This document shows, one piece after another, positions 1 to 64,000 of a stretch of 64,000 nucleotides of DNA. The translations under genes and the position numbers were made by a program. Every line of letters begins with the position of its first letter. Within the stretch, counting starts at the first letter, position 1. The stretch is taken from contig JAKQJD010000645.1 of NCBI GenBank assembly GCA_029561355.1, positions 1 to 64,000 on the forward strand, given 5' to 3'. The notes below the pieces were generated by a model, which did not search any database, had not been told where the DNA came from, and was given only the letters and a program-made list of their open reading frames with translations. The DNA comes from Bacteroidota bacterium. GTDB lineage: Bacteria > Bacteroidota > Bacteroidia > Chitinophagales > Saprospiraceae.

Positions 1-453
1 AGTAACTGCGTGCTTAACTTGGTACCCGACAAACGCCGCGTATTTGCTGAAATCCTGCGCACGTTGCGCCCTGGTGGACATTTCAGTATTTCCGATGTGG
101 TGCTGATTGGTGCGCTACCTGAAAAAGTAGTGGAAAGCGCCGAACTGTATGCCGGATGTGTTGCCGGTGCGATCCAATTGGATGAATACCTGCAAATTAT
201 TCACGAAACAGGCTTTCAGAATGTGACGCTGCAAAAACAAAAGCCGATCCTGTTGCCCGATGAAATCTTGCTGCAATACCTCACCGAAGCGGAAATACGG
301 GCTTTTGTGGAAACGGGTACCGGTATTTTCAGCGTAACTGTTTACGCCGAAAAAGCGGGCGGCGACAACGCTGCCAAAACTGAAAACAGGCTCAAAGTAA
401 AGCAAGCCGTTTTGTCGGAAACCTGCGGGTGTACGCCCGGCACCTGCTGTTAA
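1..453 (+). CDS. arsM: Arsenite methyltransferase, C-terminal part (5' end outside window)
   Basis: This is the 3' part of a class I SAM-dependent As(III) methyltransferase. The frame is open from base 1, so the true start lies upstream. The visible part begins with SNCVLNLVPDK and carries ELYAGCVAGA. In characterised ArsM proteins these two segments each hold one of the arsenite-binding cysteines. The two Cys are visible residues 3 and 53, a spacing of 50 that matches the family. The C-terminus ends CGCTPGTCC, an extra cysteine cluster that could bind As(III) or another thiophilic metal (inference). The family methylates trivalent arsenic in the cytoplasm, giving volatile or more easily expelled species. 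It heads an arsenic gene run with arsN2, GcvH-like and aquaporin genes. Family call is firm; the missing N-terminal SAM motif cannot be checked. Confidence 0.92.
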   Translation, partial: SNCVLNLVPDKRRVFAEILRTLRPGGHFSISDVVLIGALPEKVVESAELYAGCVAGAIQLDEYLQIIHETGFQNVTLQKQKPILLPDEILLQYLTEAEIRAFVETGTGIFSVTVYAEKAGGDNAAKTENRLKVKQAVLSETCGCTPGTCC

Positions 454-464
454 ATGTTGCACCT

Positions 465-507
465 GGGCAGGCGGATTCAACCGGGTCAACCTGCCCTCCA
501 TTTTTAT
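465..507 (+). terminator. Hairpin terminator or attenuator after arsM
   Basis: A perfect 7-bp stem, GGGCAGG (465-471) with CCTGCCC (490-496), is followed by TCCATTTTTAT. It lies between arsM and the acetyltransferase gene, so it may only attenuate read-through within a cotranscribed run. Termination is inferred from structure alone. Confidence 0.55.
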
Positions 508-511
508 AGTC

Positions 512-946
512 ATGGATATTACATTTCATAAAGCAATTCCTGAAAACCGGGCAGCGCTCGAATCCCTTTTGCTTGGGTTGTCGCTTCCTGTGGCAGATTT
601 ACCTGCCGACCTGACCCATTTCACGCTGGCCTTTGACGGCTCTTTACTGGTAGGTTCTGCCGGGGTCGAGCCTGTCGGAAACGTGGGCCTTTTGCGCTCC
701 GTTGCAGTAGCAGAATCCTATCGGAATTTGGGCCTGGCAGGTCGGTTGTTCAATTCATCTATTGCAGATGCCCGGACAAAGGGGATCAGCGAAATCTGGC
801 TTATTACCAATACGGCAGACAACTATTTCGAGCGGCACGGATTCGAGCGGGTCGAGCGTGAAAATGCGCCCGGTGAAATTGCGGACACCTCACAATTTAA
901 GGGCCTGTGCCCCTCCAGCGCGGTCGTAATGCGAAAGTTACTGTAA
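512..946 (+). CDS. arsN2: ArsN2-type GNAT acetyltransferase
   Basis: A single-domain 144-residue GNAT-fold N-acetyltransferase of the ArsN2 kind. Features seen are the acetyl-CoA loop region VAESYRNLGLAGRLF, the motif YFERHGFERVER and the C-terminal LCPSSAVVMRKLL. The last of these is typical of ArsN2 proteins encoded beside ars genes. Related ArsN proteins act on organoarsenical antibiotics; for ArsN2 the substrate is less certain. It follows arsM after 58 nt that contain a hairpin, and precedes a TonB receptor by 16 nt, so it is probably part of the same transcription unit. Cytoplasmic, with no signal peptide. The ATG at 512 fits the family N-terminus. Confidence 0.88.
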   Translation: MDITFHKAIPENRAALESLLLGLSLPVADLPADLTHFTLAFDGSLLVGSAGVEPVGNVGLLRSVAVAESYRNLGLAGRLFNSSIADARTKGISEIWLITNTADNYFERHGFERVERENAPGEIADTSQFKGLCPSSAVVMRKLL

Positions 947-962
947 GTACAAATCGGTTTTA

Positions 963-3233
963 ATGAAAGCACTATACATCACTCTTTTAGTTTTACCGCT
1001 GTTCTGTTTTAAACAGGCTCTACTGGCACAAACGCTGTACGGGCAGGTAGTAGATATGAAAAACCAACCGGTGCCCGGAGCGGTCGTTGTGTGGGCCGGA
1101 ACAAGTACCGGGGCGCGTACCGATGAAAATGGCGAGTATGCTATTCCCTTGCCGATGGATACGACAATGAAGCCTAAACGCCTTGCCCTTGTTTTTCAGG
1201 AATTACGCGACACTTTTTCCATTGATGATTTTACAAGTTACTGGACATTACAGGCATCTGCTACCCTTACCCTGGAAGAAGTAACCGTAAGGGATGAAAG
1301 TACCGGTGCATACATTTCCGTATTGCAGTCGGTAAAGGTGGAAATCATTAATCGGGCGGAACTGCGCAAAGCGGCCTGCTGTGATCTTGCCGGATGTTTT
1401 GAAACACAAAGCACCGTACAACCGACGACGACCAATATTCTGACCAATGCCAAAGAACTGCGGATATTAGGTCTGAGCGGCGTTTACAATCAGGTGCTGG
1501 TGGATGGTTTGCCCACTATCCAGGGCCTGACCTATACCTACGGCATCGGCACAATTCCGGGTAGTATGCTGGAAAATATTTGGGTCGTGAAGGGCGCTAA
1601 CAGTGTGCTGCAAGGTTATGAAGGTATGGTCGGGCAAATCACTATTTTTCCCCGTGAAGGCGGAACTGCCGAACCCTTCACTGCGGATGTGCTGGTAAAC
1701 AGTTTCGGCGAAAAACACCTCAACGCCGCATTTGCAGCCAATAAAAAACGCTGGACAAACTATCTCGCTTTGCATACTTCGCAACCGGGTGGCAAGTGGG
1801 ATCGGGATAATGATACTTTTCTGGATTTGCCACGCATAACACGTTATGTGGCTTATAACAAATGGCGGTATCGCAAGGAAAATGAGAACGGATTAAGCGC
1901 GTTTATCGGTGCGCGGTATGTGAATGAAGATCGGGTCGGTGGGCAGAAAAATTTTGATCCGAAAACCGATAAAGGCACGATGAATGCTTACGGGCAAACG
2001 GTTCATTTTTACCAGCCGGAAGTATTTACAAAAACTGGTTTCCGTTTCAGTCCTGACCGTAAAATTTCCCTGCTTGCCTCATTCGTTGCACAAGATCAGG
2101 AATCCTGGTTTGGCCTTACCAAATACGATGCAAAGCAACGGCACGCTTATGCCAACGTGCAGTATGAACTGTTTTGGGGCAAAAACAAAGGGCAGGAATT
2201 AAAAACTGGTTTCAGTTTTCGACACTTCATTTTGAATGAACAGATCGGTTTTTCGGAATTGGATACCCTTCAACGAGGTTTTGCCGGACGGTATCGCCGG
2301 GAAGAAAATATTCCGGGTTCTTTCGCTGAAAACACGTTTCATTTTCGGAATGACAAGTGGGTGTGGGTAGCAGGGTTGCGGGCCGACCGACACAATGCTT
2401 TCGGCTGGTATGTCACGCCTCGCACGATGCTGCGCTTTAATCCTTCCGATAACCTGGATCTGCGTGCGAGCATCGGATCAGGTTGGCGAACGGTGAATCT
2501 GTTTCCTGAAAACATATCATTGCTTGCCGGAAGCCGTGAAATTGTTTTTGCCCAAACATTGCAACCTGAACAAACCTGGAATTCAGGTATCAATGCCACG
2601 CGCCGTTTCACATTTGGTAAAATGCGGCTGACTGCAACGGCTGACCTTTATCATACCCGTTTTCAGAATCAGGTTTTCCCTGATTACGACAGCGAACCTG
2701 CAAAGGCAATCATTGGTAATTATACCGGCAAATCAGTGAGCAACGGCGTACAAATGGAAGTCAGCGCTGCCTGGAGCCGTCGGATTGAACTGCGGGCTGC
2801 CTACAATTTCCTGGATGTTTTCAGGTATCAAAACGGCTCGAAAGTCCTGCTGCCTTTCAATCCACGCCATAAGATACTTTCCGTTGCAACCTATCGCACT
2901 GCGGGTGAACGCTGGCAATTCGATGCCAATCTGCATTGGTACGGCAAACAAAGGTTGCCGGATACCCGTGACAATCCCGAAAACCTACGCCGTCCGGATT
3001 ACTCCAAAACCTATGCAGTTGCCAGTGTGCAAATACGCCACGCTTTACCCCGTATCGAGTTTTTCGCCGGCTGTGAGAACATATTCGGGTTCAGACAATC
3101 GCGCCCGATTTTAGGATGGGAAAACCCTTTCGGACGCGGTTTTGATCCTTCATTCGGGTGGGGGCCGACACGGGGTCGGGAATTTTACATTGGCAGTAAC
3201 TTTAAACTGGACAGGAAAGAAAAGCCGAATTAA
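963..3233 (+). CDS. TonB-dependent receptor in arsenic cluster
   Basis: An outer-membrane TonB-dependent receptor of 756 residues. It has a signal peptide ending near ALLAQ (residue 23), an N-terminal carboxypeptidase-regulatory-like domain (about 25-105), a plug domain (about 115-230, with GVYNQVLVDGLPT) and then a long beta-barrel ending in a Phe-rich strand. The start of the plug holds CCDLAGC, three cysteines in seven residues. A cysteine pair here is a recurrent feature of Bacteroidota receptors located in metal gene clusters (recalled, not searched). It begins 16 nt after arsN2 and is followed by gcvH, suggesting one operon. The substrate is unknown; a metal, a metallophore or an arsenical are all possible. 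Confidence 0.88.
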   Translation: MKALYITLLVLPLFCFKQALLAQTLYGQVVDMKNQPVPGAVVVWAGTSTGARTDENGEYAIPLPMDTTMKPKRLALVFQELRDTFSIDDFTSYWTLQASATLTLEEVTVRDESTGAYISVLQSVKVEIINRAELRKAACCDLAGCFETQSTVQPTTTNILTNAKELRILGLSGVYNQVLVDGLPTIQGLTYTYGIGTIPGSMLENIWVVKGANSVLQGYEGMVGQITIFPREGGTAEPFTADVLVNSFGEKHLNAAFAANKKRWTNYLALHTSQPGGKWDRDNDTFLDLPRITRYVAYNKWRYRKENENGLSAFIGARYVNEDRVGGQKNFDPKTDKGTMNAYGQTVHFYQPEVFTKTGFRFSPDRKISLLASFVAQDQESWFGLTKYDAKQRHAYANVQYELFWGKNKGQELKTGFSFRHFILNEQIGFSELDTLQRGFAGRYRREENIPGSFAENTFHFRNDKWVWVAGLRADRHNAFGWYVTPRTMLRFNPSDNLDLRASIGSGWRTVNLFPENISLLAGSREIVFAQTLQPEQTWNSGINATRRFTFGKMRLTATADLYHTRFQNQVFPDYDSEPAKAIIGNYTGKSVSNGVQMEVSAAWSRRIELRAAYNFLDVFRYQNGSKVLLPFNPRHKILSVATYRTAGERWQFDANLHWYGKQRLPDTRDNPENLRRPDYSKTYAVASVQIRHALPRIEFFAGCENIFGFRQSRPILGWENPFGRGFDPSFGWGPTRGREFYIGSNFKLDRKEKPN

Positions 3234-3264
3234 CCTGCACTACACCTTTACAAACTTGCACATC

Positions 3265-3642
3265 ATGGAAGCACCACAACATTTGAAATACTCCAAAGAA
3301 CACACCTGGTTATTGATAGAGGGTGAAAATGGAACAGTCGGAATAACCGAATTTGCCCAAAGTGAGTTAGGCGAAATCGTCTTTGTCGATTTTCCTTCTG
3401 TGGGTGCTTTTTTCGGACAGGATCGGGTATTCGGTTCTATTGAAGCACTGAAAACAACCAGCGATTTATTCATGCCGCTATCGGGTGACATACTCGAAAC
3501 TAATGGAAAACTGAAAGACGATCCTACGTTGGTGAATACTGATCCTTTCGGTGAAGGATGGATCGTGAAGATAAAAATGAGTAAACCCGATGAAGCCGAC
3601 AACCTGCTCACAGCTGCTGCTTATCAGGCAATAACCGCATAA
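3265..3642 (+). CDS. gcvH: Stand-alone lipoyl-carrier protein, GcvH-like
   Basis: A 125-residue protein with the full glycine cleavage H-protein fold signature: LKYSKEHTWL at the N-terminus, VGITEFAQ, and ESVKA-like IEALKTTSD with Lys63 as the probable lipoylation site. It also has LVNTDPFGEGWIVKI. The frame is open upstream to 3142 inside the TonB gene, but the ATG at 3265 gives the normal H-protein N-terminus. H-proteins carry an aminomethyl group on a lipoyl arm between the P, T and L proteins of glycine cleavage; none of those is encoded here. It sits between an arsenic-cluster receptor and an aquaglyceroporin 11 nt downstream. As(III) binds dihydrolipoyl dithiols tightly, so a specialised arsenic role is a reasonable inference. 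Housekeeping use cannot be excluded. Confidence 0.9.
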   Translation: MEAPQHLKYSKEHTWLLIEGENGTVGITEFAQSELGEIVFVDFPSVGAFFGQDRVFGSIEALKTTSDLFMPLSGDILETNGKLKDDPTLVNTDPFGEGWIVKIKMSKPDEADNLLTAAAYQAITA

Positions 3643-3653
3643 ATCCCGGCCAT

Positions 3654-4301
3654 ATGATGCAGAAATATTTTTCGGAGGCCCTGGGCACGTTTGCGCTGGT
3701 TTTTTGCGGCACGGGTGCTATCATAATCAATCAGGAAAGCGGCGGCGTCATTACGCACGTCGGAGTTGCTATTACGTTCGGTCTGATTGTCATGGCGATG
3801 ATTTACGCACTTGGTGAAGTATCGGGTGCACATCTTAATCCGGCGGTTACGCTGGCTTTTTGGATAGCGGGAAGATTCCCTATGCAACAGATTGCCCCTT
3901 TTTTAATCGGTCAGATTATCGGGGCGCTAATTGCCAGCGGGCTATTACGGTTTCTGTTTCCTGCCAGTGAAACATTGGGCGCAACCCTTCCAGCCGGTGC
4001 AGCAATGCAGTCCTTTATTTTGGAAACTGTGTTGACTTTTCTGCTAATGCTGGTTATTCTGCAAGTATCGCAAGGCAGTAAAGAAACCGGATGGTTTGCA
4101 GGTCTGGCCATTGGTGGTGTGGTCTTGCTGGAAGCAATGTTTGCGGGGCCTATCTGTGGTGCGAGTATGAACCCGGCACGCTCACTGGCTCCGGCAGTAG
4201 TTTCCGGGCACCTGGAAAATATTTGGATTTATTTGGCCGCTCCGGTTTTGGGTGCATTCCTGGCTGTTCCCTGTAACCGCATTTTGCAAAAGCCTGCTTA
4301 A
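3654..4301 (+). CDS. MIP-family channel, aquaglyceroporin/AqpS-like
   Basis: A 215-residue major intrinsic protein with six predicted membrane segments and both NPA boxes intact: HLNPAVTL (Asn62-Pro-Ala) and SMNPARSL (Asn173-Pro-Ala, then Arg176 of the selectivity filter). Length is normal for bacterial aquaporins and shorter than typical GlpF. Aquaglyceroporins conduct uncharged As(OH)3 and some methylated arsenicals, and AqpS replaces an efflux pump in some ars operons. The arsenic neighbours support that role here. The gene starts 11 nt after the GcvH-like gene. Two adjacent ATG codons (3654 and 3657) are possible starts. Substrate specificity is inferred from context. Confidence 0.88.
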   Translation: MMQKYFSEALGTFALVFCGTGAIIINQESGGVITHVGVAITFGLIVMAMIYALGEVSGAHLNPAVTLAFWIAGRFPMQQIAPFLIGQIIGALIASGLLRFLFPASETLGATLPAGAAMQSFILETVLTFLLMLVILQVSQGSKETGWFAGLAIGGVVLLEAMFAGPICGASMNPARSLAPAVVSGHLENIWIYLAAPVLGAFLAVPCNRILQKPA

Positions 4302-4339
4302 CCTAACGTTCAATTTTCAAAACGCAAACCTTTTCAAAA

Positions 4340-5116
4340 ATGACGATTGCCCTTTTCTCCGATATTCATGCAAACCTACCGGCGCTCGAAGCCTTTTTTG
4401 CAGATGTAGAGCAACGAAAACCGGATGCCATTTTTTGCCTGGGCGACCTGGTTGGTTACAATATCTGGCCGAACGAAGTAGTACAGGAAATCCGGCGGCG
4501 CGGCATTCCGACGATTGCCGGAAATTATGACTACGGGATCGGCAGAAGCAGCGACGATTGCGGATGCGCCTATAAAAGCGACGATGAAAAAGCGAACGGC
4601 GCGGTAAGTATTAGTTTTACCAACCAGATCATGCAGGCAGATGAACGGCGCTATCTGCGTGAATTGCCCCGGCACATTCGCGTTGAATTTGAAATGAACG
4701 ACGGCGACTGGTTGCAGGTAATGTTCGTACACGGCAGCCCGCGTAAAATCAACGAATACCTGTTTGAAGATCGGGAAGAAAAAAGTCTGTCGCGTATTCT
4801 GGAAGGTGCGAACGCCGATATTCTTTGTTTCGGTCACACGCACAAACCCTACCATCGTGTACTTTCTACCGGCAATCAGGACGCGCCGCATTTCCGCCAT
4901 GCTATCAATATTGGCTCCGTCGGCAAACCGAAAGACGGAGATCCGCGTGGAGGTTATGCGCTGCTACACTTCGATGAAAACAGCAGCCGGGAACGTGCCG
5001 AAAGTATCCGCGTCGAGTTTGTACGGTTTGAATACGATGTAGAGAAAGCAGCCTTTGCCGTAGAAAATAGTCCTTTGCCTAATGCCTATGCGGAAGCCTT
5101 GCGAATAGCAAAATGA
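4340..5116 (+). CDS. Calcineurin-like metallophosphoesterase
   Basis: A 258-residue cytoplasmic metallophosphoesterase with the motifs of the YfcE/MJ0936 group: SDIHAN (Asp8, His10), GDLVGY (Asp36), GNYD (Asn62) in place of the commoner GNHD, VHGSP (His131) and CFGHTHKP (His166, His168). These residues build a di-metal phosphodiesterase/phosphatase site. An inserted loop, DDCGCAYKSDD (Cys74, Cys76), is unusual for the family and could bind metal (inference). The gene follows the aquaporin by 38 nt and precedes two exported Cys-rich proteins, so it is probably part of the arsenic run. The physiological substrate is not evident. Confidence 0.85.
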   Translation: MTIALFSDIHANLPALEAFFADVEQRKPDAIFCLGDLVGYNIWPNEVVQEIRRRGIPTIAGNYDYGIGRSSDDCGCAYKSDDEKANGAVSISFTNQIMQADERRYLRELPRHIRVEFEMNDGDWLQVMFVHGSPRKINEYLFEDREEKSLSRILEGANADILCFGHTHKPYHRVLSTGNQDAPHFRHAINIGSVGKPKDGDPRGGYALLHFDENSSRERAESIRVEFVRFEYDVEKAAFAVENSPLPNAYAEALRIAK

Positions 5117-5146
5117 CCCGTTTGAAATCCTGTTGAATTAACCTAT

Positions 5147-5506
5147 ATGCTACGCATTATAGCCGTTTTAATACCGTTTTTGCTTCTGTTTTGCAGTCTG
5201 GCTTCCTGGCAGGTTGTGAAATGTTATGAAGTGCGCTGCGGGGATGAAAGTCGCGTGGAATGTTCGTCAAAAAAGGAATGCTCTAACCCCTTACCTCAAA
5301 AGAACGGCTGCGGAAAAAGTAAAGACACGCCTACGCCGTGCTGTGTTTGTGTTGGGAATGGGTGTTATTATTTGCTGCCGGTTAACGGGTTCCAACTTCG
5401 ACCTTTTCCAGATGAAGCAAGGGAAAACCCGCTCGGACGGCAACACCTGTTTCCGCAATCCTTTCACCCTTCTATCTGGCATCCACCTGCAATAGCAGCA
5501 GTTTGA
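5147..5506 (+). CDS. Exported Cys-rich protein, possible divergent member of cassette family
   Basis: A 119-residue protein with an N-terminal hydrophobic signal (about residues 1-20), then a cysteine-rich segment (CYEVRCGDE, CSSKKECSN, CCVCVGNGC) and a low-complexity tail ending SIWHPPAIAAV. The layout (signal, Cys cluster, tail with an aromatic residue before PP) recalls the longer proteins at 9378, 18925 and 40788, which end FQPPRV, FQPPRA and WLPPKVDA. That family link is by eye and weak outside the motifs. It starts 30 nt after the phosphoesterase gene. A periplasmic or surface metal-binding role is inferred from cysteine content only. Confidence 0.62.
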   Translation: MLRIIAVLIPFLLLFCSLASWQVVKCYEVRCGDESRVECSSKKECSNPLPQKNGCGKSKDTPTPCCVCVGNGCYYLLPVNGFQLRPFPDEARENPLGRQHLFPQSFHPSIWHPPAIAAV

Positions 5507-5557
5507 ACGGCGCAATCCCAAACAACAATTTCCACTCACTTTAAAATTTCCAACAAC

Positions 5558-5740
5558 ATGAAAAATAAAATTCTGGCATTTACCGCCGCTGCTCTTCTGA
5601 CTTCTGCGATCGCTTTTGGCTTCGCTCAATCTTCTAACGGTTCCGGTGCCTGCTGCGAAACGGAAACGGCTACCTGTTGCCCGTCGCCGGATCAGTGCCC
5701 GATACCCTGCTGCGAAACCGGCAGTACGTGCCAGCAATAA
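5558..5740 (+). CDS. Small exported metallothionein-like Cys-rich peptide
   Basis: A 60-residue product with a clear signal peptide (about 1-24, ending near GFAQ) and a mature part of about 36 residues containing eight cysteines. Four pairs or singles recur: ACCETETATCC, DQC and PCCETGSTC. The CCET motif occurs twice, suggesting an internal duplication. No known family is recognised. It is the last gene of the arsenic run, 51 nt after the previous Cys-rich gene and directly before a strong terminator, which supports it being real and cotranscribed. Binding of As(III) or soft metals in the periplasm or outside the cell is inferred. Confidence 0.68.
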   Translation: MKNKILAFTAAALLTSAIAFGFAQSSNGSGACCETETATCCPSPDQCPIPCCETGSTCQQ

Positions 5741-5773
5741 AATGCGGATAGCCATCGCTATCCCTTGAAATTC

Positions 5774-5812
5774 AGCGGGTCATTCGGCAGTGCCGGATGG
5801 CCCGCTCTTTCT
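5774..5812 (+). terminator. Intrinsic terminator ending the arsenic gene run
   Basis: A 15-bp inverted repeat pairs 5774-5788 with 5792-5806 (AGCGGGTCATTCGGC against GCCGGATGGCCCGCT). The only two imperfect positions are G-U wobbles, and the loop is 3 nt. It is followed by CTTTCT. It lies 34 nt after the small Cys-rich gene and before the promoter of the next receptor. Confidence 0.8.
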
Positions 5813-5896
5813 ATGTATGTAAAAACGAAAATTATTAAAATCGACTTAAAAACGTTACTATAAGTTAACTAAATTTATAGAGTTATAGGTTAAAAG

Positions 5897-5904
5897 TATC
5901 TTTG
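5897..5904 (+). promoter_or_regulatory. Bacteroidota -7 element upstream of second TonB receptor
   Basis: TATCTTTG matches the Bacteroidota housekeeping -7 consensus TAnnTTTG. It lies in an AT-rich stretch after a terminator, 31 nt before the ATG at 5936. No clear -33 TTG is visible. Confidence 0.65.
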
Positions 5905-5935
5905 CATTGACCAGGTCCGTTTAAATACTGTTAGA

Positions 5936-8374
5936 ATGACTGCAAAACTCCTCTTCCCGCTACTGCTTATTTTCGTTGCACAAGCTGCCTTTTCTCAAAA
6001 CATTGACCTACACGGCCGCGTACTCGACAAAGAAACACGGCAGCCCATCGGGTTTGCAACAGTCGGGGTTTTCAGTCGAGATACCACACCGTTGGGTGGC
6101 GCTACGGCAGACGAAAACGGCGTTTTCAATTTTAAAGCGACCGCTACGGCAACCAATAGCCTCATTAAAGTACAGTTTTTGGGATATGAAACCGCATGGA
6201 TAGTCCCTGACCTTTCGCTTTCTCCCGGTAGAACATCCTTCGCTCTGCCTGATATTTTGCTTATCGCAAGCGCACAATGGCTTCGGGAAGTTCAGGTGAA
6301 CGCCGAAAAGAATGCAGCGTCCATGCTGCTCGACAAAAAGGTTCTCAACGCTGATAAATTCCAGACGGCCGCTAACGGTACGGCTCTCGACCTGCTGCAA
6401 AAGATGCCCGCTGTTTCCCTGAATACGGAAGGCAACATTGCTTTGCGTGGCGACGAAAACATTCTCGTTCTGGTGAATGGGAAACCATCCAACCGGAAAG
6501 CCTCTGATATTCTCGCTCAAATTCCAGCCAACCAGATCGAACAGGTAGAAATCAGCACGAACCCTTCGGCGCAATACGATTCGGAAGGGAAAGCGGGCGT
6601 GATTAACATTATCCTGAAAAAGAACGCACAGATCGGTTGGAACCTGACTGCAAACGCGATGTTCGGCGGCACAGATCCGGCGCGCTACGGTGGCGACCTG
6701 TCGGCGGCGTACAACGGCGGTAAATGGAGCGCTTTTGTATCTGCCGACGCGCGGCAGTTCAATATGGATGGTTATCGCGGCGGGCAGATTCGTATTCTGA
6801 AAGGCGACACGTTAAGTTCGTTGCCCTCGCAAGGTATCCGGCCGTTACGCGATGAACAGTATTCCTTTCGCGCAGGCGGAAGTTTTGCCCCTACCGATAA
6901 GCAGGTGTTTAATTTCGGATACTATCGGGGATATAAACAAAGCGACCGAACAGCCAATATTCACTATCAGGATTACATTAAAACCGGGAGCGGGCTAAAC
7001 CTGTTCGACCCCGAAATAGGTCTGCCTGTACGCCGTTTTTACAACGAAAACCTGTTTGTACGTTCCGGGGAATTTAGTTCGGTGAGCGTCGATTATACGA
7101 AGACGATGCGCGGCAAACAAAAACTTACCATTTTAGGCTTTTACGAACATTCTGTGCTTGGTGGCCCGCTTCGCAACCGGGAAGAGGAAGCAACAACCGG
7201 GGAACCTATTTTGGTGGAACGGACGGAAGAAAGTAGTCCGCTCGACGGTTGGCGCTGGCAGGCCGACTATGTGCTGCCACTGGCATCGGGGCAAAAACTG
7301 GAAATGGGGTATCAATGGCGCGGCTTACGGCATCGGGGCGATTTCGTTTATGAACGCCTGAACCTGATAACCGATGTGTACGAAAAAACGCAGGATTACA
7401 ACAATCAACTGGATTTGGAGCAACAGGTGAACGCCGCTTACGCTCAATTGTCCGGTGAAAAACAGGGCTTTTCATGGAATGCCGGTCTGCGTACCGAATA
7501 CACAGATCGTAGCCTGTCGCATACACTCGAAACCCGCAATTACAGATATAAAAAATGGCATCTTTTCCCGACTGCACAGGCGCTTTGGTTGCTTGACAAA
7601 AAGCAGAAATTACGCGCCGGATTTAGCCGCCGGATTGACCGGCCAACCAACCGTTACCTTGCTCCGGTCAGAAACCATCGACACGCCGAAGTAGAAGAAA
7701 TTGGCAACCCGGAACTGCTGCCGGAAGTCGGCAACCTGGCAGAAATTGCCTACGGTAAAAACTGGAATAAGTTTTCGCTGAACGTGACCGGGTACTTCAA
7801 TTACGTGGAAAACAAGATATTCAAAATCAACCGACCGTACAGCCGTACAACGCTGATCCGCTCGTTTGCGAATGCCGGGCGTACCACTTCGACGGGTGTA
7901 GACCTATCTGCCGAATGGGGCATTGCAAAATGGTGGCGTTTCTTCCTGGCTGGCAATGTGTACGATTTTCACATCAGCGGCGAAGTAGACGGCCTGGCAG
8001 TTAATCGTCGTAGTCTGAATACAACGGTAAGCGCGAATACGACGTTTACGCTGGCACGTCAATTGAAATTCCAATGGGATGCTTCCTATGTTTCTCGCAC
8101 AATTACTTCCCAGGGAGAAGACACCGATTTGTTTTTGTCCGGTGTTGCATTGCGCTATACGTTTTGGGGTGATCGGCTAACCGTAGGTGCGCAGATGCAG
8201 AATATTTTCAATACCAATATTCAAACGATTACCATCGAAGGGCCAGGCGCATACAGTTCTACGGAGTACACCAAATACGACCGGGCGCTACTGTTGAGTG
8301 TCGGGTATCGCCTGAACGATAAAGCCAAAAAAGGGAAAGCACAGAAAACGGAGTATGGGGAAAAAGACTTTTAA
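5936..8374 (+). CDS. TonB-dependent receptor, outer-membrane beta-barrel family
   Basis: An 812-residue outer-membrane receptor. It has a signal peptide ending AAFSQ (about residue 21), a carboxypeptidase-regulatory-like beta-sandwich (about 23-110), and a plug with LDLLQKMPAVSLNTEGNIAL and VLVNGKPSN (about 130-230). A barrel of the OMP_b-brl_3 kind follows. It is transcribed on its own: a terminator and a TATCTTTG promoter lie upstream, and another terminator lies downstream. No partner SusD gene is present, so glycan uptake of the SusCD kind is unlikely. Transport of a metal complex or metallophore is inferred from location. The substrate is unknown. Confidence 0.87.
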   Translation: MTAKLLFPLLLIFVAQAAFSQNIDLHGRVLDKETRQPIGFATVGVFSRDTTPLGGATADENGVFNFKATATATNSLIKVQFLGYETAWIVPDLSLSPGRTSFALPDILLIASAQWLREVQVNAEKNAASMLLDKKVLNADKFQTAANGTALDLLQKMPAVSLNTEGNIALRGDENILVLVNGKPSNRKASDILAQIPANQIEQVEISTNPSAQYDSEGKAGVINIILKKNAQIGWNLTANAMFGGTDPARYGGDLSAAYNGGKWSAFVSADARQFNMDGYRGGQIRILKGDTLSSLPSQGIRPLRDEQYSFRAGGSFAPTDKQVFNFGYYRGYKQSDRTANIHYQDYIKTGSGLNLFDPEIGLPVRRFYNENLFVRSGEFSSVSVDYTKTMRGKQKLTILGFYEHSVLGGPLRNREEEATTGEPILVERTEESSPLDGWRWQADYVLPLASGQKLEMGYQWRGLRHRGDFVYERLNLITDVYEKTQDYNNQLDLEQQVNAAYAQLSGEKQGFSWNAGLRTEYTDRSLSHTLETRNYRYKKWHLFPTAQALWLLDKKQKLRAGFSRRIDRPTNRYLAPVRNHRHAEVEEIGNPELLPEVGNLAEIAYGKNWNKFSLNVTGYFNYVENKIFKINRPYSRTTLIRSFANAGRTTSTGVDLSAEWGIAKWWRFFLAGNVYDFHISGEVDGLAVNRRSLNTTVSANTTFTLARQLKFQWDASYVSRTITSQGEDTDLFLSGVALRYTFWGDRLTVGAQMQNIFNTNIQTITIEGPGAYSSTEYTKYDRALLLSVGYRLNDKAKKGKAQKTEYGEKDF

Positions 8375-8403
8375 AGTGGCAGATGATTAATTTGGACAGT
8401 TGA

Positions 8404-8427
8404 AGCCTGTTTCAGGCTATTCTTTTT
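8404..8427 (+). terminator. Intrinsic terminator after TonB receptor
   Basis: AGCCTG (8404-8409), loop TTT, CAGGCT (8413-8418), then ATTCTTTTT. A short but perfect stem followed by a T-rich run, 29 nt downstream of the receptor stop codon. Confidence 0.7.
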
Positions 8428-8467
8428 ACTTTGCCTGTCTTTTAAAAAGATCATTAAACTACTCAGT

Positions 8468-9250
8468 ATGCCAACTCCTCAAAAAAATTACATTTACAAG
8501 TTTGTCAATTCATTGGGAGAAGAACTGAGCCCAAGTGAAGCCGTATTTGCAATTATAACTGAAGACGATAAAAATCAAGGGTCATTCAAGTTTAGTGGGA
8601 CAGGCTTTTTTATAAACGCTGTCGGTGGATTTGTAACAGCTAAACATGTTTGCTTTGACAGGCAAAATAAGCCAATCTTCCCATTTTATGTTGCTTATGT
8701 GTTGCCTGACAATACTGTTGTCCTACGCCATGTTAAAAGGTTTTACGTCAATCCGGACTCAGATGTTGCCGTAGGGATGCTTGTGCCATTTAAGGATGCG
8801 CAAGGAAAATTGATTGAAAACGCTGTCTTAACTTTATCAAAATCCCCTATTGAGGTAGGGGATGAAATAAAAACTGTTGCATACCCTAAATCAAAAATTA
8901 TTACAGAAGACGAAAAAACTCAGGTAGGAGAGTTTGTAGCTGATTGGTATAGAGGAAAAGTTGAAGAACATTTCCCTGATGGCCGAGATAGTTTATTCTA
9001 TCCAAGGGAATGCTTTCGTACTTCAGTTGAAATTTTAGGAGGGGCAAGTGGAGGCCCTGTAATCAATAGTGAAGGTTTTGTTGTGGGAATAAACTCTTCT
9101 GGACTCGATGATCTCGATGACGGTTTTAATGATCATGTCTCATTCATAACTCCAATTACTGAGATTTTCGACATTGATATTTCATCTGACAAGGGTGAAA
9201 AGACGACAATTCGAGATTTGATACAACACGGGTCAATTAAAATAAGATGA
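8468..9250 (+). CDS. Trypsin-like (S1-fold) serine peptidase, cytoplasmic
   Basis: A 260-residue protein with a complete chymotrypsin-fold catalytic set: His60 in VTAKHVC, Asp99 in NPDSDVAVG and Ser194 in GGASGGPV, followed by VVGINSSG. Before His60 is GTGFFINAVGGFVTA, as in HtrA-like and trypsin-like peptidase domains. There is no signal peptide, no transmembrane segment and no PDZ domain, so it should act in the cytoplasm. The gene is visibly more AT-rich than the metal genes around it and has its own flanking terminator region, which suggests acquisition as an accessory gene. Its function is unknown. Stand-alone trypsin-like domains occur among phage-defence and stress genes, but nothing here proves that. 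Confidence 0.85.
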   Translation: MPTPQKNYIYKFVNSLGEELSPSEAVFAIITEDDKNQGSFKFSGTGFFINAVGGFVTAKHVCFDRQNKPIFPFYVAYVLPDNTVVLRHVKRFYVNPDSDVAVGMLVPFKDAQGKLIENAVLTLSKSPIEVGDEIKTVAYPKSKIITEDEKTQVGEFVADWYRGKVEEHFPDGRDSLFYPRECFRTSVEILGGASGGPVINSEGFVVGINSSGLDDLDDGFNDHVSFITPITEIFDIDISSDKGEKTTIRDLIQHGSIKIR

Positions 9251-9360
9251 CAACATAGGCTTTTATTTTATCCTATTCTGCTTTGTCTGCAACTCTTTCC
9301 CATTGCATTAGCATCTGAATAAACAAAAAAATTAAAACCACGTTTTAAGCGTCGTTCTCC

Positions 9361-9368
9361 TATCTTTG
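9361..9368 (+). promoter_or_regulatory. Promoter -7 element of RND cassette 1
   Basis: TATCTTTG (TAnnTTTG consensus) ends only 9 nt before the ATG at 9378, so the transcript should have almost no 5' leader. The preceding 40 bases, including AAACAAAAAAATTAAA, are conserved at the paralogous gene at 18925. A TTG inside the motif (9366) opens the same reading frame but is part of the promoter. Confidence 0.75.
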
Positions 9369-9377
9369 GCTCAAATT

Positions 9378-9764
9378 ATGAAAGTACGTATCGGCATATT
9401 TCTACTGTTCCTCACTTATCTGGTCGCGTTGCCGACGGATGTGGTGCGGGCTTGCGGAAGTGCCGGTATATGTCAGGAGGTTGCACCATCGGACGACGAC
9501 AACGAGATTTCTACAAATATCGGTTCCTGTTTAGACGATTCGCCGTGCAAAAATTGCCCACCTGACACAGACGGTTGTGGGCATTGCCATTGCGCTGGTT
9601 GCGGTATCGCTAATGCGCCGCACAGTCTTTTTTACAAAAACACTTTCGTTGAAGTGTTTCCAGTTCCCGATTGGCTATATGCTGACCGGGCTGTCAATTT
9701 CTGCTATGATGCGCCCAGCACCTCGGCTCATCGGACAATCCTGTTCCAGCCTCCGCGAGTGTGA
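9378..9764 (+). CDS. Exported Cys-rich protein heading RND cassette 1
   Basis: A 128-residue exported protein with signal peptide MKVRIGIFLLFLTYLVALPT, then CPPDTDGCGHCHCAGCG and a conserved tail (WLYADRAVNFCYDAP, ILFQPPRV). The ATG at 9378 is preferred over the in-frame TTG at 9366 because the latter lies inside the TATCTTTG promoter element. It is clearly paralogous to the protein at 18925 and more distantly to 40788. Each of these accompanies an RND heavy-metal system. It resembles the short uncharacterised exported proteins (DUF6660-like, from memory) encoded beside Bacteroidota cation-efflux operons. A periplasmic metal-binding or sensing role is inferred from the Cys/His cluster. Confidence 0.82.
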   Translation: MKVRIGIFLLFLTYLVALPTDVVRACGSAGICQEVAPSDDDNEISTNIGSCLDDSPCKNCPPDTDGCGHCHCAGCGIANAPHSLFYKNTFVEVFPVPDWLYADRAVNFCYDAPSTSAHRTILFQPPRV

Positions 9765-9778
9765 ATTAGCCTTTCCCA

Positions 9779-9825
9779 TTTTTTTGATTTTTCAAAAAAA
9801 CGCTGCAAGTCAAGCACTTGCGGTG
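9779..9825 (+). promoter_or_regulatory. Tandem hairpin module, copy 1 (paralogue at 19332)
   Basis: Two adjacent hairpins lie 14 nt after the Cys-rich gene stop. Hairpin A (9779-9800) has TTTTTTTGA, a TTTT loop and TCAAAAAAA. Hairpin B (9801-9825) has CGCTGCAAGT, loop CAAGC and ACTTGCGGTG. The whole 47-nt unit recurs at 19332-19378 with stem-preserving substitutions. It could be a transcription attenuator, a stability element or a protein-binding site. Confidence 0.65.
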
Positions 9826-9920
9826 CATTTCTTATTTGGCTTCAACCATCGTTCCCACGACCGCAGTCCACACTCGACCATCATACATCACCATATTTTC
9901 AACTTAAAATTTTCTCAATC

Positions 9921-10271
9921 ATGAAAACATTTCAGTTCATTCTCGCTGCCCTCGCTTTGTCCCTTATCACTTTTTCCTGTGGTCAGGAGAAAGGCACCGC
10001 TTTATCCTTGACGACCGAAATTTTCTGTGACCACTGTGAAGAATGTGAATCCTGCAAAGGAAGAGTAGAAAAAGCCCTGCTTTCAACCGAGGGAGTTAAT
10101 TCGGCCAATATGAAAGTGGCTGAAAAAACGATTGCGGTAACGTATGACCCGGCAAAAATTAACGAGCAGCAAATCAAAATGGCAATTGCCAAAACGGGAT
10201 TTGCCGCCGGAGATGTACCGGCAGATCCTGCTGCTTATGATAATCTGGACGATTGCTGTAAGAAGAAATAA
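9921..10271 (+). CDS. Heavy-metal-associated (HMA) domain lipoprotein
   Basis: A 116-residue lipoprotein. Its signal ends in the lipobox LITFSC with Cys20 as the lipidated residue, so it is anchored in the envelope. The rest is a ferredoxin-like HMA domain in which the usual CxxC loop is expanded to CDHCEECESC, giving four cysteines. It ends with DDCCKKK. HMA domains bind Cu(I), Zn or Hg through the loop cysteines. The extracytoplasmic location suggests delivery to, or scavenging for, the RND permease whose gene starts 72 nt downstream. There is no equivalent in the second cassette. Confidence 0.85.
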   Translation: MKTFQFILAALALSLITFSCGQEKGTALSLTTEIFCDHCEECESCKGRVEKALLSTEGVNSANMKVAEKTIAVTYDPAKINEQQIKMAIAKTGFAAGDVPADPAAYDNLDDCCKKK

Positions 10272-10281
10272 GGCAGTTTGT

Positions 10282-10308
10282 GCGGGCGGCGCATCGTGCG
10301 CCGTCCGC
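10282..10308 (+). other. GC-rich 12-bp hairpin between HMA lipoprotein and czcA
   Basis: GCGGGCGGCGCA (10282-10293), loop TCG, TGCGCCGTCCGC (10297-10308) form a 12-bp stem with one G-U pair. No T-run follows, so it is more likely an mRNA-stability or processing element, or a weak attenuator, than a terminator. Confidence 0.55.
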
Positions 10309-10343
10309 TGATGGTAAGTTGAAAACGCTACAAGCAAAAATTC

Positions 10344-13300
10344 ATGATTGACCAGATTATTAAATTTTCTATCCAGCATAAAATGATCGTCGGGTTATTC
10401 GTGCTCGGTCTGATAGGTTGGGGCAGTTATTCCCTGGCCCACCTGCCGATGGATGCACTGCCCGACATCACCAATAATCAGGTGCAGGTTATTACCGTTG
10501 CGCCGACGCTGGCATCCCAGGAAGTGGAACAATACGTGACCGCACCCATCGAAGCCGCTTGCGCTAATCTGCCTGATATGGTGGAATTGAGGTCTATTTC
10601 CAGACTTGGACTGTCGGTGATTACCATAGTGTTCAAAGATGAAATGAACCTTTACGAAGCCAGGCAACTGGTAAATGAAAGGTTAAAGGAAGCGGAAGAG
10701 CATATTCCAAAAGGTGTGGGCAGTCCTGATCTGGCACCCGCTTCCACCGGATTGAGCGACATTTACCAGTACGTACTGCACACCAAACCCGGCTACGATT
10801 CTATCTATTCGGATATGGAGTTGCGTACGATTCAGGACTGGATCGTCAAACGGCAACTATTGAGTGTGCCGGGAATTGCCGAGATCAACACCTTGGGCGG
10901 ACACCTGAAACAGTACGAAATAGCCGTAGATGCGCAGCAACTGAAAGCGATGAATGTCAGCATTCAGGAACTGTTCGAGGCGCTGGAAAAGAACAATGAG
11001 AGCACTGGCGGCAGTTACATTGAAAAAGGGCCAAACGCCTATTTCATTCGCGGTATGGGCATGGTGGAAAACCTGCACGACATAGAGGCGATTGTGGTAA
11101 AACAGTCAGACGGCGTACCCGTGCTGGTGCGAAACATTGCAAAAGTACAGTATGGAAATGCCAATCGTTACGGCGCTGCTACTCGTAATGGTGAAGGGGA
11201 AGTGGTGGTCGGTGTAGCAATGATGCGGAAGGGACAAAACTCGGCGGAAGTAGCACGGAGCGTCGAAGAACGGATAGAGGTTATCAAAAAATCCCTGCCG
11301 GAAGGCGTCATTATTGAGCCTTTTTTGGATCGTAATGATCTTGTAGAACGTGCCATTACTACGGTTACGACCAACCTGGCTGAAGGCGGTCTGATCGTCG
11401 TTTTTATTCTGGTTTTGTTTCTCGGCAATCTTCGGGCAGGTTTGGTAGTCGCTTCGGTTATTCCGCTGGCTATGCTTTTTGCACTCGGTATGATGCGTCT
11501 GTTCGGGGTTTCAGGTAACCTGATGAGCCTTGGTGCAATTGACTTCGGATTGATCGTGGACGGCGCGGTGATCATTGTTGAAAGCATTGTGCATCGGATT
11601 ACCAGCAACGTTCTGCCGGGCAGGAACCGGCTCACACAGACTGAAATGGATGAAGAGGTATATGAGGCGTCTTCCCGTATCCGGACTTCTGCTGCTTTCG
11701 GAGAAATCATTATCCTGATTGTGTATCTGCCCATTCTGACGCTTACCGGTATTGAAGGCAAGATGTTTGGCCCTATGGCGCAAACGGTATCGTTTGCTAT
11801 TTTAGGGGCATTCCTGCTTTCGCTGACTTATGTGCCAATGATGTCAGCGTTGTTTTTGAGCAAGAAAACGGTACACAAACGCAATATATCCGACCGCATG
11901 ATGGACTTGTTTCAACGTGCTTACAACCCGCTGATTCATTTCGCATTGCGCCATAAAATTGCTGTCGTGGTAGCGTCTTTAGGCTTGTTTATAGGGAGCC
12001 TGGTGATGTTTTCCCGCATGGGTGGTGAGTTTATTCCGACGCTGGAAGAAGGCGACCTTGCTTTGAATACGCGCATCATGGCGGGTAGTTCGCTGACTCA
12101 AAATATAGCCATACTCACCCGGCTCGAAGGAATGATAAAATCAAAGTTTCCGGAAGTAAAACAGGTCGTGTCCCGTATCGGCGCTTCAGAAATACCAACC
12201 GACCCTATGTCGGTGGAAGTAGCCGATATTATCGTGGTACTGAAGGATAAAAAGGAGTGGACTTCTGCTGAAACACGCGATGAACTGGCGGATAAAATCA
12301 AAAAGGAGATTTCCAATCTTCCCGGCGTAAGTCTGGAAATATCGCAACCTATTCAACTGCGGTTCAATGAGTTAATGACCGGCGTACGTTCGGACGTAGC
12401 GATCAAAATCTTCGGTGACGACCTGGATGTTCTGGCGAAGAAAGGTAGCGAGGCGATCCGGGTGATCGAAAACATTCCGGGTATTGCCGATCTGAAAGCA
12501 GAACAGGTGACGGGTCTGCCACAGATTTCTGTAAAGTACAACCGTGAACAAATCGCTCAATACGGATTGAGTATTGACGCTATTAACCGGACGCTGCGCA
12601 CTGCTTTTGCCGGAGAAGTGGCCGGAGTTGTTTTTGAAGGGGAAAAACGTTTTGATATGGTGGTTCGGTTGGACAAGGGGCTGCGCACCGACATCGACGA
12701 TATTCGTAATCTTTCTATTCCAATTTCCGGAGGCGCACAAATCCCATTGAGCCAGTTAGCGCAAATTGAGTACGGTGCAGCACCCATGCAGATTTCACGG
12801 GACGACGGTCGGCGACGGATGACCCTGGGTCTGAATGTGCGTAACCGTGATGTGCAGTCTGTGGTGGAAGAAATCAAAGTAAAACTGGACAAAGAACTTG
12901 AATTGCCAGCGGGTTACTATGTGACTTACGGCGGGCAGTTTGAGAACCTGATTGAAGCCAACAGGCGATTATTGATAGCCGTACCGATAGCCCTGTTGCT
13001 GATCCTGGTGCTGCTTTATTTTACCTTCCATTCCCTGCGTCATACGCTGCTGATATTCTCCGCTATCCCACTTTCCGCTATCGGTGGAGTATTGGCTTTA
13101 TGGCTGCGTGATATGCCGTTCAGCATTTCAGCAGGGGTTGGATTTATCGCGCTGTTTGGTGTGGCGGTACTGAACGGGATTGTTCTGATTGCCTATTTCA
13201 ATCAACTGAAAAGCGAGGGTATGACAAATATCGAAGAACGTGTGCTGACGGGTACACGTGTCCGGCTCCGACCCGTTTTAATGACGGCAGCGGTCGCGTC

Positions 13301-13472
13301 GTTGGGTTTTTTGCCGATGGCATTATCTACTTCAGCAGGCGCGGAAGTACAGCGACCGTTGGCTACGGTGGTCATTGGTGGACTGCTTTCTGCTACCTTG
13401 CTGACACTTTTGGTTTTGCCGGTGCTTTATGTATTGTTTTCGAGGAAGCGTAATGGTAATGGTAGGATTTGA
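10344..13472 (+). CDS. czcA: CusA/CzcA-family heavy-metal RND permease (system 1)
   Basis: A 1042-residue inner-membrane RND transporter with 12 predicted membrane segments. Near the N-terminus is PMDALPDITNNQVQV. Transmembrane segment 4 carries the metal/proton motif AIDFGLIVDGAVIIVE, with the acidic residues found in CzcA-type pumps. It ends FSRKRNGNGRI without any fused outer-membrane factor. The protein exports divalent or monovalent heavy metals driven by proton influx, with an adaptor and a TolC-like channel. The adaptor gene is at 17395, but an unrelated helicase gene separates the two and no separate TolC gene lies in this cassette. Metal specificity (Zn/Co/Cd against Cu) cannot be fixed from sequence by eye. 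Confidence 0.93.
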   Translation: MIDQIIKFSIQHKMIVGLFVLGLIGWGSYSLAHLPMDALPDITNNQVQVITVAPTLASQEVEQYVTAPIEAACANLPDMVELRSISRLGLSVITIVFKDEMNLYEARQLVNERLKEAEEHIPKGVGSPDLAPASTGLSDIYQYVLHTKPGYDSIYSDMELRTIQDWIVKRQLLSVPGIAEINTLGGHLKQYEIAVDAQQLKAMNVSIQELFEALEKNNESTGGSYIEKGPNAYFIRGMGMVENLHDIEAIVVKQSDGVPVLVRNIAKVQYGNANRYGAATRNGEGEVVVGVAMMRKGQNSAEVARSVEERIEVIKKSLPEGVIIEPFLDRNDLVERAITTVTTNLAEGGLIVVFILVLFLGNLRAGLVVASVIPLAMLFALGMMRLFGVSGNLMSLGAIDFGLIVDGAVIIVESIVHRITSNVLPGRNRLTQTEMDEEVYEASSRIRTSAAFGEIIILIVYLPILTLTGIEGKMFGPMAQTVSFAILGAFLLSLTYVPMMSALFLSKKTVHKRNISDRMMDLFQRAYNPLIHFALRHKIAVVVASLGLFIGSLVMFSRMGGEFIPTLEEGDLALNTRIMAGSSLTQNIAILTRLEGMIKSKFPEVKQVVSRIGASEIPTDPMSVEVADIIVVLKDKKEWTSAETRDELADKIKKEISNLPGVSLEISQPIQLRFNELMTGVRSDVAIKIFGDDLDVLAKKGSEAIRVIENIPGIADLKAEQVTGLPQISVKYNREQIAQYGLSIDAINRTLRTAFAGEVAGVVFEGEKRFDMVVRLDKGLRTDIDDIRNLSIPISGGAQIPLSQLAQIEYGAAPMQISRDDGRRRMTLGLNVRNRDVQSVVEEIKVKLDKELELPAGYYVTYGGQFENLIEANRRLLIAVPIALLLILVLLYFTFHSLRHTLLIFSAIPLSAIGGVLALWLRDMPFSISAGVGFIALFGVAVLNGIVLIAYFNQLKSEGMTNIEERVLTGTRVRLRPVLMTAAVASLGFLPMALSTSAGAEVQRPLATVVIGGLLSATLLTLLVLPVLYVLFSRKRNGNGRI

Positions 13473-13486
13473 ATTTTGCTGGTGGA

Positions 13487-13594
13487 ATGGATATGGGATT
13501 TTTTAAAGGCGCTTTCGATGATGTCATTAATAGCCTAAAAAATGAGATTTCGAAGTATACTATTTTGTCTTTTAAATTACTTACAATAGCATGA
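13487..13594 (+). CDS. Possible 35-residue ORF overlapping the helicase start
   Basis: A short ORF starting MDMGFFKGAFDDVINSLKN and ending with TGA at 13592-13594. It overlaps the helicase ATG (13591) in an ATGA arrangement typical of translational coupling. Codons look ordinary and an amphipathic helix is plausible. No family is recognised. It could be a small protein of the same accessory module or the remnant of a truncated gene left at the insertion edge. It has only 14 nt between it and the czcA stop. Confidence 0.35.
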   Translation: MDMGFFKGAFDDVINSLKNEISKYTILSFKLLTIA

Positions 13595-14160
13595 AACATC
13601 TCTCCATTCGAGTTGCGTGGCATGACAACGGTTGGAATGGAACCGTCTGTAAAGAGCCAACAAACAATTCCTATTGTCTTCAATTGCCCCGTATTTATGA
13701 ATCAAAAAACAATATTGAGGAAGAAAAAATTGCGGGTAAGTCATGGGCTGACATGACGGAAGACCAACTTCCACCTTGTAAAGCGGAAGGCGCAGCATTC
13801 ATGAGTCCCTACAAATGGCAGCGAATTTTTAGGCATCCCTATAAATTCAGCAAAGAAACGCCGCATTCAAAATTGTTAGATACGCCTGTAGAGGTCTCAC
13901 CATACAGTACTTTTTCCGTTCCATTTAATTGGATGTTAGGAAGAAGCCAGCAAAATTTAGAAGAGCAATACCCTTCCCTTCCTGCTGATGACAAGGCTCC
14001 ATTCAATACATCATGGGTTTACGGTGAACATAGGCAGAGGGAAATCCTCAACATTTTTTTTAAATCAATTCAAGAAAATCACTCACTTGTTTTTTTCTAT
14101 ACCAAAAGCGGTAATCCAATAGATGAAAATTGTCGTCGCTTGCTTATCGGAGTCGGTTGA
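13591..14160 (+). CDS. N-terminal fragment of the interrupted helicase
   Basis: A 189-codon fragment ending at the in-frame TGA. It begins MKHLSIRVAWHDNGWNGTVC and has three spaced cysteines (GTVC, SYC, LPPC) followed by KAEGAAFMSPYKWQRIF. No helicase motif is present in this part. The same N-terminal style occurs, from memory, in large uncharacterised RecD-like proteins, where it is continuous with the helicase. The cysteines could hold a metal or cluster, which is speculation. If translated alone it would be a soluble truncated product. Confidence 0.65.
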   Translation: MKHLSIRVAWHDNGWNGTVCKEPTNNSYCLQLPRIYESKNNIEEEKIAGKSWADMTEDQLPPCKAEGAAFMSPYKWQRIFRHPYKFSKETPHSKLLDTPVEVSPYSTFSVPFNWMLGRSQQNLEEQYPSLPADDKAPFNTSWVYGEHRQREILNIFFKSIQENHSLVFFYTKSGNPIDENCRRLLIGVG

Positions 14161-14220
14161 GTAACTGGAAAATCCAAACTTCAAGAATACCAATGCCAGC
14201 CAGGTGCCAAGTCTTACCCA

Positions 14221-17200
14221 ATGTGGGATAGACTAATTAGTCATTCTATCCGTCCCGAGGGAATTGAAGGTTTTTTGCTACCATATTCTGAATACTTACT
14301 CAAATCGGGCAATAAACAAGAGGATGAAAAACGTGCTCGTTGGTTGGAAGAAATCAAAATGACGCTTTTTGATGTAGGCGAACAAGATACAAACGTTGGA
14401 GAGTTTTCTTATGGTAGTGAATGGGTCAAAAATTCGACGGCTTTGGCTATTTTATTGAAATTACGGCAGGTGGTCGAGCGCATTCAGAAACACGGCTTGG
14501 TGGGTGGAAAATGGGAACAACGCCTCTTATGGCTTGACAACCAGATTGGCAATGTGAAAGACAATATGGGAGCGTTTCCTTCATTCGGTCAGGCAACGAC
14601 AGCCCTTGGTTTCAAATTTGGGAATATTCTGGCGCAGGAAATGTACGACAACGGTTGGTGCATGCCCAAAGGAAATCCATGGAGGAGTTTTGAAGAAATA
14701 TTGCATGGTGCCCACCATGCACATTTGAGTTGGAACATTCGAAAAGAATTGCCCCAAATCAAAGATATGTGGGAGTACTCCGATGTTTCAAGCCAAAAAT
14801 GGCTCGAAATGTTGTCCCGTTTTGAGTTGAGTCAAAAACAAATTGCCCGTTGGTATGATAAAGACAAACGAGCCGTCCGAGGTTGGAGAATGAGCAACCA
14901 ATCGTTGCTGGAAAATCCTTACCTGATTTCCGAGCTTGACGAGGGCGATAAAGATAATGGACCTATTGTGCCCGAAGTCATTGATTTAGGATTAATTGAG
15001 GACAAAGCCATTCAAGGTGACTACTCCCCGCCAGCTCTTGCAAGAATAGATTCCACCCTTGATAAACGTCGAATCCGTGCCTACCTGATTAAATCACTTC
15101 GCCTTGCCGCAGGTGAAGGCGATACGTTGCTTTCTTATGCCGAGGCAAGAGAGCGGCTTGAAAACCTGAAAACTAATCATTCTTGCGCCGTTCCCGACGG
15201 GTACATCCAAGCTAATTCGGAATATTTAGCAGAGCGCTTGAACCTGATTGAAACCGAGGAAGCACGAGGTGTGCAACTTAAATTATATGCAGAAATCGAA
15301 TCGTTCCTTCGTAAAATTTTTGGTGCGAGAGCGGGTCGTCCACTGCCAGTTTTGACTGAAAATTGGCGTGACCTAATTTCCCAAACCCTGTTTGAAAACC
15401 AAATAAGATACGATGGTAACAATCCATTGCATGCTCAGGCAATGGATGACCAGACAAGCGCATTGGAAACCATTGTGTCCCGCAAGCTAACGGTGTTGCA
15501 TGGTAAGGCGGGGACCGGAAAAACAACGGTTATGGGAGCGCTTTTTCGGTCATCGCAACTTCGAGCAAAAGGAATTTTGTTACTCGCGCCTACTGGGAAA
15601 GCTCGTATCCGTTTGAAAACAATGGCTCAATCCAGTTCTGCTTTTACTATTGCACAGTTTCTCGCCAAGCAAAAACAATTCAATTGGGAAACCATGCGCC
15701 CACTTTTGACTGGGAATGGAAATTATGCACAGGAAAAGACCGTAGTTATTGACGAGTGCTCTATGCTCACGCTGGAAGATTTTTTTGCCGTGTTCAAGAT
15801 ACTTGATATGGCCCACGTCGAACGTATTATCCTTGTCGGCGATCCTTTTCAGTTGCCCCCAATTGGAGCAGGTCGTCCCTTCGCCGACCTGTGTGCTCAC
15901 TTGCAAAACTGCCGAGACAGCAAGGAAGAAGAAAAAAAACAACTTGGACAGGCACTTGCGGAGCTTTCCGCTGTGGTGCGGCAAACGGTCAAGTTAAATG
16001 GGACTCAACCTTCCGATACCCTTACGCTTGCCTCTTGGTTTTCGGGAAAAAAACCAGAAAAAAACGCGGACGAAATATTTGAAAAAATTGCCCTTGGCCA
16101 AAACCTGAACGACCTTCGAGTAGAATGTTGGGCGGACCCAACCGAGCTTGAACAAAAAATAAAAAAAGTGCTTCTCTTTGAACTCGGAATTGAAAACGAG
16201 GAAGCATTCAATCGGGTGGTCCTCGGATACGAAGGCGGGAAGTTTCCTACGTCGAGACCAGAATCGGCTGAGAATTTCCAGATTTTAACTCCCGTGAAAA
16301 ACCCAGTTTGGGGTTCTCATGCATTAAACCGGCTCATTCAACAGACATTCCGGAAAACGGAGTTTAGTAAATATGAAAAACCGTTCGGAGACCAACGAAT
16401 TTGGTTGCACGATAAGGTTATTCAATTGGTCAATCAAAAACGGGACGGATACAAGAATCAGCAATCCGTGCCAAACCTTGAACTCTCAAATGGTCAAATT
16501 GGAGTGATGGTGAGTACGGCAAAAGGGTTTGCTAATATTTGCTTTACAGGATATGCCGACACCATTTTTGGTTACAATGGCAAGGATTTTAATGAAGAGG
16601 GTCCCGCCATTGAACTTGCCTACGCGATCACCATTCACAAAAGTCAGGGTAGCGACTTCAAGACAGTTATGCTTGTTTTGCCAAAAAACGCTGGGAAACT
16701 TATCAGTCGAGAATTGCTTTATACTGCTCTCACGCGTTCAAAAACCCAACTGATAATATTAGCCGAAGGTAATGATGCGCAATGGTTATACCAATTTACA
16801 AAACCCGCGTTTTCCGAAACCGCTCGACGCAACACTCAATTATTTACGCTCTCCCTCCGGGAAAAAAGGGATTTCCTATCCTATTCTGATCGGTTGATTC
16901 ATAAGGTGCGCGACCGAGAAATTTTTGTCCGCAGCAAATCCGAGTTGGTTATTGCCAATATGCTCGTTGAACATAAAATCGAGTTCCATTATGAGCGGCT
17001 TTTTGAAAGCGTTGGCGGTGGCTACCGCTTGCCTGACTTCACTTTTATTGATGCAGCCGGAGATCTAATTATTTGGGAACATCTTGGCTTGCTCCATCAA
17101 CCCGCTTACCGGCAAGATTGGGAGCGGAAGCTGACATTTTATCAATCAAATGGTTTCAACTTGGGTCAAAACCTTTTCACCACCGCAGACAGTCCGACAG

Positions 17201-17259
17201 GTGCATTAAATTCCGATGAGGTCTTGTTGGTGATAAATCAAATTAGGGAAAACTTGTGA
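14221..17259 (+). CDS. RecD-like SF1 DNA helicase with C-terminal nuclease-like domain (downstream fragment)
   Basis: A 1012-residue ORF in the same frame as the upstream fragment. Helicase motifs are complete: Walker A LHGKAGTGKTT (about base 15500), Walker B VVIDECSML, motif III GDPFQLPPIGAG, and the C-terminal UvrD_C_2 motifs AITIHKSQGSDF and LLYTALTRSKTQL. The last 120 residues (SKSELVIANMLVEHKIEFHY, then LPDFTFID and IIWEHLG) look like a PD-(D/E)XK-related nuclease fold with a divergent final motif. Proteins of this build unwind DNA using ATP. The ATG at 14221 is internal to the ancestral gene, so a product starting there would lack the N-terminal domain. It lies between the permease and adaptor genes of an RND system, an unusual place. 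Confidence 0.82.
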   Translation: MWDRLISHSIRPEGIEGFLLPYSEYLLKSGNKQEDEKRARWLEEIKMTLFDVGEQDTNVGEFSYGSEWVKNSTALAILLKLRQVVERIQKHGLVGGKWEQRLLWLDNQIGNVKDNMGAFPSFGQATTALGFKFGNILAQEMYDNGWCMPKGNPWRSFEEILHGAHHAHLSWNIRKELPQIKDMWEYSDVSSQKWLEMLSRFELSQKQIARWYDKDKRAVRGWRMSNQSLLENPYLISELDEGDKDNGPIVPEVIDLGLIEDKAIQGDYSPPALARIDSTLDKRRIRAYLIKSLRLAAGEGDTLLSYAEARERLENLKTNHSCAVPDGYIQANSEYLAERLNLIETEEARGVQLKLYAEIESFLRKIFGARAGRPLPVLTENWRDLISQTLFENQIRYDGNNPLHAQAMDDQTSALETIVSRKLTVLHGKAGTGKTTVMGALFRSSQLRAKGILLLAPTGKARIRLKTMAQSSSAFTIAQFLAKQKQFNWETMRPLLTGNGNYAQEKTVVIDECSMLTLEDFFAVFKILDMAHVERIILVGDPFQLPPIGAGRPFADLCAHLQNCRDSKEEEKKQLGQALAELSAVVRQTVKLNGTQPSDTLTLASWFSGKKPEKNADEIFEKIALGQNLNDLRVECWADPTELEQKIKKVLLFELGIENEEAFNRVVLGYEGGKFPTSRPESAENFQILTPVKNPVWGSHALNRLIQQTFRKTEFSKYEKPFGDQRIWLHDKVIQLVNQKRDGYKNQQSVPNLELSNGQIGVMVSTAKGFANICFTGYADTIFGYNGKDFNEEGPAIELAYAITIHKSQGSDFKTVMLVLPKNAGKLISRELLYTALTRSKTQLIILAEGNDAQWLYQFTKPAFSETARRNTQLFTLSLREKRDFLSYSDRLIHKVRDREIFVRSKSELVIANMLVEHKIEFHYERLFESVGGGYRLPDFTFIDAAGDLIIWEHLGLLHQPAYRQDWERKLTFYQSNGFNLGQNLFTTADSPTGALNSDEVLLVINQIRENL

Positions 17260-17394
17260 AAATCCGCCATGCTGGTGCAATTCACCTTGCATAGAGAGCA
17301 TTTAAAATTGGATTTTAGTATTTTACAACCGGCAAATTTAAAGAACGGATCAATGAAATTAACCAGCAAAACATTGCTGAAAAATAAAGAAACA

Positions 17395-18684
17395 ATGAAA
17401 AAGCAAATTTCAATATCACTCATCGTCCTGCTGGCAGCGCTTTCCCTTTTTACTTCCTGCAAGCAGACACCACCGGCTGAAGAGGCTCAAGCAACGGCAC
17501 AACACGCGCACAAAGACACCATTGAAGAAGTTGTGGACGATCTGGTTATCACTTCCCGACAATTTAAGGCTGCCGGAATTGAGTTGGGAAAGGTTGGTAA
17601 TACCGGCCTCACCGGAAGTATCAAAGTATCCGGGAGACTCGAAGTGCCGCCGCAAAACCGGGCGGCTATATCTGTTTACGTAGGCGGCATCATTAAATCC
17701 ATCCGGGTATCGGCAGGCAGTTATGTGACGAAAGGACAAACGGTGATGACTTTGGAGCATCCTGATTTTCTGAAACTTCAGGAAGAGTACACCAGCGCAA
17801 AAAGCAACCTGATCTTTCTGGAACAAGACTACCAGCGCAAGAAGGAATTGCTGGCTGAAAATGCGACTTCGCAAAAGAGTTTTCAGGAAGCCGAATCAAA
17901 GTACAATATTGAAAAGGGGCGGCTCACATCCATTACCAGTCAATTGTCCATCCTCGGCATTTCAGTTGCTGAACTGAATAAGGGGAACATCACGAATGTA
18001 ATTTCCTTACGGTCGCCCATCAGCGGCTACATCACGCAAGTTCAGGGCAGCATTGGTGCTTATGCAGAACCGAACAGGATGCTTTTTGAAGTAGTGGACA
18101 ATTTCAATATCCTGGTGCGGCTCGATGTGTACGAACGTGATTTCTACCAGATCAAGAAAGGACAGAAAATCAGCATCGTGCTGCCTAATCAGGATAACGC
18201 TGAAGTAGAAGGACGCGTAACTATTTTGGGTAAAGCGATGGACAACACGACGAAATCCATTGCTGTGTACGCGGAAATACGCAACAACAAACGGCAGGAT
18301 CTGATACCGGGCATTTTTGTCAATGCTTTCATCTATGTGGATGGTCATGCGGCAACGGTCGTACCTGCTGAAACAGTCATTCGTTCCGGCGAAAAGCAAT
18401 ACGTTTTTATTGTCAACGAAGAACTGTGCAGCAAACCGAATGTACCAGGAAAAGACCCTCATTCGGTAAAAGATGCCAATGGCAATGTGATACCCCTGGC
18501 GTATAGAATGATAGAAGTGAAGACAGGTACGGAAAGTACGGGCATGGTAGAAATTAATCCGCAGGATGACATCAGACCCGCAGATCAATTAGTCGTGAAA
18601 GGCGGATATTTCCTGATGTCGGCTTTAAAAAGCGGTGAGACGGTAGGATGTTGTGCTCCGGCAGAAGAAGAAGGAAAAGACTAA
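17395..18684 (+). CDS. czcB: RND periplasmic adaptor, CusB/CzcB type (system 1)
   Basis: A 429-residue membrane-fusion lipoprotein. Its signal ends LFTSCK, with lipidated Cys near residue 22. Then come a barrel-sandwich/lipoyl-like part (YVGGIIKSIRVSAGSYVTKG), an alpha-hairpin (about 120-190), the second lipoyl half (LRSPISGYITQVQGSIGAYA) and beta-barrel domains. The extreme C-terminus, VGCCAPAEEEGKD, holds a Cys pair. The frame is open to 17269, but the ATG at 17395 gives a canonical signal peptide; an ATG at 17353 is the alternative. It couples the inner-membrane permease to an outer-membrane channel. Its natural partner is the permease at 10344, now 3.9 kb upstream beyond the helicase. Confidence 0.9.
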   Translation: MKKQISISLIVLLAALSLFTSCKQTPPAEEAQATAQHAHKDTIEEVVDDLVITSRQFKAAGIELGKVGNTGLTGSIKVSGRLEVPPQNRAAISVYVGGIIKSIRVSAGSYVTKGQTVMTLEHPDFLKLQEEYTSAKSNLIFLEQDYQRKKELLAENATSQKSFQEAESKYNIEKGRLTSITSQLSILGISVAELNKGNITNVISLRSPISGYITQVQGSIGAYAEPNRMLFEVVDNFNILVRLDVYERDFYQIKKGQKISIVLPNQDNAEVEGRVTILGKAMDNTTKSIAVYAEIRNNKRQDLIPGIFVNAFIYVDGHAATVVPAETVIRSGEKQYVFIVNEELCSKPNVPGKDPHSVKDANGNVIPLAYRMIEVKTGTESTGMVEINPQDDIRPADQLVVKGGYFLMSALKSGETVGCCAPAEEEGKD

Positions 18685-18749
18685 ACACTATTGTGTGCGG
18701 CTTATGAACTGGTCACGCACCTTGAAAAATTGTTTTGTAATTGTCCAGG

Positions 18750-18778
18750 GAGCGCAGCAGCAAGTTGTTGTCGCGCTC
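18750..18778 (+). terminator. Hairpin after adaptor gene, possible terminator
   Basis: GAGCGC (18750-18755) pairs with GCGCTC (18773-18778), and the inner bases mostly pair as well (CAGCAA against TTGTTG with a wobble). No T-run follows, so termination is uncertain. It is 65 nt past the adaptor stop. Confidence 0.4.
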
Positions 18779-18800
18779 TAACGGGCAGTTCAGACCGCCT

Positions 18801-18864
18801 CGTGCCGTATTATTTTTTGCTATTCCGGCCTATCGGTAGTCCCTTTTCACTTCAACACGGCACG
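18801..18864. repeat. Inverted repeat CGTGCCGT / ACGGCACG before cassette 2
   Basis: Perfect 8-bp inverted repeats at 18801-18808 and 18857-18864 with 48 nt between them. The second arm ends exactly where sequence shared with the cassette 1 promoter begins (GAATAAACAAAAAAATTAAA). It may be a regulatory site or the edge of a duplicated or transferred unit. Confidence 0.45.
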
Positions 18865-18907
18865 AATAAACAAAAAAATTAAACCAGCGTTTTTATCGGT
18901 GTTCCCC

Positions 18908-18915
18908 TATCTTTG
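18908..18915 (+). promoter_or_regulatory. Promoter -7 element of RND cassette 2
   Basis: TATCTTTG (TAnnTTTG) ends 9 nt before the ATG at 18925, the same spacing as at 9361-9378. Upstream and downstream bases match cassette 1 closely (CAAATTATGAAA follows in the second, with one differing base before it). Confidence 0.75.
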
Positions 18916-18924
18916 GCGCAAATT

Positions 18925-19317
18925 ATGAAATTCTACCTCCATATATTGTTTCTGTTTACCCTTGGTCTTGTGGCATTGCCAACAAGCTGGGTGCAGGATT
19001 TCAGCGGTGTGGAGATAGAAATAGGGGTTAAAACCGTTTCACATCCCAGTAGCGAGCATTGTGCTCCGGTGGATGACGAATGCGTAGACACCCATCCCGG
19101 CCAGGATTGCCCCCCCGATACAGACGGTTGTGGACATTGTCACTGCCCTGGTTGTGGTGCACCGGGCGGTATGACCTATGCTGGTTTTTTCAAGAACACT
19201 TTTTCCGAATTGACAGTTGTTGACTGGTCGTATGCCGACCGTGCCGCCAATTTCTGTTACAACACGCCTTGTTCCTCGGCGCATCCGGCGGCGCTTTTCC
19301 AGCCTCCTCGGGCATGA
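18925..19317 (+). CDS. Exported Cys-rich protein heading RND cassette 2
   Basis: A 130-residue paralogue of the protein at 9378: signal peptide MKFYLHILFLFTLGLVALPT, acidic/Cys linker, then CPPDTDGCGHCHCPGCG and the tail WSYADRAANFCYNTP and LFQPPRA. The core cluster is nearly identical to the first copy while the linker differs, as expected if the Cys/His cluster and the tail are under selection. The ATG at 18925 is chosen over the in-frame TTG at 18913, which lies inside the promoter. It is followed 14 nt later by the second copy of the tandem hairpin, then the fused permease gene. A metal-binding envelope role is inferred. Confidence 0.82.
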   Translation: MKFYLHILFLFTLGLVALPTSWVQDFSGVEIEIGVKTVSHPSSEHCAPVDDECVDTHPGQDCPPDTDGCGHCHCPGCGAPGGMTYAGFFKNTFSELTVVDWSYADRAANFCYNTPCSSAHPAALFQPPRA

Positions 19318-19331
19318 ATTAGTCCTTTCGT

Positions 19332-19378
19332 TTTTTGATTTTTCAAAAACGTACACTGTAAGTCAAGCACTTACGGTG
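19332..19378 (+). promoter_or_regulatory. Tandem hairpin module, copy 2
   Basis: Hairpin A (19332-19349) has TTTTTGA, a TTTT loop and TCAAAAA. Hairpin B (19354-19378) has CACTGTAAGT, loop CAAGC and ACTTACGGTG. Compared with copy 1, stem B changes C-G to U-A at pair 6 and G-U to A-U at pair 2 while the loop is unchanged. Stem A loses base pairs symmetrically. Both copies are 47 nt long and start 14 nt after the upstream stop codon. Confidence 0.65.
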
Positions 19379-19417
19379 CATCTCTCATTTGGATTAATTC
19401 AACATTTTGTAACAGGC

Positions 19418-22400
19418 ATGATCAATCGAATCATTCACTTTTCTATTCACAACAAGTTTGTGGTGGGCATCGCTACGCTTGCACTCATCGCGGCAGGCGT
19501 GTGGTCGTTCACTAAACTCCCGATAGATGCAGTTCCCGATATTACAAACAACCAGGTACAGATTATCACCCTTTCGCCCACCTTGGCGACATCGGAAGTA
19601 GAGCAATACATCAGCGCACCGATTGAAATAGCCGTCAAAACTATTCCCGACCTGACCGAACTCCGTTCCATCAGCCGTTTTGGTTTGAGTGTTGTGACGG
19701 TTGTTTTCAATGAGGACAAAGACATCTGGCTTGCTCGCCAGCAAATCACTGAAAAACTCAAAGAGGTAGAAGAAGACCTGCCCGCCGGAGTTGGCACCCC
19801 GGAACTCGCACCCGTTTCCACGGGACTGGGCGAGGTGTATCAATATGTAGTGGAACCGAAACCGGGTTATGAAAGCCGATACAATTCAATGGACTTGCGC
19901 ACGATACAGGACTGGATCGTAAAACGTCAATTAGCCGGTATACCCGGTGTAGCGGAAGTGAACAGTTTCGGTGGTCTGATGAAGCAGTACGAGGTAGCTG
20001 TAGATCCCCAGAGACTCAACGCTGCCGGATTGACCATCGGCGACGTATTCGAGGCATTGGAAAACAGTAACCAAAACACAGGCGGTGCTTACATTGAGCG
20101 CAACAGCCAATTCTACTTTATACGTGGTGAGGGTGTAGCACTTTCTTTAGATGATCTGAGTCGTATTGTAGTCACCCGCATGGGTGGGGGTGGTGCCCCG
20201 CTCACTGTCGGCGACGTAGCTGAGGTGCGGTATGGCAGTGCTACTCGGTACGGTGCGGTTACTGAAAACGGAAAGGGGGAAGTAGTTACCGGCATCGTCA
20301 TGATGCTCAAAGGAGCCAATTCTTCTGCCGTAGTCAGCAGTGTTAAGGAACGGTTGGGGCAGGTGCAAAAGTCGCTGCCCGAAGGGGTGCAGGTGCGCGC
20401 ATTCCTTGACCGGGCTGCACTGGTAGAACGGACCATCGATACCGTAAAACGCAATCTGATCGAAGGCGCACTCATTGTCATATTTATCCTGGTGCTGCTG
20501 GTCGGGAATTTCCGCGCTGGATTGATTATCGCTTCGGTAATTCCGCTGGCTATGTTATTCGCTTTATGGATGATGCATTTATTCGGTGTATCAGCCAATC
20601 TCATGTCGCTCGGTGCTATCGACTTCGGCCTTATTGTAGATGGTGCGGTGATCATTGTGGAGGCGACCTTACATTACTTCCATACCCACCACAAACCTCC
20701 GGCGGGAAGCGGTTTTGTGCGGCTCTCCCAACAGCAAATGGAGGAAGGCGTCTATAAATCGGCCAGCGGAATCATGCGTTCATCCGTGTTCGGGGTAATC
20801 ATTATCCTGATTGTCTATTTGCCGCTACTGGCATTGGTAGGCATCGAGGGCAAGATGTTCCGGCCTATGGCACAGACAGTAGCGTTCGCATTAATTGGCG
20901 CATTGTTACTTTCCCTCACGTATGTGCCGATGGTAAGCGCATTGTTTTTAAGCAAAAAAATCAGCGACCACCTCACGTTTGCCGACCGGATCATCGCCGC
21001 TTGCCAGCGGGTTTATTCACCCATACTCGAAAGCGCATTACGCATTCCGAAAATAGTACTGGGAGTTGTATTCGGCTTATTTGCCGTCGCCATGTTCTGC
21101 TTTTCCCGGTTGGGGGGCGAGTTCATTCCGCAGTTGGACGAGGGCGATCTGGCACTGGAAAGCAGTTTTCCTCAAGGAACATCCCTCAGCCAGGTAATTG
21201 ACGGCTATAAGTTGATCGAAGGCACTCTAATGAAAAGCTTCCCAGACGAAGTGGAAGGTGTAGTCACCAAAATCGGTGCGGCAGAAATCCCGACCGATCC
21301 CATGCCGATGAGTGCAGGTGATGTGACCATCCTGCTCAAAGACCGCGAAGAATGGAAAGTAACCGATGACAAAGACGAACTGGTAGAAATGATGGAAGAA
21401 AAACTCCGGGGTATACCCGGTGCGAACATAGAATTCACCCAGCCCATTGAATTGCGCTTCAACGAACTGATGACCGGCTCAAAAGGTGATGTGGCAGTGA
21501 AAATCTACGGTGAGAATCTGGATACGCTCGCCACTTTAGCTGCCGAAGCTGATCGTTTGATCAAAACCGTGTCCGGCGTGAGCAGTAAAGTAGAACAGAC
21601 ATTGGGCTTGCCGCAAATAAATGTCAAATATAACTACGCCAAACTCGCTCAATACGGCCTGCATGTGAAAGACGTGAATACAGTACTCAGTACAGCGTTT
21701 GCCGGGGCTGTGGCTGGAGTTATTTACGAGGATGGTAAACGTTTTGACCTCGCTGTACGCCTTACTCAGAATAATCGCCGGGACATCGAAGACGTACGCA
21801 ACCTGCTCATTAGTACTGACAACGTCGTACGGCAAATCCCACTCAGCGAAGTTGCCAGCATCGAATATCGAACTTCCCCTGCCCAGATTAGTCGCGACGA
21901 TGCGCAGCGCCGTATCGTCATCGGTGTGAATCTCGTTAGCGGGCGCGACGTGGAAAGTGCGGTGAGTGATATGCAGGAAAAACTCTCTAACTTAAAACTC
22001 CCGCCCGGTTATTTCATAACCTATGGGGGCCAGTTCGAAAACCTTAAAGCAGCCAAAGCCCGCTTGGGTGTCGCCGTACCGTTGGCACTGGTGCTCATCG
22101 TGGTATTATTGTATTTCGCTTTCAACTCCATGAAAGAGAGTCTTTTGATTTTTACTGCGGTGCCGCTTTCTGCCATCGGTGGCGTATTCGCGCTGATGCT
22201 GCGCGGGATGCCGTTTTCGATTTCGGCAGGTGTAGGTTTTATTGCCTTGTTTGGAGTAGCAGTGCTCAACGGTATTGTGCTCATCGCTTATTTCAACCAG
22301 TTAGAAAAGTCAGGTGTAGCCGACGTATACGAGCGCATCCGGAGAGGGACAAAAGTGCGGTTGCGTCCGGTGCTGATGACAGCAGCGGTGGCTTCACTCG

Positions 22401-23773
22401 GTTTTTTACCGATGGCCATGTCGGATGGTGCAGGTGCGGAAGTGCAACGACCCCTGGCTACGGTTGTCATAGGCGGTTTGCTGACGGCTACCTTGCTCAC
22501 ACTCATTGTATTGCCTGTGTTGTACAGTTTATTTTTTAAAAAGATGAAAGGAGGAAAAATGAATGCTCAAACGTCTGTCGTCTCGGTACTACTGGTAGGA
22601 GCCTTTCTTGCTTTTAGTAATAATACGCAAGCTCAAACTGCCCTCACTGAGCAGCAGGCTATTGTGATGGTGGAAAAAAATCACCCCAGTATGCGTGCCG
22701 CTTCGCTTCGGATGGCTCAGCAGCAAACTCTGACGGGGGCAGCCAAAATTTGGGAACCGGCGCAAATTTTTAACAACATTGCCGCCGACCCGGAACTGGG
22801 GATGTTTGGCACGACGAGTCTCGGCATTAGCCAGACTTTCCCATCAGGCAAAGCCACTCGCGCCAACCGGCAGTTCAACGCCCAGAATATCACAAGAAGC
22901 CAAACTGAATTGCAGTTGACACGTCAGGAACTGGTGCGGGAAGTACGAAAGACCTACCAACATCTGGGCTACTTACAGGGTAGAATCGTGCTCCTGGCTC
23001 GCCTCGACAGTGTATATCAAAACTTCAATGCCGTAGCTGATGTACGCTACCGTACCGGGGATGCTTCACAAGCCGAAAAACTGGCAGTGCAGGACAGGGC
23101 AGCGCAAATCCGGCTTCAGATCGAATCTGCACGGAGTGAAATTGCATCCGATCAGTTTGCGCTCGGCCAGTTATTAGGAATAGGGCAACCTATACAGGCT
23201 GTTGTGGCTCCGCTGACGGCAACCGGGTTTTCGCTGGCGGATTCGGCACGTGTTAATTCTTCCGCTTATGCCGCTTATGCACGGAGCGCCATCGACGTGG
23301 CCAAAGCACAACAAGCAGTACAGCAGGCTACACTGGCTCCTACTTTTTCGGCGAGTTTGTTCGGTCAATACCTCGGTAATGGAGCAGTTTATCCCGGCTG
23401 GCAGTTGGGATTAAATATCCCGCTGTTTAAAAAAGCGCAGCAAAAACAGGTACAAGCGGCTGCCGTCGGCGTACAAGTCGCTCAGTCAGAATATCAAAAC
23501 GCTGTACTCATGCGGCAAACCCAGCTAACGGCATCTGTTTTTGAGTTTCAAAAATTCGAGTCGTTCACGGGTTATTATGAGCGGCAGGGTCGTGTAGTGG
23601 CTAATGAATTGCTTCGCAGCGGTTCGCTCAATTACCAGCAAGGTGAAATCAGTTATGTCGAGTATGTTCAGAACCTCGATCAGGCGCTGCAAATCGAATC
23701 GCAATACCTGGAAAACCTGTTGCAACGCAATATGGCTGCTATCGAAATCCAGTACCTGACAAACCAAAACTGA
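19418..23773 (+). CDS. czcA: CzcA-type RND permease fused to TolC-like outer-membrane factor (system 2)
   Basis: A 1451-residue fusion. Residues 1 to about 1045 are a CusA/CzcA-family metal RND permease (PIDAVPDITNNQVQI; TM4 motif AIDFGLIVDGAVIIVE). From Met1048 (base 22559) an outer-membrane factor of the TolC/CzcC type follows, beginning with its own signal peptide-like segment (SVVSVLLVGAFLAFSNNTQA) and then TEQQAIVMVEKNHPSMRAA. A GGAGG (22550-22554) precedes that internal Met codon, so the channel might also be made separately. The frame opens at 19217, but the ATG at 19418 matches the first permease (MIDQIIKF against MINRIIHF). Permease-channel fusions are known in Bacteroidota. The adaptor gene follows 79 nt later. 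Confidence 0.93.
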   Translation: MINRIIHFSIHNKFVVGIATLALIAAGVWSFTKLPIDAVPDITNNQVQIITLSPTLATSEVEQYISAPIEIAVKTIPDLTELRSISRFGLSVVTVVFNEDKDIWLARQQITEKLKEVEEDLPAGVGTPELAPVSTGLGEVYQYVVEPKPGYESRYNSMDLRTIQDWIVKRQLAGIPGVAEVNSFGGLMKQYEVAVDPQRLNAAGLTIGDVFEALENSNQNTGGAYIERNSQFYFIRGEGVALSLDDLSRIVVTRMGGGGAPLTVGDVAEVRYGSATRYGAVTENGKGEVVTGIVMMLKGANSSAVVSSVKERLGQVQKSLPEGVQVRAFLDRAALVERTIDTVKRNLIEGALIVIFILVLLVGNFRAGLIIASVIPLAMLFALWMMHLFGVSANLMSLGAIDFGLIVDGAVIIVEATLHYFHTHHKPPAGSGFVRLSQQQMEEGVYKSASGIMRSSVFGVIIILIVYLPLLALVGIEGKMFRPMAQTVAFALIGALLLSLTYVPMVSALFLSKKISDHLTFADRIIAACQRVYSPILESALRIPKIVLGVVFGLFAVAMFCFSRLGGEFIPQLDEGDLALESSFPQGTSLSQVIDGYKLIEGTLMKSFPDEVEGVVTKIGAAEIPTDPMPMSAGDVTILLKDREEWKVTDDKDELVEMMEEKLRGIPGANIEFTQPIELRFNELMTGSKGDVAVKIYGENLDTLATLAAEADRLIKTVSGVSSKVEQTLGLPQINVKYNYAKLAQYGLHVKDVNTVLSTAFAGAVAGVIYEDGKRFDLAVRLTQNNRRDIEDVRNLLISTDNVVRQIPLSEVASIEYRTSPAQISRDDAQRRIVIGVNLVSGRDVESAVSDMQEKLSNLKLPPGYFITYGGQFENLKAAKARLGVAVPLALVLIVVLLYFAFNSMKESLLIFTAVPLSAIGGVFALMLRGMPFSISAGVGFIALFGVAVLNGIVLIAYFNQLEKSGVADVYERIRRGTKVRLRPVLMTAAVASLGFLPMAMSDGAGAEVQRPLATVVIGGLLTATLLTLIVLPVLYSLFFKKMKGGKMNAQTSVVSVLLVGAFLAFSNNTQAQTALTEQQAIVMVEKNHPSMRAASLRMAQQQTLTGAAKIWEPAQIFNNIAADPELGMFGTTSLGISQTFPSGKATRANRQFNAQNITRSQTELQLTRQELVREVRKTYQHLGYLQGRIVLLARLDSVYQNFNAVADVRYRTGDASQAEKLAVQDRAAQIRLQIESARSEIASDQFALGQLLGIGQPIQAVVAPLTATGFSLADSARVNSSAYAAYARSAIDVAKAQQAVQQATLAPTFSASLFGQYLGNGAVYPGWQLGLNIPLFKKAQQKQVQAAAVGVQVAQSEYQNAVLMRQTQLTASVFEFQKFESFTGYYERQGRVVANELLRSGSLNYQQGEISYVEYVQNLDQALQIESQYLENLLQRNMAAIEIQYLTNQN

Positions 23774-23852
23774 TAAACCGAAGCGTTAGAAACCGTATCT
23801 GCCAACGACGAAGACGTTTAAAATTATTGCCAACTCATTCAATTTCAAGCAC

Positions 23853-25094
23853 ATGAAAAATAGCAAGCATCTTTTTTACCTAATCCTATTATCTGCCGCC
23901 ACCCTTGGCTGGACGGCTTGCGGCGGTGAACACAAACCCGGCGACGGACATGACCACGCTACGGAAACACCGGCCACCGGAGAACACGCGGAGGAAGGCG
24001 AACATGAAGAACACGCTGAAGGCTCTCTTGAACTCACCGCCGAGCAGATAAAAAACGTAGGGGTTGAATTGGGGACTTTTACCAACCAGAATCTGAGCGA
24101 TGTAGTAAAAGTAAATGGCGAATTGGACGTGCACAGCCAGCATATCGCCACGGTAAGTGCTTTTACAGATGGCATTGTCACACAGATGCGTGTCGATTTG
24201 AATGCCCATGTCAACAAAGGGGCAGTAGTGGCCGTATTGCGCAAGCCCGACTTGATTGACCTGCAACAGCAGTATCTGGAAGGTAAAAACCAACTCGTAT
24301 TCGCAGAGCAGGAATTTCAGCGCTATAAGGATTTGAGGGATGCCAATGCGACGGCTACCAAGAATTTCCAGCGGGCAGAGTCGGAACTGCGCTCTTTACA
24401 GACCAACCTGAAAACTTCGGAGGCTAAGCTGCGGCAAATGCAGATCGATCCGACCACTCTAACAGCGGATAATCTGAAAACATCTATCGTTCTGACCGCG
24501 CCGATTTCCGGTACCGTTACGCGCCTGAATGCCAACATAGGCACCGCGCTTACTGTCGGTACTTCAGTGGCCGACATCGTGGATTTTTCAAAAATCCACA
24601 CTGATTTTTTTGTTTTTGAAAAGGACGTACAGAAGGTGAAAATCGGGCAAAAAATATCGTTCAACTTTCCTTCCAATCCCCAACAGGTTTATCGCGCCAC
24701 AGTGAAAGGTATGGACAAGGCATTAGACCCGGAGAAAAAAGCGCTGCGTATCCATGCCGATATTGAGCGTGCTGGTGTCGTGCCGGTTGGCGGTTTTACC
24801 GATGGCACCTATGTGGAGGGCCGCATCGAAATCAGCGGTATGGGTGTGGAAGCATTGCCTAAAGAAGCGGTGGTAAAAGACGGCACGCAGGATGTTATTC
24901 TTGTAGTGGAAGAAAAAGAAGCAAGCGGCAACATCCGTTTCAAAAAAGTACCGGTAACAGTAGGGGCCATGAACGATGCTTTCGTGGAAGTAAAGCCGCT
25001 GGAAGTCCTACCCGGCGGAACTCAAATCGTACTGAAAGGAGCATTTTATGTGGCTGCTCAAGGGAAGGTAGGAGAGGACGGGCACGGGCACTGA
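23853..25094 (+). CDS. czcB: RND periplasmic adaptor, CusB/CzcB type (system 2)
   Basis: A 413-residue lipoprotein adaptor. It has a signal with lipobox GWTACG and then a His/Glu/Asp-rich linker (GDGHDHATETPATGEHAEE and on to EHAEG, about residues 28-57) likely to bind metal. The usual order follows: lipoyl half (SAFTDGIVTQMRVDLNAHVN), alpha-hairpin (about 130-195), second half (LTAPISGTVTRLNANIG) and beta-barrel. It ends in GEDGHGH, a second small His cluster. It pairs with the permease-channel fusion just upstream, so cassette 2 encodes a complete tripartite pump. His-rich N-termini in this family are associated with Zn/Co/Cd or Cu handling; which applies here is not determined. Confidence 0.9.
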   Translation: MKNSKHLFYLILLSAATLGWTACGGEHKPGDGHDHATETPATGEHAEEGEHEEHAEGSLELTAEQIKNVGVELGTFTNQNLSDVVKVNGELDVHSQHIATVSAFTDGIVTQMRVDLNAHVNKGAVVAVLRKPDLIDLQQQYLEGKNQLVFAEQEFQRYKDLRDANATATKNFQRAESELRSLQTNLKTSEAKLRQMQIDPTTLTADNLKTSIVLTAPISGTVTRLNANIGTALTVGTSVADIVDFSKIHTDFFVFEKDVQKVKIGQKISFNFPSNPQQVYRATVKGMDKALDPEKKALRIHADIERAGVVPVGGFTDGTYVEGRIEISGMGVEALPKEAVVKDGTQDVILVVEEKEASGNIRFKKVPVTVGAMNDAFVEVKPLEVLPGGTQIVLKGAFYVAAQGKVGEDGHGH

Positions 25095-25158
25095 CATGCC
25101 ACCGGTAAAATCAACCCATTTCGATATTCATTTATTCTCACTCTTAAACTGATATAAA

Positions 25159-25530
25159 ATGGAACACCCACAAATGCAACATCATCATTCGGGACACAAA
25201 CACGGAGCATTGATCCAACAGTTGTTGGATTGCGCGACATCTTGCGAAAACTGTGGCGCTTCCTGCCTCGATGAACAAGACGTTACGCACATGGCTCATT
25301 GTATTGAACTGGACCGGGACTGCGCAGACTTATGCTTCCTGGGAGCCAGATTATTGACCAGAGACAGCGAGTTTGCGCATGATTTTTTAGCACTCTGTGA
25401 AAAAGCATGCCGCCACTGCGCAGAAGAATGTGGAAAGCACGAGCATGAACATTGTAAAAGATGCGCGGAAGAATGTATTAAATGTGCCGATGCATGCCAT
25501 GCACATCATGGAAAGATAGAGATGAGTTAG
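25159..25530 (+). CDS. Four-helix-bundle copper storage protein (Csp-like)
   Basis: A 123-residue protein with about 16 cysteines spaced along predicted helices (CATSCENCGASC, CIELDRDCADLC, CEKACRHCAEEC, CKRCAEECIKCADAC). This is the pattern of the DUF326/Csp family, whose tetrameric four-helix bundles hold many Cu(I) ions along the inside. A His-rich N-terminus (MEHPQMQHHHSGHKHG) precedes the bundle. No signal peptide or Tat motif is seen, so it is the cytosolic Csp3-like kind. It lies 64 nt after the system 2 adaptor and may be cotranscribed. It is expected to buffer Cu(I) in the cytoplasm. Confidence 0.88.
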   Translation: MEHPQMQHHHSGHKHGALIQQLLDCATSCENCGASCLDEQDVTHMAHCIELDRDCADLCFLGARLLTRDSEFAHDFLALCEKACRHCAEECGKHEHEHCKRCAEECIKCADACHAHHGKIEMS

Positions 25531-25546
25531 TTAAAATCTGGTGCAA

Positions 25547-25574
25547 GGGAGCGGCGGCCAACGCCGTCGTTCCC
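25547..25574 (+). terminator. GC-rich hairpin after the Csp gene
   Basis: GGGAGCGGCG (25547-25556) pairs with CGTCGTTCCC (25565-25574) through ten pairs, two of them G-U. A weak T-rich run (ACTTTC) follows. It plausibly ends the RND cassette 2 transcript. Confidence 0.5.
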
Positions 25575-25632
25575 ACTTTCAAGCGACAAATTTCAAAAAA
25601 TTAATTTTTAACTGTTCCCTAAATCTTTCATT

Positions 25633-25947
25633 ATGCCATTCGATCAATACCACGAGCCACCCCAGGAACTCTCTGAAGAAACCAGAACATTTGCCAGGAT
25701 GATTACTTCGCTTATTGAGGAAGCCGAAGCCATCGGCTGGTACGAACAAAGAATATCGGTGGAGAAAGATAAAGAGGCAAAAGCCATCATGATAAATGCG
25801 CAGCAGGAAGAGTTCAAACATTTCGGAATGGATCTGGAATTTCTGTTGCGCAAAAAATCCGATTGGCGAACCATTTTGAAATCGGTTCTTTTCACCAAAG
25901 GCGATATCGTTGAACTGGCTAAAAAAGGGGAAGAGAAAGTGGAATGA
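25633..25947 (+). CDS. Encapsulated-ferritin-like (EncFtn) protein without encapsulin
   Basis: A 104-residue two-helix ferritin-like protein. SLIEEAEAIGWYEQR and QQEEFKHFGMDLEFLLRK align by eye with the EncFtn ferroxidase motifs: Glu29, Glu30, Glu32, Trp36, Tyr37, then Glu60 and His63. This spacing is the same as in the Rhodospirillum rubrum protein (offset of two residues). The segment LFTKGDI after the second helix also matches. EncFtn forms a decamer of dimers with iron sites at dimer interfaces and is normally loaded into an encapsulin shell through a C-terminal tail. Here the tail is short (ELAKKGEEKVE) and no encapsulin gene is in the window. Cytoplasmic. It probably oxidises or binds Fe(II), or another metal in this context. 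Confidence 0.78.
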   Translation: MPFDQYHEPPQELSEETRTFARMITSLIEEAEAIGWYEQRISVEKDKEAKAIMINAQQEEFKHFGMDLEFLLRKKSDWRTILKSVLFTKGDIVELAKKGEEKVE

Positions 25948-25999
25948 TAAGGAAATGTAATAAACGAAACATGACTTGACAGTTGGTTAAAAAAAATCC

Positions 26000-26494
26000 A
26001 TGAGCGCTACAACAAGTTTTTCAGTGAAAATAAAAAACCTGTTTCGGGTTTTGGGTCCGGGTTTAATTACCGGGGCCAGCGATGACGATCCCTCCGGCAT
26101 CGCTACTTATTCACAAGCGGGGGCGCAGTTCGGTCTGGCAATTCCGGTTTTAGCGGGTTCACTCTCTTACATATTGGCTGAAACCTTCGGTTGGGAAGCA
26201 GGGCTCGACAAAAAGTTTTACCAGGCTAAAGGGTTTTATATCACCGGGATCATTTCCATACTGATTGGTCTTGCATTGAACTTTGCCGGAGTATCCCCCA
26301 TGCAGTCATTAATTTACACGGCCATATTGTATGGTTTGACATCCCCGGTAATGATTGCTGTTATCCTCCATATCAGCAATAATAAAAAGATCATGGGCAA
26401 ATTCACCAACCGCTCTCATTTCAATATTCTGGGTTTTATAACCCTCGCTTTAATGACAGAAGCGGCCATCGCATTAATCTATTTTCAATTTTGA
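26000..26494 (+). CDS. Internally deleted NRAMP-family metal transporter, probably non-functional
   Basis: A 164-residue ORF joining two parts of an NRAMP/MntH transporter that is normally over 400 residues. Residues 1-45 hold the TM1 metal-binding motif (GPGLITGASDDDPSGIATYS). From about residue 46 the sequence (LAIPVLAGSLSYILAETFGW) is that of the late transmembrane segments and continues to the family C-terminus (NILGFITLALMTEAAIAL). Roughly 250 residues including TM6 are missing, yet the frame is kept. It follows the EncFtn-like gene by 52 nt and precedes the ZIP-like gene by 3 nt. The most likely reading is a decayed gene; a short membrane protein with a changed role is possible. Confidence 0.8.
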   Translation: MSATTSFSVKIKNLFRVLGPGLITGASDDDPSGIATYSQAGAQFGLAIPVLAGSLSYILAETFGWEAGLDKKFYQAKGFYITGIISILIGLALNFAGVSPMQSLIYTAILYGLTSPVMIAVILHISNNKKIMGKFTNRSHFNILGFITLALMTEAAIALIYFQF

Positions 26495-26497
26495 TAT

Positions 26498-27223
26498 ATG
26501 GCTTTGTCTTTTTCAGAAATCCTGATGTTTGGATTATTGCCATTACTAACCATTTTGGTCGGTGGAATAATTCCGTTTATTCGAATGCCAGGGCCCGTCT
26601 TTCGCAGCGTAATGCTACATTTTGCAGCCGGAGTAGTATTCTCGGTAGTAGCAGTGGAATTATTGCCGGACATCTTAGAAAAGCATCGTCCGGTAGAGGT
26701 GATAATCGGTTTTGGACTGGGTGTAGCGGTTATGCTGGCGGTCAAACACTTTACCAACAAAATAGAGCCATCTGCCCAATCACGTTCCATTCTGCCATTG
26801 GGTATATTGATCGGAACTGGGATAGACATTTTGCTCGACGGCTTTTTGTTGGGCATCGGCTTTGCGGCAGGCACAAAGGAAGGTGTTTTACTGACCTTGG
26901 CATTGGCGCTGGAGGTTTTTTCGCTTGGCATAGCGATCTCTATGGAGTTGCGAACGAAGCAGTTTCCCCATACTCAATCTCAAATACTGATAATTTTTAT
27001 GGGCGCATTATTCCTGTTTGGCACAGTGCTCGGCGCTACACTTTTGAGTGGTATATCGCAAGAGATGACAGAATTAATACTATCGTTTGGTTTGGCTGCT
27101 TTGCTTTACTTAGTAACGGAAGAACTATTGATGGAAGCCCATGAAGAAAAAGAAAGCCCGCTGATTACCAGTGCTTTTTTTGTGGGTTTTTTGTTTTTTC
27201 TTATTCTTGGTATGGTGGCTTGA
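26498..27223 (+). CDS. ZIP-family-like metal transporter
   Basis: A 241-residue membrane protein with about eight hydrophobic segments. HFAAGVVFSVVAVELLPDI matches the second transmembrane segment of ZIP/ZupT transporters. The metal-binding segments differ from the family norm: TM4 reads GTGIDILLDGFLLGIG in place of HNxPEG, and TM5 has ALALEVFSLGIAI in place of a His-Glu pair. The ligand set is therefore acidic, which may mean different specificity (Fe/Mn) or another function such as export or sensing. It begins 3 nt after the truncated NRAMP ORF, so the two are cotranscribed. Direction and substrate are unknown. Confidence 0.75.
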   Translation: MALSFSEILMFGLLPLLTILVGGIIPFIRMPGPVFRSVMLHFAAGVVFSVVAVELLPDILEKHRPVEVIIGFGLGVAVMLAVKHFTNKIEPSAQSRSILPLGILIGTGIDILLDGFLLGIGFAAGTKEGVLLTLALALEVFSLGIAISMELRTKQFPHTQSQILIIFMGALFLFGTVLGATLLSGISQEMTELILSFGLAALLYLVTEELLMEAHEEKESPLITSAFFVGFLFFLILGMVA

Positions 27224-27344
27224 GCCGTTGGATGAGGCAGTTGGCTCGATTTAAACGAAACGATCCCATGACCGGATTTATAATCTTAACGTGGCAGGTT
27301 GCCATTTAAAATCATTTCCTTTTTCATCAAAAAAAGACAGATCT

Positions 27345-29117
27345 ATGAAAAAGACACTCTACTTACTTTTTTCCTTGCTGTTGTTAAGTCAAGCAGTCCA
27401 ATCCCAGGACGATCCGCTTCCGCGTGGCCTTTCCGATGCAGAAAAACGGGTGCTTGCGGAAAGGGGCCCTACTTTACCTACAGCTTCTTTTGGTATAACT
27501 GATCCACCCACATTATCGATCCGATCTATGGCCGAATGGGAAGAATTACAGGCTTTGGTGGTTGTCTGGCGCTCGCAAAAAAGCATCGTATCTCAAATTA
27601 TCAACGCCGCGAAACTGGAATGTAAAGTGGTGGTAGTCTGTGACAACATCCAGAGCTGCCAAAACGAACTGACCACTTACGGCGTCGACTGGTCGCAAAA
27701 TGTGGATTTCATTCTGGCCTCCAGCGATAGTTTCTGGGTACGCGACTATGGCGGCTCACCCTGTTACCTGAACGATGTAGATTCCCTTGTTTGGGTAGAC
27801 TGGATTTACAACCGACCGCGACCGCTGGACGATGCTATGCCGGAATTCTTCGGTCAGTACTTTAATATGCCGGTCTATACCACTACTGTAGCGCCCAATG
27901 ACCTCGTCCATACAGGCGGCAATTTTATGACCGATGGCCTGGGTTTAGGCTTTTCGTCAAATCTGGTGCTGGATGAGAATGATATTACAAATAACTGGGG
28001 TACCAGCAACCACTCAGAAGCTGAGGTAGAAGAAATCATGGATACGTACATGAATATCCATACATACGCCAAAATGCCCGTTCTGCCCTACGACGGCATT
28101 CATCACATTGATATGCACATGAAACTGCTTGACGAGGTGACCTTATTAGTAGGAGAATACCCGTCGGGCATTGCTGACGGTCCGCAGATCGAGGCAAACC
28201 TGCAATATGTGCTGAGCAATTTCACTACCTCCTACGGTACGCCGTTCAAGGTGATTCGAGTGCCAATGCCGCCTGACTATTCTAACAATTATCCGCACCA
28301 GGGAGGCGATTACCGGACCTACGCGAATGCAGTTTTCGTCAATAAAACCATTATTGTTCCCGTCTACGCGGAACAATACGATACAACCGGCTTGCGCATC
28401 TGGCGGGAAGCCATGCCGGGTTACAACGTCGTGGGAATCAACTGCGATGCTATGATTTATCTCGGTGGTGCGGTGCATTGCATTACTAAGGAAGTTGGTG
28501 TAACAGATCCGCTGGTAATTAGCCATAAGCGGCTGAATGATATTAATGCCATTAATCCCGACAACTACGAGGTACAGGCTACTATCCGGCACAAGAGCGG
28601 AATTGCAGCGGCCAGCGTGTTTTATAAAACCGATTTGGCTGCTCCGTACCAGGAATTACCAATGTCTCTTGAAAGCGCTGCTGAAAACTTATGGATAGCA
28701 GCCATTCCGCAGCAGCCTGGCGGCACGACGGTATATTACTACATCCATGCAACGGCTAACTCAGGTAAACAAATTGCCAGACCTATGCCTGCACCCGAAG
28801 GTTATTTCCAGTTTAAAATCAATCTCTCGACAGGTACCGTCGACCTTGAAGAGTACACCACTTTATTAGGCGAGGTGTTTCCCAATCCGGCGAGCGCTAT
28901 TACATGCGTACCGGTGTCCAGTTCTACCGGCAGCGATGTGAAAATTGAACTGCTCGATTACCTCGGTCATTCGATAGAGACCATTTTTTCAGGAACCCTT
29001 CCGATAGGCGAATCCAAATACTTTTTCCGAGCAGAACAGTTGGGTTCAGGGATTTACTTCATCAGTGTGATAAGCGGCAACACCCGTCAGGTGCAGAAAG
29101 TGACCGTGCATCATTAA
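27345..29117 (+). CDS. Secreted PPAD-like (peptidyl)arginine/agmatine deiminase with T9SS domain
   Basis: A 590-residue exported enzyme of the PAD_porph/agmatine deiminase family. Signal peptide MKKTLYLLFSLLLLSQAVQS is followed by the catalytic domain with Asp134 (WVRDYGG), His254 and Asp256 (GIHHIDMHMK), Asn328 (YANAVF) and Cys379 (GGAVHC). These correspond to the catalytic set of Porphyromonas PPAD. After an Ig-like region comes a T9SS type A sorting domain (VFPNPASA to GIYFISVISGN). It should convert guanidino groups of arginine, peptidyl-arginine or agmatine to ureido groups and release ammonia outside the cell. The ATG at 27345 is chosen over upstream in-frame codons because it starts the signal peptide. 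Its link to metals is unclear. Confidence 0.88.
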   Translation: MKKTLYLLFSLLLLSQAVQSQDDPLPRGLSDAEKRVLAERGPTLPTASFGITDPPTLSIRSMAEWEELQALVVVWRSQKSIVSQIINAAKLECKVVVVCDNIQSCQNELTTYGVDWSQNVDFILASSDSFWVRDYGGSPCYLNDVDSLVWVDWIYNRPRPLDDAMPEFFGQYFNMPVYTTTVAPNDLVHTGGNFMTDGLGLGFSSNLVLDENDITNNWGTSNHSEAEVEEIMDTYMNIHTYAKMPVLPYDGIHHIDMHMKLLDEVTLLVGEYPSGIADGPQIEANLQYVLSNFTTSYGTPFKVIRVPMPPDYSNNYPHQGGDYRTYANAVFVNKTIIVPVYAEQYDTTGLRIWREAMPGYNVVGINCDAMIYLGGAVHCITKEVGVTDPLVISHKRLNDINAINPDNYEVQATIRHKSGIAAASVFYKTDLAAPYQELPMSLESAAENLWIAAIPQQPGGTTVYYYIHATANSGKQIARPMPAPEGYFQFKINLSTGTVDLEEYTTLLGEVFPNPASAITCVPVSSSTGSDVKIELLDYLGHSIETIFSGTLPIGESKYFFRAEQLGSGIYFISVISGNTRQVQKVTVHH

Positions 29118-29139
29118 CAATATTACTCCGTATACAGGA

Positions 29140-29853
29140 ATGAAAGAAATCGCTCTATTACTCGCTTTGGCTTTCCCACTACGTGCCTGGTCGCAAGTGA
29201 CTGGCTCCTGGTCTGCCTCTTTTCAGATTCCCATTACATTAGGAGAATTTCGTGAAACAAGTGACTCAGATATAGGAGCAGGTGCTCGATTCAATTTTTA
29301 CGTCCGTCCAAGACCTTCTTCGCCGCTGCAAGCCGGTTTTGATATTGGCTTATTTGGAAGGGGAAATGCTCAGGAAACTGTTCCCGTGAACGTGGCGGGT
29401 TTGGTGAATGACTATAATGTAAGGGCCTCGAATAATGTCTTCAACCTCGGCTTATTGTTGAAGTTAGAACCGTTTTCGGAAAATCGTTTCAGCCCTTATG
29501 TAGAGGGTGCGTTAGGGGTCAATAGCTTCTATACCCAGATCCAGTTCTATCAGAAAAACAGAAGAGGGAGAGGACAAATTTTTGATAAAAATGAAGATAC
29601 GAAGGAACGGTGGGGACTTTTTTACGGCTGCAATGCCGGAGTGAAAATCGCCTTCGGTAAAAAACGCAACGGCGGTATCGAACTGAAGTGCGCTTACTTG
29701 CGGGGAGCGAACACTTCTTATAATGCCAAACCTCGGTACAATTCCGAAGGCATCCTGATTCTTACCCGTCTAACCTCGACTACTGACATGCTTATACCAC
29801 AGATCGGGGCTTGGATAAGTTTTAAGGACGACGACGATTACCAAAACGATTAA
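29140..29853 (+). CDS. Porin-like outer-membrane beta-barrel protein
   Basis: A 237-residue protein with a signal peptide (MKEIALLLALAFPLRAWSQ) and alternating hydrophobic strands ending in an aromatic-rich strand (PQIGAWISFK), typical of a small 8-10-strand barrel. No named family is recognised. It starts 22 nt after the deiminase and is followed 20 nt later by a metal-binding lipoprotein, so it may be cotranscribed with either. A central insert (KNRRGRGQIFDKNEDTKE) is basic/acidic and probably a surface loop. Function is not known. Confidence 0.68.
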   Translation: MKEIALLLALAFPLRAWSQVTGSWSASFQIPITLGEFRETSDSDIGAGARFNFYVRPRPSSPLQAGFDIGLFGRGNAQETVPVNVAGLVNDYNVRASNNVFNLGLLLKLEPFSENRFSPYVEGALGVNSFYTQIQFYQKNRRGRGQIFDKNEDTKERWGLFYGCNAGVKIAFGKKRNGGIELKCAYLRGANTSYNAKPRYNSEGILILTRLTSTTDMLIPQIGAWISFKDDDDYQND

Positions 29854-29873
29854 TTCAAAAAGATTCCTTGCTC

Positions 29874-30140
29874 ATGATACGTAAACTGTTTTTCGCTTCC
29901 GCATTTGTGCTGGCACTTTGCTTGACAGCTTGCCGGAACACCCCATCGAACCATTTGCAACACGACCCCAATTACACCCACGTCTATTCCTGCCCGATGA
30001 ACTGTGAAGATAGTAAAACGTATGAGCAGCCGGGTAAATGCCCGGTTTGCCACATGAAGTTGAAAGAGAAAGAGGTGCGCATAAAAGACTTGAATCAAAA
30101 GGCTGATTCAAGTACGATACAAATAACACCTCCAAAGTGA
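29874..30140 (+). CDS. Small heavy-metal-binding-domain lipoprotein
   Basis: An 88-residue lipoprotein: signal with lipobox CLTAC (Cys20), then one heavy-metal-binding domain, YSCPMNCEDSKTYEQPGKC followed by PVCHMKL. The CPM...CPVCHM signature is the HMBD fold that also occurs at the N-terminus of CusB-like adaptors and binds Cu, Ag or Zn. The same domain is found in the larger lipoprotein at 39623-40642. The ATG at 29874 is preferred to the in-frame TTG at 29868. It sits 12 nt before the NicO-like exporter gene and probably sequesters or hands over periplasmic metal. Confidence 0.85.
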   Translation: MIRKLFFASAFVLALCLTACRNTPSNHLQHDPNYTHVYSCPMNCEDSKTYEQPGKCPVCHMKLKEKEVRIKDLNQKADSSTIQITPPK

Positions 30141-30152
30141 CCTGCGTAGATC

Positions 30153-30761
30153 ATGACTGAAATTCTTATCGGTACGCTTTTACTCAGCCTGTGGCACGCT
30201 TTGCTGCCCAACCATTGGTTGCCCATACTTGCCGTGCAACGCAGACAACACTGGTCACTCCGCGAAGTGTCGCGGGTAACGCTACTGGTCGGCTTGGCGC
30301 ACGCTGGTAGTACAGTATTACTTGGTGTGGGGTTGGCAGTATTAGGTTGGCAGTTGTCAGCAACGTTTGAAGATGGAGTGCGTCAGGCAGCTCCGGTAGT
30401 ACTCATTGGACTGGGTATAGTCTTCATGTGGCGGCATTACCGGCATCATCATTCCCATTTGGCGGAAGTCGATAAGACGAACGGTCGAGGTATTATAGCA
30501 ACCCTTGCTCTCGCTATGTTCCTATCGCCGTGCCTGGAAGTTGAGGCTTATTTTCTGCTTGCAGGAGCACAGAGTTGGCGACTGGTATTTGCAGTTGCTG
30601 CTATTTACACCTTGGTATCGGTCATGGGAATGGTGTTGTGGATTCGGGTCGTTCACTTCGGTACGAGCCGTTTTGACTGGCATTTGCTGGAGCACAATGC
30701 TGGTTTGGTAACGGGCGCTACATTGATAGGAACGGGCATTTTGAGTTACTTCTTACATTGA
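30153..30761 (+). CDS. NicO/RcnA-like polytopic membrane protein
   Basis: A 202-residue membrane protein with about six hydrophobic segments. The first contains WHALLPNHWLP (His15 and His21), resembling the HAxxPDH/HALTPGH signature of nickel/cobalt exporters in the NiCoT/RcnA/LysE-like group. A cytoplasmic loop, MWRHYRHHHSHLAEVDKT, is His-rich, as in RcnA. It lies between a heavy-metal lipoprotein (12 nt) and a Zn/Cd-type P-ATPase (15 nt), so these three form a compact metal-export operon. Assignment to export of Ni/Co/Zn is inferred; family identity is by motif only. Confidence 0.65.
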   Translation: MTEILIGTLLLSLWHALLPNHWLPILAVQRRQHWSLREVSRVTLLVGLAHAGSTVLLGVGLAVLGWQLSATFEDGVRQAAPVVLIGLGIVFMWRHYRHHHSHLAEVDKTNGRGIIATLALAMFLSPCLEVEAYFLLAGAQSWRLVFAVAAIYTLVSVMGMVLWIRVVHFGTSRFDWHLLEHNAGLVTGATLIGTGILSYFLH

Positions 30762-30776
30762 AAATCAATCAATTAA

Positions 30777-32771
30777 ATGGCAAAGAAAAATAGTAAATCC
30801 AAAAAGGCTACCAAACCGCTCCCTTCCGACCACACGGTAGAGGACGGACATGACCACGATCATGATGGGCATGATCACGGTAGCGAAAATGCCTCCGGTT
30901 GGCGCGGGTATGCCCCGGTTGCCTTTAGTTTATTGCTGCTGCTAAGCGGGATCGCTGTGGAGCATTGGATTAAATCCGATTGGTTTTCAGGCTGGATACG
31001 CTTGGTGTGGTACGTGGTGGCTTATGCCCCGGTAGGCTTGCCGGTGATATGGAAAGGAGTTCAGGCGGCTTTGAAAGGAGACATCTTCACGGAGTTTCTG
31101 CTGATGGGGCTTGCTACCGTCGGCGCATTTGCCATCGGCGAATACCCGGAAGGTGTAGCCGTGATGCTGTTCTATGCGATTGGAGAACTCTTTCAGGACG
31201 CTGCCGTCAACCGCGCCAAGCGCAACATTAAAGCCCTGCTTGATGTGCGACCTGATCAGGCTACCTTGTTGAGAGATGGGAAACCGGTAACCGTCAAGCC
31301 TGATACGGTAAACGTTGGCGATACTATCCGTGTGAAACCTGGAGAGCGGGTACCCCTGGACGGCACCTTGTCCGGTAACTCCGGGGCATCTTTCGATACT
31401 GCCGCGCTTACTGGCGAGAGCAAACCGCGTACCATTTCCGCTGGCGATACAGTGCTGGCGGGTATGGTAAGTGCAGATAGCGTGGTGGAAATAAAAGTCA
31501 CCAAACCTTTCGGAGAAAGCAGTATTGCCCGCATCCTGGAACTGGTCCAGAACGCTACGGCCCGCAAAGCGCCGACCGAGTTGTTTATTCGCAAATTCTC
31601 ACGAGTTTATACGCCTATTGTAGTGCTGTTGGCCGTGCTCTTGGTAGCCGTACCTGCACTGGTTGTACCGGACTATGTATTCCGCGACTGGCTTTACCGG
31701 GGACTGATTTTCCTTGTCATTTCCTGCCCTTGCGCTCTGGTGATCAGTATTCCGCTGGGTTATTTCGGCGGTATCGGTGCGGCTTCGCGACAGGGTATTT
31801 TATTCAAAGGTTCCAATTTTCTGGATCTGATGACGAAGGTCAGTATGGTAGTAATGGATAAAACCGGCACATTAACGCATGGTGTTTTCAAGGTGCAAAA
31901 AGTGGAAAGCGTGGGTGTGGAAAAGAACGAGCTTCTATTATTAACCGCTGCCCTGGAACAACACTCTACGCATCCGGTTGCCAAAGCAATGTTGCAGTAT
32001 GCGGACGAACAAAAGGTAGACTGGAAGAAAGCGACCGTCGCTGAAGTAAAGGAAACTGCCGGACATGGCCTCACCGGCAAAGTAAACGGGAAGCAGATCA
32101 TGGTCGGCAATACGAAGTTGCTCAAAAAATTCAAAGTCGCTTACCCTGCCGAACTGGATGACGAAGCAGATACTATTGCTGTGGTAGCAATCGGTGGTAA
32201 ATACGCCGGTTTCGTAACTATTGCCGATGAGATCAAACCCGATGCAGCAGACACCATCAAGCGCCTGCATAGTGCAGGAATACGCGAACTGGTGATGCTT
32301 TCAGGTGACAAGGACACTGTGGTTCAAAAAGTAATCAGTTCTTTAGGTATCGAGCGGGGTTTTGGCGATCTGCTGCCGGAAGGCAAAGTAGAAAAAGTGG
32401 AAGACTTGAAACGCAGCAATCCGGGCAGTGTTATCGCTTTCATGGGCGACGGACTCAACGATGCACCGGTGCTCGCTGCTGCCGATGTCGGTATCGCCAT
32501 GGGCGGGCTCGGCTCGGATGCCGCTATTGAAACCGCCGATGTGGTAATCCAGACCGACGAACCTTCCAAAGTGGCAACAGCTATCGCCATCGGGCGAATG
32601 ACGCGGCGGGTGGTCTGGCAAAATATCGGTTTCGCATTTGGCGTAAAACTGATCGTACTGGCACTTGGTGCGGGCGGCCTGGCTACGATGTGGGAAGCGG
32701 TATTCGCGGATGTGGGCGTGGCGTTTCTGGCAATTCTAAATGCAGTAAGAATTCAACGAATGAAGTTCTAA
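30777..32771 (+). CDS. P1B-type heavy-metal ATPase, ZntA/CadA-like
   Basis: A 664-residue P-type ATPase. The N-terminus has no HMA domain but a His/Asp-rich stretch (GHDHDHDGHDHG, residues about 23-35). Transmembrane metal site SCPCALVIS (Cys-Pro-Cys) is followed by LGYFGGIGAASRQGILFKG, as in Zn/Cd/Pb ATPases. Phosphorylation motif DKTGTLTHG, the HP motif (STHPVAKA), GDKDT and GDGLNDAP are all present, so it should be active. It exports divalent soft metals from cytoplasm to periplasm with ATP. It starts 15 nt after the NicO-like gene. Confidence 0.92.
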   Translation: MAKKNSKSKKATKPLPSDHTVEDGHDHDHDGHDHGSENASGWRGYAPVAFSLLLLLSGIAVEHWIKSDWFSGWIRLVWYVVAYAPVGLPVIWKGVQAALKGDIFTEFLLMGLATVGAFAIGEYPEGVAVMLFYAIGELFQDAAVNRAKRNIKALLDVRPDQATLLRDGKPVTVKPDTVNVGDTIRVKPGERVPLDGTLSGNSGASFDTAALTGESKPRTISAGDTVLAGMVSADSVVEIKVTKPFGESSIARILELVQNATARKAPTELFIRKFSRVYTPIVVLLAVLLVAVPALVVPDYVFRDWLYRGLIFLVISCPCALVISIPLGYFGGIGAASRQGILFKGSNFLDLMTKVSMVVMDKTGTLTHGVFKVQKVESVGVEKNELLLLTAALEQHSTHPVAKAMLQYADEQKVDWKKATVAEVKETAGHGLTGKVNGKQIMVGNTKLLKKFKVAYPAELDDEADTIAVVAIGGKYAGFVTIADEIKPDAADTIKRLHSAGIRELVMLSGDKDTVVQKVISSLGIERGFGDLLPEGKVEKVEDLKRSNPGSVIAFMGDGLNDAPVLAAADVGIAMGGLGSDAAIETADVVIQTDEPSKVATAIAIGRMTRRVVWQNIGFAFGVKLIVLALGAGGLATMWEAVFADVGVAFLAILNAVRIQRMKF

Positions 32772-32781
32772 ATCGAACCTT

Positions 32782-33354
32782 ATGAAAAAGCAACTATCTA
32801 TTATCATCGCTGCTTTCCTGTTTTCAGTGGGCATACTTTGGCTTGGGTATGCTGCATTCGGCTTGTGGACAACACTGATTTTTACTTCGGGTTTTCTGGG
32901 TGGGTTCATCCTGTGGCTTCTGCTTCCTTCCAACGGCGATTACAAGGCTATCAGAACTCCTTATTTTATCACGCTTGGACTATTTCTTTTGCACAGGGTG
33001 GAAGAGAAGGTGAGCGGTTTTTTTGACGCCCTTGCGGAAATTACCAAGGTTTCGACGCCGGAGATTCTTTCCTGGCAGGTGATATTACTGGTGCTTACTT
33101 CGGTGGGGGCATGGCTGCTGATCCCGTATTTGGTGAAGCGGCAGTATGCAATCGGTTCTTACCTTGCCTGGACCTTTTTCGCCGCAATGGGGATTACTGA
33201 ACTGGCGCATTTCATTTTTCCGCTGTTTACGGATCGTCCGTATGGGTATTTCCCTGGGATGGCAAGTGTGGTGATACTTGCGCCGTTTGCATGGTGGGGT
33301 ATGTACCGGCTTTCAAGACAGGATACTAAAAATTCCCACTCTGTATGGACATAG
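32782..33354 (+). CDS. HXXEE-type integral membrane protein
   Basis: A 190-residue membrane protein with five to six hydrophobic segments. It has HRVEEK (His-x-x-Glu-Glu, about residue 71), and later ELAHFIFPLFTDRPYGYFPGM, the two features of the HXXEE family of uncharacterised membrane proteins. The conserved His and Glu residues in membrane helices suggest a metal site. It begins 10 nt after the P-type ATPase gene and ends the plus-strand operon before a bidirectional terminator. Biochemical function is unknown. Confidence 0.72.
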   Translation: MKKQLSIIIAAFLFSVGILWLGYAAFGLWTTLIFTSGFLGGFILWLLLPSNGDYKAIRTPYFITLGLFLLHRVEEKVSGFFDALAEITKVSTPEILSWQVILLVLTSVGAWLLIPYLVKRQYAIGSYLAWTFFAAMGITELAHFIFPLFTDRPYGYFPGMASVVILAPFAWWGMYRLSRQDTKNSHSVWT

Positions 33355-33454
33355 GTTTGATTTTAGAAAATGGCATTATTGCTTCTGTTGGACTTACTCT
33401 TGCGCTACAAAGTAGAGTTTTCCAGTTCTTTGAGATATCGGTTTTTAAAGGTGA

Positions 33455-33485
33455 CAGCCATTCAATTCAGTGAAACGAATGGCTG
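33455..33485. terminator. Bidirectional terminator hairpin between convergent operons
   Basis: CAGCCATTC (33455-33463) and GAATGGCTG (33477-33485) form a perfect 9-bp stem. It is placed between the ends of the ZntA-like operon (plus) and the third RND operon (minus). A TTTTTAAAG run flanks it on the left, giving a U-tract for the minus-strand transcript. Confidence 0.65.
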
Positions 33486-33497
33486 CCAACACAACGA

Positions 33498-35192
33498 TCA
33501 CTGATTCAAATACATCATCTTTACTTCGTAGGCTCCGTTAGCGACTACTTTTCCCCCTTCTTCCACACCTTTCAAAATCAGCGTTCGGGTTCCGTCGTCT
33601 TCGCCTGTTTGTACATAACTCAGGGTAAATATCTCCGGATCATCTTTTAAAAATACAGCAGGTTTGCCATTGATTTCGGTCAAGGCGGAATTCGGAACCG
33701 AGATGTTCCGGCTGATCTGCTGGTTCAACGCTTTCACAGTCACGAATTCACCAATCTTGAATTCACCCTTCGGGTTGTCCATTTCAAACAACACGCGCTG
33801 ACTTTGATTACCGGGGTTCATGGTTTGGGCAGGCGAAATCAGTCGTACTTCGGCGGTTTTGTGATCATCGGTAGAACAAGTCACAAGGAACTTGTTGCCT
33901 GCCCTGATCACAGACAAATCACGGTTATACACTTGCGCTTCCACGTACACCTTGTTCAGATTGGTAATGGTAAACAAAGTTTGTCCGGCAGATACTTCCG
34001 TGCCTGGCGTCAGCGTAAAGGCACCCATCACACCCGAAATCGGAGATGTAAGCGTTATCGTCCGGCTATTGGCTGCTGAATTAGCGCCCATTGCACGACT
34101 TTCCAGGGTTTGCAGTTCTGTCAATGCCTGGTTGTAGTTGCCTTCGGCTGCCTGCACGTCTTTCGCAGCAGCAATGTCTTCTATTTTTTTCAGCCGGTCG
34201 AGTTCCCGTTTGGTGGCTGTTACCCGCGTTCTGGCGCTTTCGATTTGTACTGCCAGTCCGGCATTGTTGGTAGCGATTCCTACCTGTTCTGCTGTACCGA
34301 TATTTTGCTGCAAAACTGCTAACACTTGTCCGGCTCTTACCGTTTGACCAACGGCCACATTAACCCTTGTAACCCGGCCGCTTTGCGGAGCCATAACCGC
34401 ACCCAGTCCTCCGGAGGAAGGTATGATCGTTCCATACATAGTAGTCGCCGATTGATAATCGCCGATAGCAATCGGCTGGGTCAGAATTTCAAACAAAAAC
34501 TGCGTCTCCTTGGGAGCATATACGGATTTGCCATAACCGCTTCCGCCCGATTGGGGACCGTGTTCTTCATCACCATGTGCAAATACAGGATTAAAATTCG
34601 GAGTGGAAAACCAGGCGCTGGCTAACAGTAACAGTACCGTCAGTGTCCGGCTTCTGCGGCGGCTTACGAACCAAACACCCAGGCCACCTAAACAGATGCC
34701 TCCGATAAACCAGAGCCATTCATTATTGGGTGCAGACGGCTCGGCAGGAGTGCCTGCAACATCCGATAGTTTTTTGCCTACTTCCAGGCCCGCAATACCA
34801 ATCAAATCGGCCCCGTTAGGGTGGCTTATCTGCACATTAAGTGTATAAATTTTGTTTTCAGGAAAGGTAACGTGCAACTCGTACACACCCGCTGAAAGTT
34901 GTTTTACCTCAAAAACAATTTGCGCATTTTCCGCTGTAGTGATTTTTAATTCTGCTTTATCGATGGGACGATTGGTTTTGAAGTCCGCTACATAAAGTGT
35001 GAGGTGCGCTTCCTGTCCTGCATTGAGTTCAGGATAGTAAAGCGTGAGTTCATAGCGGTCGCTTTGACCATAAACAGTAAAATGATCTTTCGCTACGCCA
35101 GGATCTGTCGCAATTTCATCACCATGCGCAAAAGCGGGAAAAGATGCCAGTCCAAGACCGAAAAGAAAGAAAATGAAAACAGACAATTTCAT
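33498..35192 (-). CDS. RND adaptor with extra N-terminal FixH/CopC-like domain and membrane anchor (system 3)
   Basis: A 564-residue fusion. After a signal peptide ending PAFAHGDE, residues about 25-140 form a beta-sandwich resembling FixH/CopC-type periplasmic domains. Residues 158-176 are a membrane segment (WLWFIGGICLGGLGVWFV), and a second hydrophobic stretch (183-194) leads to another AHGDEEHG. The rest (about 215-564) is a normal membrane-fusion adaptor with two lipoyl halves around an alpha-hairpin (AVMAPQSGRVTRVNVAVGQ; LTSPISGVMGAFTLTPG). The repeated AHGDE after each hydrophobic stretch suggests that two exported proteins were fused. It is the last gene of the minus-strand RND operon, 34 nt after the TolC gene. 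ATG 35192 or 35198 (MIMKL) is the start. Confidence 0.85.
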   Translation of the reverse strand: MKLSVFIFFLFGLGLASFPAFAHGDEIATDPGVAKDHFTVYGQSDRYELTLYYPELNAGQEAHLTLYVADFKTNRPIDKAELKITTAENAQIVFEVKQLSAGVYELHVTFPENKIYTLNVQISHPNGADLIGIAGLEVGKKLSDVAGTPAEPSAPNNEWLWFIGGICLGGLGVWFVSRRRSRTLTVLLLLASAWFSTPNFNPVFAHGDEEHGPQSGGSGYGKSVYAPKETQFLFEILTQPIAIGDYQSATTMYGTIIPSSGGLGAVMAPQSGRVTRVNVAVGQTVRAGQVLAVLQQNIGTAEQVGIATNNAGLAVQIESARTRVTATKRELDRLKKIEDIAAAKDVQAAEGNYNQALTELQTLESRAMGANSAANSRTITLTSPISGVMGAFTLTPGTEVSAGQTLFTITNLNKVYVEAQVYNRDLSVIRAGNKFLVTCSTDDHKTAEVRLISPAQTMNPGNQSQRVLFEMDNPKGEFKIGEFVTVKALNQQISRNISVPNSALTEINGKPAVFLKDDPEIFTLSYVQTGEDDGTRTLILKGVEEGGKVVANGAYEVKMMYLNQ

Positions 35193-35226
35193 AATCATTA
35201 TTTTTAATTGAGAGTCAAACGTTAAA

Positions 35227-36399
35227 CTACCGTCCTGATAAGTAAAGTAGTGTGATGCGAGCCGTTTCAAAAGCCTGCACCTGGGTAGCGTATTCGCGCT
35301 TAATTCCATAAGCCTCATCTAATGTACGCAAAAAAGTAAGATAATCCGTCTGGCCGACTTCCCGCAAACGTAGTGCAGTGGAAATCAGCACCTGGCTACG
35401 TGGTAGCGCTTCTCGTTCGTAGTAATGCAGTAAGCCGAGTTTGGTAGCGGCTTCCCGTTGGTAGCGTTCGCGTTCGAGCGCGATGGTTTGGCTTTGCGCT
35501 TCGGCACGGGCAATGGCTGCCTGGCTTTCGGCTTCAGCACTTTTCACCCCGGCGCGGTATTGACCTGCCCAGAGCGGAATACCAATACTGGCACGAAAGC
35601 GATAATCGAGCGGGGTGTTGCGTGGTCCCTGGTTCAGATAGCCAAGCGAAAAATTGGGTAAGGCCCGACTTTTCGCTAACTGAACCTCTTGCTCTGCTAC
35701 CCTTGCGCTTTGCTGCTCGTACGCTATGGAGGGATTACCTGTTACATTTCCCTGAAGTGTTTGCCCGAATAAACCGACTGTATCGGCTACAAGTGGCGAT
35801 AAAACACTTAAATCCGCAATTCCTGTGAGTGATTGCAATTGTTGCCGGAACAAGTACACATTTTGTTCAGCGGCCAGGCGTTCCTGATGTACCGTACCTG
35901 CGTCGTTGTCAGCCAGTGTTTTCTGCAAAAAATCGATTTCCCCGCCTGAAAATTGTCTGGCAGCCGTTCCAGCCAGTCGAATATATACGCTGTCGCGTTC
36001 GGCCCATTGCCGTGCTTGATATTCCGCTACTTGCGCTTCCAAATACAGGCTGCGAATAGTATAACGGAGTTCGTTTTCATTCACCGCTTGCGCGGTTTGA
36101 GCAAGTGCTGTTTCAGCCTTTGCCACTTGCTTTTGTCGTATATATACCGTTGGGAACTCGAACGATTGCAACACACCCACGGCATAAAATTCCCCGGTAG
36201 GACTTTCCGCATTGATCTCGGGATTTGGCAGGTTGAGTGCAGCTTTTTCTGCATACTTTTTAGCCTGCACGTCGAAAGCGGCTGCCCGGTTAAGCGGGTG
36301 GTTTTGGAGAGCGGCTTGCACAAGTTGGTCGGAAGTTGTTTGCGCCCACATCGGGGAAGCACTCAAAACAAAAATCAGGATTTTTATCAGCAGGTTCAT
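35227..36399 (-). CDS. TolC-family outer-membrane factor, CzcC-like (system 3)
   Basis: A 390-residue outer-membrane efflux protein. It has signal peptide MNLLIKILIFVLSASPMWAQ, then two repeats of the OEP domain rich in Ala/Gln/Glu coiled-coil helices (AEKAALNLPNPEINAESPTG is the typical first-strand segment; SRALPNFSLGYLNQ the second). It trimerises to form the exit channel for the RND pump. Its start overlaps the end of the permease gene by 4 nt (ATGA), so the two are translationally coupled. It is somewhat short compared with classical CzcC but complete. It could also serve system 1, which lacks a channel gene (inference). Confidence 0.9.
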   Translation of the reverse strand: MNLLIKILIFVLSASPMWAQTTSDQLVQAALQNHPLNRAAAFDVQAKKYAEKAALNLPNPEINAESPTGEFYAVGVLQSFEFPTVYIRQKQVAKAETALAQTAQAVNENELRYTIRSLYLEAQVAEYQARQWAERDSVYIRLAGTAARQFSGGEIDFLQKTLADNDAGTVHQERLAAEQNVYLFRQQLQSLTGIADLSVLSPLVADTVGLFGQTLQGNVTGNPSIAYEQQSARVAEQEVQLAKSRALPNFSLGYLNQGPRNTPLDYRFRASIGIPLWAGQYRAGVKSAEAESQAAIARAEAQSQTIALERERYQREAATKLGLLHYYEREALPRSQVLISTALRLREVGQTDYLTFLRTLDEAYGIKREYATQVQAFETARITLLYLSGR

Positions 36400-39300
36400 A
36401 GCGTCTCAGGATTGGATGTCAGGTGAGCAGATTGTTTTTTCCCTTCAAAATAGTCCTTGACCGCGCGTTCGCCCCAGGCCCAGAATACAGTCGGCGTGAC
36501 GATCATATCCAGTAAAGTGGAACTGAGCAGACCTCCCAGAATGACTGTGGCCACGGGGTAAAGAATCTCTTTGCCAGCCGCCTGTGCATCCAGCGTCAGC
36601 GGGACGAGTGCGAGGGCTGCCACCAAGGCGGTCATCAGCACTGGTACCAGTCGTTCCAGCGAGCCACGCACGATCATTTGTTTACTGAACTGTTCGCCTT
36701 CGTGTTCCATCAAATGGAGATAATGCGAGATCATCATGATGCCGTTGCGGGAAGCAATACCGGTGAGGGTGATAAAACCCACCAACGTGGCCACCGAAAA
36801 AGTGCCACCCGTAAGCCACACCGCTACCACCGAACCGACCAGCGCCAGGGGAATATTGAGCATGACTTGCACCACGATCCGCCAGGAGCGGAAATGCGCG
36901 TACAGGACGAGGAAAATACCCAGAAACGCGAAGATGCTCAGAATGCCGATGAGCCGCGAAGCATCTTGTTGCGCCTCAAACTGACCACCGTATTCCAGGA
37001 AATATCCCTGCGGCATTTTGACTTTTTCCGCTACGCTGCGCTGCATCTCTTCCACCGTACTGCCCAGGTCGCGCCCCTGTACATTGGCAGATACGACCAT
37101 GCGCCGCTGCCCGTTCTCATGGTTGACAGTGTTGATACCTTTTTCGTATTCGATATGGGCGATACTTTCCAATGGGATCAGCACACCTTCCGGCGTATGG
37201 ATCTGAGTATTGCGGATGTTTTCGATATTTTCGCGGTCTTCCGCTACGGCTCTTAATACCAGATCGAAGGTTTTTTGTCCGTCTAAGACCTGGCTGATCA
37301 CCTTGCCGCCGTACAGGACTTCGAGGTCACGGGCTACTTCACCGGTTTGCATGCCGTAACGCTGTAAAGCATTGCGGTCGAGGCGGATGGTTAGTTGCGG
37401 TACCAGCACCTGGCGCTCCACCTGTACGTCTACTGCTCCGGGCACAGTCTCAATAACCTCTTTGACCTGTCCAGCCAGCGCACGTAATTCTGTAAGGTCT
37501 TCTCCGAACAACTTGATAGCCACCTGCGCCCGCACCCCGCTCAGCAGGTGATCGAGGCGGTGTGAAATTGGCTGTCCGATGCTCACTGAAACCCCGGCGA
37601 GGTTGCCGAGTTGTTTGCGGATGTCTGCCACCACTTCCGCACGTGGGCGGGCACCTTCGTGCAGTTCCACCTCGATTTCCGAGTTGGATACCGGCTCCAC
37701 GTGTTCGTCGAGTTCGGCGCGGCCGGTGCGTCGGGCAGTGTACTCTACATCGGGTACGCGCAGGATGAGTTGTTCGGCTACCGTACCGATTTTATTGCTT
37801 TCTTCCAGCGAGGTACCTGCCGGAGCATATAAGTTAACAGTGAAACTCCCTTCATTAAACGGTGGCAAAAACTCGGTACCGAACCGCGTGACCAGCAACA
37901 ACGCTCCAACAACCAGTAATGACGCAACACTGATTACCACACGCGAATGTCCAAGGCCAAAATTCAGCAACTTCAGGTCCTGCCGTTTGAGCCAGGTCAC
38001 CAGGCGTGATTCCTTCCCTTCGTTGAGTTTTGACTTGGGCAGCAGGTAAGAACAAAGCGCAGGCGTGACGGTGAGCGATACCACCAGCGACGCCAGGATC
38101 GAAGTGATATAGGCAATGCCGAGCGGTGCGAATATCCTTCCCTCGATGCCCTGCAACTGGAACAGCGGCAGGAAAACCAGCACCACGATGATGGTGGCGT
38201 ACACGATAGAATTGCGTACTTCGCTCGATGCATCGAAGATAACCTGAAGGGTGTTTTTCGGACTGCCTTGTTCGCGGTTTTCCCGGAGCCGTCGAAACAC
38301 GTTTTCCACGTCCACAATGGCGTCATCCACCAGTTCGCCGATGGCGATAGCCAGACCACCGAGCGTCAGGGTATTGATGGAAATGTCGAACCAGTTGAAT
38401 ACCAGTGCGGTAATCACCAGGGATAGTGGAATGGCCGTCAGGGTGATGATGGTGGTACGAAAATTCAGCAGGAATAAAAACAGTACGATGATCACCAGAA
38501 TAAACCCGTCTCGCAAGGCTTCTTCCACGTTGGTCAGCGAATTGACAATGAAGTTTTTTTGCTGAAAAACCTTCGCGTTCAGCCGCACATCCGGTGGCAA
38601 TGAAGGTTTCAACTCATCGAGCGCTTTTTCCACTTCTTCCGTCAAGTTCACTGTGCTGGCACCCGGCTGTTTTTCAACCGTCAGGATAACGGCAGGCCGC
38701 GCATTCACCGATGCGTCGCCGCGCTTGATGGCTGCGCCGAATTGTACGTTGGCGACCTGGCTGAGCAGCACCGGCGAACCTTCCCGGTTGGCTACGACCG
38801 TTCGTTGCAAATCTTCCAGGTTTTTGGAACGGCCTAATACGGAAATCAGCACCTCCGAACCGTAGCGGTTGAAAAAACTGCCGGTCGTGTTCAGGTTGGC
38901 ATTGGAAAGCGCACGGTCGAGGTCTTCGAGCGTCAGGTTGTACTGTTTGAGTTTGGCCGACGAAACGAGTACCTGGTATTGCAGCCGGTCACCACCCATA
39001 GGAATTACCTGCGCCACACCTTTGATGGCCAGCAACCTGCGCCGGATAGTGAAATCGGCCAGTGTGCGCAGGTCTGCTGCCGTACTGACGGTACTTCCGG
39101 TGGCGCTATCGGGTTCGGCAGTTATGCCCACCAGCATGATCTGACCCATGACCGACGAAATCGGTCCCATGACCGGTACAATGCCTTCAGGCAGCGGTAC
39201 GGTGGCGAGTTTTTCGGCTACGAGTTGGCGGGCACGGTATACATCTACATCCCAATCGAACTCCACGAAAACCAGTCCGATGCCACGAGAAGAACTGCTG

Positions 39301-39548
39301 CGCACTGTTTCCACGCCGGGTGAGCCGTTTAGAGCCGTTTCAACAGGCAAAACGGCTTGCGCTTCTACTTCTTCCGGCGACATCCCGCCGGCTTCGAGGA
39401 AAACCGTTACACGGGGGCGGTTCAGGTCGGGCAATACGTCCACCGGTAAGTGGGTGATTGTCCAACCTCCCCACACCAACAGCAGCGCCGCCGCTGCCAC
39501 CACGAACAGCCGGTTTTGCAAGGAGAATTTTATAAGAGCGTTGAGCAT
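36396..39548 (-). CDS. HME-type RND permease (system 3)
   Basis: A 1050-residue RND permease starting MLNALIKFSLQNRLFVV. The frame is open to 39608, but the ATG at 39548 gives the family start. It has HLPVDVLPDLNRPRVTVFLE near the N-terminus. TM4 differs from the other two permeases: LAIAIGELVDDAIVDVEN in place of AIDFGLIVDGAVIIVE. It is closer to the CusA-like wording but with two adjacent Asp residues. This indicates a different ion or substrate from systems 1 and 2. Operon order is lipoprotein, permease, TolC, adaptor, all on the minus strand. Specificity is not determined. Confidence 0.92.
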   Translation of the reverse strand: MLNALIKFSLQNRLFVVAAAALLLVWGGWTITHLPVDVLPDLNRPRVTVFLEAGGMSPEEVEAQAVLPVETALNGSPGVETVRSSSSRGIGLVFVEFDWDVDVYRARQLVAEKLATVPLPEGIVPVMGPISSVMGQIMLVGITAEPDSATGSTVSTAADLRTLADFTIRRRLLAIKGVAQVIPMGGDRLQYQVLVSSAKLKQYNLTLEDLDRALSNANLNTTGSFFNRYGSEVLISVLGRSKNLEDLQRTVVANREGSPVLLSQVANVQFGAAIKRGDASVNARPAVILTVEKQPGASTVNLTEEVEKALDELKPSLPPDVRLNAKVFQQKNFIVNSLTNVEEALRDGFILVIIVLFLFLLNFRTTIITLTAIPLSLVITALVFNWFDISINTLTLGGLAIAIGELVDDAIVDVENVFRRLRENREQGSPKNTLQVIFDASSEVRNSIVYATIIVVLVFLPLFQLQGIEGRIFAPLGIAYITSILASLVVSLTVTPALCSYLLPKSKLNEGKESRLVTWLKRQDLKLLNFGLGHSRVVISVASLLVVGALLLVTRFGTEFLPPFNEGSFTVNLYAPAGTSLEESNKIGTVAEQLILRVPDVEYTARRTGRAELDEHVEPVSNSEIEVELHEGARPRAEVVADIRKQLGNLAGVSVSIGQPISHRLDHLLSGVRAQVAIKLFGEDLTELRALAGQVKEVIETVPGAVDVQVERQVLVPQLTIRLDRNALQRYGMQTGEVARDLEVLYGGKVISQVLDGQKTFDLVLRAVAEDRENIENIRNTQIHTPEGVLIPLESIAHIEYEKGINTVNHENGQRRMVVSANVQGRDLGSTVEEMQRSVAEKVKMPQGYFLEYGGQFEAQQDASRLIGILSIFAFLGIFLVLYAHFRSWRIVVQVMLNIPLALVGSVVAVWLTGGTFSVATLVGFITLTGIASRNGIMMISHYLHLMEHEGEQFSKQMIVRGSLERLVPVLMTALVAALALVPLTLDAQAAGKEILYPVATVILGGLLSSTLLDMIVTPTVFWAWGERAVKDYFEGKKQSAHLTSNPETL

Positions 39549-39622
39549 TGATAATTCTATTTGGGCTACCAAAGAAGATACCGGGCATTGCACTGCAACG
39601 CCCGGCACTCCGAATGCAACAT

Positions 39623-40642
39623 TTAATGACCACCATGTGCGTTATGGCTATCCGCACCGGCCTGACCTTCGGTTACTTTCACTACAAAATCGGCGGTATG
39701 AACCTTACCATCCGTCTGAAATTGCAACCAGCCACGATAGGTGCCGGGTTTGGCAAAAGTGGTATGAATATCCAACTTGCCGCCTTCCGCTGAAGGGTGC
39801 GTGTGAACGAACTCTTTGGAACCGACTTCCACCAGCACGAGATGCGCCTTTTCACCCAGATAATTCTCGAAAGTAGCAGGATCGACGGGTTTGCCGCCCT
39901 GTTTGATGGTTACCGGGATGTGTTGCTGGCTGCCGGTCGTGAAACCGCTGCCGCCATGTCCGGCTTCCATCGTCAGCGTAAATCCATCCACTGAAGCCGT
40001 CATTTTAGGCTGGTTATATGCGACAGGTTTTGCGGGTGTGCCGGCTACATCCAGTTGCGTTTTATTCACCTGGTTCAGGCCGCCGGTGGGTTTGTAATCC
40101 ATAAATGCCCAGTATTTGCCGCCCGCATCGAAACGTGTTGTATTATGACCGCGACCGTTTTCAAATTTTTCGTTGGCAGCCAGCAGTTTGATGTCGTAAC
40201 TGCCGGATGCCGAAAATTCCGGGTGAATGTGATCGAACCAGGAAAGATCGTCGCTCACGAGGATCAGGTGCACTTTTTTCTCATGCACCAGATCGAGCGG
40301 CACGGGTGCGCTTTCATTACCTTTTATCTTAGGCGTGAAAGACAGCATACCGGATTTTCCCGCTTCGAGTTGGGCCGGATTGGAGGTGAAAGCAGTGAAG
40401 TATTCCGCTTTGTTGGCTTCTACTTCTGCCTTAATTGGTTCCAGGTCCATGTGGCATACGGGGCAAGAACCCGGCTGATCGTAAGTTTTGCCTTTTTCAC
40501 AGTTCATGGGGCAGATGTATTTCGTGCCCGGAGTTGCGGCTTCAGTGGTTTGGGTTTTATGTTGGGAATGGTCGTTTTTGCAGGCAGTAAATACCACGAC
40601 CGATAGCGCGAGCAGGAAGCCCGCGATGAGCATATTTTTCAT
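39623..40642 (-). CDS. Lipoprotein with heavy-metal-binding domain, first gene of RND system 3
   Basis: A 339-residue lipoprotein: signal with lipobox VVFTAC (Cys21), then an HMBD (YICPMNCEKGKTYDQPGSC, PVCHMDLEPI, residues about 42-70). Two beta-rich regions follow with many His (SWFDHIHPEFSASG; EFVHTHPSAEGGKLDIHTTF; tail NAHGGH). The two HxHP motifs sit in similar contexts, suggesting an internal repeat of a metal-binding beta-sandwich. It begins the minus-strand operon and lies 74 nt before the permease. Start is ATG 40642; the upstream in-frame codons lack a signal. It probably captures periplasmic or surface metal for the pump. Confidence 0.82.
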   Translation of the reverse strand: MKNMLIAGFLLALSVVVFTACKNDHSQHKTQTTEAATPGTKYICPMNCEKGKTYDQPGSCPVCHMDLEPIKAEVEANKAEYFTAFTSNPAQLEAGKSGMLSFTPKIKGNESAPVPLDLVHEKKVHLILVSDDLSWFDHIHPEFSASGSYDIKLLAANEKFENGRGHNTTRFDAGGKYWAFMDYKPTGGLNQVNKTQLDVAGTPAKPVAYNQPKMTASVDGFTLTMEAGHGGSGFTTGSQQHIPVTIKQGGKPVDPATFENYLGEKAHLVLVEVGSKEFVHTHPSAEGGKLDIHTTFAKPGTYRGWLQFQTDGKVHTADFVVKVTEGQAGADSHNAHGGH

Positions 40643-40755
40643 AATGTATTGAAATTGAAAGTTTTGAAAAAGTTGGCCTGAAAGTATTTGACGGTCGGAA
40701 ATAACCTGGAACCGAATTGCCAAGGCATCTCAACTGTACAGAACTTTCTAAACCG

Positions 40756-40784
40756 AAAAAATGGACAGACGTCGGGCTGACGCC
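40756..40784 (-). terminator. Terminator after third Cys-rich gene
   Basis: On the minus strand GGCGTC, loop AGCCC, GACGTC (40784-40768) form a 6-bp stem with one G-U. TGTCC and a TTTTTT run follow. It lies just past the stop of the gene at 40788. Confidence 0.5.
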
Positions 40785-40787
40785 CTA

Positions 40788-41198
40788 TCAGGCATCAACT
40801 TTAGGTGGCAGCCAAATGGGTAGGTAAACGGCTTCGGGCAAGTGATCGGCAAAATAAAATGCCATTTTCTGCACCGAATCGTTGTGGAGAGAGGCTTCTG
40901 AGGGAAGTGAGGTTTCGATGACGAAACCAGCCCCAGCGTGGCAAATTAAACCGCAGCCGGGACAATGGCAACCGCCATTGTCATGGTCACAAGGACATTC
41001 TTTTTCTGAATGCTGATGTTTTGCATCATCTGAACAGGGAGCGATGTCTTTACTTTCAGAGCAGCAAGACTTTTGAATGCCTGCCGACCCGGATTTCGTC
41101 TCACTATAAGTCCGCTCATTGCCACACGCCCAGGCACGGTTCGCCGATATGGCAAACAGGCTGAACATAAAAAGCAAGGTGATAAGACGTAATTTCAT
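40788..41198 (-). CDS. Exported Cys/His-rich protein, third cassette-family member
   Basis: A 136-residue exported protein. Signal peptide ends ANRAWA, followed by a cysteine-rich part (CGNER, KSCCSESKD, APC, HQHSEKECPCDHDNGGCHC, PGCG) and a tail ending YLPIWLPPKVDA. The GGCHCPGCG core and the PP near the C-terminus tie it to the proteins at 9378 and 18925, though the rest has diverged. It lies just upstream of the RND system 3 operon on the same strand but is separated by a terminator, so it may be regulated separately. No tandem hairpin is found after this copy. Envelope metal binding is inferred. Confidence 0.78.
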   Translation of the reverse strand: MKLRLITLLFMFSLFAISANRAWACGNERTYSETKSGSAGIQKSCCSESKDIAPCSDDAKHQHSEKECPCDHDNGGCHCPGCGLICHAGAGFVIETSLPSEASLHNDSVQKMAFYFADHLPEAVYLPIWLPPKVDA

Positions 41199-41410
41199 AA
41201 GACGTGTGAAAATAACAGGATTTATGGCTTTTAGTTAAATTTTGTAGGGACTTTTAATCTTCCAAGCCATATACCAGCGTGTGAGCCACCTAAACCTTAA
41301 TGCCGGAATGTACCGGATTTGGGTTCCAGTTCTCATTGGCAGCATCTCTTTTTAGGGATAAACCATTTAAGAATTTTCAAGACAATTGGCCACATAGTAT
41401 TTAACATTTG

Positions 41411-42874
41411 TCAATCCATCAGCATAATCTGTCGCACATATTGTGCTCCATCCAGGGTCATTTTCAACAGGTACACGCCTGACGAAAGGTTTCCAACAGT
41501 CAACGTTTCGCTGTACACTCCTGCCAGTTTATTGCTTTGAGCCAAATCAGCCACCAGCACACCCGTCACACTATATACCTCAAATTTGACTGTCGACTCT
41601 ATCGGGATTGTATAAACAATCGTAGTGGAGCCCACGAATGGATTTGGGTAATTTATTACTTCCACTGATAAAGGCGCGGCAAAACCCACACGAGGTCTGC
41701 TTCCCAAATTTGCTTTTGCTTCAAGATGCGCATGATGGGGATGGTAATGATGTATGCCGCCATGATGTACATTGATGTTGTGGCAGACGTGGGCCGAACA
41801 TCCCGTTATTGTATCGTGAATGAAGAGGCAAACTGTGTAGTGGCCTGAATGAGCATAAGTATGCAGTGGGTTTTCTTCGTTGGAAGTAGTGCCGTCGCCG
41901 AATTCCCAACTATAAATGGTGTGGTCAGTCGTGTTGGTAGAAGTGTTCGTAAACTGGATATTGAGATTGCCGGCGTTATAATGTACGGTAAAGACGGCAT
42001 GACAAACAACCGCCGGCGGGTGATGCACCACGACTTGGTGACACACGTGACTGGTACAGCCATTAGCAGCAGTGACGGTAAGGCACACTTGGTAAGTGCC
42101 CGGTGCGCTGTAGGTGTATAATGGATTTTGCTCGGTAGAGGTGTTGCCGTCGCCGAAGTCCCAGTTCCAGGAGCCAATCGTTCCGTCGCTGGTAGACTGG
42201 TCTGTGAAAACGATAGCCGTCTGTGCCGGGTCTGGTTGATGTGCCACAAAGGCGGCATGGCACACATTCGCCTGCGGATGATGCACCACGACTTGGTGGC
42301 ACACGTGACTGGTACAGCCATTAGCACCAGTGACGGTAAGGCACACTTGGTAAGTGCCCGGTGCGCTGTAGGTGTATGATGGATTTTGCTCGGTAGAGGT
42401 GTTGCCGTCGCCGAAATCCCAGACCCAGGAGCCAATCGTTCCGTCGCTGGTAGACTGATCTGTGAAAACGACAGTCGTCTGTACTGGGTCAGGTTGGTGG
42501 GCGACAAAAGCAGCATGGCAGACATTTGCTGGCGGATGGGCCACCACAACGTGATGACAGTAGGTCTCCGTGCAATTTGGATTGTGCGCAGTTATTGTCA
42601 AGCAGACATTGTAGGTGCCGGGTGTCGAGTAAGCATGAGATGGGTTTTGTTCGGTCGAAGTGCTGCCGTCGCCAAAATCCCAACTATATGCCGTAATATC
42701 CCCATCGGCTGTGGATTGATCCGCGAAGGAGACCGTGTTTGCATCAATAGAAAAATGGAACCCCGGAAAGCAGTGTTGTGCATGTACTCGCTGAAAAGAT
42801 GACAGCACGCCCAGCAAAAGGAGTAAAAAACCGATTTTGAAAGGATTGGAAAAATTTGTGAGTAACCAGTTCAT
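41411..42874 (-). CDS. Secreted protein with four Cys/His-rich PKD domains and T9SS sorting domain
   Basis: A 487-residue exported protein: signal peptide, then four PKD-type beta-sandwich domains (each with WDFGDG or WEFGDG and a TYxAPGTY-like strand). A His-rich linker (HHGGIHHYHPHHAHLE) and a T9SS type A sorting domain follow. Unlike ordinary PKD repeats, each domain start carries CHAAF or CHAVF and each end carries HVCHQVVVHHP or a variant, so Cys and His pairs cluster at domain borders. Domains 2 and 3 are almost identical (86 residues), showing a recent duplication. It lies downstream of the CopB-type ATPase gene on the same strand. A surface metal-binding role is inferred from residue content and context. 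Confidence 0.82.
   Translation of the reverse strand: MNWLLTNFSNPFKIGFLLLLLGVLSSFQRVHAQHCFPGFHFSIDANTVSFADQSTADGDITAYSWDFGDGSTSTEQNPSHAYSTPGTYNVCLTITAHNPNCTETYCHHVVVAHPPANVCHAAFVAHQPDPVQTTVVFTDQSTSDGTIGSWVWDFGDGNTSTEQNPSYTYSAPGTYQVCLTVTGANGCTSHVCHQVVVHHPQANVCHAAFVAHQPDPAQTAIVFTDQSTSDGTIGSWNWDFGDGNTSTEQNPLYTYSAPGTYQVCLTVTAANGCTSHVCHQVVVHHPPAVVCHAVFTVHYNAGNLNIQFTNTSTNTTDHTIYSWEFGDGTTSNEENPLHTYAHSGHYTVCLFIHDTITGCSAHVCHNINVHHGGIHHYHPHHAHLEAKANLGSRPRVGFAAPLSVEVINYPNPFVGSTTIVYTIPIESTVKFEVYSVTGVLVADLAQSNKLAGVYSETLTVGNLSSGVYLLKMTLDGAQYVRQIMLMD
42022..42537 (-). repeat. Tandem repeat of two nearly identical PKD-encoding units
   Basis: Two adjacent units of about 258 bp (86 codons) with only scattered substitutions encode PKD domains 2 and 3 of the surface protein. 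The near-identity at synonymous sites points to recent duplication or gene conversion. Confidence 0.8.
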
Positions 42875-42926
42875 GTGAAAAAGATTGATGACTAAAGGTG
42901 GTTCTATGATTGACTGTCAATATGAT

Positions 42927-44996
42927 TTAAGCCAGGTCTTTTTTTAAAAGTTGTGCGTTCAGCGCCACCACAATAGTGCTAACCGACATCAAAACTGCCC
43001 CAAATGCCGGTGAAATCATGAACCTGGGATAAAACATACCCGCTGCTACCGGAATGGCGATCAGATTGTAAGCTGTAGCCCAAAACAGGTTTTGCAACAT
43101 TTTCCGGTAGGTTGCCTTGCCAAAACGAATGAGCCGCAGAATATCCTGCGGGTCGCTATTGACCAAAATGATGTCTGCCGTTTCAGCCGCTACGTCGGTA
43201 CCCGATCCGACTGCGATGCCCACGTCGGCTTTTGCCAGGGCAGGTGCGTCGTTTACACCGTCGCCAGTCATGGCTACAAATTCCCCTTTGGCTTGCAAGG
43301 ATTCTACGATCTCAACTTTCTGATGCGGTAATACCTCTGCAAATACTTCATCCAACTTCAATTCCCGTTGTACACTATCGGCTACCTGCTTGTTATCGCC
43401 GGTGGCCATGATCACTTTTACGCCGTCTTTCTGAAAAGCGCCTACCGCAGCGGCAGACGTTTTCCGCAGTCGATCAGATAAAGCAATAAAGCCGACCAAT
43501 TGGCCACTTACCAGTACGAACACTACTGTTTCCGCAGCATTGCTGTGCGCCGCCTCCGGGAAAGCGATACCCTTGATTTTCAAATAGTTGGGACTCACTA
43601 CCATCACCTCTTTGTCATTGATTTTGCCCTGAATGCCCTGCGCCGTAAGGGATTGGAATTCACTTACTTCGATCACAAGGATACCTTTCTCTTCAGCATA
43701 TCGGACGATACCTTGCGCAATAGGGTGTTCTGAATTTTGCTCCAGAGAAGCCGCAAGTTGCAGCACATCCAGCTCCTTGTATTCCGGTGATACAGACGCT
43801 ATACGGTTCACGCCAAACGCACCTTCCGTGAGTGTACCTGTTTTATCGAAAATAATGACCGTCACGTTTCGGGCATTTTCAAAGGCGGTCCGGTTGCGAA
43901 TAAGTAATCCGTGCTGCGCCGACAATGCGGTAGAAATGGCAACCACCAGCGGAATGGCTAATCCCAGCGCATGCGGACAGGCGATGACCATCACCGTCAC
44001 CATACGCTCAAGTGCGAAAGCGGTTGTCTGTCCTGCCCAAAGCCAATACCCAAGCGTCAATACCCCGGCACCAATAGCGACGAAGGTTAACCATTGAGCG
44101 GCACGGTCGGCCAGATTTTGTGTTTTTGATTTGCCAGATTGTGCTTCCTGCACCATCCGAACCACTTTTTGCAGATAACTGTCCTTCCCGGCACTTGTTA
44201 CGCGAATCTTTAAGGTGCTATTTCCATTCACAGCTCCTGCGATGACTTTGGAACCGGTACTCTTGATAACAGGCTGTGATTCGCCTGTCAACATAGATTC
44301 ATTGACGGAACTTTCGCCTTCTATGACTTCTCCATCTGCCGGTATTTTTTCATTCGCTTTTATCAGCACCACATTGCCTGGTTGCAGATGCTGTACAGGG
44401 TGATCTTGTACAGAACCGTCATTCTGTATTATGTGTGCTTCCGCAGGCATCAGACTGACCAACATCTCTAATGCGCGTGATGCACCAGATATAGTTTTCA
44501 TTTCAATCCAGTGGCCCAGAAGCATTACCACGATCAGCGTAGCCAGTTCCCAATAAAAATCCATCCCCGGTAGCCCGAAAGTGACGGCTACGCTATAAAC
44601 GAAAGCAACCATCGTAGCCAGTGCAATAAGCGTCATCATGCCAGGTGCGCGATGGCGCAACTCGGTTATCGCTCCCACCAGAAAAGGTTGATTACCATAA
44701 GCAAACAATACGGAGGACAGAGCAAACAACACCCATTTCCGGCCGGGAAAATCAAGGTGAAACCCCAGCAGATGCTGAATCATATCGGACAACAACAGTA
44801 TGGGCACCGTTAATGCCAGGGAGAGCCAGAATTTTTGCCGAAAGCCTTCTACTGAATGGCCGGCATGTTTGTCGTGTTCACCGTGGCTACTGCCCATCGA
44901 ACTATGGTGTGTATGATGGGTCGTATCCTTATCAGCAGGCGGCTTATGTTCCTGGTGCTCAGGCGAATGGTGGTGGTGATGCTCGTGATTTTCCAT
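42927..44996 (-). CDS. copB: Copper P-type ATPase, CopB-like (CPH type)
   Basis: A 689-residue P1B ATPase whose transmembrane site is ACPHALGLAIP, the Cys-Pro-His signature of CopB-like (P1B-3) pumps for Cu(II)/Cu(I) or Ag. The N-terminus has no HMA domain but is strongly His-rich (HEHHHHHSPEHQEHK and HHTHHSSMGSSHGEHDKHAGH). DKTGTLTEG, SEHPIAQ, ATGDNK and TGDGVNDAPAL are intact. It exports copper to the periplasm. It lies downstream of the HMA chaperone (214 nt) and CopA genes on the same strand; the long gap may carry its own promoter. Confidence 0.92.
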   Translation of the reverse strand: MENHEHHHHHSPEHQEHKPPADKDTTHHTHHSSMGSSHGEHDKHAGHSVEGFRQKFWLSLALTVPILLLSDMIQHLLGFHLDFPGRKWVLFALSSVLFAYGNQPFLVGAITELRHRAPGMMTLIALATMVAFVYSVAVTFGLPGMDFYWELATLIVVMLLGHWIEMKTISGASRALEMLVSLMPAEAHIIQNDGSVQDHPVQHLQPGNVVLIKANEKIPADGEVIEGESSVNESMLTGESQPVIKSTGSKVIAGAVNGNSTLKIRVTSAGKDSYLQKVVRMVQEAQSGKSKTQNLADRAAQWLTFVAIGAGVLTLGYWLWAGQTTAFALERMVTVMVIACPHALGLAIPLVVAISTALSAQHGLLIRNRTAFENARNVTVIIFDKTGTLTEGAFGVNRIASVSPEYKELDVLQLAASLEQNSEHPIAQGIVRYAEEKGILVIEVSEFQSLTAQGIQGKINDKEVMVVSPNYLKIKGIAFPEAAHSNAAETVVFVLVSGQLVGFIALSDRLRKTSAAAVGAFQKDGVKVIMATGDNKQVADSVQRELKLDEVFAEVLPHQKVEIVESLQAKGEFVAMTGDGVNDAPALAKADVGIAVGSGTDVAAETADIILVNSDPQDILRLIRFGKATYRKMLQNLFWATAYNLIAIPVAAGMFYPRFMISPAFGAVLMSVSTIVVALNAQLLKKDLA

Positions 44997-45210
44997 ACTT
45001 TAATTTTCCATTCGTAGACAAGACATTGCAAGTTAATATGCTTGTATTGTCTATTCTTAAAGATTTGCTGTTGAAATTATCCTTGTCTGATCGTGCAAAA
45101 CCAAACAGGAAGTGCGGCATGCCATTGAAAAAGGTTGCACGGGCATGAAAAATCTTCGGTTCCAACAAGGAATTGTCTAAGATCCCATACAAATATGCAT
45201 TTGTGAAATC

Positions 45211-45429
45211 TTAGCCTGCATTCACTACTTCCCGCACCTGAAATCCTGCTTTGTTTATTATGGCCTTCAATTCTTCCTCGGAGAGGTCGCCTTTTACGGT
45301 CAGCATTTTGTCAGGCGTTGCAGTGTCCACTTCCCAGGATTCTACACCTTCAACTCCCTCCATGTGCGGTGTAAATTTGGCTACGCAACCCATGCAGTTG
45401 ATATTGGTCTTAAATTTCAATTCTTTCAT
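45211..45429 (-). CDS. copZ: HMA-domain copper chaperone, CopZ-like
   Basis: A 72-residue single-domain protein with the ferredoxin-like HMA pattern: NINCMGCVAKF (Cys12, Cys15 as the metal ligands), a VEGVESWEVDT strand and KAIINKAGFQVREV at the end. No signal peptide, so it is cytoplasmic. It is encoded 26 nt after the CopA-type ATPase and should shuttle Cu(I) to that pump. The loop has Met-Gly between the cysteines rather than the usual two small residues, which is a minor variation. Confidence 0.88.
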   Translation of the reverse strand: MKELKFKTNINCMGCVAKFTPHMEGVEGVESWEVDTATPDKMLTVKGDLSEEELKAIINKAGFQVREVVNAG

Positions 45430-45455
45430 GGTGACTAATGTTTATGGTGGATGTT

Positions 45456-47705
45456 TTAAAGCGTTAATTGTCTTAATCGAAGGCTATTTGTCACCACCGA
45501 CACCGAACTCAGTGCCATAGCGATACCCGCCAGCATTGGATTGAGCAGGAATCCGAAGGCAGGATATAAAACCCCGGCAGCAATCGGAATACCGATCAGG
45601 TTGTAGATAAATGCCCAAAACAGGTTCTGGCGAATGGTGGCAACCGTTTTGCGTGACAAGCGGAACATCTTGGACAAAGCCATCAGGTCGGAGCGCATCA
45701 AGGTAATGGCCGCTACGTCCATCGCGATGTCGGTACCCTTGCCCATCGCCACACCTACGTTAGCCTGTGCCAAAGCCGGCGAGTCGTTGATACCATCGCC
45801 GACCATAGCGACCGTTTTACCTGTAGCCTGTAATTGCCGGATGAAATCAGCCTTGTCGGACGGCATCATATCGGCGTGGAAATGTTTGATCCCAACCTCG
45901 TGCGCAATGGCAGCGGCAGTCTGCTGGTTATCTCCTGTCAGCATGTGCACTTCTATACCTTGCCTGTGGAGTTGTGTAATTGCTTCCGCAGAATCTGGTT
46001 TCACAGGGTCAGCAATGGCCAGCACGGCAAGTAATCCTTCTTCGGCTCCGGCGAAAAAGATAACAGTATGGGCAGATTCTCTCCAAGAGACAGTGATTTC
46101 TGTAAGGGATGCCGGTAAGGTAATGGCCTGGTCATTTAACAACTTTTCATTGCCCACAAAGTATCGCCGCCCCTCGTACCTGGCTTCCACACCTTGTCCA
46201 GTAATGCTATCGAATTGTTCCAGTCGAGGCCTGCTTAAAACCCCTTCCTCTTCTAATGAACGCACAACGGCTGCTGCCAAGGGATGCTCCGAACGACTTT
46301 CAATCGAGAGTAAGAGTCTTTTGAAAACGAGATCACTTTTTACCCAATGCGCGTTTGTAACGGCAGGTTTCCCTTCGGTTATCGTCCCCGTTTTGTCCAG
46401 CACGACTGCGTCGACGCGGTGGGCTGTTTCCAGACTTTCCGCATCTTTGATAAGGATATGATTTTCCGCGCCTTTACCCACTCCAACGGTAATCGCAGTG
46501 GGTGTAGCAAGTCCTAAGGCACACGGACAGGCAATCACCAGTACGGTCACCAGCGCCAGAAGCGCCTGTGTGAAAGCATGTTCGCCGCCGAAGGTCAGCC
46601 AGGTGGCAAAACTCAGCAGTGCGATGCCTATAACAACCGGAACAAAAATGCCTGCAATCTTATCTACCAGGCGTTGTACAGGTGCTTTGCTACCTTGTGC
46701 TTCCTGAACGGTTTGAATGATCTGAGCCAGTAAGGTCTGGCTGCCAATTTTTTCTGCCCGAAACTGAAAACTTCCCTTTTGATTTAAGGTGCCGGCAAAA
46801 ACCGGAGCTGCCATGCGCTTTTCAACAGGCAGTGGTTCACCGTTCAACATACTTTCATCTACAAAAGAGTTACCCTCAGTTAAGACGCCGTCCACAGCAA
46901 TTTTATCGCCGGGGCGTACCAGGACGACGTCGCCTATTTGTACTTCGTTGATGGGCAGCGTTCTTTCCTGACCTTCCCGTATCACTTGCACGGTTTTAGG
47001 CTGCAATCCCATCAGTTTTTTGATGGCTGAAGAAGTTTGTCCCTTGGCACGCTCTTCCAGGTATTTTCCGAGAAGGATGAAAGCGATAATCACTACCGCC
47101 GCCTCGAAGTAGACGTGCGGATGCATACCCCGCTGATGCCAGTATTCGGGATAAATGGTGTTAAAAGTGCTGAAAATGAAGGCTACACCGGTGCTTAATG
47201 CGACAAGTGTGTCCATGTTGGCCCGTCCCCGCCGGGCTTGCAAAAAAGCGTTTCGGAAAAAATCCCTGCCAAAAAAAAGTAGTACCGGCAGAGAAAGTCC
47301 AAACATGATCCAGTTGGCATAAGGCAAATCCATCAGGAACATTCCGATGATAGCGGTCGGAGCCGCCAACAACATTGCGCCGATAGTGCGCTGTTTCAAG
47401 TATTCAATATGTCCCTGCTGTGCCTGGGCTTGCTGATCGGAAGCATTATCCGTGTCAAGAATTAAGTCGTAACCAACTGATTGAACCGCTTTTTGCAACT
47501 CGACAGGGGTAACAGTTTGCTGGTTATATTCGACCTGTACCGTTTGCGCTGCAAAATTGACACTCGCTTGTTTGACGCCCGGCGTATTTTGCAGAATAGA
47601 TTCAACACTGACTGCACATGCCGCGCAACTCATTCCCAGTACTGGCATGTTGATCTTATCAGTTGCCGTGGTATTTTTCAAATCGGAAAGCATAGAAAGT
47701 GACAT
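45456..47705 (-). CDS. copA: Cu(I)-translocating P-type ATPase, CopA-like
   Basis: A 749-residue P1B-1 ATPase with one N-terminal HMA domain ([10 protein letters not shown]; Cys27, Cys30) and eight membrane segments. The CPC metal site is [12 protein letters not shown], followed by [26 protein letters not shown] and [10 protein letters not shown]. It pumps Cu(I) out of the cytoplasm. The frame is open to 47762, but the ATG at 47705 is more plausible: it follows a 90-nt gap from the AraC gene that holds a palindrome, and translation from further upstream would run through that region. It precedes the CopZ-like gene by 26 nt. Confidence 0.92.
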
Positions 47706-47760
47706 CGTAAATGCTGATTTTGATGTCACAAAGTTGGCGGTACGAGTAGTCGTCCGCGTC

Positions 47761-47783
47761 ATACAATTCGGGGAGAGTTGTAT
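47761..47783. promoter_or_regulatory. Palindrome ATACAA-N11-TTGTAT upstream of copA
   Basis: A perfect 6-bp inverted repeat (47761-47766 and 47778-47783) between the AraC-type regulator and the CopA gene, 56 nt upstream of the copA ATG on the minus strand. Position and symmetry suggest an operator, possibly for the neighbouring regulator. No binding data are implied. Confidence 0.4.
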
Positions 47784-47795
47784 ATGATTCTGGTT

Positions 47796-48365
47796 TTACA
47801 CCGCGTCCAGCGTTTTGCGGTCGGGGCGCTCGTGTCCGGATTTGAATTCCGTCGGTGTCATACCGGTTACCTGCCGGAATTGTTTGCTGAGATGCTGGGT
47901 GCTGCTGTAACCAGTTTGCCAGGCAATTTCGCTCAGCGTTTGTTCTCCATATATCAACAGTTCTTTGACCCGTTCGATCCGTTGCGCGATGAGGTATTTT
48001 TCAATGGTTACACCTTCCACCATTGAAAAGAGTTTGCTCAGTTGGGAATATTCATGGCCGGTTTCGCGAGTCAGAAAATCGGAAAAATTCATCGTCTCCG
48101 GCTTCTTGCTCGCCGCGTGGTGTATCTCATCGATGATAAGATTTTTGATCTGCTCCACCAGGCGGCTGTTACGGTTGTCAAGCAATTCGAAGCCCTCTGC
48201 TTCGAGATTTTTTCGCAGGGTAACCAGTTGTTCGATGCCAGGTGTATCAATTAGGTCAGCTTCGCCTAATTGCACATTTTTTACCAACAGATTTTGCTGC
48301 TCTAATAGACGCTCTACTGTGCGAATACAGCGCGGGCAAACCATGTTTTTAATATAAAGTGTCAT
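47796..48365 (-). CDS. AraC-family regulator with N-terminal CxxC (HMA-like) domain
   Basis: A 189-residue transcription factor. The first about 75 residues begin MTLYIKNMVCPRCIRTVERL. The spacing Met-x-Cys-x-x-Cys (Cys10, Cys13) and the later EAEGFELLDN look like a heavy-metal-associated domain. The C-terminal about 100 residues are an AraC double helix-turn-helix (LSEIAWQTGYSSTQHLSKQF; QVTGMTPTEFK). The protein therefore joins a metal-binding fold to a DNA-binding domain and is probably a copper sensor for the copA-copZ genes directly downstream (90 nt). It differs from CueR, CsoR and CopY copper regulators. The ATG at 48365 is chosen since it starts at the HMA-like strand. Confidence 0.82.
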   Translation of the reverse strand: MTLYIKNMVCPRCIRTVERLLEQQNLLVKNVQLGEADLIDTPGIEQLVTLRKNLEAEGFELLDNRNSRLVEQIKNLIIDEIHHAASKKPETMNFSDFLTRETGHEYSQLSKLFSMVEGVTIEKYLIAQRIERVKELLIYGEQTLSEIAWQTGYSSTQHLSKQFRQVTGMTPTEFKSGHERPDRKTLDAV

Positions 48366-48425
48366 AATAGTTCCAAATCCAAATCTCTCGCCAAGGTAAA
48401 TAAGTTGTAGCACCCACTTCAAACG

Positions 48426-48917
48426 TTATTTTTCAAGCTCCTTCAACTTAGCCTTCATTTGATCAATTTCTGCTTGCTGGCTGGTTATGATCTGCCTGCA
48501 TAGTTCCTGTATTTCCGGATCTTGTATGTCTGCTTCCTTTGCCATGAGTAAGGCTGCGGCATGGTGCGGTATCATTGACTTTAAGAACTGTTTATCGCCG
48601 ACGGCAGCCTGTTGCCGGATGAACAGGAAGAACACGGTAAGAGCGAGCCCACACGCAACAATGATAATAATATTAAGTTTTTTGTTTTTGTACATCATGC
48701 GCATTACAATCAATTCGATTATAACCATCGGCATGGTCATCAGGCCTGCCATGTAGAATTGATTCACATTAGGGACTACATTGGGCAAAATGTCTACCAT
48801 TGAGTACATTAGGATATACATGGACACAAAGGAAAGTACGGCCATATAAAGTAAGTGCCGATAGTGTTTACCCTGCATTCTGTCGCTGCCTGCGCCGTTG
48901 TGGTTTGAATGTTCCAT
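48426..48917 (-). CDS. Membrane-anchored DUF305 protein
   Basis: A 163-residue protein: a short His/Asn-rich start, three membrane segments (about residues 22-42, 54-76 and 80-100) and a C-terminal DUF305 domain with MIPHHAAALLMAKEA and ITSQQAEIDQMK. The domain is a ferritin-like four-helix type found in copper-handling proteins such as cyanobacterial CopM, with His and Met residues as ligands. It is 60 nt upstream of the AraC regulator on the same strand. It probably binds periplasmic copper at the inner membrane; that is inferred from family and neighbours. Confidence 0.85.
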   Translation of the reverse strand: MEHSNHNGAGSDRMQGKHYRHLLYMAVLSFVSMYILMYSMVDILPNVVPNVNQFYMAGLMTMPMVIIELIVMRMMYKNKKLNIIIIVACGLALTVFFLFIRQQAAVGDKQFLKSMIPHHAAALLMAKEADIQDPEIQELCRQIITSQQAEIDQMKAKLKELEK

Positions 48918-48943
48918 AGATGGTAATTTACAATGAAAGATAA

Positions 48944-50344
48944 TTACATTTTATGCGGCATTGCATCCTTTTGGCCACCCATTTTCATCTTCATTTTGGG
49001 AGGTATTACACGCAGAAAAATTTCCACCGAATAAGGATTACGGCCATAGTATTGTTCCAATTCATTTGAAATGGCATACGCCGTTCCAGTCAGCCCCAAA
49101 TCCATCCAGACGTACTTGCTTTTCCACAAATAACGAGAAGCGCCTAAAGTAAAACTGCTGATACTATGATTGTGCAGGCCCTCAAAACCATCGGATAAAT
49201 TCAGGTCTTCATTATCTTTCTGTATCCACTCCAAGCGCGTAAACAAGGCATGCTTTCTCATTTGAAAATCGGATTCCAATAATACCGAATGGCTGGGAGT
49301 CACCGGCTCGCCTGGGTGATGGTTTCGATTTAGTCCCCATACCAAGGTGCTGGATAGAATCAGGTCTTCATCTAAATTCACACTGTGTAATGCCGAAGCG
49401 GTAACGCGTTCTACGTCTTTTTCCGGTTCCAGTGCTTCGGGACTTTCAAGCCAGCCATAAGAAACCTGTAAAGCCAATGACCGCGCAGGGCTTAGCGAAA
49501 ACCTTGTGCTGTAAGAGTCGAAGCGAGGTTTGTCAAAGTTGTATCGGTTCTCTCCGGGTTCGCGTCCTGTAAACAAAGAACCTTCCAATTTGGCGTTGTG
49601 ATACCGGAAGCCGAGGGTTGCTACTCCAAATGTAATGTGTGCGGCATCCTGCCAGTGATGGCTGAGCGGCGCAGCAGGCATGTTCAATGCCGAAGGACGG
49701 TGCATGAATGCAGGCGGTCCAATAGATGGTTCACCAGGCATCCCGAAATACGCATATAAATCGGTATGCTCATTAAATGCCTGTGTATATCCGATAGATA
49801 GTTCACTAATTAGGTCATGAGGGTGCTGACGGTCAATGAGTGGACTCTCTTTCCATGACTCGCCGGTCTGAAATAACAGCGGATAACCTTCGCCTCCTAC
49901 CGTCAGCGGATCAGCAGAAAACATCCCCCGCAGCATTAGTAAGCCATTTTTCCCGATAGGCCGGGTAGTCATTAACATAATCCAATTGGGAACATCAAAA
50001 GCAGTATTTCCTCTTTCTCCTTCTTCCTTGCTCACATTTTGTGCGGAATAACGAAAAAACAGACCGTAGTGTAGCATAAAATGCCATTTTCCGCTATGCC
50101 ACATGTGCATGTACATGGGTGAATTAGCGGGGTGCCAGGTAGTTCCTGATCCATTCACCGCCATAGGAAGGTTCTTAGAGAAAACGCTGCTCATACTCAT
50201 CTCCATTTCGTTCGCCATCTGATTGTTTGTCATAGGCATGGCTGTATCCTTCGACATAGGAACAGAATGAGGATGTTGTGCCCAGAAAATGGTCATTTGG
50301 CTCAACATAAGAGCGGCTGTGGAAATAAAGTGGCGAATATTCAT
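48944..50344 (-). CDS. Met/His-rich outer-membrane protein of copper block
   Basis: A 466-residue exported protein: signal peptide ending TIFWAQ, a Met-rich stretch (MSKDTAMPMTNNQMANEMEM) and MYMHMWHSGKWHFMLHYG, then many barrel-like strands, ending with KMKMKMGGQKDAMPHKM. Met and His enrichment at both ends suggests soft-metal binding, comparable in style with PcoB/CopB outer-membrane proteins, though the family match is not certain by eye. It is 26 nt upstream of the DUF305 membrane-protein gene and diverges from the DUF305 lipoprotein at 50460. It may export or bind copper at the outer membrane (inference). Confidence 0.72.
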   Translation of the reverse strand: MNIRHFISTAALMLSQMTIFWAQHPHSVPMSKDTAMPMTNNQMANEMEMSMSSVFSKNLPMAVNGSGTTWHPANSPMYMHMWHSGKWHFMLHYGLFFRYSAQNVSKEEGERGNTAFDVPNWIMLMTTRPIGKNGLLMLRGMFSADPLTVGGEGYPLLFQTGESWKESPLIDRQHPHDLISELSIGYTQAFNEHTDLYAYFGMPGEPSIGPPAFMHRPSALNMPAAPLSHHWQDAAHITFGVATLGFRYHNAKLEGSLFTGREPGENRYNFDKPRFDSYSTRFSLSPARSLALQVSYGWLESPEALEPEKDVERVTASALHSVNLDEDLILSSTLVWGLNRNHHPGEPVTPSHSVLLESDFQMRKHALFTRLEWIQKDNEDLNLSDGFEGLHNHSISSFTLGASRYLWKSKYVWMDLGLTGTAYAISNELEQYYGRNPYSVEIFLRVIPPKMKMKMGGQKDAMPHKM

Positions 50345-50459
50345 AATGCGAGGATGTAATTAATTAAAATACAAACTACTAAAAAACTATGCCAGCTCCT
50401 ATATCACTTTGGCACAACGTTTTACCTGGTTTTTATTTAACTCTTAAATCCATCTTGCA

Positions 50460-51068
50460 ATGAAAAATTTAATTTTTTTGATCGCTTCAATTGGAGTTTT
50501 CGGATTTCCTTCATGTAAAGACAATGATTCGGAATTCCAGGCCCATGATGAAAACGAAATGATGGGCCTTATGCATGATATGATGGCTGTGATGGATAAC
50601 ATGACGCCTACCAATGACCCTGACCAAGATTGGGCTATGATGATGCGTGCCCATCACCAGGGAGCAATTAGTATGGCTAATTTGGAATTACAGAAAGGTG
50701 ATGATGCTGCCCTCCGGGATATGGCTACTGAAATGATCAATAAGCAGCAAGCAGAAATCGCAACGTTGACAGCTTATTTAAATAGCCATACGCCCCATCT
50801 TTCAAAACCCGAATTTACCCAAAAAATGATGGAGCACATGGAACATTCCGAAAAGGACAAAGACTTACAGGCGCTTACAGGTGATACAGATCACGATTTT
50901 GCTGCAATGATGTTCGTGCACCATGAAAGCGGTATAAAGATGGCTGAACTCCTGCTCGAATACGGTGAAGATAATGAAACCCGCCAATTGGCAGAACAGG
51001 TAAAAGAGGATCAAAAACAGGAGGTGAGCGAATTACAGGACTGGTTATTGAACAATAAACCTTATTGA
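50460..51068 (+). CDS. DUF305 lipoprotein with two DUF305 units
   Basis: A 202-residue lipoprotein: signal with lipobox FPSC (Cys19), a Met-rich stretch (MMGLMHDMMAVMDNMTP), then two DUF305 halves marked by MMMRAHHQGAISMA and MMFVHHESGIKMAE. Each HH motif is followed by a QQAEI or QKQEV helix. The family binds copper through His/Met. It is transcribed divergently from the outer-membrane protein gene at 48944, with 115 nt between, so the two probably share a regulated promoter region. It ends at a strong bidirectional terminator. A periplasmic copper-binding role is inferred. Confidence 0.87.
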   Translation: MKNLIFLIASIGVFGFPSCKDNDSEFQAHDENEMMGLMHDMMAVMDNMTPTNDPDQDWAMMMRAHHQGAISMANLELQKGDDAALRDMATEMINKQQAEIATLTAYLNSHTPHLSKPEFTQKMMEHMEHSEKDKDLQALTGDTDHDFAAMMFVHHESGIKMAELLLEYGEDNETRQLAEQVKEDQKQEVSELQDWLLNNKPY

Positions 51069-51078
51069 TTAAAACAAT

Positions 51079-51121
51079 AAAGGTGGGAATAAGATAACAA
51101 CCTTATCTCATTCCCATCTTT
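51079..51121. terminator. Strong bidirectional terminator
   Basis: About 18 of 19 bases pair between AAAGGTGGGAATAAGATAA (from 51079) and TTATCTCATTCCCATCTTT (to 51121), with a 5-nt loop. It sits between the convergent DUF305 and oxidase-like genes and has A/T runs on both outer sides. It just overlaps the end of the minus-strand gene. Confidence 0.8.
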
Positions 51122-53102
51122 ATAGAATAATCAGTTGCTGGGTTCCAATGAGTTCACGATCTAACCAAAAGGTGAGGAGATAAGTACCGGCAGGTAGATA
51201 CCCCGGCTGAAGCACGAAGATTTTTTGCCCAACTGTTTTTTCCGAATATGAAAATGAGCGGATGATTTTGCCCGACAGGTCAGACAATTCAAAATAAGCC
51301 TTTCCTGGCTTGCTCAGTTCCATTTCTACTTTCAACGGTGTATTGGACGTGCCAGGATTTGGGAAAACTCGAATCATGCTTTTCTTAAAAGGATCTTCGA
51401 TTCCACTTACCATCGGTTGTTGGCCAGGCATAATACGCACCATATGTGCCACTGAAGGAATATCATCTACCATAGCCCATAACAGATACCAACCCGGTAA
51501 TGAGCGTAAAGAGTCTTCGGGAATAATAGCCTCAATGGCCTGTCCCTGTTGTTCGAAATTGAGCGGAAGGAAACGATTCTCACCACAATTCATCATATGG
51601 GTCACAGCCTGGGTACTTTGTAGAATTACAGAAGTTGGTGCATTGGTGCGTCCAATATTAAAGCGAACGGTATCACCCCGCTGATAGTCCGTTTTCTCCA
51701 GATTTAAAATCTGTGGGCGGATACCCCGAAACAAATAAGGTGGTTTGAAAGCGTCAATAATGCTTTGCGGTGGTTCATTACCCGGCTGCCCTTCGCCACC
51801 CACAACTATTACCCTTCCATCCGGCACTAATATGGCCAATGCATGATATTCCCGCTTGCGGGGCATGGAGGCAAGGCGACGCCAGGTATCGGCATAGGGA
51901 TCATACAGGTCCGTCAGGTCCATATGGTTCCATTGGTTCACAGGACTGGGATCGGAAGGATCTTCCTTGTACCCTGCAAGTGTAAGAATGCGGCGGTCGG
52001 GCAATAATACTGTCTCCGGTCGGGAGCGTAGCGGGGCAAAGTGTGACCCCAGCGTCCAGGTATTACTTTCAGGATCATATCGTTCTACGAGGTTTCCACC
52101 TGTACCGGCTGGGAAAGGCTTAAAGCCAATTGCAATGACCTCACCTTCAGGTAAATGCACTAACTCATGGTCTACATGGTCACCGTTTGGCATCCGGTTA
52201 CCCTGCACAAAATCTGCGGCCAGTTCCCATTGCCCGGTGAGCGGATCAAATAACTGTGGCGGTCGAAAAGTCATTAACGCTTTACCATTGTAGAGCATCA
52301 GAATTGGAGATTGCTCCATGCCAATTGCTACTGTATCAGCCCATTCGGTTTCACCGGTGTATGGATCATAGAGTTCGGAAGTATTGACGCGAACTGGGTT
52401 GTTTAACCCGCCACCTCCAACGATCAGCAGACGTCCGTCAGCCAGTTGCGTCATCGCCGGATACCAGCGATAGTCGAACATGGGTGATAAGTCCTGCCAA
52501 TCTTTTGTAAAAACATCGTACTGCTTCACCTTCTGTGTGCCTGGGCCATAGACCTCCATTTCAGTCCCACCGGCCATAATGACATTACCATTCCAAAGTA
52601 ATTTTGGTGCTACACAACCTTGTACTTTCGTATCGCCGGGAATGGTGAGTGTGTCGTCTTCCAACGGGTTGAAGGCGAAAGGGTCCTTGGTATTATGACA
52701 ATAGTAGATAGTGCCATCAGGCATTAATACGCCGAGGTCAGTGCCGCCGAGCGGTTCAGGTGATTGCATAATAATATCCCATGCCCCTTGTTCCGTTTCT
52801 GCTTCGAGCGTAGCATCGTGAACTACAGTACCCAGAATGCCGGTCGTCGCATTTTGAAAATAGGCAAATCCGGGTTTGGCAACGCCGAAAAACAAATAGG
52901 GACCGCCAGCGGGCAGATTTTCAAATAGATACTGTCCGGCAGCATCTGTACGGGTTTCCCAAAACCAGGATGTGTCTGCGTTGAACAGCGTTATTCGAGC
53001 GCCTGCGATGGGTTCATTATCAGGGCCTGTGATGGTGCCTGTAAGTGTTTGGGCAGGGGCCATGGAGTATGAAAACAAGAAAATAAGCAGAATGAGGCGC
53101 AT
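51120..53102 (-). CDS. Secreted copper-radical-oxidase-like protein (galactose/glyoxal oxidase fold) with T9SS domain
   Basis: A 660-residue exported protein: signal peptide, carboxypeptidase-regulatory-like domain (about 19-110), a seven-bladed kelch propeller, a DUF1929-like C-terminal oxidase domain and a T9SS sorting domain. Residues matching the galactose oxidase active site by eye are Cys163 (VQGCVAPKLLWNG) with Tyr214 (YRWYPAMTQLADGR) for the Tyr-Cys crosslink, Tyr419 and His420 (KREYHALAILVPDGR), and His502 (TQAVTHMMNCGENR). Such enzymes oxidise alcohols or aldehydes to aldehydes or acids and produce hydrogen peroxide using one copper and a protein radical. The substrate is unknown. 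It follows a methyltransferase gene by 9 nt and sits in a copper region. Confidence 0.85.
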   Translation of the reverse strand: MRLILLIFLFSYSMAPAQTLTGTITGPDNEPIAGARITLFNADTSWFWETRTDAAGQYLFENLPAGGPYLFFGVAKPGFAYFQNATTGILGTVVHDATLEAETEQGAWDIIMQSPEPLGGTDLGVLMPDGTIYYCHNTKDPFAFNPLEDDTLTIPGDTKVQGCVAPKLLWNGNVIMAGGTEMEVYGPGTQKVKQYDVFTKDWQDLSPMFDYRWYPAMTQLADGRLLIVGGGGLNNPVRVNTSELYDPYTGETEWADTVAIGMEQSPILMLYNGKALMTFRPPQLFDPLTGQWELAADFVQGNRMPNGDHVDHELVHLPEGEVIAIGFKPFPAGTGGNLVERYDPESNTWTLGSHFAPLRSRPETVLLPDRRILTLAGYKEDPSDPSPVNQWNHMDLTDLYDPYADTWRRLASMPRKREYHALAILVPDGRVIVVGGEGQPGNEPPQSIIDAFKPPYLFRGIRPQILNLEKTDYQRGDTVRFNIGRTNAPTSVILQSTQAVTHMMNCGENRFLPLNFEQQGQAIEAIIPEDSLRSLPGWYLLWAMVDDIPSVAHMVRIMPGQQPMVSGIEDPFKKSMIRVFPNPGTSNTPLKVEMELSKPGKAYFELSDLSGKIIRSFSYSEKTVGQKIFVLQPGYLPAGTYLLTFWLDRELIGTQQLIIL

Positions 53103-53111
53103 GGGACAGAT

Positions 53112-53735
53112 TTAGATGAAAACCGATTTTGAAAAACTGCAAAAAGTAAAATTCTGGATAGTATGGAAAGGGGTTGTATGTTCGGTTGTAATGCAGCGTA
53201 TTTTTTGGAAAAAGCGGTTAAAGCGTTCCGTTAGACTATTCTCTGAATAACGTTTCACGGATAAACCGCTACATGTATCGGGGCCATTTTCGGAAAAAGT
53301 GCCAATGACCAGGACTCCATCGGATGCAACAGACTGCCGCAGAATGTGTATATATTTTTCAACTTCATCATTTTGAGTCAAAAAGTGAAATGTAGCGCGG
53401 TCATGCCAAAAATCATACTGTTCCGGTGATTGAAAGGACAAAATGTCTGTGTTGATCCAGCGCACCTGTTTAGCCATTGCACCTAATTGAAGGCGTTTTT
53501 TCTCCAATGCAACGTTGGAAATATCAACTACTGTGATATTCTGGTAACCTTCGGCCAAAAGATAGTCCACCAACCGGCTCTCTCCTCCGCCAATATCAAT
53601 GATTTTTGCCGATTTGGGCAATTGTGCAATCTGAAAAAATTCAATTGATGTGTCCGGTAATTCCTGATACCAGCTTGTTTCATTAAATGATTTATGCTGA
53701 TAAATTTTTTCCCAGTGTTCTTTACGTGTATCCAT
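53112..53735 (-). CDS. Class I SAM-dependent methyltransferase
   Basis: A 207-residue cytoplasmic methyltransferase. The start MDTRKEHWEKIYQHKSFNET is typical of a small subgroup often annotated near metal or thiol genes. SAM motif I is IIDIGGGESRLVDYL, motif II ITVVDIS, and the post-I region includes DFWHDRATFHFLTQ. Substrate is not evident. TPMT-like or tellurite-type methylation is possible in a metal island, but nothing in the sequence proves it. It lies directly upstream (9 nt) of the copper-radical-oxidase-like gene and is probably cotranscribed with it. Confidence 0.85.
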   Translation of the reverse strand: MDTRKEHWEKIYQHKSFNETSWYQELPDTSIEFFQIAQLPKSAKIIDIGGGESRLVDYLLAEGYQNITVVDISNVALEKKRLQLGAMAKQVRWINTDILSFQSPEQYDFWHDRATFHFLTQNDEVEKYIHILRQSVASDGVLVIGTFSENGPDTCSGLSVKRYSENSLTERFNRFFQKIRCITTEHTTPFHTIQNFTFCSFSKSVFI

Positions 53736-53788
53736 TGCTTGGTGTATTGTTTAAAACTGTAGGAACAATGATTGAAACATCCTCCATA

Positions 53789-55849
53789 TCAGTCATTTTT
53801 AATCAACCGAAACCCGGCGGCATACCCAGAGGATTCCACTTTTACAATGAGCAGACCATTTGCTAAGCCCGTCAGGTCGAGTGTATTAGCTAAGGTAAAG
53901 CCGTAGTCACGTAACAAACGCCCTAAACCGTCAAAGATGCAAACATGTACAGGTTCGTTCCATCCATCCCTTGTCAGCACCTGCACATAGTTGGAAGCCG
54001 GATTGGGGAACAACCGTAATGGCAAACGGGAGTGCATCGGCTCCTTGATGTCTGTTACCAGACCGCCATCGATTTGAATATCATCCAGGTACAGCCGGTT
54101 GCCGCCATCCGTTACGTTGACAAACCGGATTTTCACATACTCCTCTGTTCTGTATTGAAACAGGTTGACAGTTGCTTTTCTCCATTGTGCGGCCGTTGGG
54201 ATAAAAGGGGTAGTCTGTGTAGGACCGGTCACAAGCGCATTGCCCGATTTAGTCAGAATGTTGGTATAGTTTACGCCACAGTCTTTGGAAATCTGTACGA
54301 TCAATTCATCGGAATAATTCGGATCGGATCGCGCATAAGCCCACCAGAAAATGAGCGACAAAGACGAATCGGGGTTGGAGGAGCTCAGATTTAAAAAAGG
54401 TAACACAATTTCGTCACGGGTTCCATAATTGACGTTCACCAAATTGTCGATACGGGCAGCGTAGGGCGGCGAGTGTGACGCAAGCGAATCTAACTCCCAA
54501 TGAATGCCCAAGTCTGGATTGTAAATCTCCGCACCTGTCGGTGGAAAAATTCCATCGTCGAAATTAGCCGAAAACGGCAACGGCTGGCCAATACCCGGCT
54601 CCGTGACCTGGATGTAATTTTCTAAAAAAAGCGTATCGCTGTCGTTGGCATTCGTGGCGATCAGAGTGACCGAAAATGTGCCTAACGTGTCGTAGGCTAC
54701 AGTAGGGTTTTGTAGTGTGGAAGTAGCAGGCATACCGCCGGGAAAAAACCACTGCCAGGAGGTAGCGAGATTAAGTGAACGGTCTACAAAATAAACCATT
54801 CCTTCCAGACAAACCTGTGGTGTCAATGTAACAAAATCCGCTACAACAGGGCAAACAGACGGCTCCATATAAGTGCTGTCGCATCCGGTGGCGACTACAT
54901 TGCCGGGTGTCCAAATAGATGTACGGACCGTATCGAGTGTTGCCGTAATCCGGTCCTTTTGCCCTTGTGTAAATACACTTTTGCAGTCATCGGGCGTATA
55001 GTCCATGTAGTTGCGCACCTGATCGGGCAGATCAGGAGTATCATTCCCACATGAATTGACGTTTAAATTGCATGTAAAATTAGGATTGACCACGGGTGGC
55101 GTATCACAAACGTAGTCTCCATCCGAACAGGTATCCTGACCACAGCCGCCATTAAACGTGTGGTATAACCCCAACCAATGACCTATTTCGTGTGTCGCTG
55201 TCCGACCTCCGGCTGCTGCTGCTGTTCCGCTATCGCCGAAAAGATTATGCCGTACTACGAGACCGTCTTCTTCAGGTGGAGCATAAGGGAACGAAGAATA
55301 ACCGCCCACGCCGTTGCTGATGGTTTTTACGACATACATATTCAAATAGCGGGTGTTATCCCAAAACGAAAGGTTTTTCAAGGACGCCCTATCTACCGGC
55401 TGGTGCGTAGTCAGGGGTGTTTTCAAACGTACGATGCCGTCTGTACAACGCCCTTGCGGATCTGTTTTTGCCAGGCAAAACCGGACACGAGTATCTACGC
55501 CCGCACCGTCACCCGGTGTGCCCGGTATCTTGCCAAAATCTTCGTTTAGAATTTCAATTTGCCGCTCGATCTGAGCTTTAGTGATATTTTCAGAACCACC
55601 ATTGTGAATGACGTGTACGACTACCGGGATAACCCTGATGTCGTCGCTGTTTTCAGTAGAATTCGATGATTTTATTTGAGCGACTGCGGCACTGATTCGC
55701 GTCTCAGCTGCTCGCAATGTAGCTGGTGGATTCAAAGCATCAAAAAGGCAAGGTTGCTCAGTGGCAGGGCTTTGAGCAAGCAAGTCAATTTGCATACAAA
55801 TCAGAAGTGCTAACAAGAGGCGTTCCCTAAAAAGAAATGTGTGTAACAT
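53789..55849 (-). CDS. Secreted M43 (pappalysin-type) metalloprotease with PKD and T9SS domains
   Basis: A 686-residue exported protease. After a signal peptide (ending DLLAQ) and a pro-region, the zinc site HEIGHWLGLYH gives His220, Glu221, His224 and His230 in the M43 pattern, followed by a Met-turn NYMDYTPDDC. Cysteine pairs around CGQDTCSDGDYVCDTPP are usual for the family. Then come a PKD domain (WQWFFPGG), a jelly-roll-like region and a T9SS sorting domain (LFPNPASNYVQV). The frame is open to 55924 but overlaps the upstream gene; ATG 55849 gives a good signal peptide. It is probably a secreted protein-degrading enzyme unrelated to metal resistance. Confidence 0.88.
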   Translation of the reverse strand: MLHTFLFRERLLLALLICMQIDLLAQSPATEQPCLFDALNPPATLRAAETRISAAVAQIKSSNSTENSDDIRVIPVVVHVIHNGGSENITKAQIERQIEILNEDFGKIPGTPGDGAGVDTRVRFCLAKTDPQGRCTDGIVRLKTPLTTHQPVDRASLKNLSFWDNTRYLNMYVVKTISNGVGGYSSFPYAPPEEDGLVVRHNLFGDSGTAAAAGGRTATHEIGHWLGLYHTFNGGCGQDTCSDGDYVCDTPPVVNPNFTCNLNVNSCGNDTPDLPDQVRNYMDYTPDDCKSVFTQGQKDRITATLDTVRTSIWTPGNVVATGCDSTYMEPSVCPVVADFVTLTPQVCLEGMVYFVDRSLNLATSWQWFFPGGMPATSTLQNPTVAYDTLGTFSVTLIATNANDSDTLFLENYIQVTEPGIGQPLPFSANFDDGIFPPTGAEIYNPDLGIHWELDSLASHSPPYAARIDNLVNVNYGTRDEIVLPFLNLSSSNPDSSLSLIFWWAYARSDPNYSDELIVQISKDCGVNYTNILTKSGNALVTGPTQTTPFIPTAAQWRKATVNLFQYRTEEYVKIRFVNVTDGGNRLYLDDIQIDGGLVTDIKEPMHSRLPLRLFPNPASNYVQVLTRDGWNEPVHVCIFDGLGRLLRDYGFTLANTLDLTGLANGLLIVKVESSGYAAGFRLIKND

Positions 55850-55898
55850 GGTCAAGGAAATATCTTTTTCTAATAACTCTTGTTTGCATTTAGAACGG

Positions 55899-57980
55899 TT
55901 ACTGCCGGCGCGACAACAGCACACGTTCAGTACGGCTGCCTTTTTGATCGGCTACCTGCACAAGATAGTATCCGTCCGCCTGGCCGGACAAATCAACGTG
56001 AACCGGTGCGTAGGAAGAAAATGGTTGGTCCAATATCAACTGGCCTAAAGTATTCATCACACGCAAACGGTAATTTGTAATATTCTCCCTGCTTGCCAAC
56101 CGTACTTCAAAATCTGCGTTCGTTGGATTGGGCGATACCGAAAATATCGGCTTATTGTCCGGTTCATTGGCAGCCACAAGGAATGGTGTGTAATCTAATT
56201 GATACACCTTGTTTTGCGTGGTGTTCACGTACCAGATTTTTCCATCAGGACCGACTTCTATCCCCATGATCCCTGCTGGGCCAGTATCGAATCGACCTAA
56301 TTCCAGACCTTCTTCACTTGTCCGGTCGTAGAATATAATTTCTCCTGTACCGTAATCCGAAACTAACAGGTAATTACCGATAACGGCAATGCCGCTCGGT
56401 TTGTCGAGGCTGTCAATATAGACCGACCAGTCTGCTCCTATTATGGCTTTGTATTCATGTAAAGGCTCAGCATAAGGTGTCAGATCACTGGTCGGAGTGC
56501 CGGAATGAATATCTAAACGAAGCACCCGTTTGTTTCCATTGTCTACAATATAGAGCAGGCCGTTTTCTCGGTCGAGTGCCATGTGGTTAGCAATATGATC
56601 GTCTATTCTGTTTACTGGTATTTCTGTATAGCGGTGTACAATGCCATCGGAGTGATCGTCATTGCCAGGGCCATGATCTTCGCCAAAATCGTAACGTACG
56701 ATGTTTTCGTTGTAGCCGTCGTTTACCCAAAACACATTTTCTTCTTCCCATTCAACACCCATGCTGAATGGACTTTGGTGCAACATATCAAGGTGGCTGC
56801 CATTGCCGCCCGAAGGTTCGGCATACACCGACCAATCGCTACTCCAAAGTGCCGGACCTGTAAAATGCGAAGCTCCATTCTGATGATTCGCATCGAGCAC
56901 TCCGGGGGAAGTGGCAAAATTTCCGTTGTAACTGAATGCGATACCTGTTGGAAGAGACATGAAATGCCAGGAGTTCTGATCTTTTTTCATCTGTGCATCC
57001 TGTGTTGGTAATCCTGCATCGAAATACGTGACCGTACTACCACCACTGGCTTCGGTTTTTTTATTGACTACCCATAGATTGGGAGCAGGTGTAGGTGCAA
57101 AAGCCAGGTCACGAGGTTTATCCAGGCCGTCTGCGGCAACACCGACGGTTTTGATCAAGACGGAATCCGTCAGGTAATGGTCAATCAAGATTGGTTTGTC
57201 CCCTCTGAAATAAACTGCTTTACTGAGGGTGTCATTGGATGTATTCAGATCCGGATTACTATTGACGTTACTCAACCACACCCGAAGGTTGTAAAATCCG
57301 GTATCTGTAGGCGTCCACAAATTAGAAAGACTGAAATGTGCGGAAGTGAAAGGTTGGATATTCAAATTTGTAAGCGTCTCGGTCAATGGAGCCGCCCCAT
57401 TTATGGAGTACGCCAGATCGATAGTATCAATTGTTGAAGCGCCCATATTGAAAATCTGTCCGTGTACAGCAGTGGGTTTCAGGTCATTGAAACCGTAGGT
57501 GCTGATTTTGGATAGAGCGGCATTATAAGCAAGCGGCAACGTGACCGTAAAATTATACTCACCGCCATTGCCTGTGCTTTTGAATTGATGGACAGGGTAT
57601 TCGCCAATCATGATAGTGAATTTTGTGCCACCGTCACCGTAGTCGTCCACATGATAGAATGTATAGGAAGAATCAGTTTTCAGGCACCATGGACCAACAT
57701 TTATAGTCGCGTTATCGCTGTATCCGTAAGCAGTTGTCGCGTCCTGTTGACCGCCCCCGGTACAACCCACTTGATTGGTATTGCCGCCAGTAGCCACTGG
57801 TAGTTGATTGCAAGAATTGCCATTAGGTACCAGCGACCAAAACGTTTCATAACCGTAATCATCCGTTTCAATGATCAAACGAACTTCTATCTCGTCAGAC
57901 TGGCATTGGGCATTTAAGATTTGAAATACTGATTGAAATAATAGTATGGCTAACAGGACTACGCGTGGCAATATCTTCAT
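55899..57980 (-). CDS. Secreted NHL/six-bladed propeller-like protein with T9SS domain
   Basis: A 693-residue exported protein: signal peptide ending ILNAQ, an N-terminal beta-sandwich with DDYGYETFW and DDYGDGGTKF (possible calcium-binding acidic loops), a CARDB-like middle (IQPFTSAHFSLSNLW), then an NHL-type propeller (GLDKPRDLAFAPTP; LDKPSGIAVIGNYLLVSDYG) and a T9SS sorting domain (FSVSPNPTNADFEV). The propeller includes His/Asp-rich blades (GEDHGPGNDDHSDG). Catalytic function is not evident. It precedes the M43 protease gene by 49 nt on the same strand. Confidence 0.78.
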   Translation of the reverse strand: MKILPRVVLLAILLFQSVFQILNAQCQSDEIEVRLIIETDDYGYETFWSLVPNGNSCNQLPVATGGNTNQVGCTGGGQQDATTAYGYSDNATINVGPWCLKTDSSYTFYHVDDYGDGGTKFTIMIGEYPVHQFKSTGNGGEYNFTVTLPLAYNAALSKISTYGFNDLKPTAVHGQIFNMGASTIDTIDLAYSINGAAPLTETLTNLNIQPFTSAHFSLSNLWTPTDTGFYNLRVWLSNVNSNPDLNTSNDTLSKAVYFRGDKPILIDHYLTDSVLIKTVGVAADGLDKPRDLAFAPTPAPNLWVVNKKTEASGGSTVTYFDAGLPTQDAQMKKDQNSWHFMSLPTGIAFSYNGNFATSPGVLDANHQNGASHFTGPALWSSDWSVYAEPSGGNGSHLDMLHQSPFSMGVEWEEENVFWVNDGYNENIVRYDFGEDHGPGNDDHSDGIVHRYTEIPVNRIDDHIANHMALDRENGLLYIVDNGNKRVLRLDIHSGTPTSDLTPYAEPLHEYKAIIGADWSVYIDSLDKPSGIAVIGNYLLVSDYGTGEIIFYDRTSEEGLELGRFDTGPAGIMGIEVGPDGKIWYVNTTQNKVYQLDYTPFLVAANEPDNKPIFSVSPNPTNADFEVRLASRENITNYRLRVMNTLGQLILDQPFSSYAPVHVDLSGQADGYYLVQVADQKGSRTERVLLSRRQ

Positions 57981-58032
57981 AAGAATAAAAATTGGAAAGT
58001 GAAAGGAGTGTGAAATTCTCTATGATCTAAGA

Positions 58033-59112
58033 TTACTCAGGCTTTTGATATGCCGGATTCTCCAAAAAGGTCTGGTCCGTCAATGTTTTCAAAAACGCTA
58101 TTAAATCGGCTTTATCCTGAAGGGTCATTTGAAGACCGCCTGACTGGATGTTATACTGTAAAAGTTCGTCCATGGTAGCAGACTGTTTTACTCCAGTATT
58201 ATAATGGTCAATGACAGATTCCAAAGTGGCAAAACGCCCGTCATGCATATATGGCGCTGTGAGCGCTACGTTGCGCAAGCTGGGTACCTTGAATTTGGCT
58301 TGATCCAGTAGATCTTGCGTTACTTTCCGCCGGCCTTCATCGGTTTGTTCGGAATCGCTATCGAGGCCGTTATTCATAAATTCGTCGTTCGTAAAATTGA
58401 ATCCCGCATGGCAGTGAAAACACTCCGCCCCGCGTTCCGTACCGAAGGGATCAAATTCTGTGAAAAATAATATCCGTCCCCGTTCTTCGCTATCATTTAA
58501 GGTTGCCTGTCCGTTTTTCCATTTGTCGTATTTGGCGTCATTGGATATGAGCGTTAGCATGAACTGCTCCAAGGCAAGTCCTACCCGCTCTGAAGTGACT
58601 GAGGCGTCGCCAAAAGCGCGGACAAATTGATCGGTATATTTCTTATTTGCCGAAAGTTTGGCTATCACGTTGAGCAATGATTCATTCATTTCGAGCGGGT
58701 CCTGAATCGGTTTAAGCGCCTGGTCGCGCAAGTGCGGTGCCCGACCGTCCCAAAATAGTCCGTTGTGATGCCAAGCGAGGTTCATTACGGCCATCGCCTG
58801 ACGTTTGCCGGGCAAACCCTCCACGCCTATGCTGAATTGCCGAATATCTGAAAAAGCATCTGGCTGTTTGTGGCAATCAGCGCAGGTTTGTGAGCCGTCT
58901 TTTGAAAGCAGTGGTTCATAAAACAACATCCGGCCGAGTTGTACAGTAGCTACTGTTAGTTTGTTATCATCAGGCAAATCCGGCGCAGGAAAGTAACCTA
59001 CATGGAGGGTGTAGGGGGTAGGGTCATAGGTAGCGGGTGGCTCTACGGGATCTTTAGAATCACAGGCTGCCATCAGGAAAACCAAGTATAGCGGGATAGT
59101 GAGATTTTTCAT
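58033..59112 (-). CDS. Di-haem cytochrome c peroxidase/MauG-MbnH-type lipoprotein (1)
   Basis: A 359-residue lipoprotein: lipobox MAAC (Cys17), two c-type haem sites CADCH (Cys77, Cys80, His81) and CFHCH (Cys231, Cys234, His235), the latter followed by AGFNFTND. It has the general CcpA/MauG two-domain build. MauG-group members use high-valent haem iron to oxidise protein residues rather than to reduce peroxide. It is followed on the operon by an NHL-like protein and preceded 10 nt by a second di-haem gene, next to an MbnP-like gene. In methanotrophs MbnH (this family) modifies a Trp of MbnP, so a similar pairing is inferred here. Confidence 0.88.
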   Translation of the reverse strand: MKNLTIPLYLVFLMAACDSKDPVEPPATYDPTPYTLHVGYFPAPDLPDDNKLTVATVQLGRMLFYEPLLSKDGSQTCADCHKQPDAFSDIRQFSIGVEGLPGKRQAMAVMNLAWHHNGLFWDGRAPHLRDQALKPIQDPLEMNESLLNVIAKLSANKKYTDQFVRAFGDASVTSERVGLALEQFMLTLISNDAKYDKWKNGQATLNDSEERGRILFFTEFDPFGTERGAECFHCHAGFNFTNDEFMNNGLDSDSEQTDEGRRKVTQDLLDQAKFKVPSLRNVALTAPYMHDGRFATLESVIDHYNTGVKQSATMDELLQYNIQSGGLQMTLQDKADLIAFLKTLTDQTFLENPAYQKPE

Positions 59113-59122
59113 TTCAGGACAA

Positions 59123-60148
59123 TCAATTTTGACGAAACTTTGGATTCCTCACGAATGCTTGATCCGTCAGGCTATTTAAAAACGCTACCAAATCAGCCTT
59201 TTCGCCCGCCGTTAAACCCAGCGGTCGGATGAGTGCGTTTTTATTCGGATGCGGATATCCACCTGAGTTATAATGTTCCACCACTGCCTCTAAAGTTGTA
59301 AGAGATCCGTCGTGCATATAAGGTGAAGTAAGTGATACGTTCCTCAAGGTCGGCACCTTGAAACGCGCACGATCGCTCTCCAATTCGGTGAGCCGAAAGC
59401 GGCCGGGATCAGGATAGTCTGCATAAAGGCCGTTGTTTTCAAAAGTATAATTTGTGAAGTTAAACCCTGTATGGCATTGGGAACAATCGGTTTTTTCGGA
59501 AAAAAACAGGTTCATGCCGCGTTTTTCAGCCGTCGTAAGCGCATCATTTTTTCCTTGGAAAAAGTATAGATCATAGGGACTTTGTCCGCTGATCAGAGTC
59601 CGCTCGAAGCAAGCTATGGAGCGTGTTATGACGAAAGCGTCCGGTTCCCGGTCGTATGCTTCGCGGCTCATACGCACGTAGGCGGTATCGTGCAGCAACC
59701 GTTCCACAATTAGCAAAATATTAAAATCAAATTCGTTGTGTTCTTGTATAGGTACAAGAACTTGCATTTCAAGGGTCGGAACGCCGCCTTCCCGAGTAAA
59801 GTAAGGATGGTAACCAATATTGGCCAGCGTTGGGGCATTCCGTGTGCCGGGTCTGTCAGCAATACCCGGACTAAATGCTATGGTATCACTAAATGCTTTG
59901 GCAGCATGGTGGCACGATGCACATGATCGGGTGCTGTCACTTGACATGATCGGGTCGTAAAACAATTTCTTCCCCAAAATCCAACGGGCAGGAGTGAGTC
60001 CGTTCCCATCCGGGAAAACCGGAGTAGGGAAGCCCGCCGGCACTGCCAGTAACGGCTCCGGTTCCACAGGGATTACCTCCGGCAGGTCTTTTCGACAGGC
60101 AGTGACGATAATCGCCAAGATTGCTACGATATAACAGACTCGTTTCAT
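59123..60148 (-). CDS. Di-haem cytochrome c peroxidase/MauG-MbnH-type lipoprotein (2)
   Basis: A 341-residue lipoprotein paralogous to the gene at 58033: lipobox IVTAC (Cys18), haem sites CASCH (Cys76, Cys79, His80) and CSQCH (Cys222, Cys225, His226), the latter followed by TGFNFTNY. The start ATG 60148 (MKRVCYIVAILA) is chosen over the in-frame ATG at 60178 because it begins the signal. It lies 61 nt after the MbnP-like gene and 10 nt before its paralogue. Two such enzymes beside one MbnP-like protein could act in turn or on different residues. Role as peroxidase or residue-modifying enzyme is inferred from family. Confidence 0.88.
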   Translation of the reverse strand: MKRVCYIVAILAIIVTACRKDLPEVIPVEPEPLLAVPAGFPTPVFPDGNGLTPARWILGKKLFYDPIMSSDSTRSCASCHHAAKAFSDTIAFSPGIADRPGTRNAPTLANIGYHPYFTREGGVPTLEMQVLVPIQEHNEFDFNILLIVERLLHDTAYVRMSREAYDREPDAFVITRSIACFERTLISGQSPYDLYFFQGKNDALTTAEKRGMNLFFSEKTDCSQCHTGFNFTNYTFENNGLYADYPDPGRFRLTELESDRARFKVPTLRNVSLTSPYMHDGSLTTLEAVVEHYNSGGYPHPNKNALIRPLGLTAGEKADLVAFLNSLTDQAFVRNPKFRQN

Positions 60149-60209
60149 TGGGAAAGGGAGCGTACAGTGGAAACCCATTGCTCCATTGTACGCCCCTGTT
60201 CTAATTTTC

Positions 60210-61181
60210 TTATTGTGTAAGGATTAATTTTTCGATGGCCACTACACGTTCGTTTTGCCACAAGTGGACGAAGTATATGCCTGCTTTCAGATTTTGATTG
60301 AACGCAAAAGATTGACTACCCGAAGCAATTGGCTGACTCAAAATAACCCGGCCGGTCAAATCAGTCAATGAAATCCGGTAAGAGAAACCTGCCGGTAAAG
60401 TCATCAATGCAGAAGCCTTACCCGACAACGCCGGATTGGGTATTACGTTAAAAGTGCCTTCAAATGCTGGATCAAGGGTGGAAGACGTTTCAGCGCTAAA
60501 AACGATGTCCTTCATGTTATTCATGAGCGTGACCGCTTTGCCCGTAGAGCCATGGACAATAAGCCCGGCAGAAACATTAATATTATTCAATACCTGCGAG
60601 TAGTCCGCTACCAGGTGAATAGTTTTATCGCCATTCTGATCTGTCTCAGCCGTAGTGGGGAGATTCAGCATTTTATAATTTGCGTCGCCCAGAGCATGTA
60701 TCTCAAAGTCGTTTGCGAAATTGGTTCCCGCTTTGCCCTCGATGGCTACGAAGCGGTAACCCGCTGACCAGCCCCATTGCATGGCCGGGTTTTGGGGAGC
60801 CAGCGGGTGATTGGCTGGATACGAAGCCGGGTCGAGGTGATTGTGGGCTTGATCTACTCCTACTGAAAATGTGATGCTTTCCACATTGGTAATATTCGGA
60901 TATGAGCCGAGATCGTACATACTGTCTACAGCAGGGCGAACCAACAGGAACAGGTCAGTCATGGGTGTTTCCTGACCACCATCATGCACCACTTTGATCT
61001 TGGAAATGTAGTATTCTAAACGGGTGATTTTGTAATCATAAGAGCCGGCAGAAACGGGTGTATTCAGCGCGAACGACGCAGTACCAAGGCGCGGCGAAAT
61101 ATGCAATTCCAGATTATTTTGTGCCTGTGCAGTCCACAGGGAATAGAAAACGAGAAAGCAGGAGAGTAGTAGTTTGTTCAT
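60210..61181 (-). CDS. MbnP-like protein with T9SS sorting domain
   Basis: A 323-residue exported protein. After the signal peptide (ending TAQA) is an MbnP-type beta-sandwich: YDYKITRLEYYISKIKV, then SVGVDQAHNHLDPASYPANH and AMQWGWSAGYRF with Trp136 and Trp138. A T9SS sorting domain follows (VIPNPALSGKASAL to GIYFVHLWQN). Methanotroph MbnP/CorA proteins bind copper through a kynurenine derived from Trp by MbnH. The directly following di-haem peroxidase genes fit that scheme. It is the first gene of the minus-strand run and 43 nt from the sigma/anti-sigma-like pair. The protein would be cell-surface attached through T9SS. Confidence 0.85.
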   Translation of the reverse strand: MNKLLLSCFLVFYSLWTAQAQNNLELHISPRLGTASFALNTPVSAGSYDYKITRLEYYISKIKVVHDGGQETPMTDLFLLVRPAVDSMYDLGSYPNITNVESITFSVGVDQAHNHLDPASYPANHPLAPQNPAMQWGWSAGYRFVAIEGKAGTNFANDFEIHALGDANYKMLNLPTTAETDQNGDKTIHLVADYSQVLNNINVSAGLIVHGSTGKAVTLMNNMKDIVFSAETSSTLDPAFEGTFNVIPNPALSGKASALMTLPAGFSYRISLTDLTGRVILSQPIASGSQSFAFNQNLKAGIYFVHLWQNERVVAIEKLILTQ

Positions 61182-61224
61182 AACCAGTTGGTTGTATGTG
61201 AAATAGTTCGATGAAAGCGGATAA

Positions 61225-62562
61225 TTAAAATTTCAGGTTTAGCCCTGTACTGAGCGATAAACCAAGTTGATTTTTCTGTCCAAAGAGCATAGGAGATGCC
61301 TGTAAACTCCAATTCCGCCCTAAAGAGTAATCGACTCCGGCACTTACCAGCCATGAGAATGAAACGCTCCCGCGTTCCTGGCTGGTTAGTGTAGGCATAT
61401 GATTGGCTTCAAAGCACAAATCCTCACATATTTCAGAAAAATGTTCTACCTGTACTGATATGTCACCCGGAATGTTCAGTGTTCCGCCGCCTTCCATAAA
61501 ACCCTGCCAGCGGCCACGACCAAATGTGCGCCGCAACGCCAACGGAAGTATCCAATCTGTTCGCTGGCGTGAAGTGCGCATGGTTAATAGAAATGGCTCG
61601 TCAGTAGGCATTGCAGACATGCTGTCCACCTGCGCAATGCGTACTGTCAGGTTAGATTCAATTCCGCTGGAATGCAGGCCGTATTGAAATTCATAAACTT
61701 TTGAACCAGAGTCATAAGGATTAAGGCAGACGCCGTCCATAAGGCGTAATTCGGCGGTATGGGAAGAAACCTGATGAGTTGTCCGTCGCCATAGACCGGA
61801 GCTGATTTGCCAGTTCGGACGGATTGCAAAAAGAACGGATAATCCAGCCTGCCAACCGGTGGCAGGGCCTTCACTATGTTCAGTGAATGCCAAATGATTC
61901 GTGTGTCCGGGTGCGCCTGTTACAGGTTGTTGCCATTGCCATACCGGTCCGGCATTGGCACCGATCTGCCAGTTTCGTTCCCGAACAGGTTGAATCTTAG
62001 GTGCCTCCGTAAAAAATTCAAAGTCAGTTCTCTTTCTCCAGTCCAATGAAGCAGGTTTCAAATATGGCAGAGGTGCAACGGTCGGGAGGGTTGGAGGGAT
62101 AGTGGAAGGTTCGTTCTCTGTTAATCGGGATTTTTCAGAAATTACTTGAACTGATAAAATGTCGGCATCATGTATTCGGCCTGACTTTAAAGGATTTGTA
62201 CCTTCCTTGTTCTTAGGTTCTGGCTCATTTAATGCAGGTAGACTCGTAAGAATGACAACCGGCGTTTCAACGGTGGCAGTGGGATTTTGAGCCTGTCCAT
62301 AATTTACAGACGACTTGATAGTCGTAGTATTCAAGGCAACTGGCTGCTCGTTATTATAACGATAGGTCATACCCATCAGCAGGCCTACCGTTACACCTCC
62401 AGTTAGCCACCACCACAAAAATGCCAAACGCCGGCGACGACGTGGTAACTGTACTTCGATGCCTGCCCAAAGCGAATCGGGTGCTTCGGGGGCATAGTTA
62501 TGCAATTCGGAATGCAGATATTGCTCCAGTTCGTCATGTTCATAAAGTGGCGGTTGTGTCAT
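61225..62562 (-). CDS. Membrane protein partner of ECF sigma factor, anti-sigma-like with barrel-like C-terminus
   Basis: A 445-residue protein with a cytoplasmic N-terminus of about 45 residues (HDELEQYLHSELHNYAPEAP, then a basic RRRRR), one membrane segment (about 46-65, LAFLWWWLTGGVTVGLLMG), a Thr/Pro/Glu-rich linker and a C-terminal part with beta-barrel-like strands (SWLVSAGVDYSLGRNWSLQ to LSLSTGLNLKF). Its start overlaps the sigma gene stop by 4 nt (ATGA). Bacteroidota often encode such a protein after an ECF sigma factor, so an anti-sigma or sensing role is likely. The signal is unknown. Confidence 0.75.
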   Translation of the reverse strand: MTQPPLYEHDELEQYLHSELHNYAPEAPDSLWAGIEVQLPRRRRRLAFLWWWLTGGVTVGLLMGMTYRYNNEQPVALNTTTIKSSVNYGQAQNPTATVETPVVILTSLPALNEPEPKNKEGTNPLKSGRIHDADILSVQVISEKSRLTENEPSTIPPTLPTVAPLPYLKPASLDWRKRTDFEFFTEAPKIQPVRERNWQIGANAGPVWQWQQPVTGAPGHTNHLAFTEHSEGPATGWQAGLSVLFAIRPNWQISSGLWRRTTHQVSSHTAELRLMDGVCLNPYDSGSKVYEFQYGLHSSGIESNLTVRIAQVDSMSAMPTDEPFLLTMRTSRQRTDWILPLALRRTFGRGRWQGFMEGGGTLNIPGDISVQVEHFSEICEDLCFEANHMPTLTSQERGSVSFSWLVSAGVDYSLGRNWSLQASPMLFGQKNQLGLSLSTGLNLKF

Positions 62563-63137
62563 AACAATAGCAGTGTTTTATCCACGAGTCCGCGCAAGAA
62601 GGCTTTGGCCCGGTTGAGTTGTGATTTAGATGTGCTGACGGTAATCCCCAATTCCCGTGCAATTTCCTCGTGGCTTCGTTCTTCAATCACGTAGAGGTTC
62701 AGCACGGCCCGGAATCCTGGCGGCAGTTTTTGCAGCAAGGTGACTAAACGGCCGGGTTCGTCTGAATCCGGATTGCCAAAAGCCTGGTCGGTAACAGATA
62801 ACACTTGTTCCAATTCTGTTTCATTTAACATGTCCATTTCGAGGCGTTGCTTTTGCACATGCGCAATGGCAGTACGCAGTACGATGCGCCTTACCCATCC
62901 TTCCAAACTCCCTTCGCCCCGGTACCTCCCTATGTCGCGGAATACTTGTACAAACGCTTCTTGCAACAAATCTTCCGCCTCCTGCCGGGAAACTGTGAAT
63001 CGTTGGCATACGCCGAACATCCGGTTTTTGAATCGTCCCCACAATGCATACTGCGCCTGACGATTGCCTGCATGACAGGCCTTCGCCAGCGCGAACCCTT
63101 CCGGGTCGGGCAGCAAATGGGTTTGTTTCATATGCAT
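62559..63137 (-). CDS. ECF-type RNA polymerase sigma factor
   Basis: A 192-residue sigma-70 family member of the ECF group. Region 2 has CHAGNRQAQYALWGRFKNRM and EAEDLLQEAFVQVFRDI, the linker includes YRGEGSLEGWVRRI, and region 4 has LPPGFRAVLNLYVIEERSHE with an HTH (EEIARELGITVSTSKSQLNR). It should direct RNA polymerase to a small regulon under control of the membrane protein encoded by the overlapping next gene. ATG 63137 or 63131 may be used. It is divergent from the response regulator at 63303, with 165 nt between. A link to the downstream secreted genes is plausible but unproven. Confidence 0.9.
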   Translation of the reverse strand: MHMKQTHLLPDPEGFALAKACHAGNRQAQYALWGRFKNRMFGVCQRFTVSRQEAEDLLQEAFVQVFRDIGRYRGEGSLEGWVRRIVLRTAIAHVQKQRLEMDMLNETELEQVLSVTDQAFGNPDSDEPGRLVTLLQKLPPGFRAVLNLYVIEERSHEEIARELGITVSTSKSQLNRAKAFLRGLVDKTLLLL

Positions 63138-63161
63138 GTGTTAAAAGCCTAAGTGCAGACC

Positions 63162-63180
63162 TGCAACGAAAAAGGTTGCA
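63162..63180. promoter_or_regulatory. Palindrome TGCAAC-N7-GTTGCA between sigma factor and response regulator
   Basis: A perfect 6-bp inverted repeat in the 165-nt divergent intergenic region, 25 nt upstream of the sigma factor start. It could be an operator for either gene or a transcript hairpin. The N7 spacer is A-rich (GAAAAAG). Confidence 0.35.
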
Positions 63181-63290
63181 TGAAGGAAAACTTTTTCTGC
63201 ATAGTACCAAATACTATCTTGTCTGGCAGGTATCCGAATGATATGCAGTAGACCTTTCGAACAACGCAGATCTGAAACATGATGGCTCCC

Positions 63291-63298
63291 TATCTTTG
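63291..63298 (+). promoter_or_regulatory. Promoter -7 element of response regulator gene
   Basis: TATCTTTG (TAnnTTTG) ends 4 nt before the GTG at 63303, so the transcript should begin at or next to the start codon (leaderless). An in-frame ATG at 63279 lies upstream of this motif and would not be transcribed from it. Confidence 0.7.
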
Positions 63299-63302
63299 CC
63301 AT

Positions 63303-63989
63303 GTGAAAATTTTACTGATTGAAGACGAGCCCATGCTGGCAACTTCTATCCAGGATTTTCTTCAAACCGAAGGATACTTGGTGGAACACGCTGCTGATTT
63401 TCCCAGCGCTGAGGAGAAAGTAACGCTGTACGAATATGATTGCCTCGTAGTAGATGTCAACTTACCCGGTGGTGGTACTGGCCTGGATGTGATACGAAAT
63501 CTGAAGAAGCAACACCCAGATACCGGAGTCATTATTGTAAGTGCACGCGATGCCTTGGACGACCGTATTACAGGCTTGGATCTCGGTGCTGATGACTATC
63601 TTACCAAACCTTTTCATCTTCCGGAGCTAAATGCGAGACTAAAAGCAATTCTCCGGCGTCGGCAGTTTGGCGGAAATAAACAGATCGAATTTGGCGATAT
63701 AAAGGTGAACCCTGACCAGCGCGAGGTATTCGTGCACGAAAGGCCACTTTCCCTCACGCCTAAAGAATACGACCTGCTCCTGTATTTTTTGGCCAATCAA
63801 CACCGTGTTTTACGCCGTGAAATAATTGCCGAACACTTGCTGGGCGATGATGTCGATCAGATGGATGATTTTAACTTCATCTACTCCCACGTCAAAAACC
63901 TGCGTAAAAAACTACTTGCATACGGGTCCGCAGACTATATCAAAATGATATACAGCATCGGTTATAAGTTTACAGACCGCAGTCCATGA
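63303..63989 (+). CDS. OmpR/PhoB-family response regulator
   Basis: A 228-residue two-component response regulator. The receiver domain (about 1-118) has the acidic pair Glu7-Asp8, phosphorylation site Asp51 (CLVVDVNLPGG), IIVSARD and Lys in DDYLTKPFH. The winged-helix DNA-binding domain (about 130-225) includes LTPKEYDLLLYFLANQ and YSHVKNLRKKL. The start is GTG 63303 (VKILLIEDEP), chosen because the promoter element overlaps the upstream in-frame codons. The frame itself opens at ATG 63279. The next gene begins inside its stop region and is expected to be the cognate histidine kinase. Which signal it answers is not visible; copper or other metals are plausible given the location. Confidence 0.9.
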   Translation: MKILLIEDEPMLATSIQDFLQTEGYLVEHAADFPSAEEKVTLYEYDCLVVDVNLPGGGTGLDVIRNLKKQHPDTGVIIVSARDALDDRITGLDLGADDYLTKPFHLPELNARLKAILRRRQFGGNKQIEFGDIKVNPDQREVFVHERPLSLTPKEYDLLLYFLANQHRVLRREIIAEHLLGDDVDQMDDFNFIYSHVKNLRKKLLAYGSADYIKMIYSIGYKFTDRSP

Positions 63990-64000
63990 TGAAGCTTTTA
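63986..64000 (+). CDS. Start of next gene, probably sensor histidine kinase (cut by window end)
   Basis: ATGATGAAGCTTTTA begins at 63986 and overlaps the response regulator stop codon (63987-63989) in an ATGA arrangement. Only five codons (MMKLL) are visible. A histidine kinase is inferred solely from the usual order after an OmpR-type regulator. Confidence 0.45.

Follow-up and report, generated by a model that had tools for sequence, protein, structure and literature searches.

A helix between the stop codon of a small Cys-rich protein gene and the leader of a CusA pump gene may couple their translation in Bacteroidota

In the window analyzed here, a stretch of 64,000 nt from a Bacteroidota genome, the main feature of the RNA lying between a small Cys-rich protein gene and a CusA pump gene is a closing helix, P1, which was missed by the initial annotation and is the part of the structure that recurs outside the genus, a similar helix of different sequence lying before CusA genes of Saprospiraceae and other Bacteroidota. 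The tandem hairpins described in that annotation would form the genus-specific inside of an intercistronic RNA of a small-protein/CusA operon. Because the closing helix recurs outside the genus, translation is indicated, and we favor, with a probability of about 0.6, a translational coupling in which P1 would keep the CusA start masked as long as no ribosome positioned on the stop codon, or close to it, has opened the helix. P1 pairing, covariation, position, recurrence and protein layout were computed, and from them we infer masking, opening by the ribosome, pausing and metal dependence.

When the RNA around the second pair of hairpins (copy 2) was folded from before the stop codon, both hairpins were enclosed by P1, an 11-bp helix with the stop codon inside. 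Its 5′ strand, UGAAUUAGUCC (19315–19325, + strand), starts at the stop codon and its 3′ strand, GGAUUAAUUCA (19391–19401, + strand), ends 16 nt before the CusA ATG (z = −4.35 vs. shuffles). Relatives devoid of the hairpins have a different closing helix at the same place, as illustrated by AGUUUAGA/UCUAAACU in genome G020 and by GUUGGGUU/AACCCAAC in G007, where the Cys gene comes without the hairpin element. At G030, G007 and G025c, pairing of the stop codon is low or partial and the helix lies mainly in the preceding codons. Among 11 homologous loci, nine, of several sequence types, have a spacer of 100–108 nt, and pairing between the stop region and the pre-start region reached z ≤ −2.36 in ten (mean −2.71). 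For comparison, 63 co-directional gene pairs taken from the genus as controls had a mean z of −0.15 and three values below −2 (Mann-Whitney p = 8e-6; p = 5.6e-5 when eight representatives are used). Six further gene pairs neighboring the window operons have no closing helix. P1 was likewise found in none of five cases where a gene ending in the PP motif precedes an HMBD lipoprotein gene, so that the PP motif can occur independently of the RNA.

The same pairing was then scored at 139 CusA loci of the family, taken from the hits listed, a subset of all hits (59 given by the searches and 80 fetched). An open frame ending in PP was present at most 300 nt upstream in 125 loci, including copy 2 and five others of the 11 homologous loci, and absent in 14. 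A z below −2 was obtained for 58 of the 125, distributed by spacer length as 1/5 below 64 nt, 26/33 at 64–90 nt, 20/30 at 91–115 nt, 3/20 at 116–150 nt and 8/37 above 150 nt. For spacers of 64–115 nt, a class set after seeing the data, this gives 46 of 63 loci vs. 3 of 63 control pairs; above 115 nt P1 is weak (11/57 with z < −2, mean about −0.6). Partners were subsequently swapped among 59 of the 63 loci, four near-duplicates having been dropped and the loci being treated as unrelated. The mean energy of cognate pairs was −10.74 vs. −5.30 kcal/mol for permuted ones (sd 0.31, z = −17.4), and no permutation out of 100,000 was as low (p ≤ 1e-5). The own partner was the single best in 21 of the 59 loci and ranked in the top half in 52. 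The pairing excess peaks sharply at the 20-nt window beginning at −10 of the stop (−5.4 kcal/mol, with neighbors at about −1.5) and, on the start side, at −30 to −6 of the start codon, while two wrong-segment controls gave p = 0.085 and 0.76. By its medians, the 5′ strand of P1 extends from approximately position −6 to position +7 relative to the stop, and all three stop bases lie inside P1 in 37 of 46 loci. An antisense or DNA structure was rejected, since the − strand folds less well and the G-U pairs favor a sense RNA; P1 pairs better in sense than in antisense in 30 of the 46 loci (p = 0.0096), yet 15 pair better in antisense.

A phylum set was assembled from 29 loci of the best-matching CusA hits, three of which have no PP gene; the 26 scored loci, whose relatedness was ignored, include two family loci already fetched (L245 and L250). 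The stop codon was paired to the pre-start region with a probability above 0.5 in 23 of the 26 loci and in 14 of the 63 controls, the corresponding figure being 48 of 63 for family loci with 64–115-nt spacers. At least five expected pairs were found in 24/26 loci vs. 28/63 controls, and the shuffle z was passed by 10 of the 20 ATG-started phylum loci with a PP gene. Six CusA genes of other Bacteroidota families (L239, L240, L244, L247, L251 and L254) have an apparent GTG start, and the stop codon is paired to the pre-start region in four of them. The inside of P1 turns over, with two hairpins in this genus and one in many short-spacer members of the family. An alignment of 23 short spacers lined P1 up poorly and was excluded from the counts. 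The inner hairpin core GGA[CT]AN[CT]TATG[CT]C occurs in 16 of the 125 spacers and at 17 sites in all 1.8 Mb of fetched sequence, both strands considered; as it is nearly confined to these spacers, part of the P1 inside is conserved in a subgroup. The hairpin, GGAYANYUAUGYC as RNA, is seen at L104, L107, L110, L112, L114, L116, L120, L122 and other loci, mostly with short spacers.

In the window itself, all hairpins were assigned to the + strand. Copy 1 comprises P2, an A/T hairpin of 9 bp with a TTTT loop (9779–9800; RNA fold and sequence), P3, of 10 bp with a CAAGC loop (9801–9825; RNA fold and comparison), and a pyrimidine-rich joiner, CAUUUCUUAUUU (9826–9837; sequence comparison), within a short P1 folded between AGCC (9768–9771) and GGCU (9838–9841). 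On the same grounds, copy 2 consists of P2, also with a TTTT loop (19329–19351), a 10-bp P3 with a CAAGC loop (19354–19378) and the pyrimidine-rich joiner CAUCUCUCAUUU (19379–19390). What had been reported of the two copies, i.e., a length of 47 nt, their coordinates, an offset of 14 nt from the stop codon, the TTTT and CAAGC loops, C-G vs. U-A at pair 6, G-U vs. A-U at pair 2 and an A/T stem of 9 vs. 7 bp, was found again in the sequence. The placement between a Cys-rich gene and an RND gene holds for copy 2 but not for copy 1, where an HMA gene intervenes before the RND gene at 10344. The 76-nt RNAs of the + strand fold with z = −3.5 and −3.2, no shuffle out of 200 being equally stable, and the − strand of the two copies with z = −2.4 and −3.0. 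Post-stop folds with z < −3 were obtained, with crude gene calls, in 16 of 71 spacers of the same genome, copy 1 included, and thus a stable fold does not by itself set a spacer apart. The core 13-mer has three sites in this genome, namely both copies and one unrelated place lacking the flanking pattern, for which reason a dispersed REP-like repeat was rejected; an attC-like site of cassette recombination was set aside, no such core sites being seen on reading. No match to the copy 1 element was found in the plasmid collection, nor to the hairpin pattern in IMG/VR contigs.

Against Rfam 15, no family reached its gathering score in the window, and a single tRNA did so in the loci of 40 relatives. 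Permissive scans of both copies gave matches far below gathering scores. This bears on the idea that the three-way junction is a riboswitch binding a metal or another ligand directly. The three-way fold and the conservation of loop and joiner sequences within the genus are what such a riboswitch would display, but the replacement of the P1 inside by other hairpins in relatives and the lack of an Rfam family at gathering score make it very improbable.

A search of 100 relatives with the 13-mer gave copies in G027, G025 and G041, the other hits lacking the flanking pattern, and a second, more diverged copy of G025 was found through a search with the Cys-rich protein. The named relatives are metagenome-assembled genomes of Lewinellaceae/Saprospiraceae. 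In total, six copies, i.e., the window pair and four others, were counted in the genus, where 4 of 42 genomes contain the element. Every copy begins at the stop codon of a homolog of the Cys-rich gene, and the next gene encodes CusA in four of the six, an HMA protein in window copy 1 and a TolC-like protein in G025b. The covariance model R1, built from these same six copies, recovers all of them at E ≤ 1.3e-17, its other hits in the genus having E values of 0.11–0.84. As only its six founding copies are significant, R1 measures range and is not an independent proof. Among 298 family genomes, mostly of other genera and drawn with stricter filters and without G025, G027 and G041, the genome of the window was the sole match at E ≤ 0.01. 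The four copies outside the window contribute further pair-preserving changes, and the range of the hairpins themselves is restricted.

Over the six copies, all 60 cells of the second hairpin (P3) are paired, 50 as Watson-Crick and 10 as G-U pairs. In G025b, its loop pair is changed from U-A to C-G; pair 6 is U-A, U-G or C-G, and two-sided changes occur at three pairs over the whole fold. When the six-sequence alignment A1 was compared with 500 shuffles, the covariation score was reached by 8, the percentage paired by 19 and the pair-type count by 202, whereas slid controls attained at most 0.044 vs. the observed 0.152. Randomizing the substitutions of the second hairpin gave p = 0.028 or 0.005, by choice of null. 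Taken alone, the pair counts on A1 provide modest evidence for a conserved fold. Constraint on the element is also visible in the comparison with its surroundings. Indeed, elements are 80–99% identical between copies, vs. 26–58% identity at fourfold sites of the pump genes and 54–87% for the Cys proteins, and the remainder of the Cys-CusA spacer (21–23 nt) is 73–100% identical. The two window copies are identical at 66 of 74 positions while their genes share 10 of 29 fourfold sites. Whichever two of the four CusA-linked copies are compared (six pairs), the TolC-CusB spacer is less conserved than the element, as illustrated by copy 2 and G025a (49/69 for the spacer, 74/77 for the element). The copy 1 element is closer to that of G025a (71/76, 93%) than to copy 2, and this speaks against gene conversion within a single genome.

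Chance conservation after a recent duplication, or a DNA palindrome, would be compatible with two copies in one window, six in four genomes and modest pair counts. Such a reading is contradicted by the excess of element identity over the fourfold sites and by the recurrence of the closing helix with other sequences, and the G-U pairs would be mismatches in a palindromic DNA; it is scarcely credible. The selected structure suggested by the initial annotation is supported, in the sense mRNA, by the 60 paired cells, the conserved G-U pairs and a conservation far above that of fourfold sites.

Copy 1 keeps P2 and P3, while pairing before the next start is gone (z about 0.5 with the HMA pre-start region). 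A replacement closing pair was considered between CGAGUGUG (9756–9763, + strand; fold), which overlaps the stop codon, and its complement at 9869–9876, 44 nt before the HMA ATG; such an 8-mer occurs in 9% of shuffled spacers and the case for this predicted pair is weak. At G025b, the codons that directly follow the element look like the beginning of a CusA gene but continue as TolC, and the leader of the HMA gene behind copy 1 corresponds to the spacer between TolC and HMA in G025b. Because of this CusA-like start and matching leader, the most likely ancestor of copy 1, judging from sequence, is a Cys-CusA-TolC unit from which both genes were lost. In G025b, the TolC-like ORF (L088:10200–11474) apparently opens with what was the start region of a deleted CusA. 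Since the copy 1 element is still 93% identical to that of G025a, the hairpins are presumably of some use without CusA directly behind. An intercistronic stabilizer or insulator, whose fold would protect the small-protein mRNA at its 3′ end and raise the small protein over the pump without any translational coupling, accords with this retention in copy 1, with an element that stays beside the Cys gene when HMA or TolC comes next and with the frequency of strong post-stop folds in this genome. It predicts neither the fixed place of the stop-codon partner before the next start nor a 100–108-nt spacer shared by nine of 11 loci of several sequence types, and we consider it unlikely, if worth keeping in mind.

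The element is indeed sited where the output of the pump relative to the small protein could be set, as the initial annotation had pointed out, but the transcription attenuator that it offered as an example is not borne out. A leaky terminator between the small gene and the pump, possibly Rho-dependent as in CruR, would agree with the partial U tract behind P3 of copy 1, which a terminator scan flags with the tail CATTTCTTAT, and with a joiner that is pyrimidine-rich and G-poor. The U tract is not a proper one, however, and the scan flags neither copy 2 nor four relatives whose spacers differ; in 3 of the 17 spacers displayed, a classical hairpin ending in a T7 tail is present, whereas the element has no such tail, and it is kept when HMA or TolC follows. 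As the position of P1 also suits masking of a start codon better, attenuation appears improbable. Readthrough of the stop codon into CusA was rejected by eye, a second in-frame TGA following in G027.

Both Cys-rich genes lie on the + strand. Gene 1 (9378–9764) encodes 128 residues ending in FQPPRV and gene 2 (18925–19317) encodes 130 residues ending in FQPPRA. Each ATG is preceded, 9 nt upstream, by the box TATCTTTG (9361–9368, read directly, and 18908–18915, by homolog comparison, both + strand), which we take to be a Bacteroidota-type −7 box (TAnnTTTG); TA(T/C)CTTTG precedes the gene in 9 of the 11 homologs listed. A 12-nt inverted repeat with 42 nt between its arms is located upstream of gene 2 (18800–18865). 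Behind copy 2, a CusA/CzcA-family RND pump of 1451 residues (19418–23773, + strand) matches TIGR00914 over residues 1–1049 (1166.8 bits) and is fused to a part that is TolC-like by reading. The gene after copy 1 (9921–10271, + strand) encodes an HMA-domain protein (PF00403, E = 1.1e-12).

Neither Cys-rich protein of the window has a Pfam or NCBIfam match at E ≤ 0.1, DUF2946 and DUF6660 included. Of eight family relatives tested, seven reach or exceed the gathering cut-off of DUF6660 (PF20365), and the window protein group aligns with these seven over its full length (hhalign probability 96.6, E = 4.8e-10), so that a remote kinship to DUF6660 is supported by profile comparison. The two window proteins are shorter than 150 residues and have PP within the last 15 residues, followed by two residues. 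Both contain, in the mature part, a putative Cys/His metal motif, CPPDTDGCGHCHC(P/A)GC, in which CHC ends 52 and C(P/A)GC 49 residues before PP. The layout common to the relatives is a hydrophobic start, a Cys motif and mostly (W/F)(Q/H/R)PP followed by 2–3 residues. Among the 125 family proteins, 107 have 2–3 residues after PP and 102 have W or F two before it; the last CxC or CC stands at a median of 42 residues from PP (IQR 41–42) in the 78 with such a motif, and an N-terminal hydrophobic stretch was found in 115 relatives by a crude hydrophobicity measure.

In the proposed mechanism, the recurring core would be P1, with a 5′ strand formed by the stop-codon region (about −6 to +7) and a 3′ strand provided by the pump leader, about 10–25 nt before the start codon, and P1 would mask the initiation region of CusA. 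The footprint of a terminating ribosome would cover the 5′ strand (about −6 to +7), which points to a coupling by unmasking: a ribosome finishing the small ORF would sit on this strand, P1 would open and CusA would be translated. P1 may be kept open by a pause at the C-terminal (W/F)xPP, 2–3 codons before the stop, and this pause could be rendered metal-dependent by the Cys motif located about 42 residues upstream, as in CutF and CruR. In Flavobacterium, the structure of the mRNA and certain key nucleotides are reported to tune initiation, with no Shine-Dalgarno sites involved (PMC6847099), and the rRNA tail is reported to be sequestered (PMC9976891). Plain reinitiation over 100 nt is unlikely because, in the sections available of PMC10666635, reinitiation is nearly gone at spacings of about 20–38 nt; separated genes are described there as relying on de novo initiation or on coupling via long-range interactions. 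CusA may also be initiated without coupling.

Control of this type has been described in Proteobacteria. In CutF-CutO of Rhodobacter capsulatus, as described in the main text of PMC9973294, a small exported protein with a Cys motif and C-terminal prolines lies directly upstream of a metal-homeostasis gene, and an intergenic stem-loop shields the Shine-Dalgarno site before the multicopper oxidase gene. The arrangement described here is similar in both respects, with a putative export of the small protein and, in the window, a shielding of the next start that is predicted for copy 2 only. Unlike in CutF-CutO, the helix contains the stop codon, the phylum makes no use of Shine-Dalgarno sequences, an RND pump comes next and the pairing is kept through a large sequence turnover, with a function that is predicted. 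The list of CutF-like proteins in that text includes Bacteroidota proteins, and its neighbor classes include CusA/CzcA; hence, the protein side was partly anticipated. Intergenic RNA motifs were part of the CutF approach, and for Bacteroidota the main text gives spacer lengths but no RNA structure. The same text reports that the proline-rich end of CutF alone did not stall. In CruR (DUF2946) of Bordetella pertussis, according to the sections available of PMC9426467, the Cys motif stands 45 residues before PP and PP three residues from the C-terminus, compared with the median of 42 (78/125) and the 2–3 residues (107/125) found here; the motif is RAPP vs. mostly (W/F)(Q/H/R)PP, and control proceeds by Rho-dependent termination, the mRNA region involved being unstructured and the next gene encoding a TonB-dependent receptor. 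SecM-SecA, VemP-SecDF2 and MifM-YidC2 are presented in the corresponding excerpts (PMC10987492, PMC7897499, PMC9973294) as exported small proteins encoded upstream, near whose end the stalled ribosome opens a structure hiding the next start. These three monitor protein export or insertion and their arrest is proven, whereas here an arrest is proposed by analogy. RAPP/RGPP uORFs before copper genes are reported from various lineages, with exceptions that include Bacteroidota, in the text available of PMC12992588. Full-text searches of the open-licence literature returned no paper on DUF6660, none combining CusA, Bacteroidetes and translational coupling, and no account of this RNA in Bacteroidota.

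A broader proposal, which we advance tentatively and at less than even odds, is that DUF6660-type proteins are nascent-chain metal sensors of Bacteroidota, in which the exported Cys motif would sense copper, or a similar metal, in the periplasm while the ribosome stands at (W/F)xPP, the output being the opening of P1 for CusA. If true, this would constitute a phylum-wide, Shine-Dalgarno-free translational switch with the stop codon as part of the lock. With a conserved helix between stop codon and start region, metal efflux in Bacteroidota would gain a level of translational control and the uncharacterized DUF6660 family a role, and it would become apparent how a start site can be hidden and exposed in cells whose ribosomes disregard Shine-Dalgarno sequences.

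Two further Cys-rich proteins were observed in the window. A third, distant homolog with a PPK-type C-terminus is encoded on the − strand (40905–41198), followed by an HMBD-type lipoprotein gene, and the closing helix is absent there. Behind the CusA-CusB genes, the product of 25159–25530 resembles Csp1 copper storage proteins, with 40 bits against TIGR04401 for a cut-off of 100.
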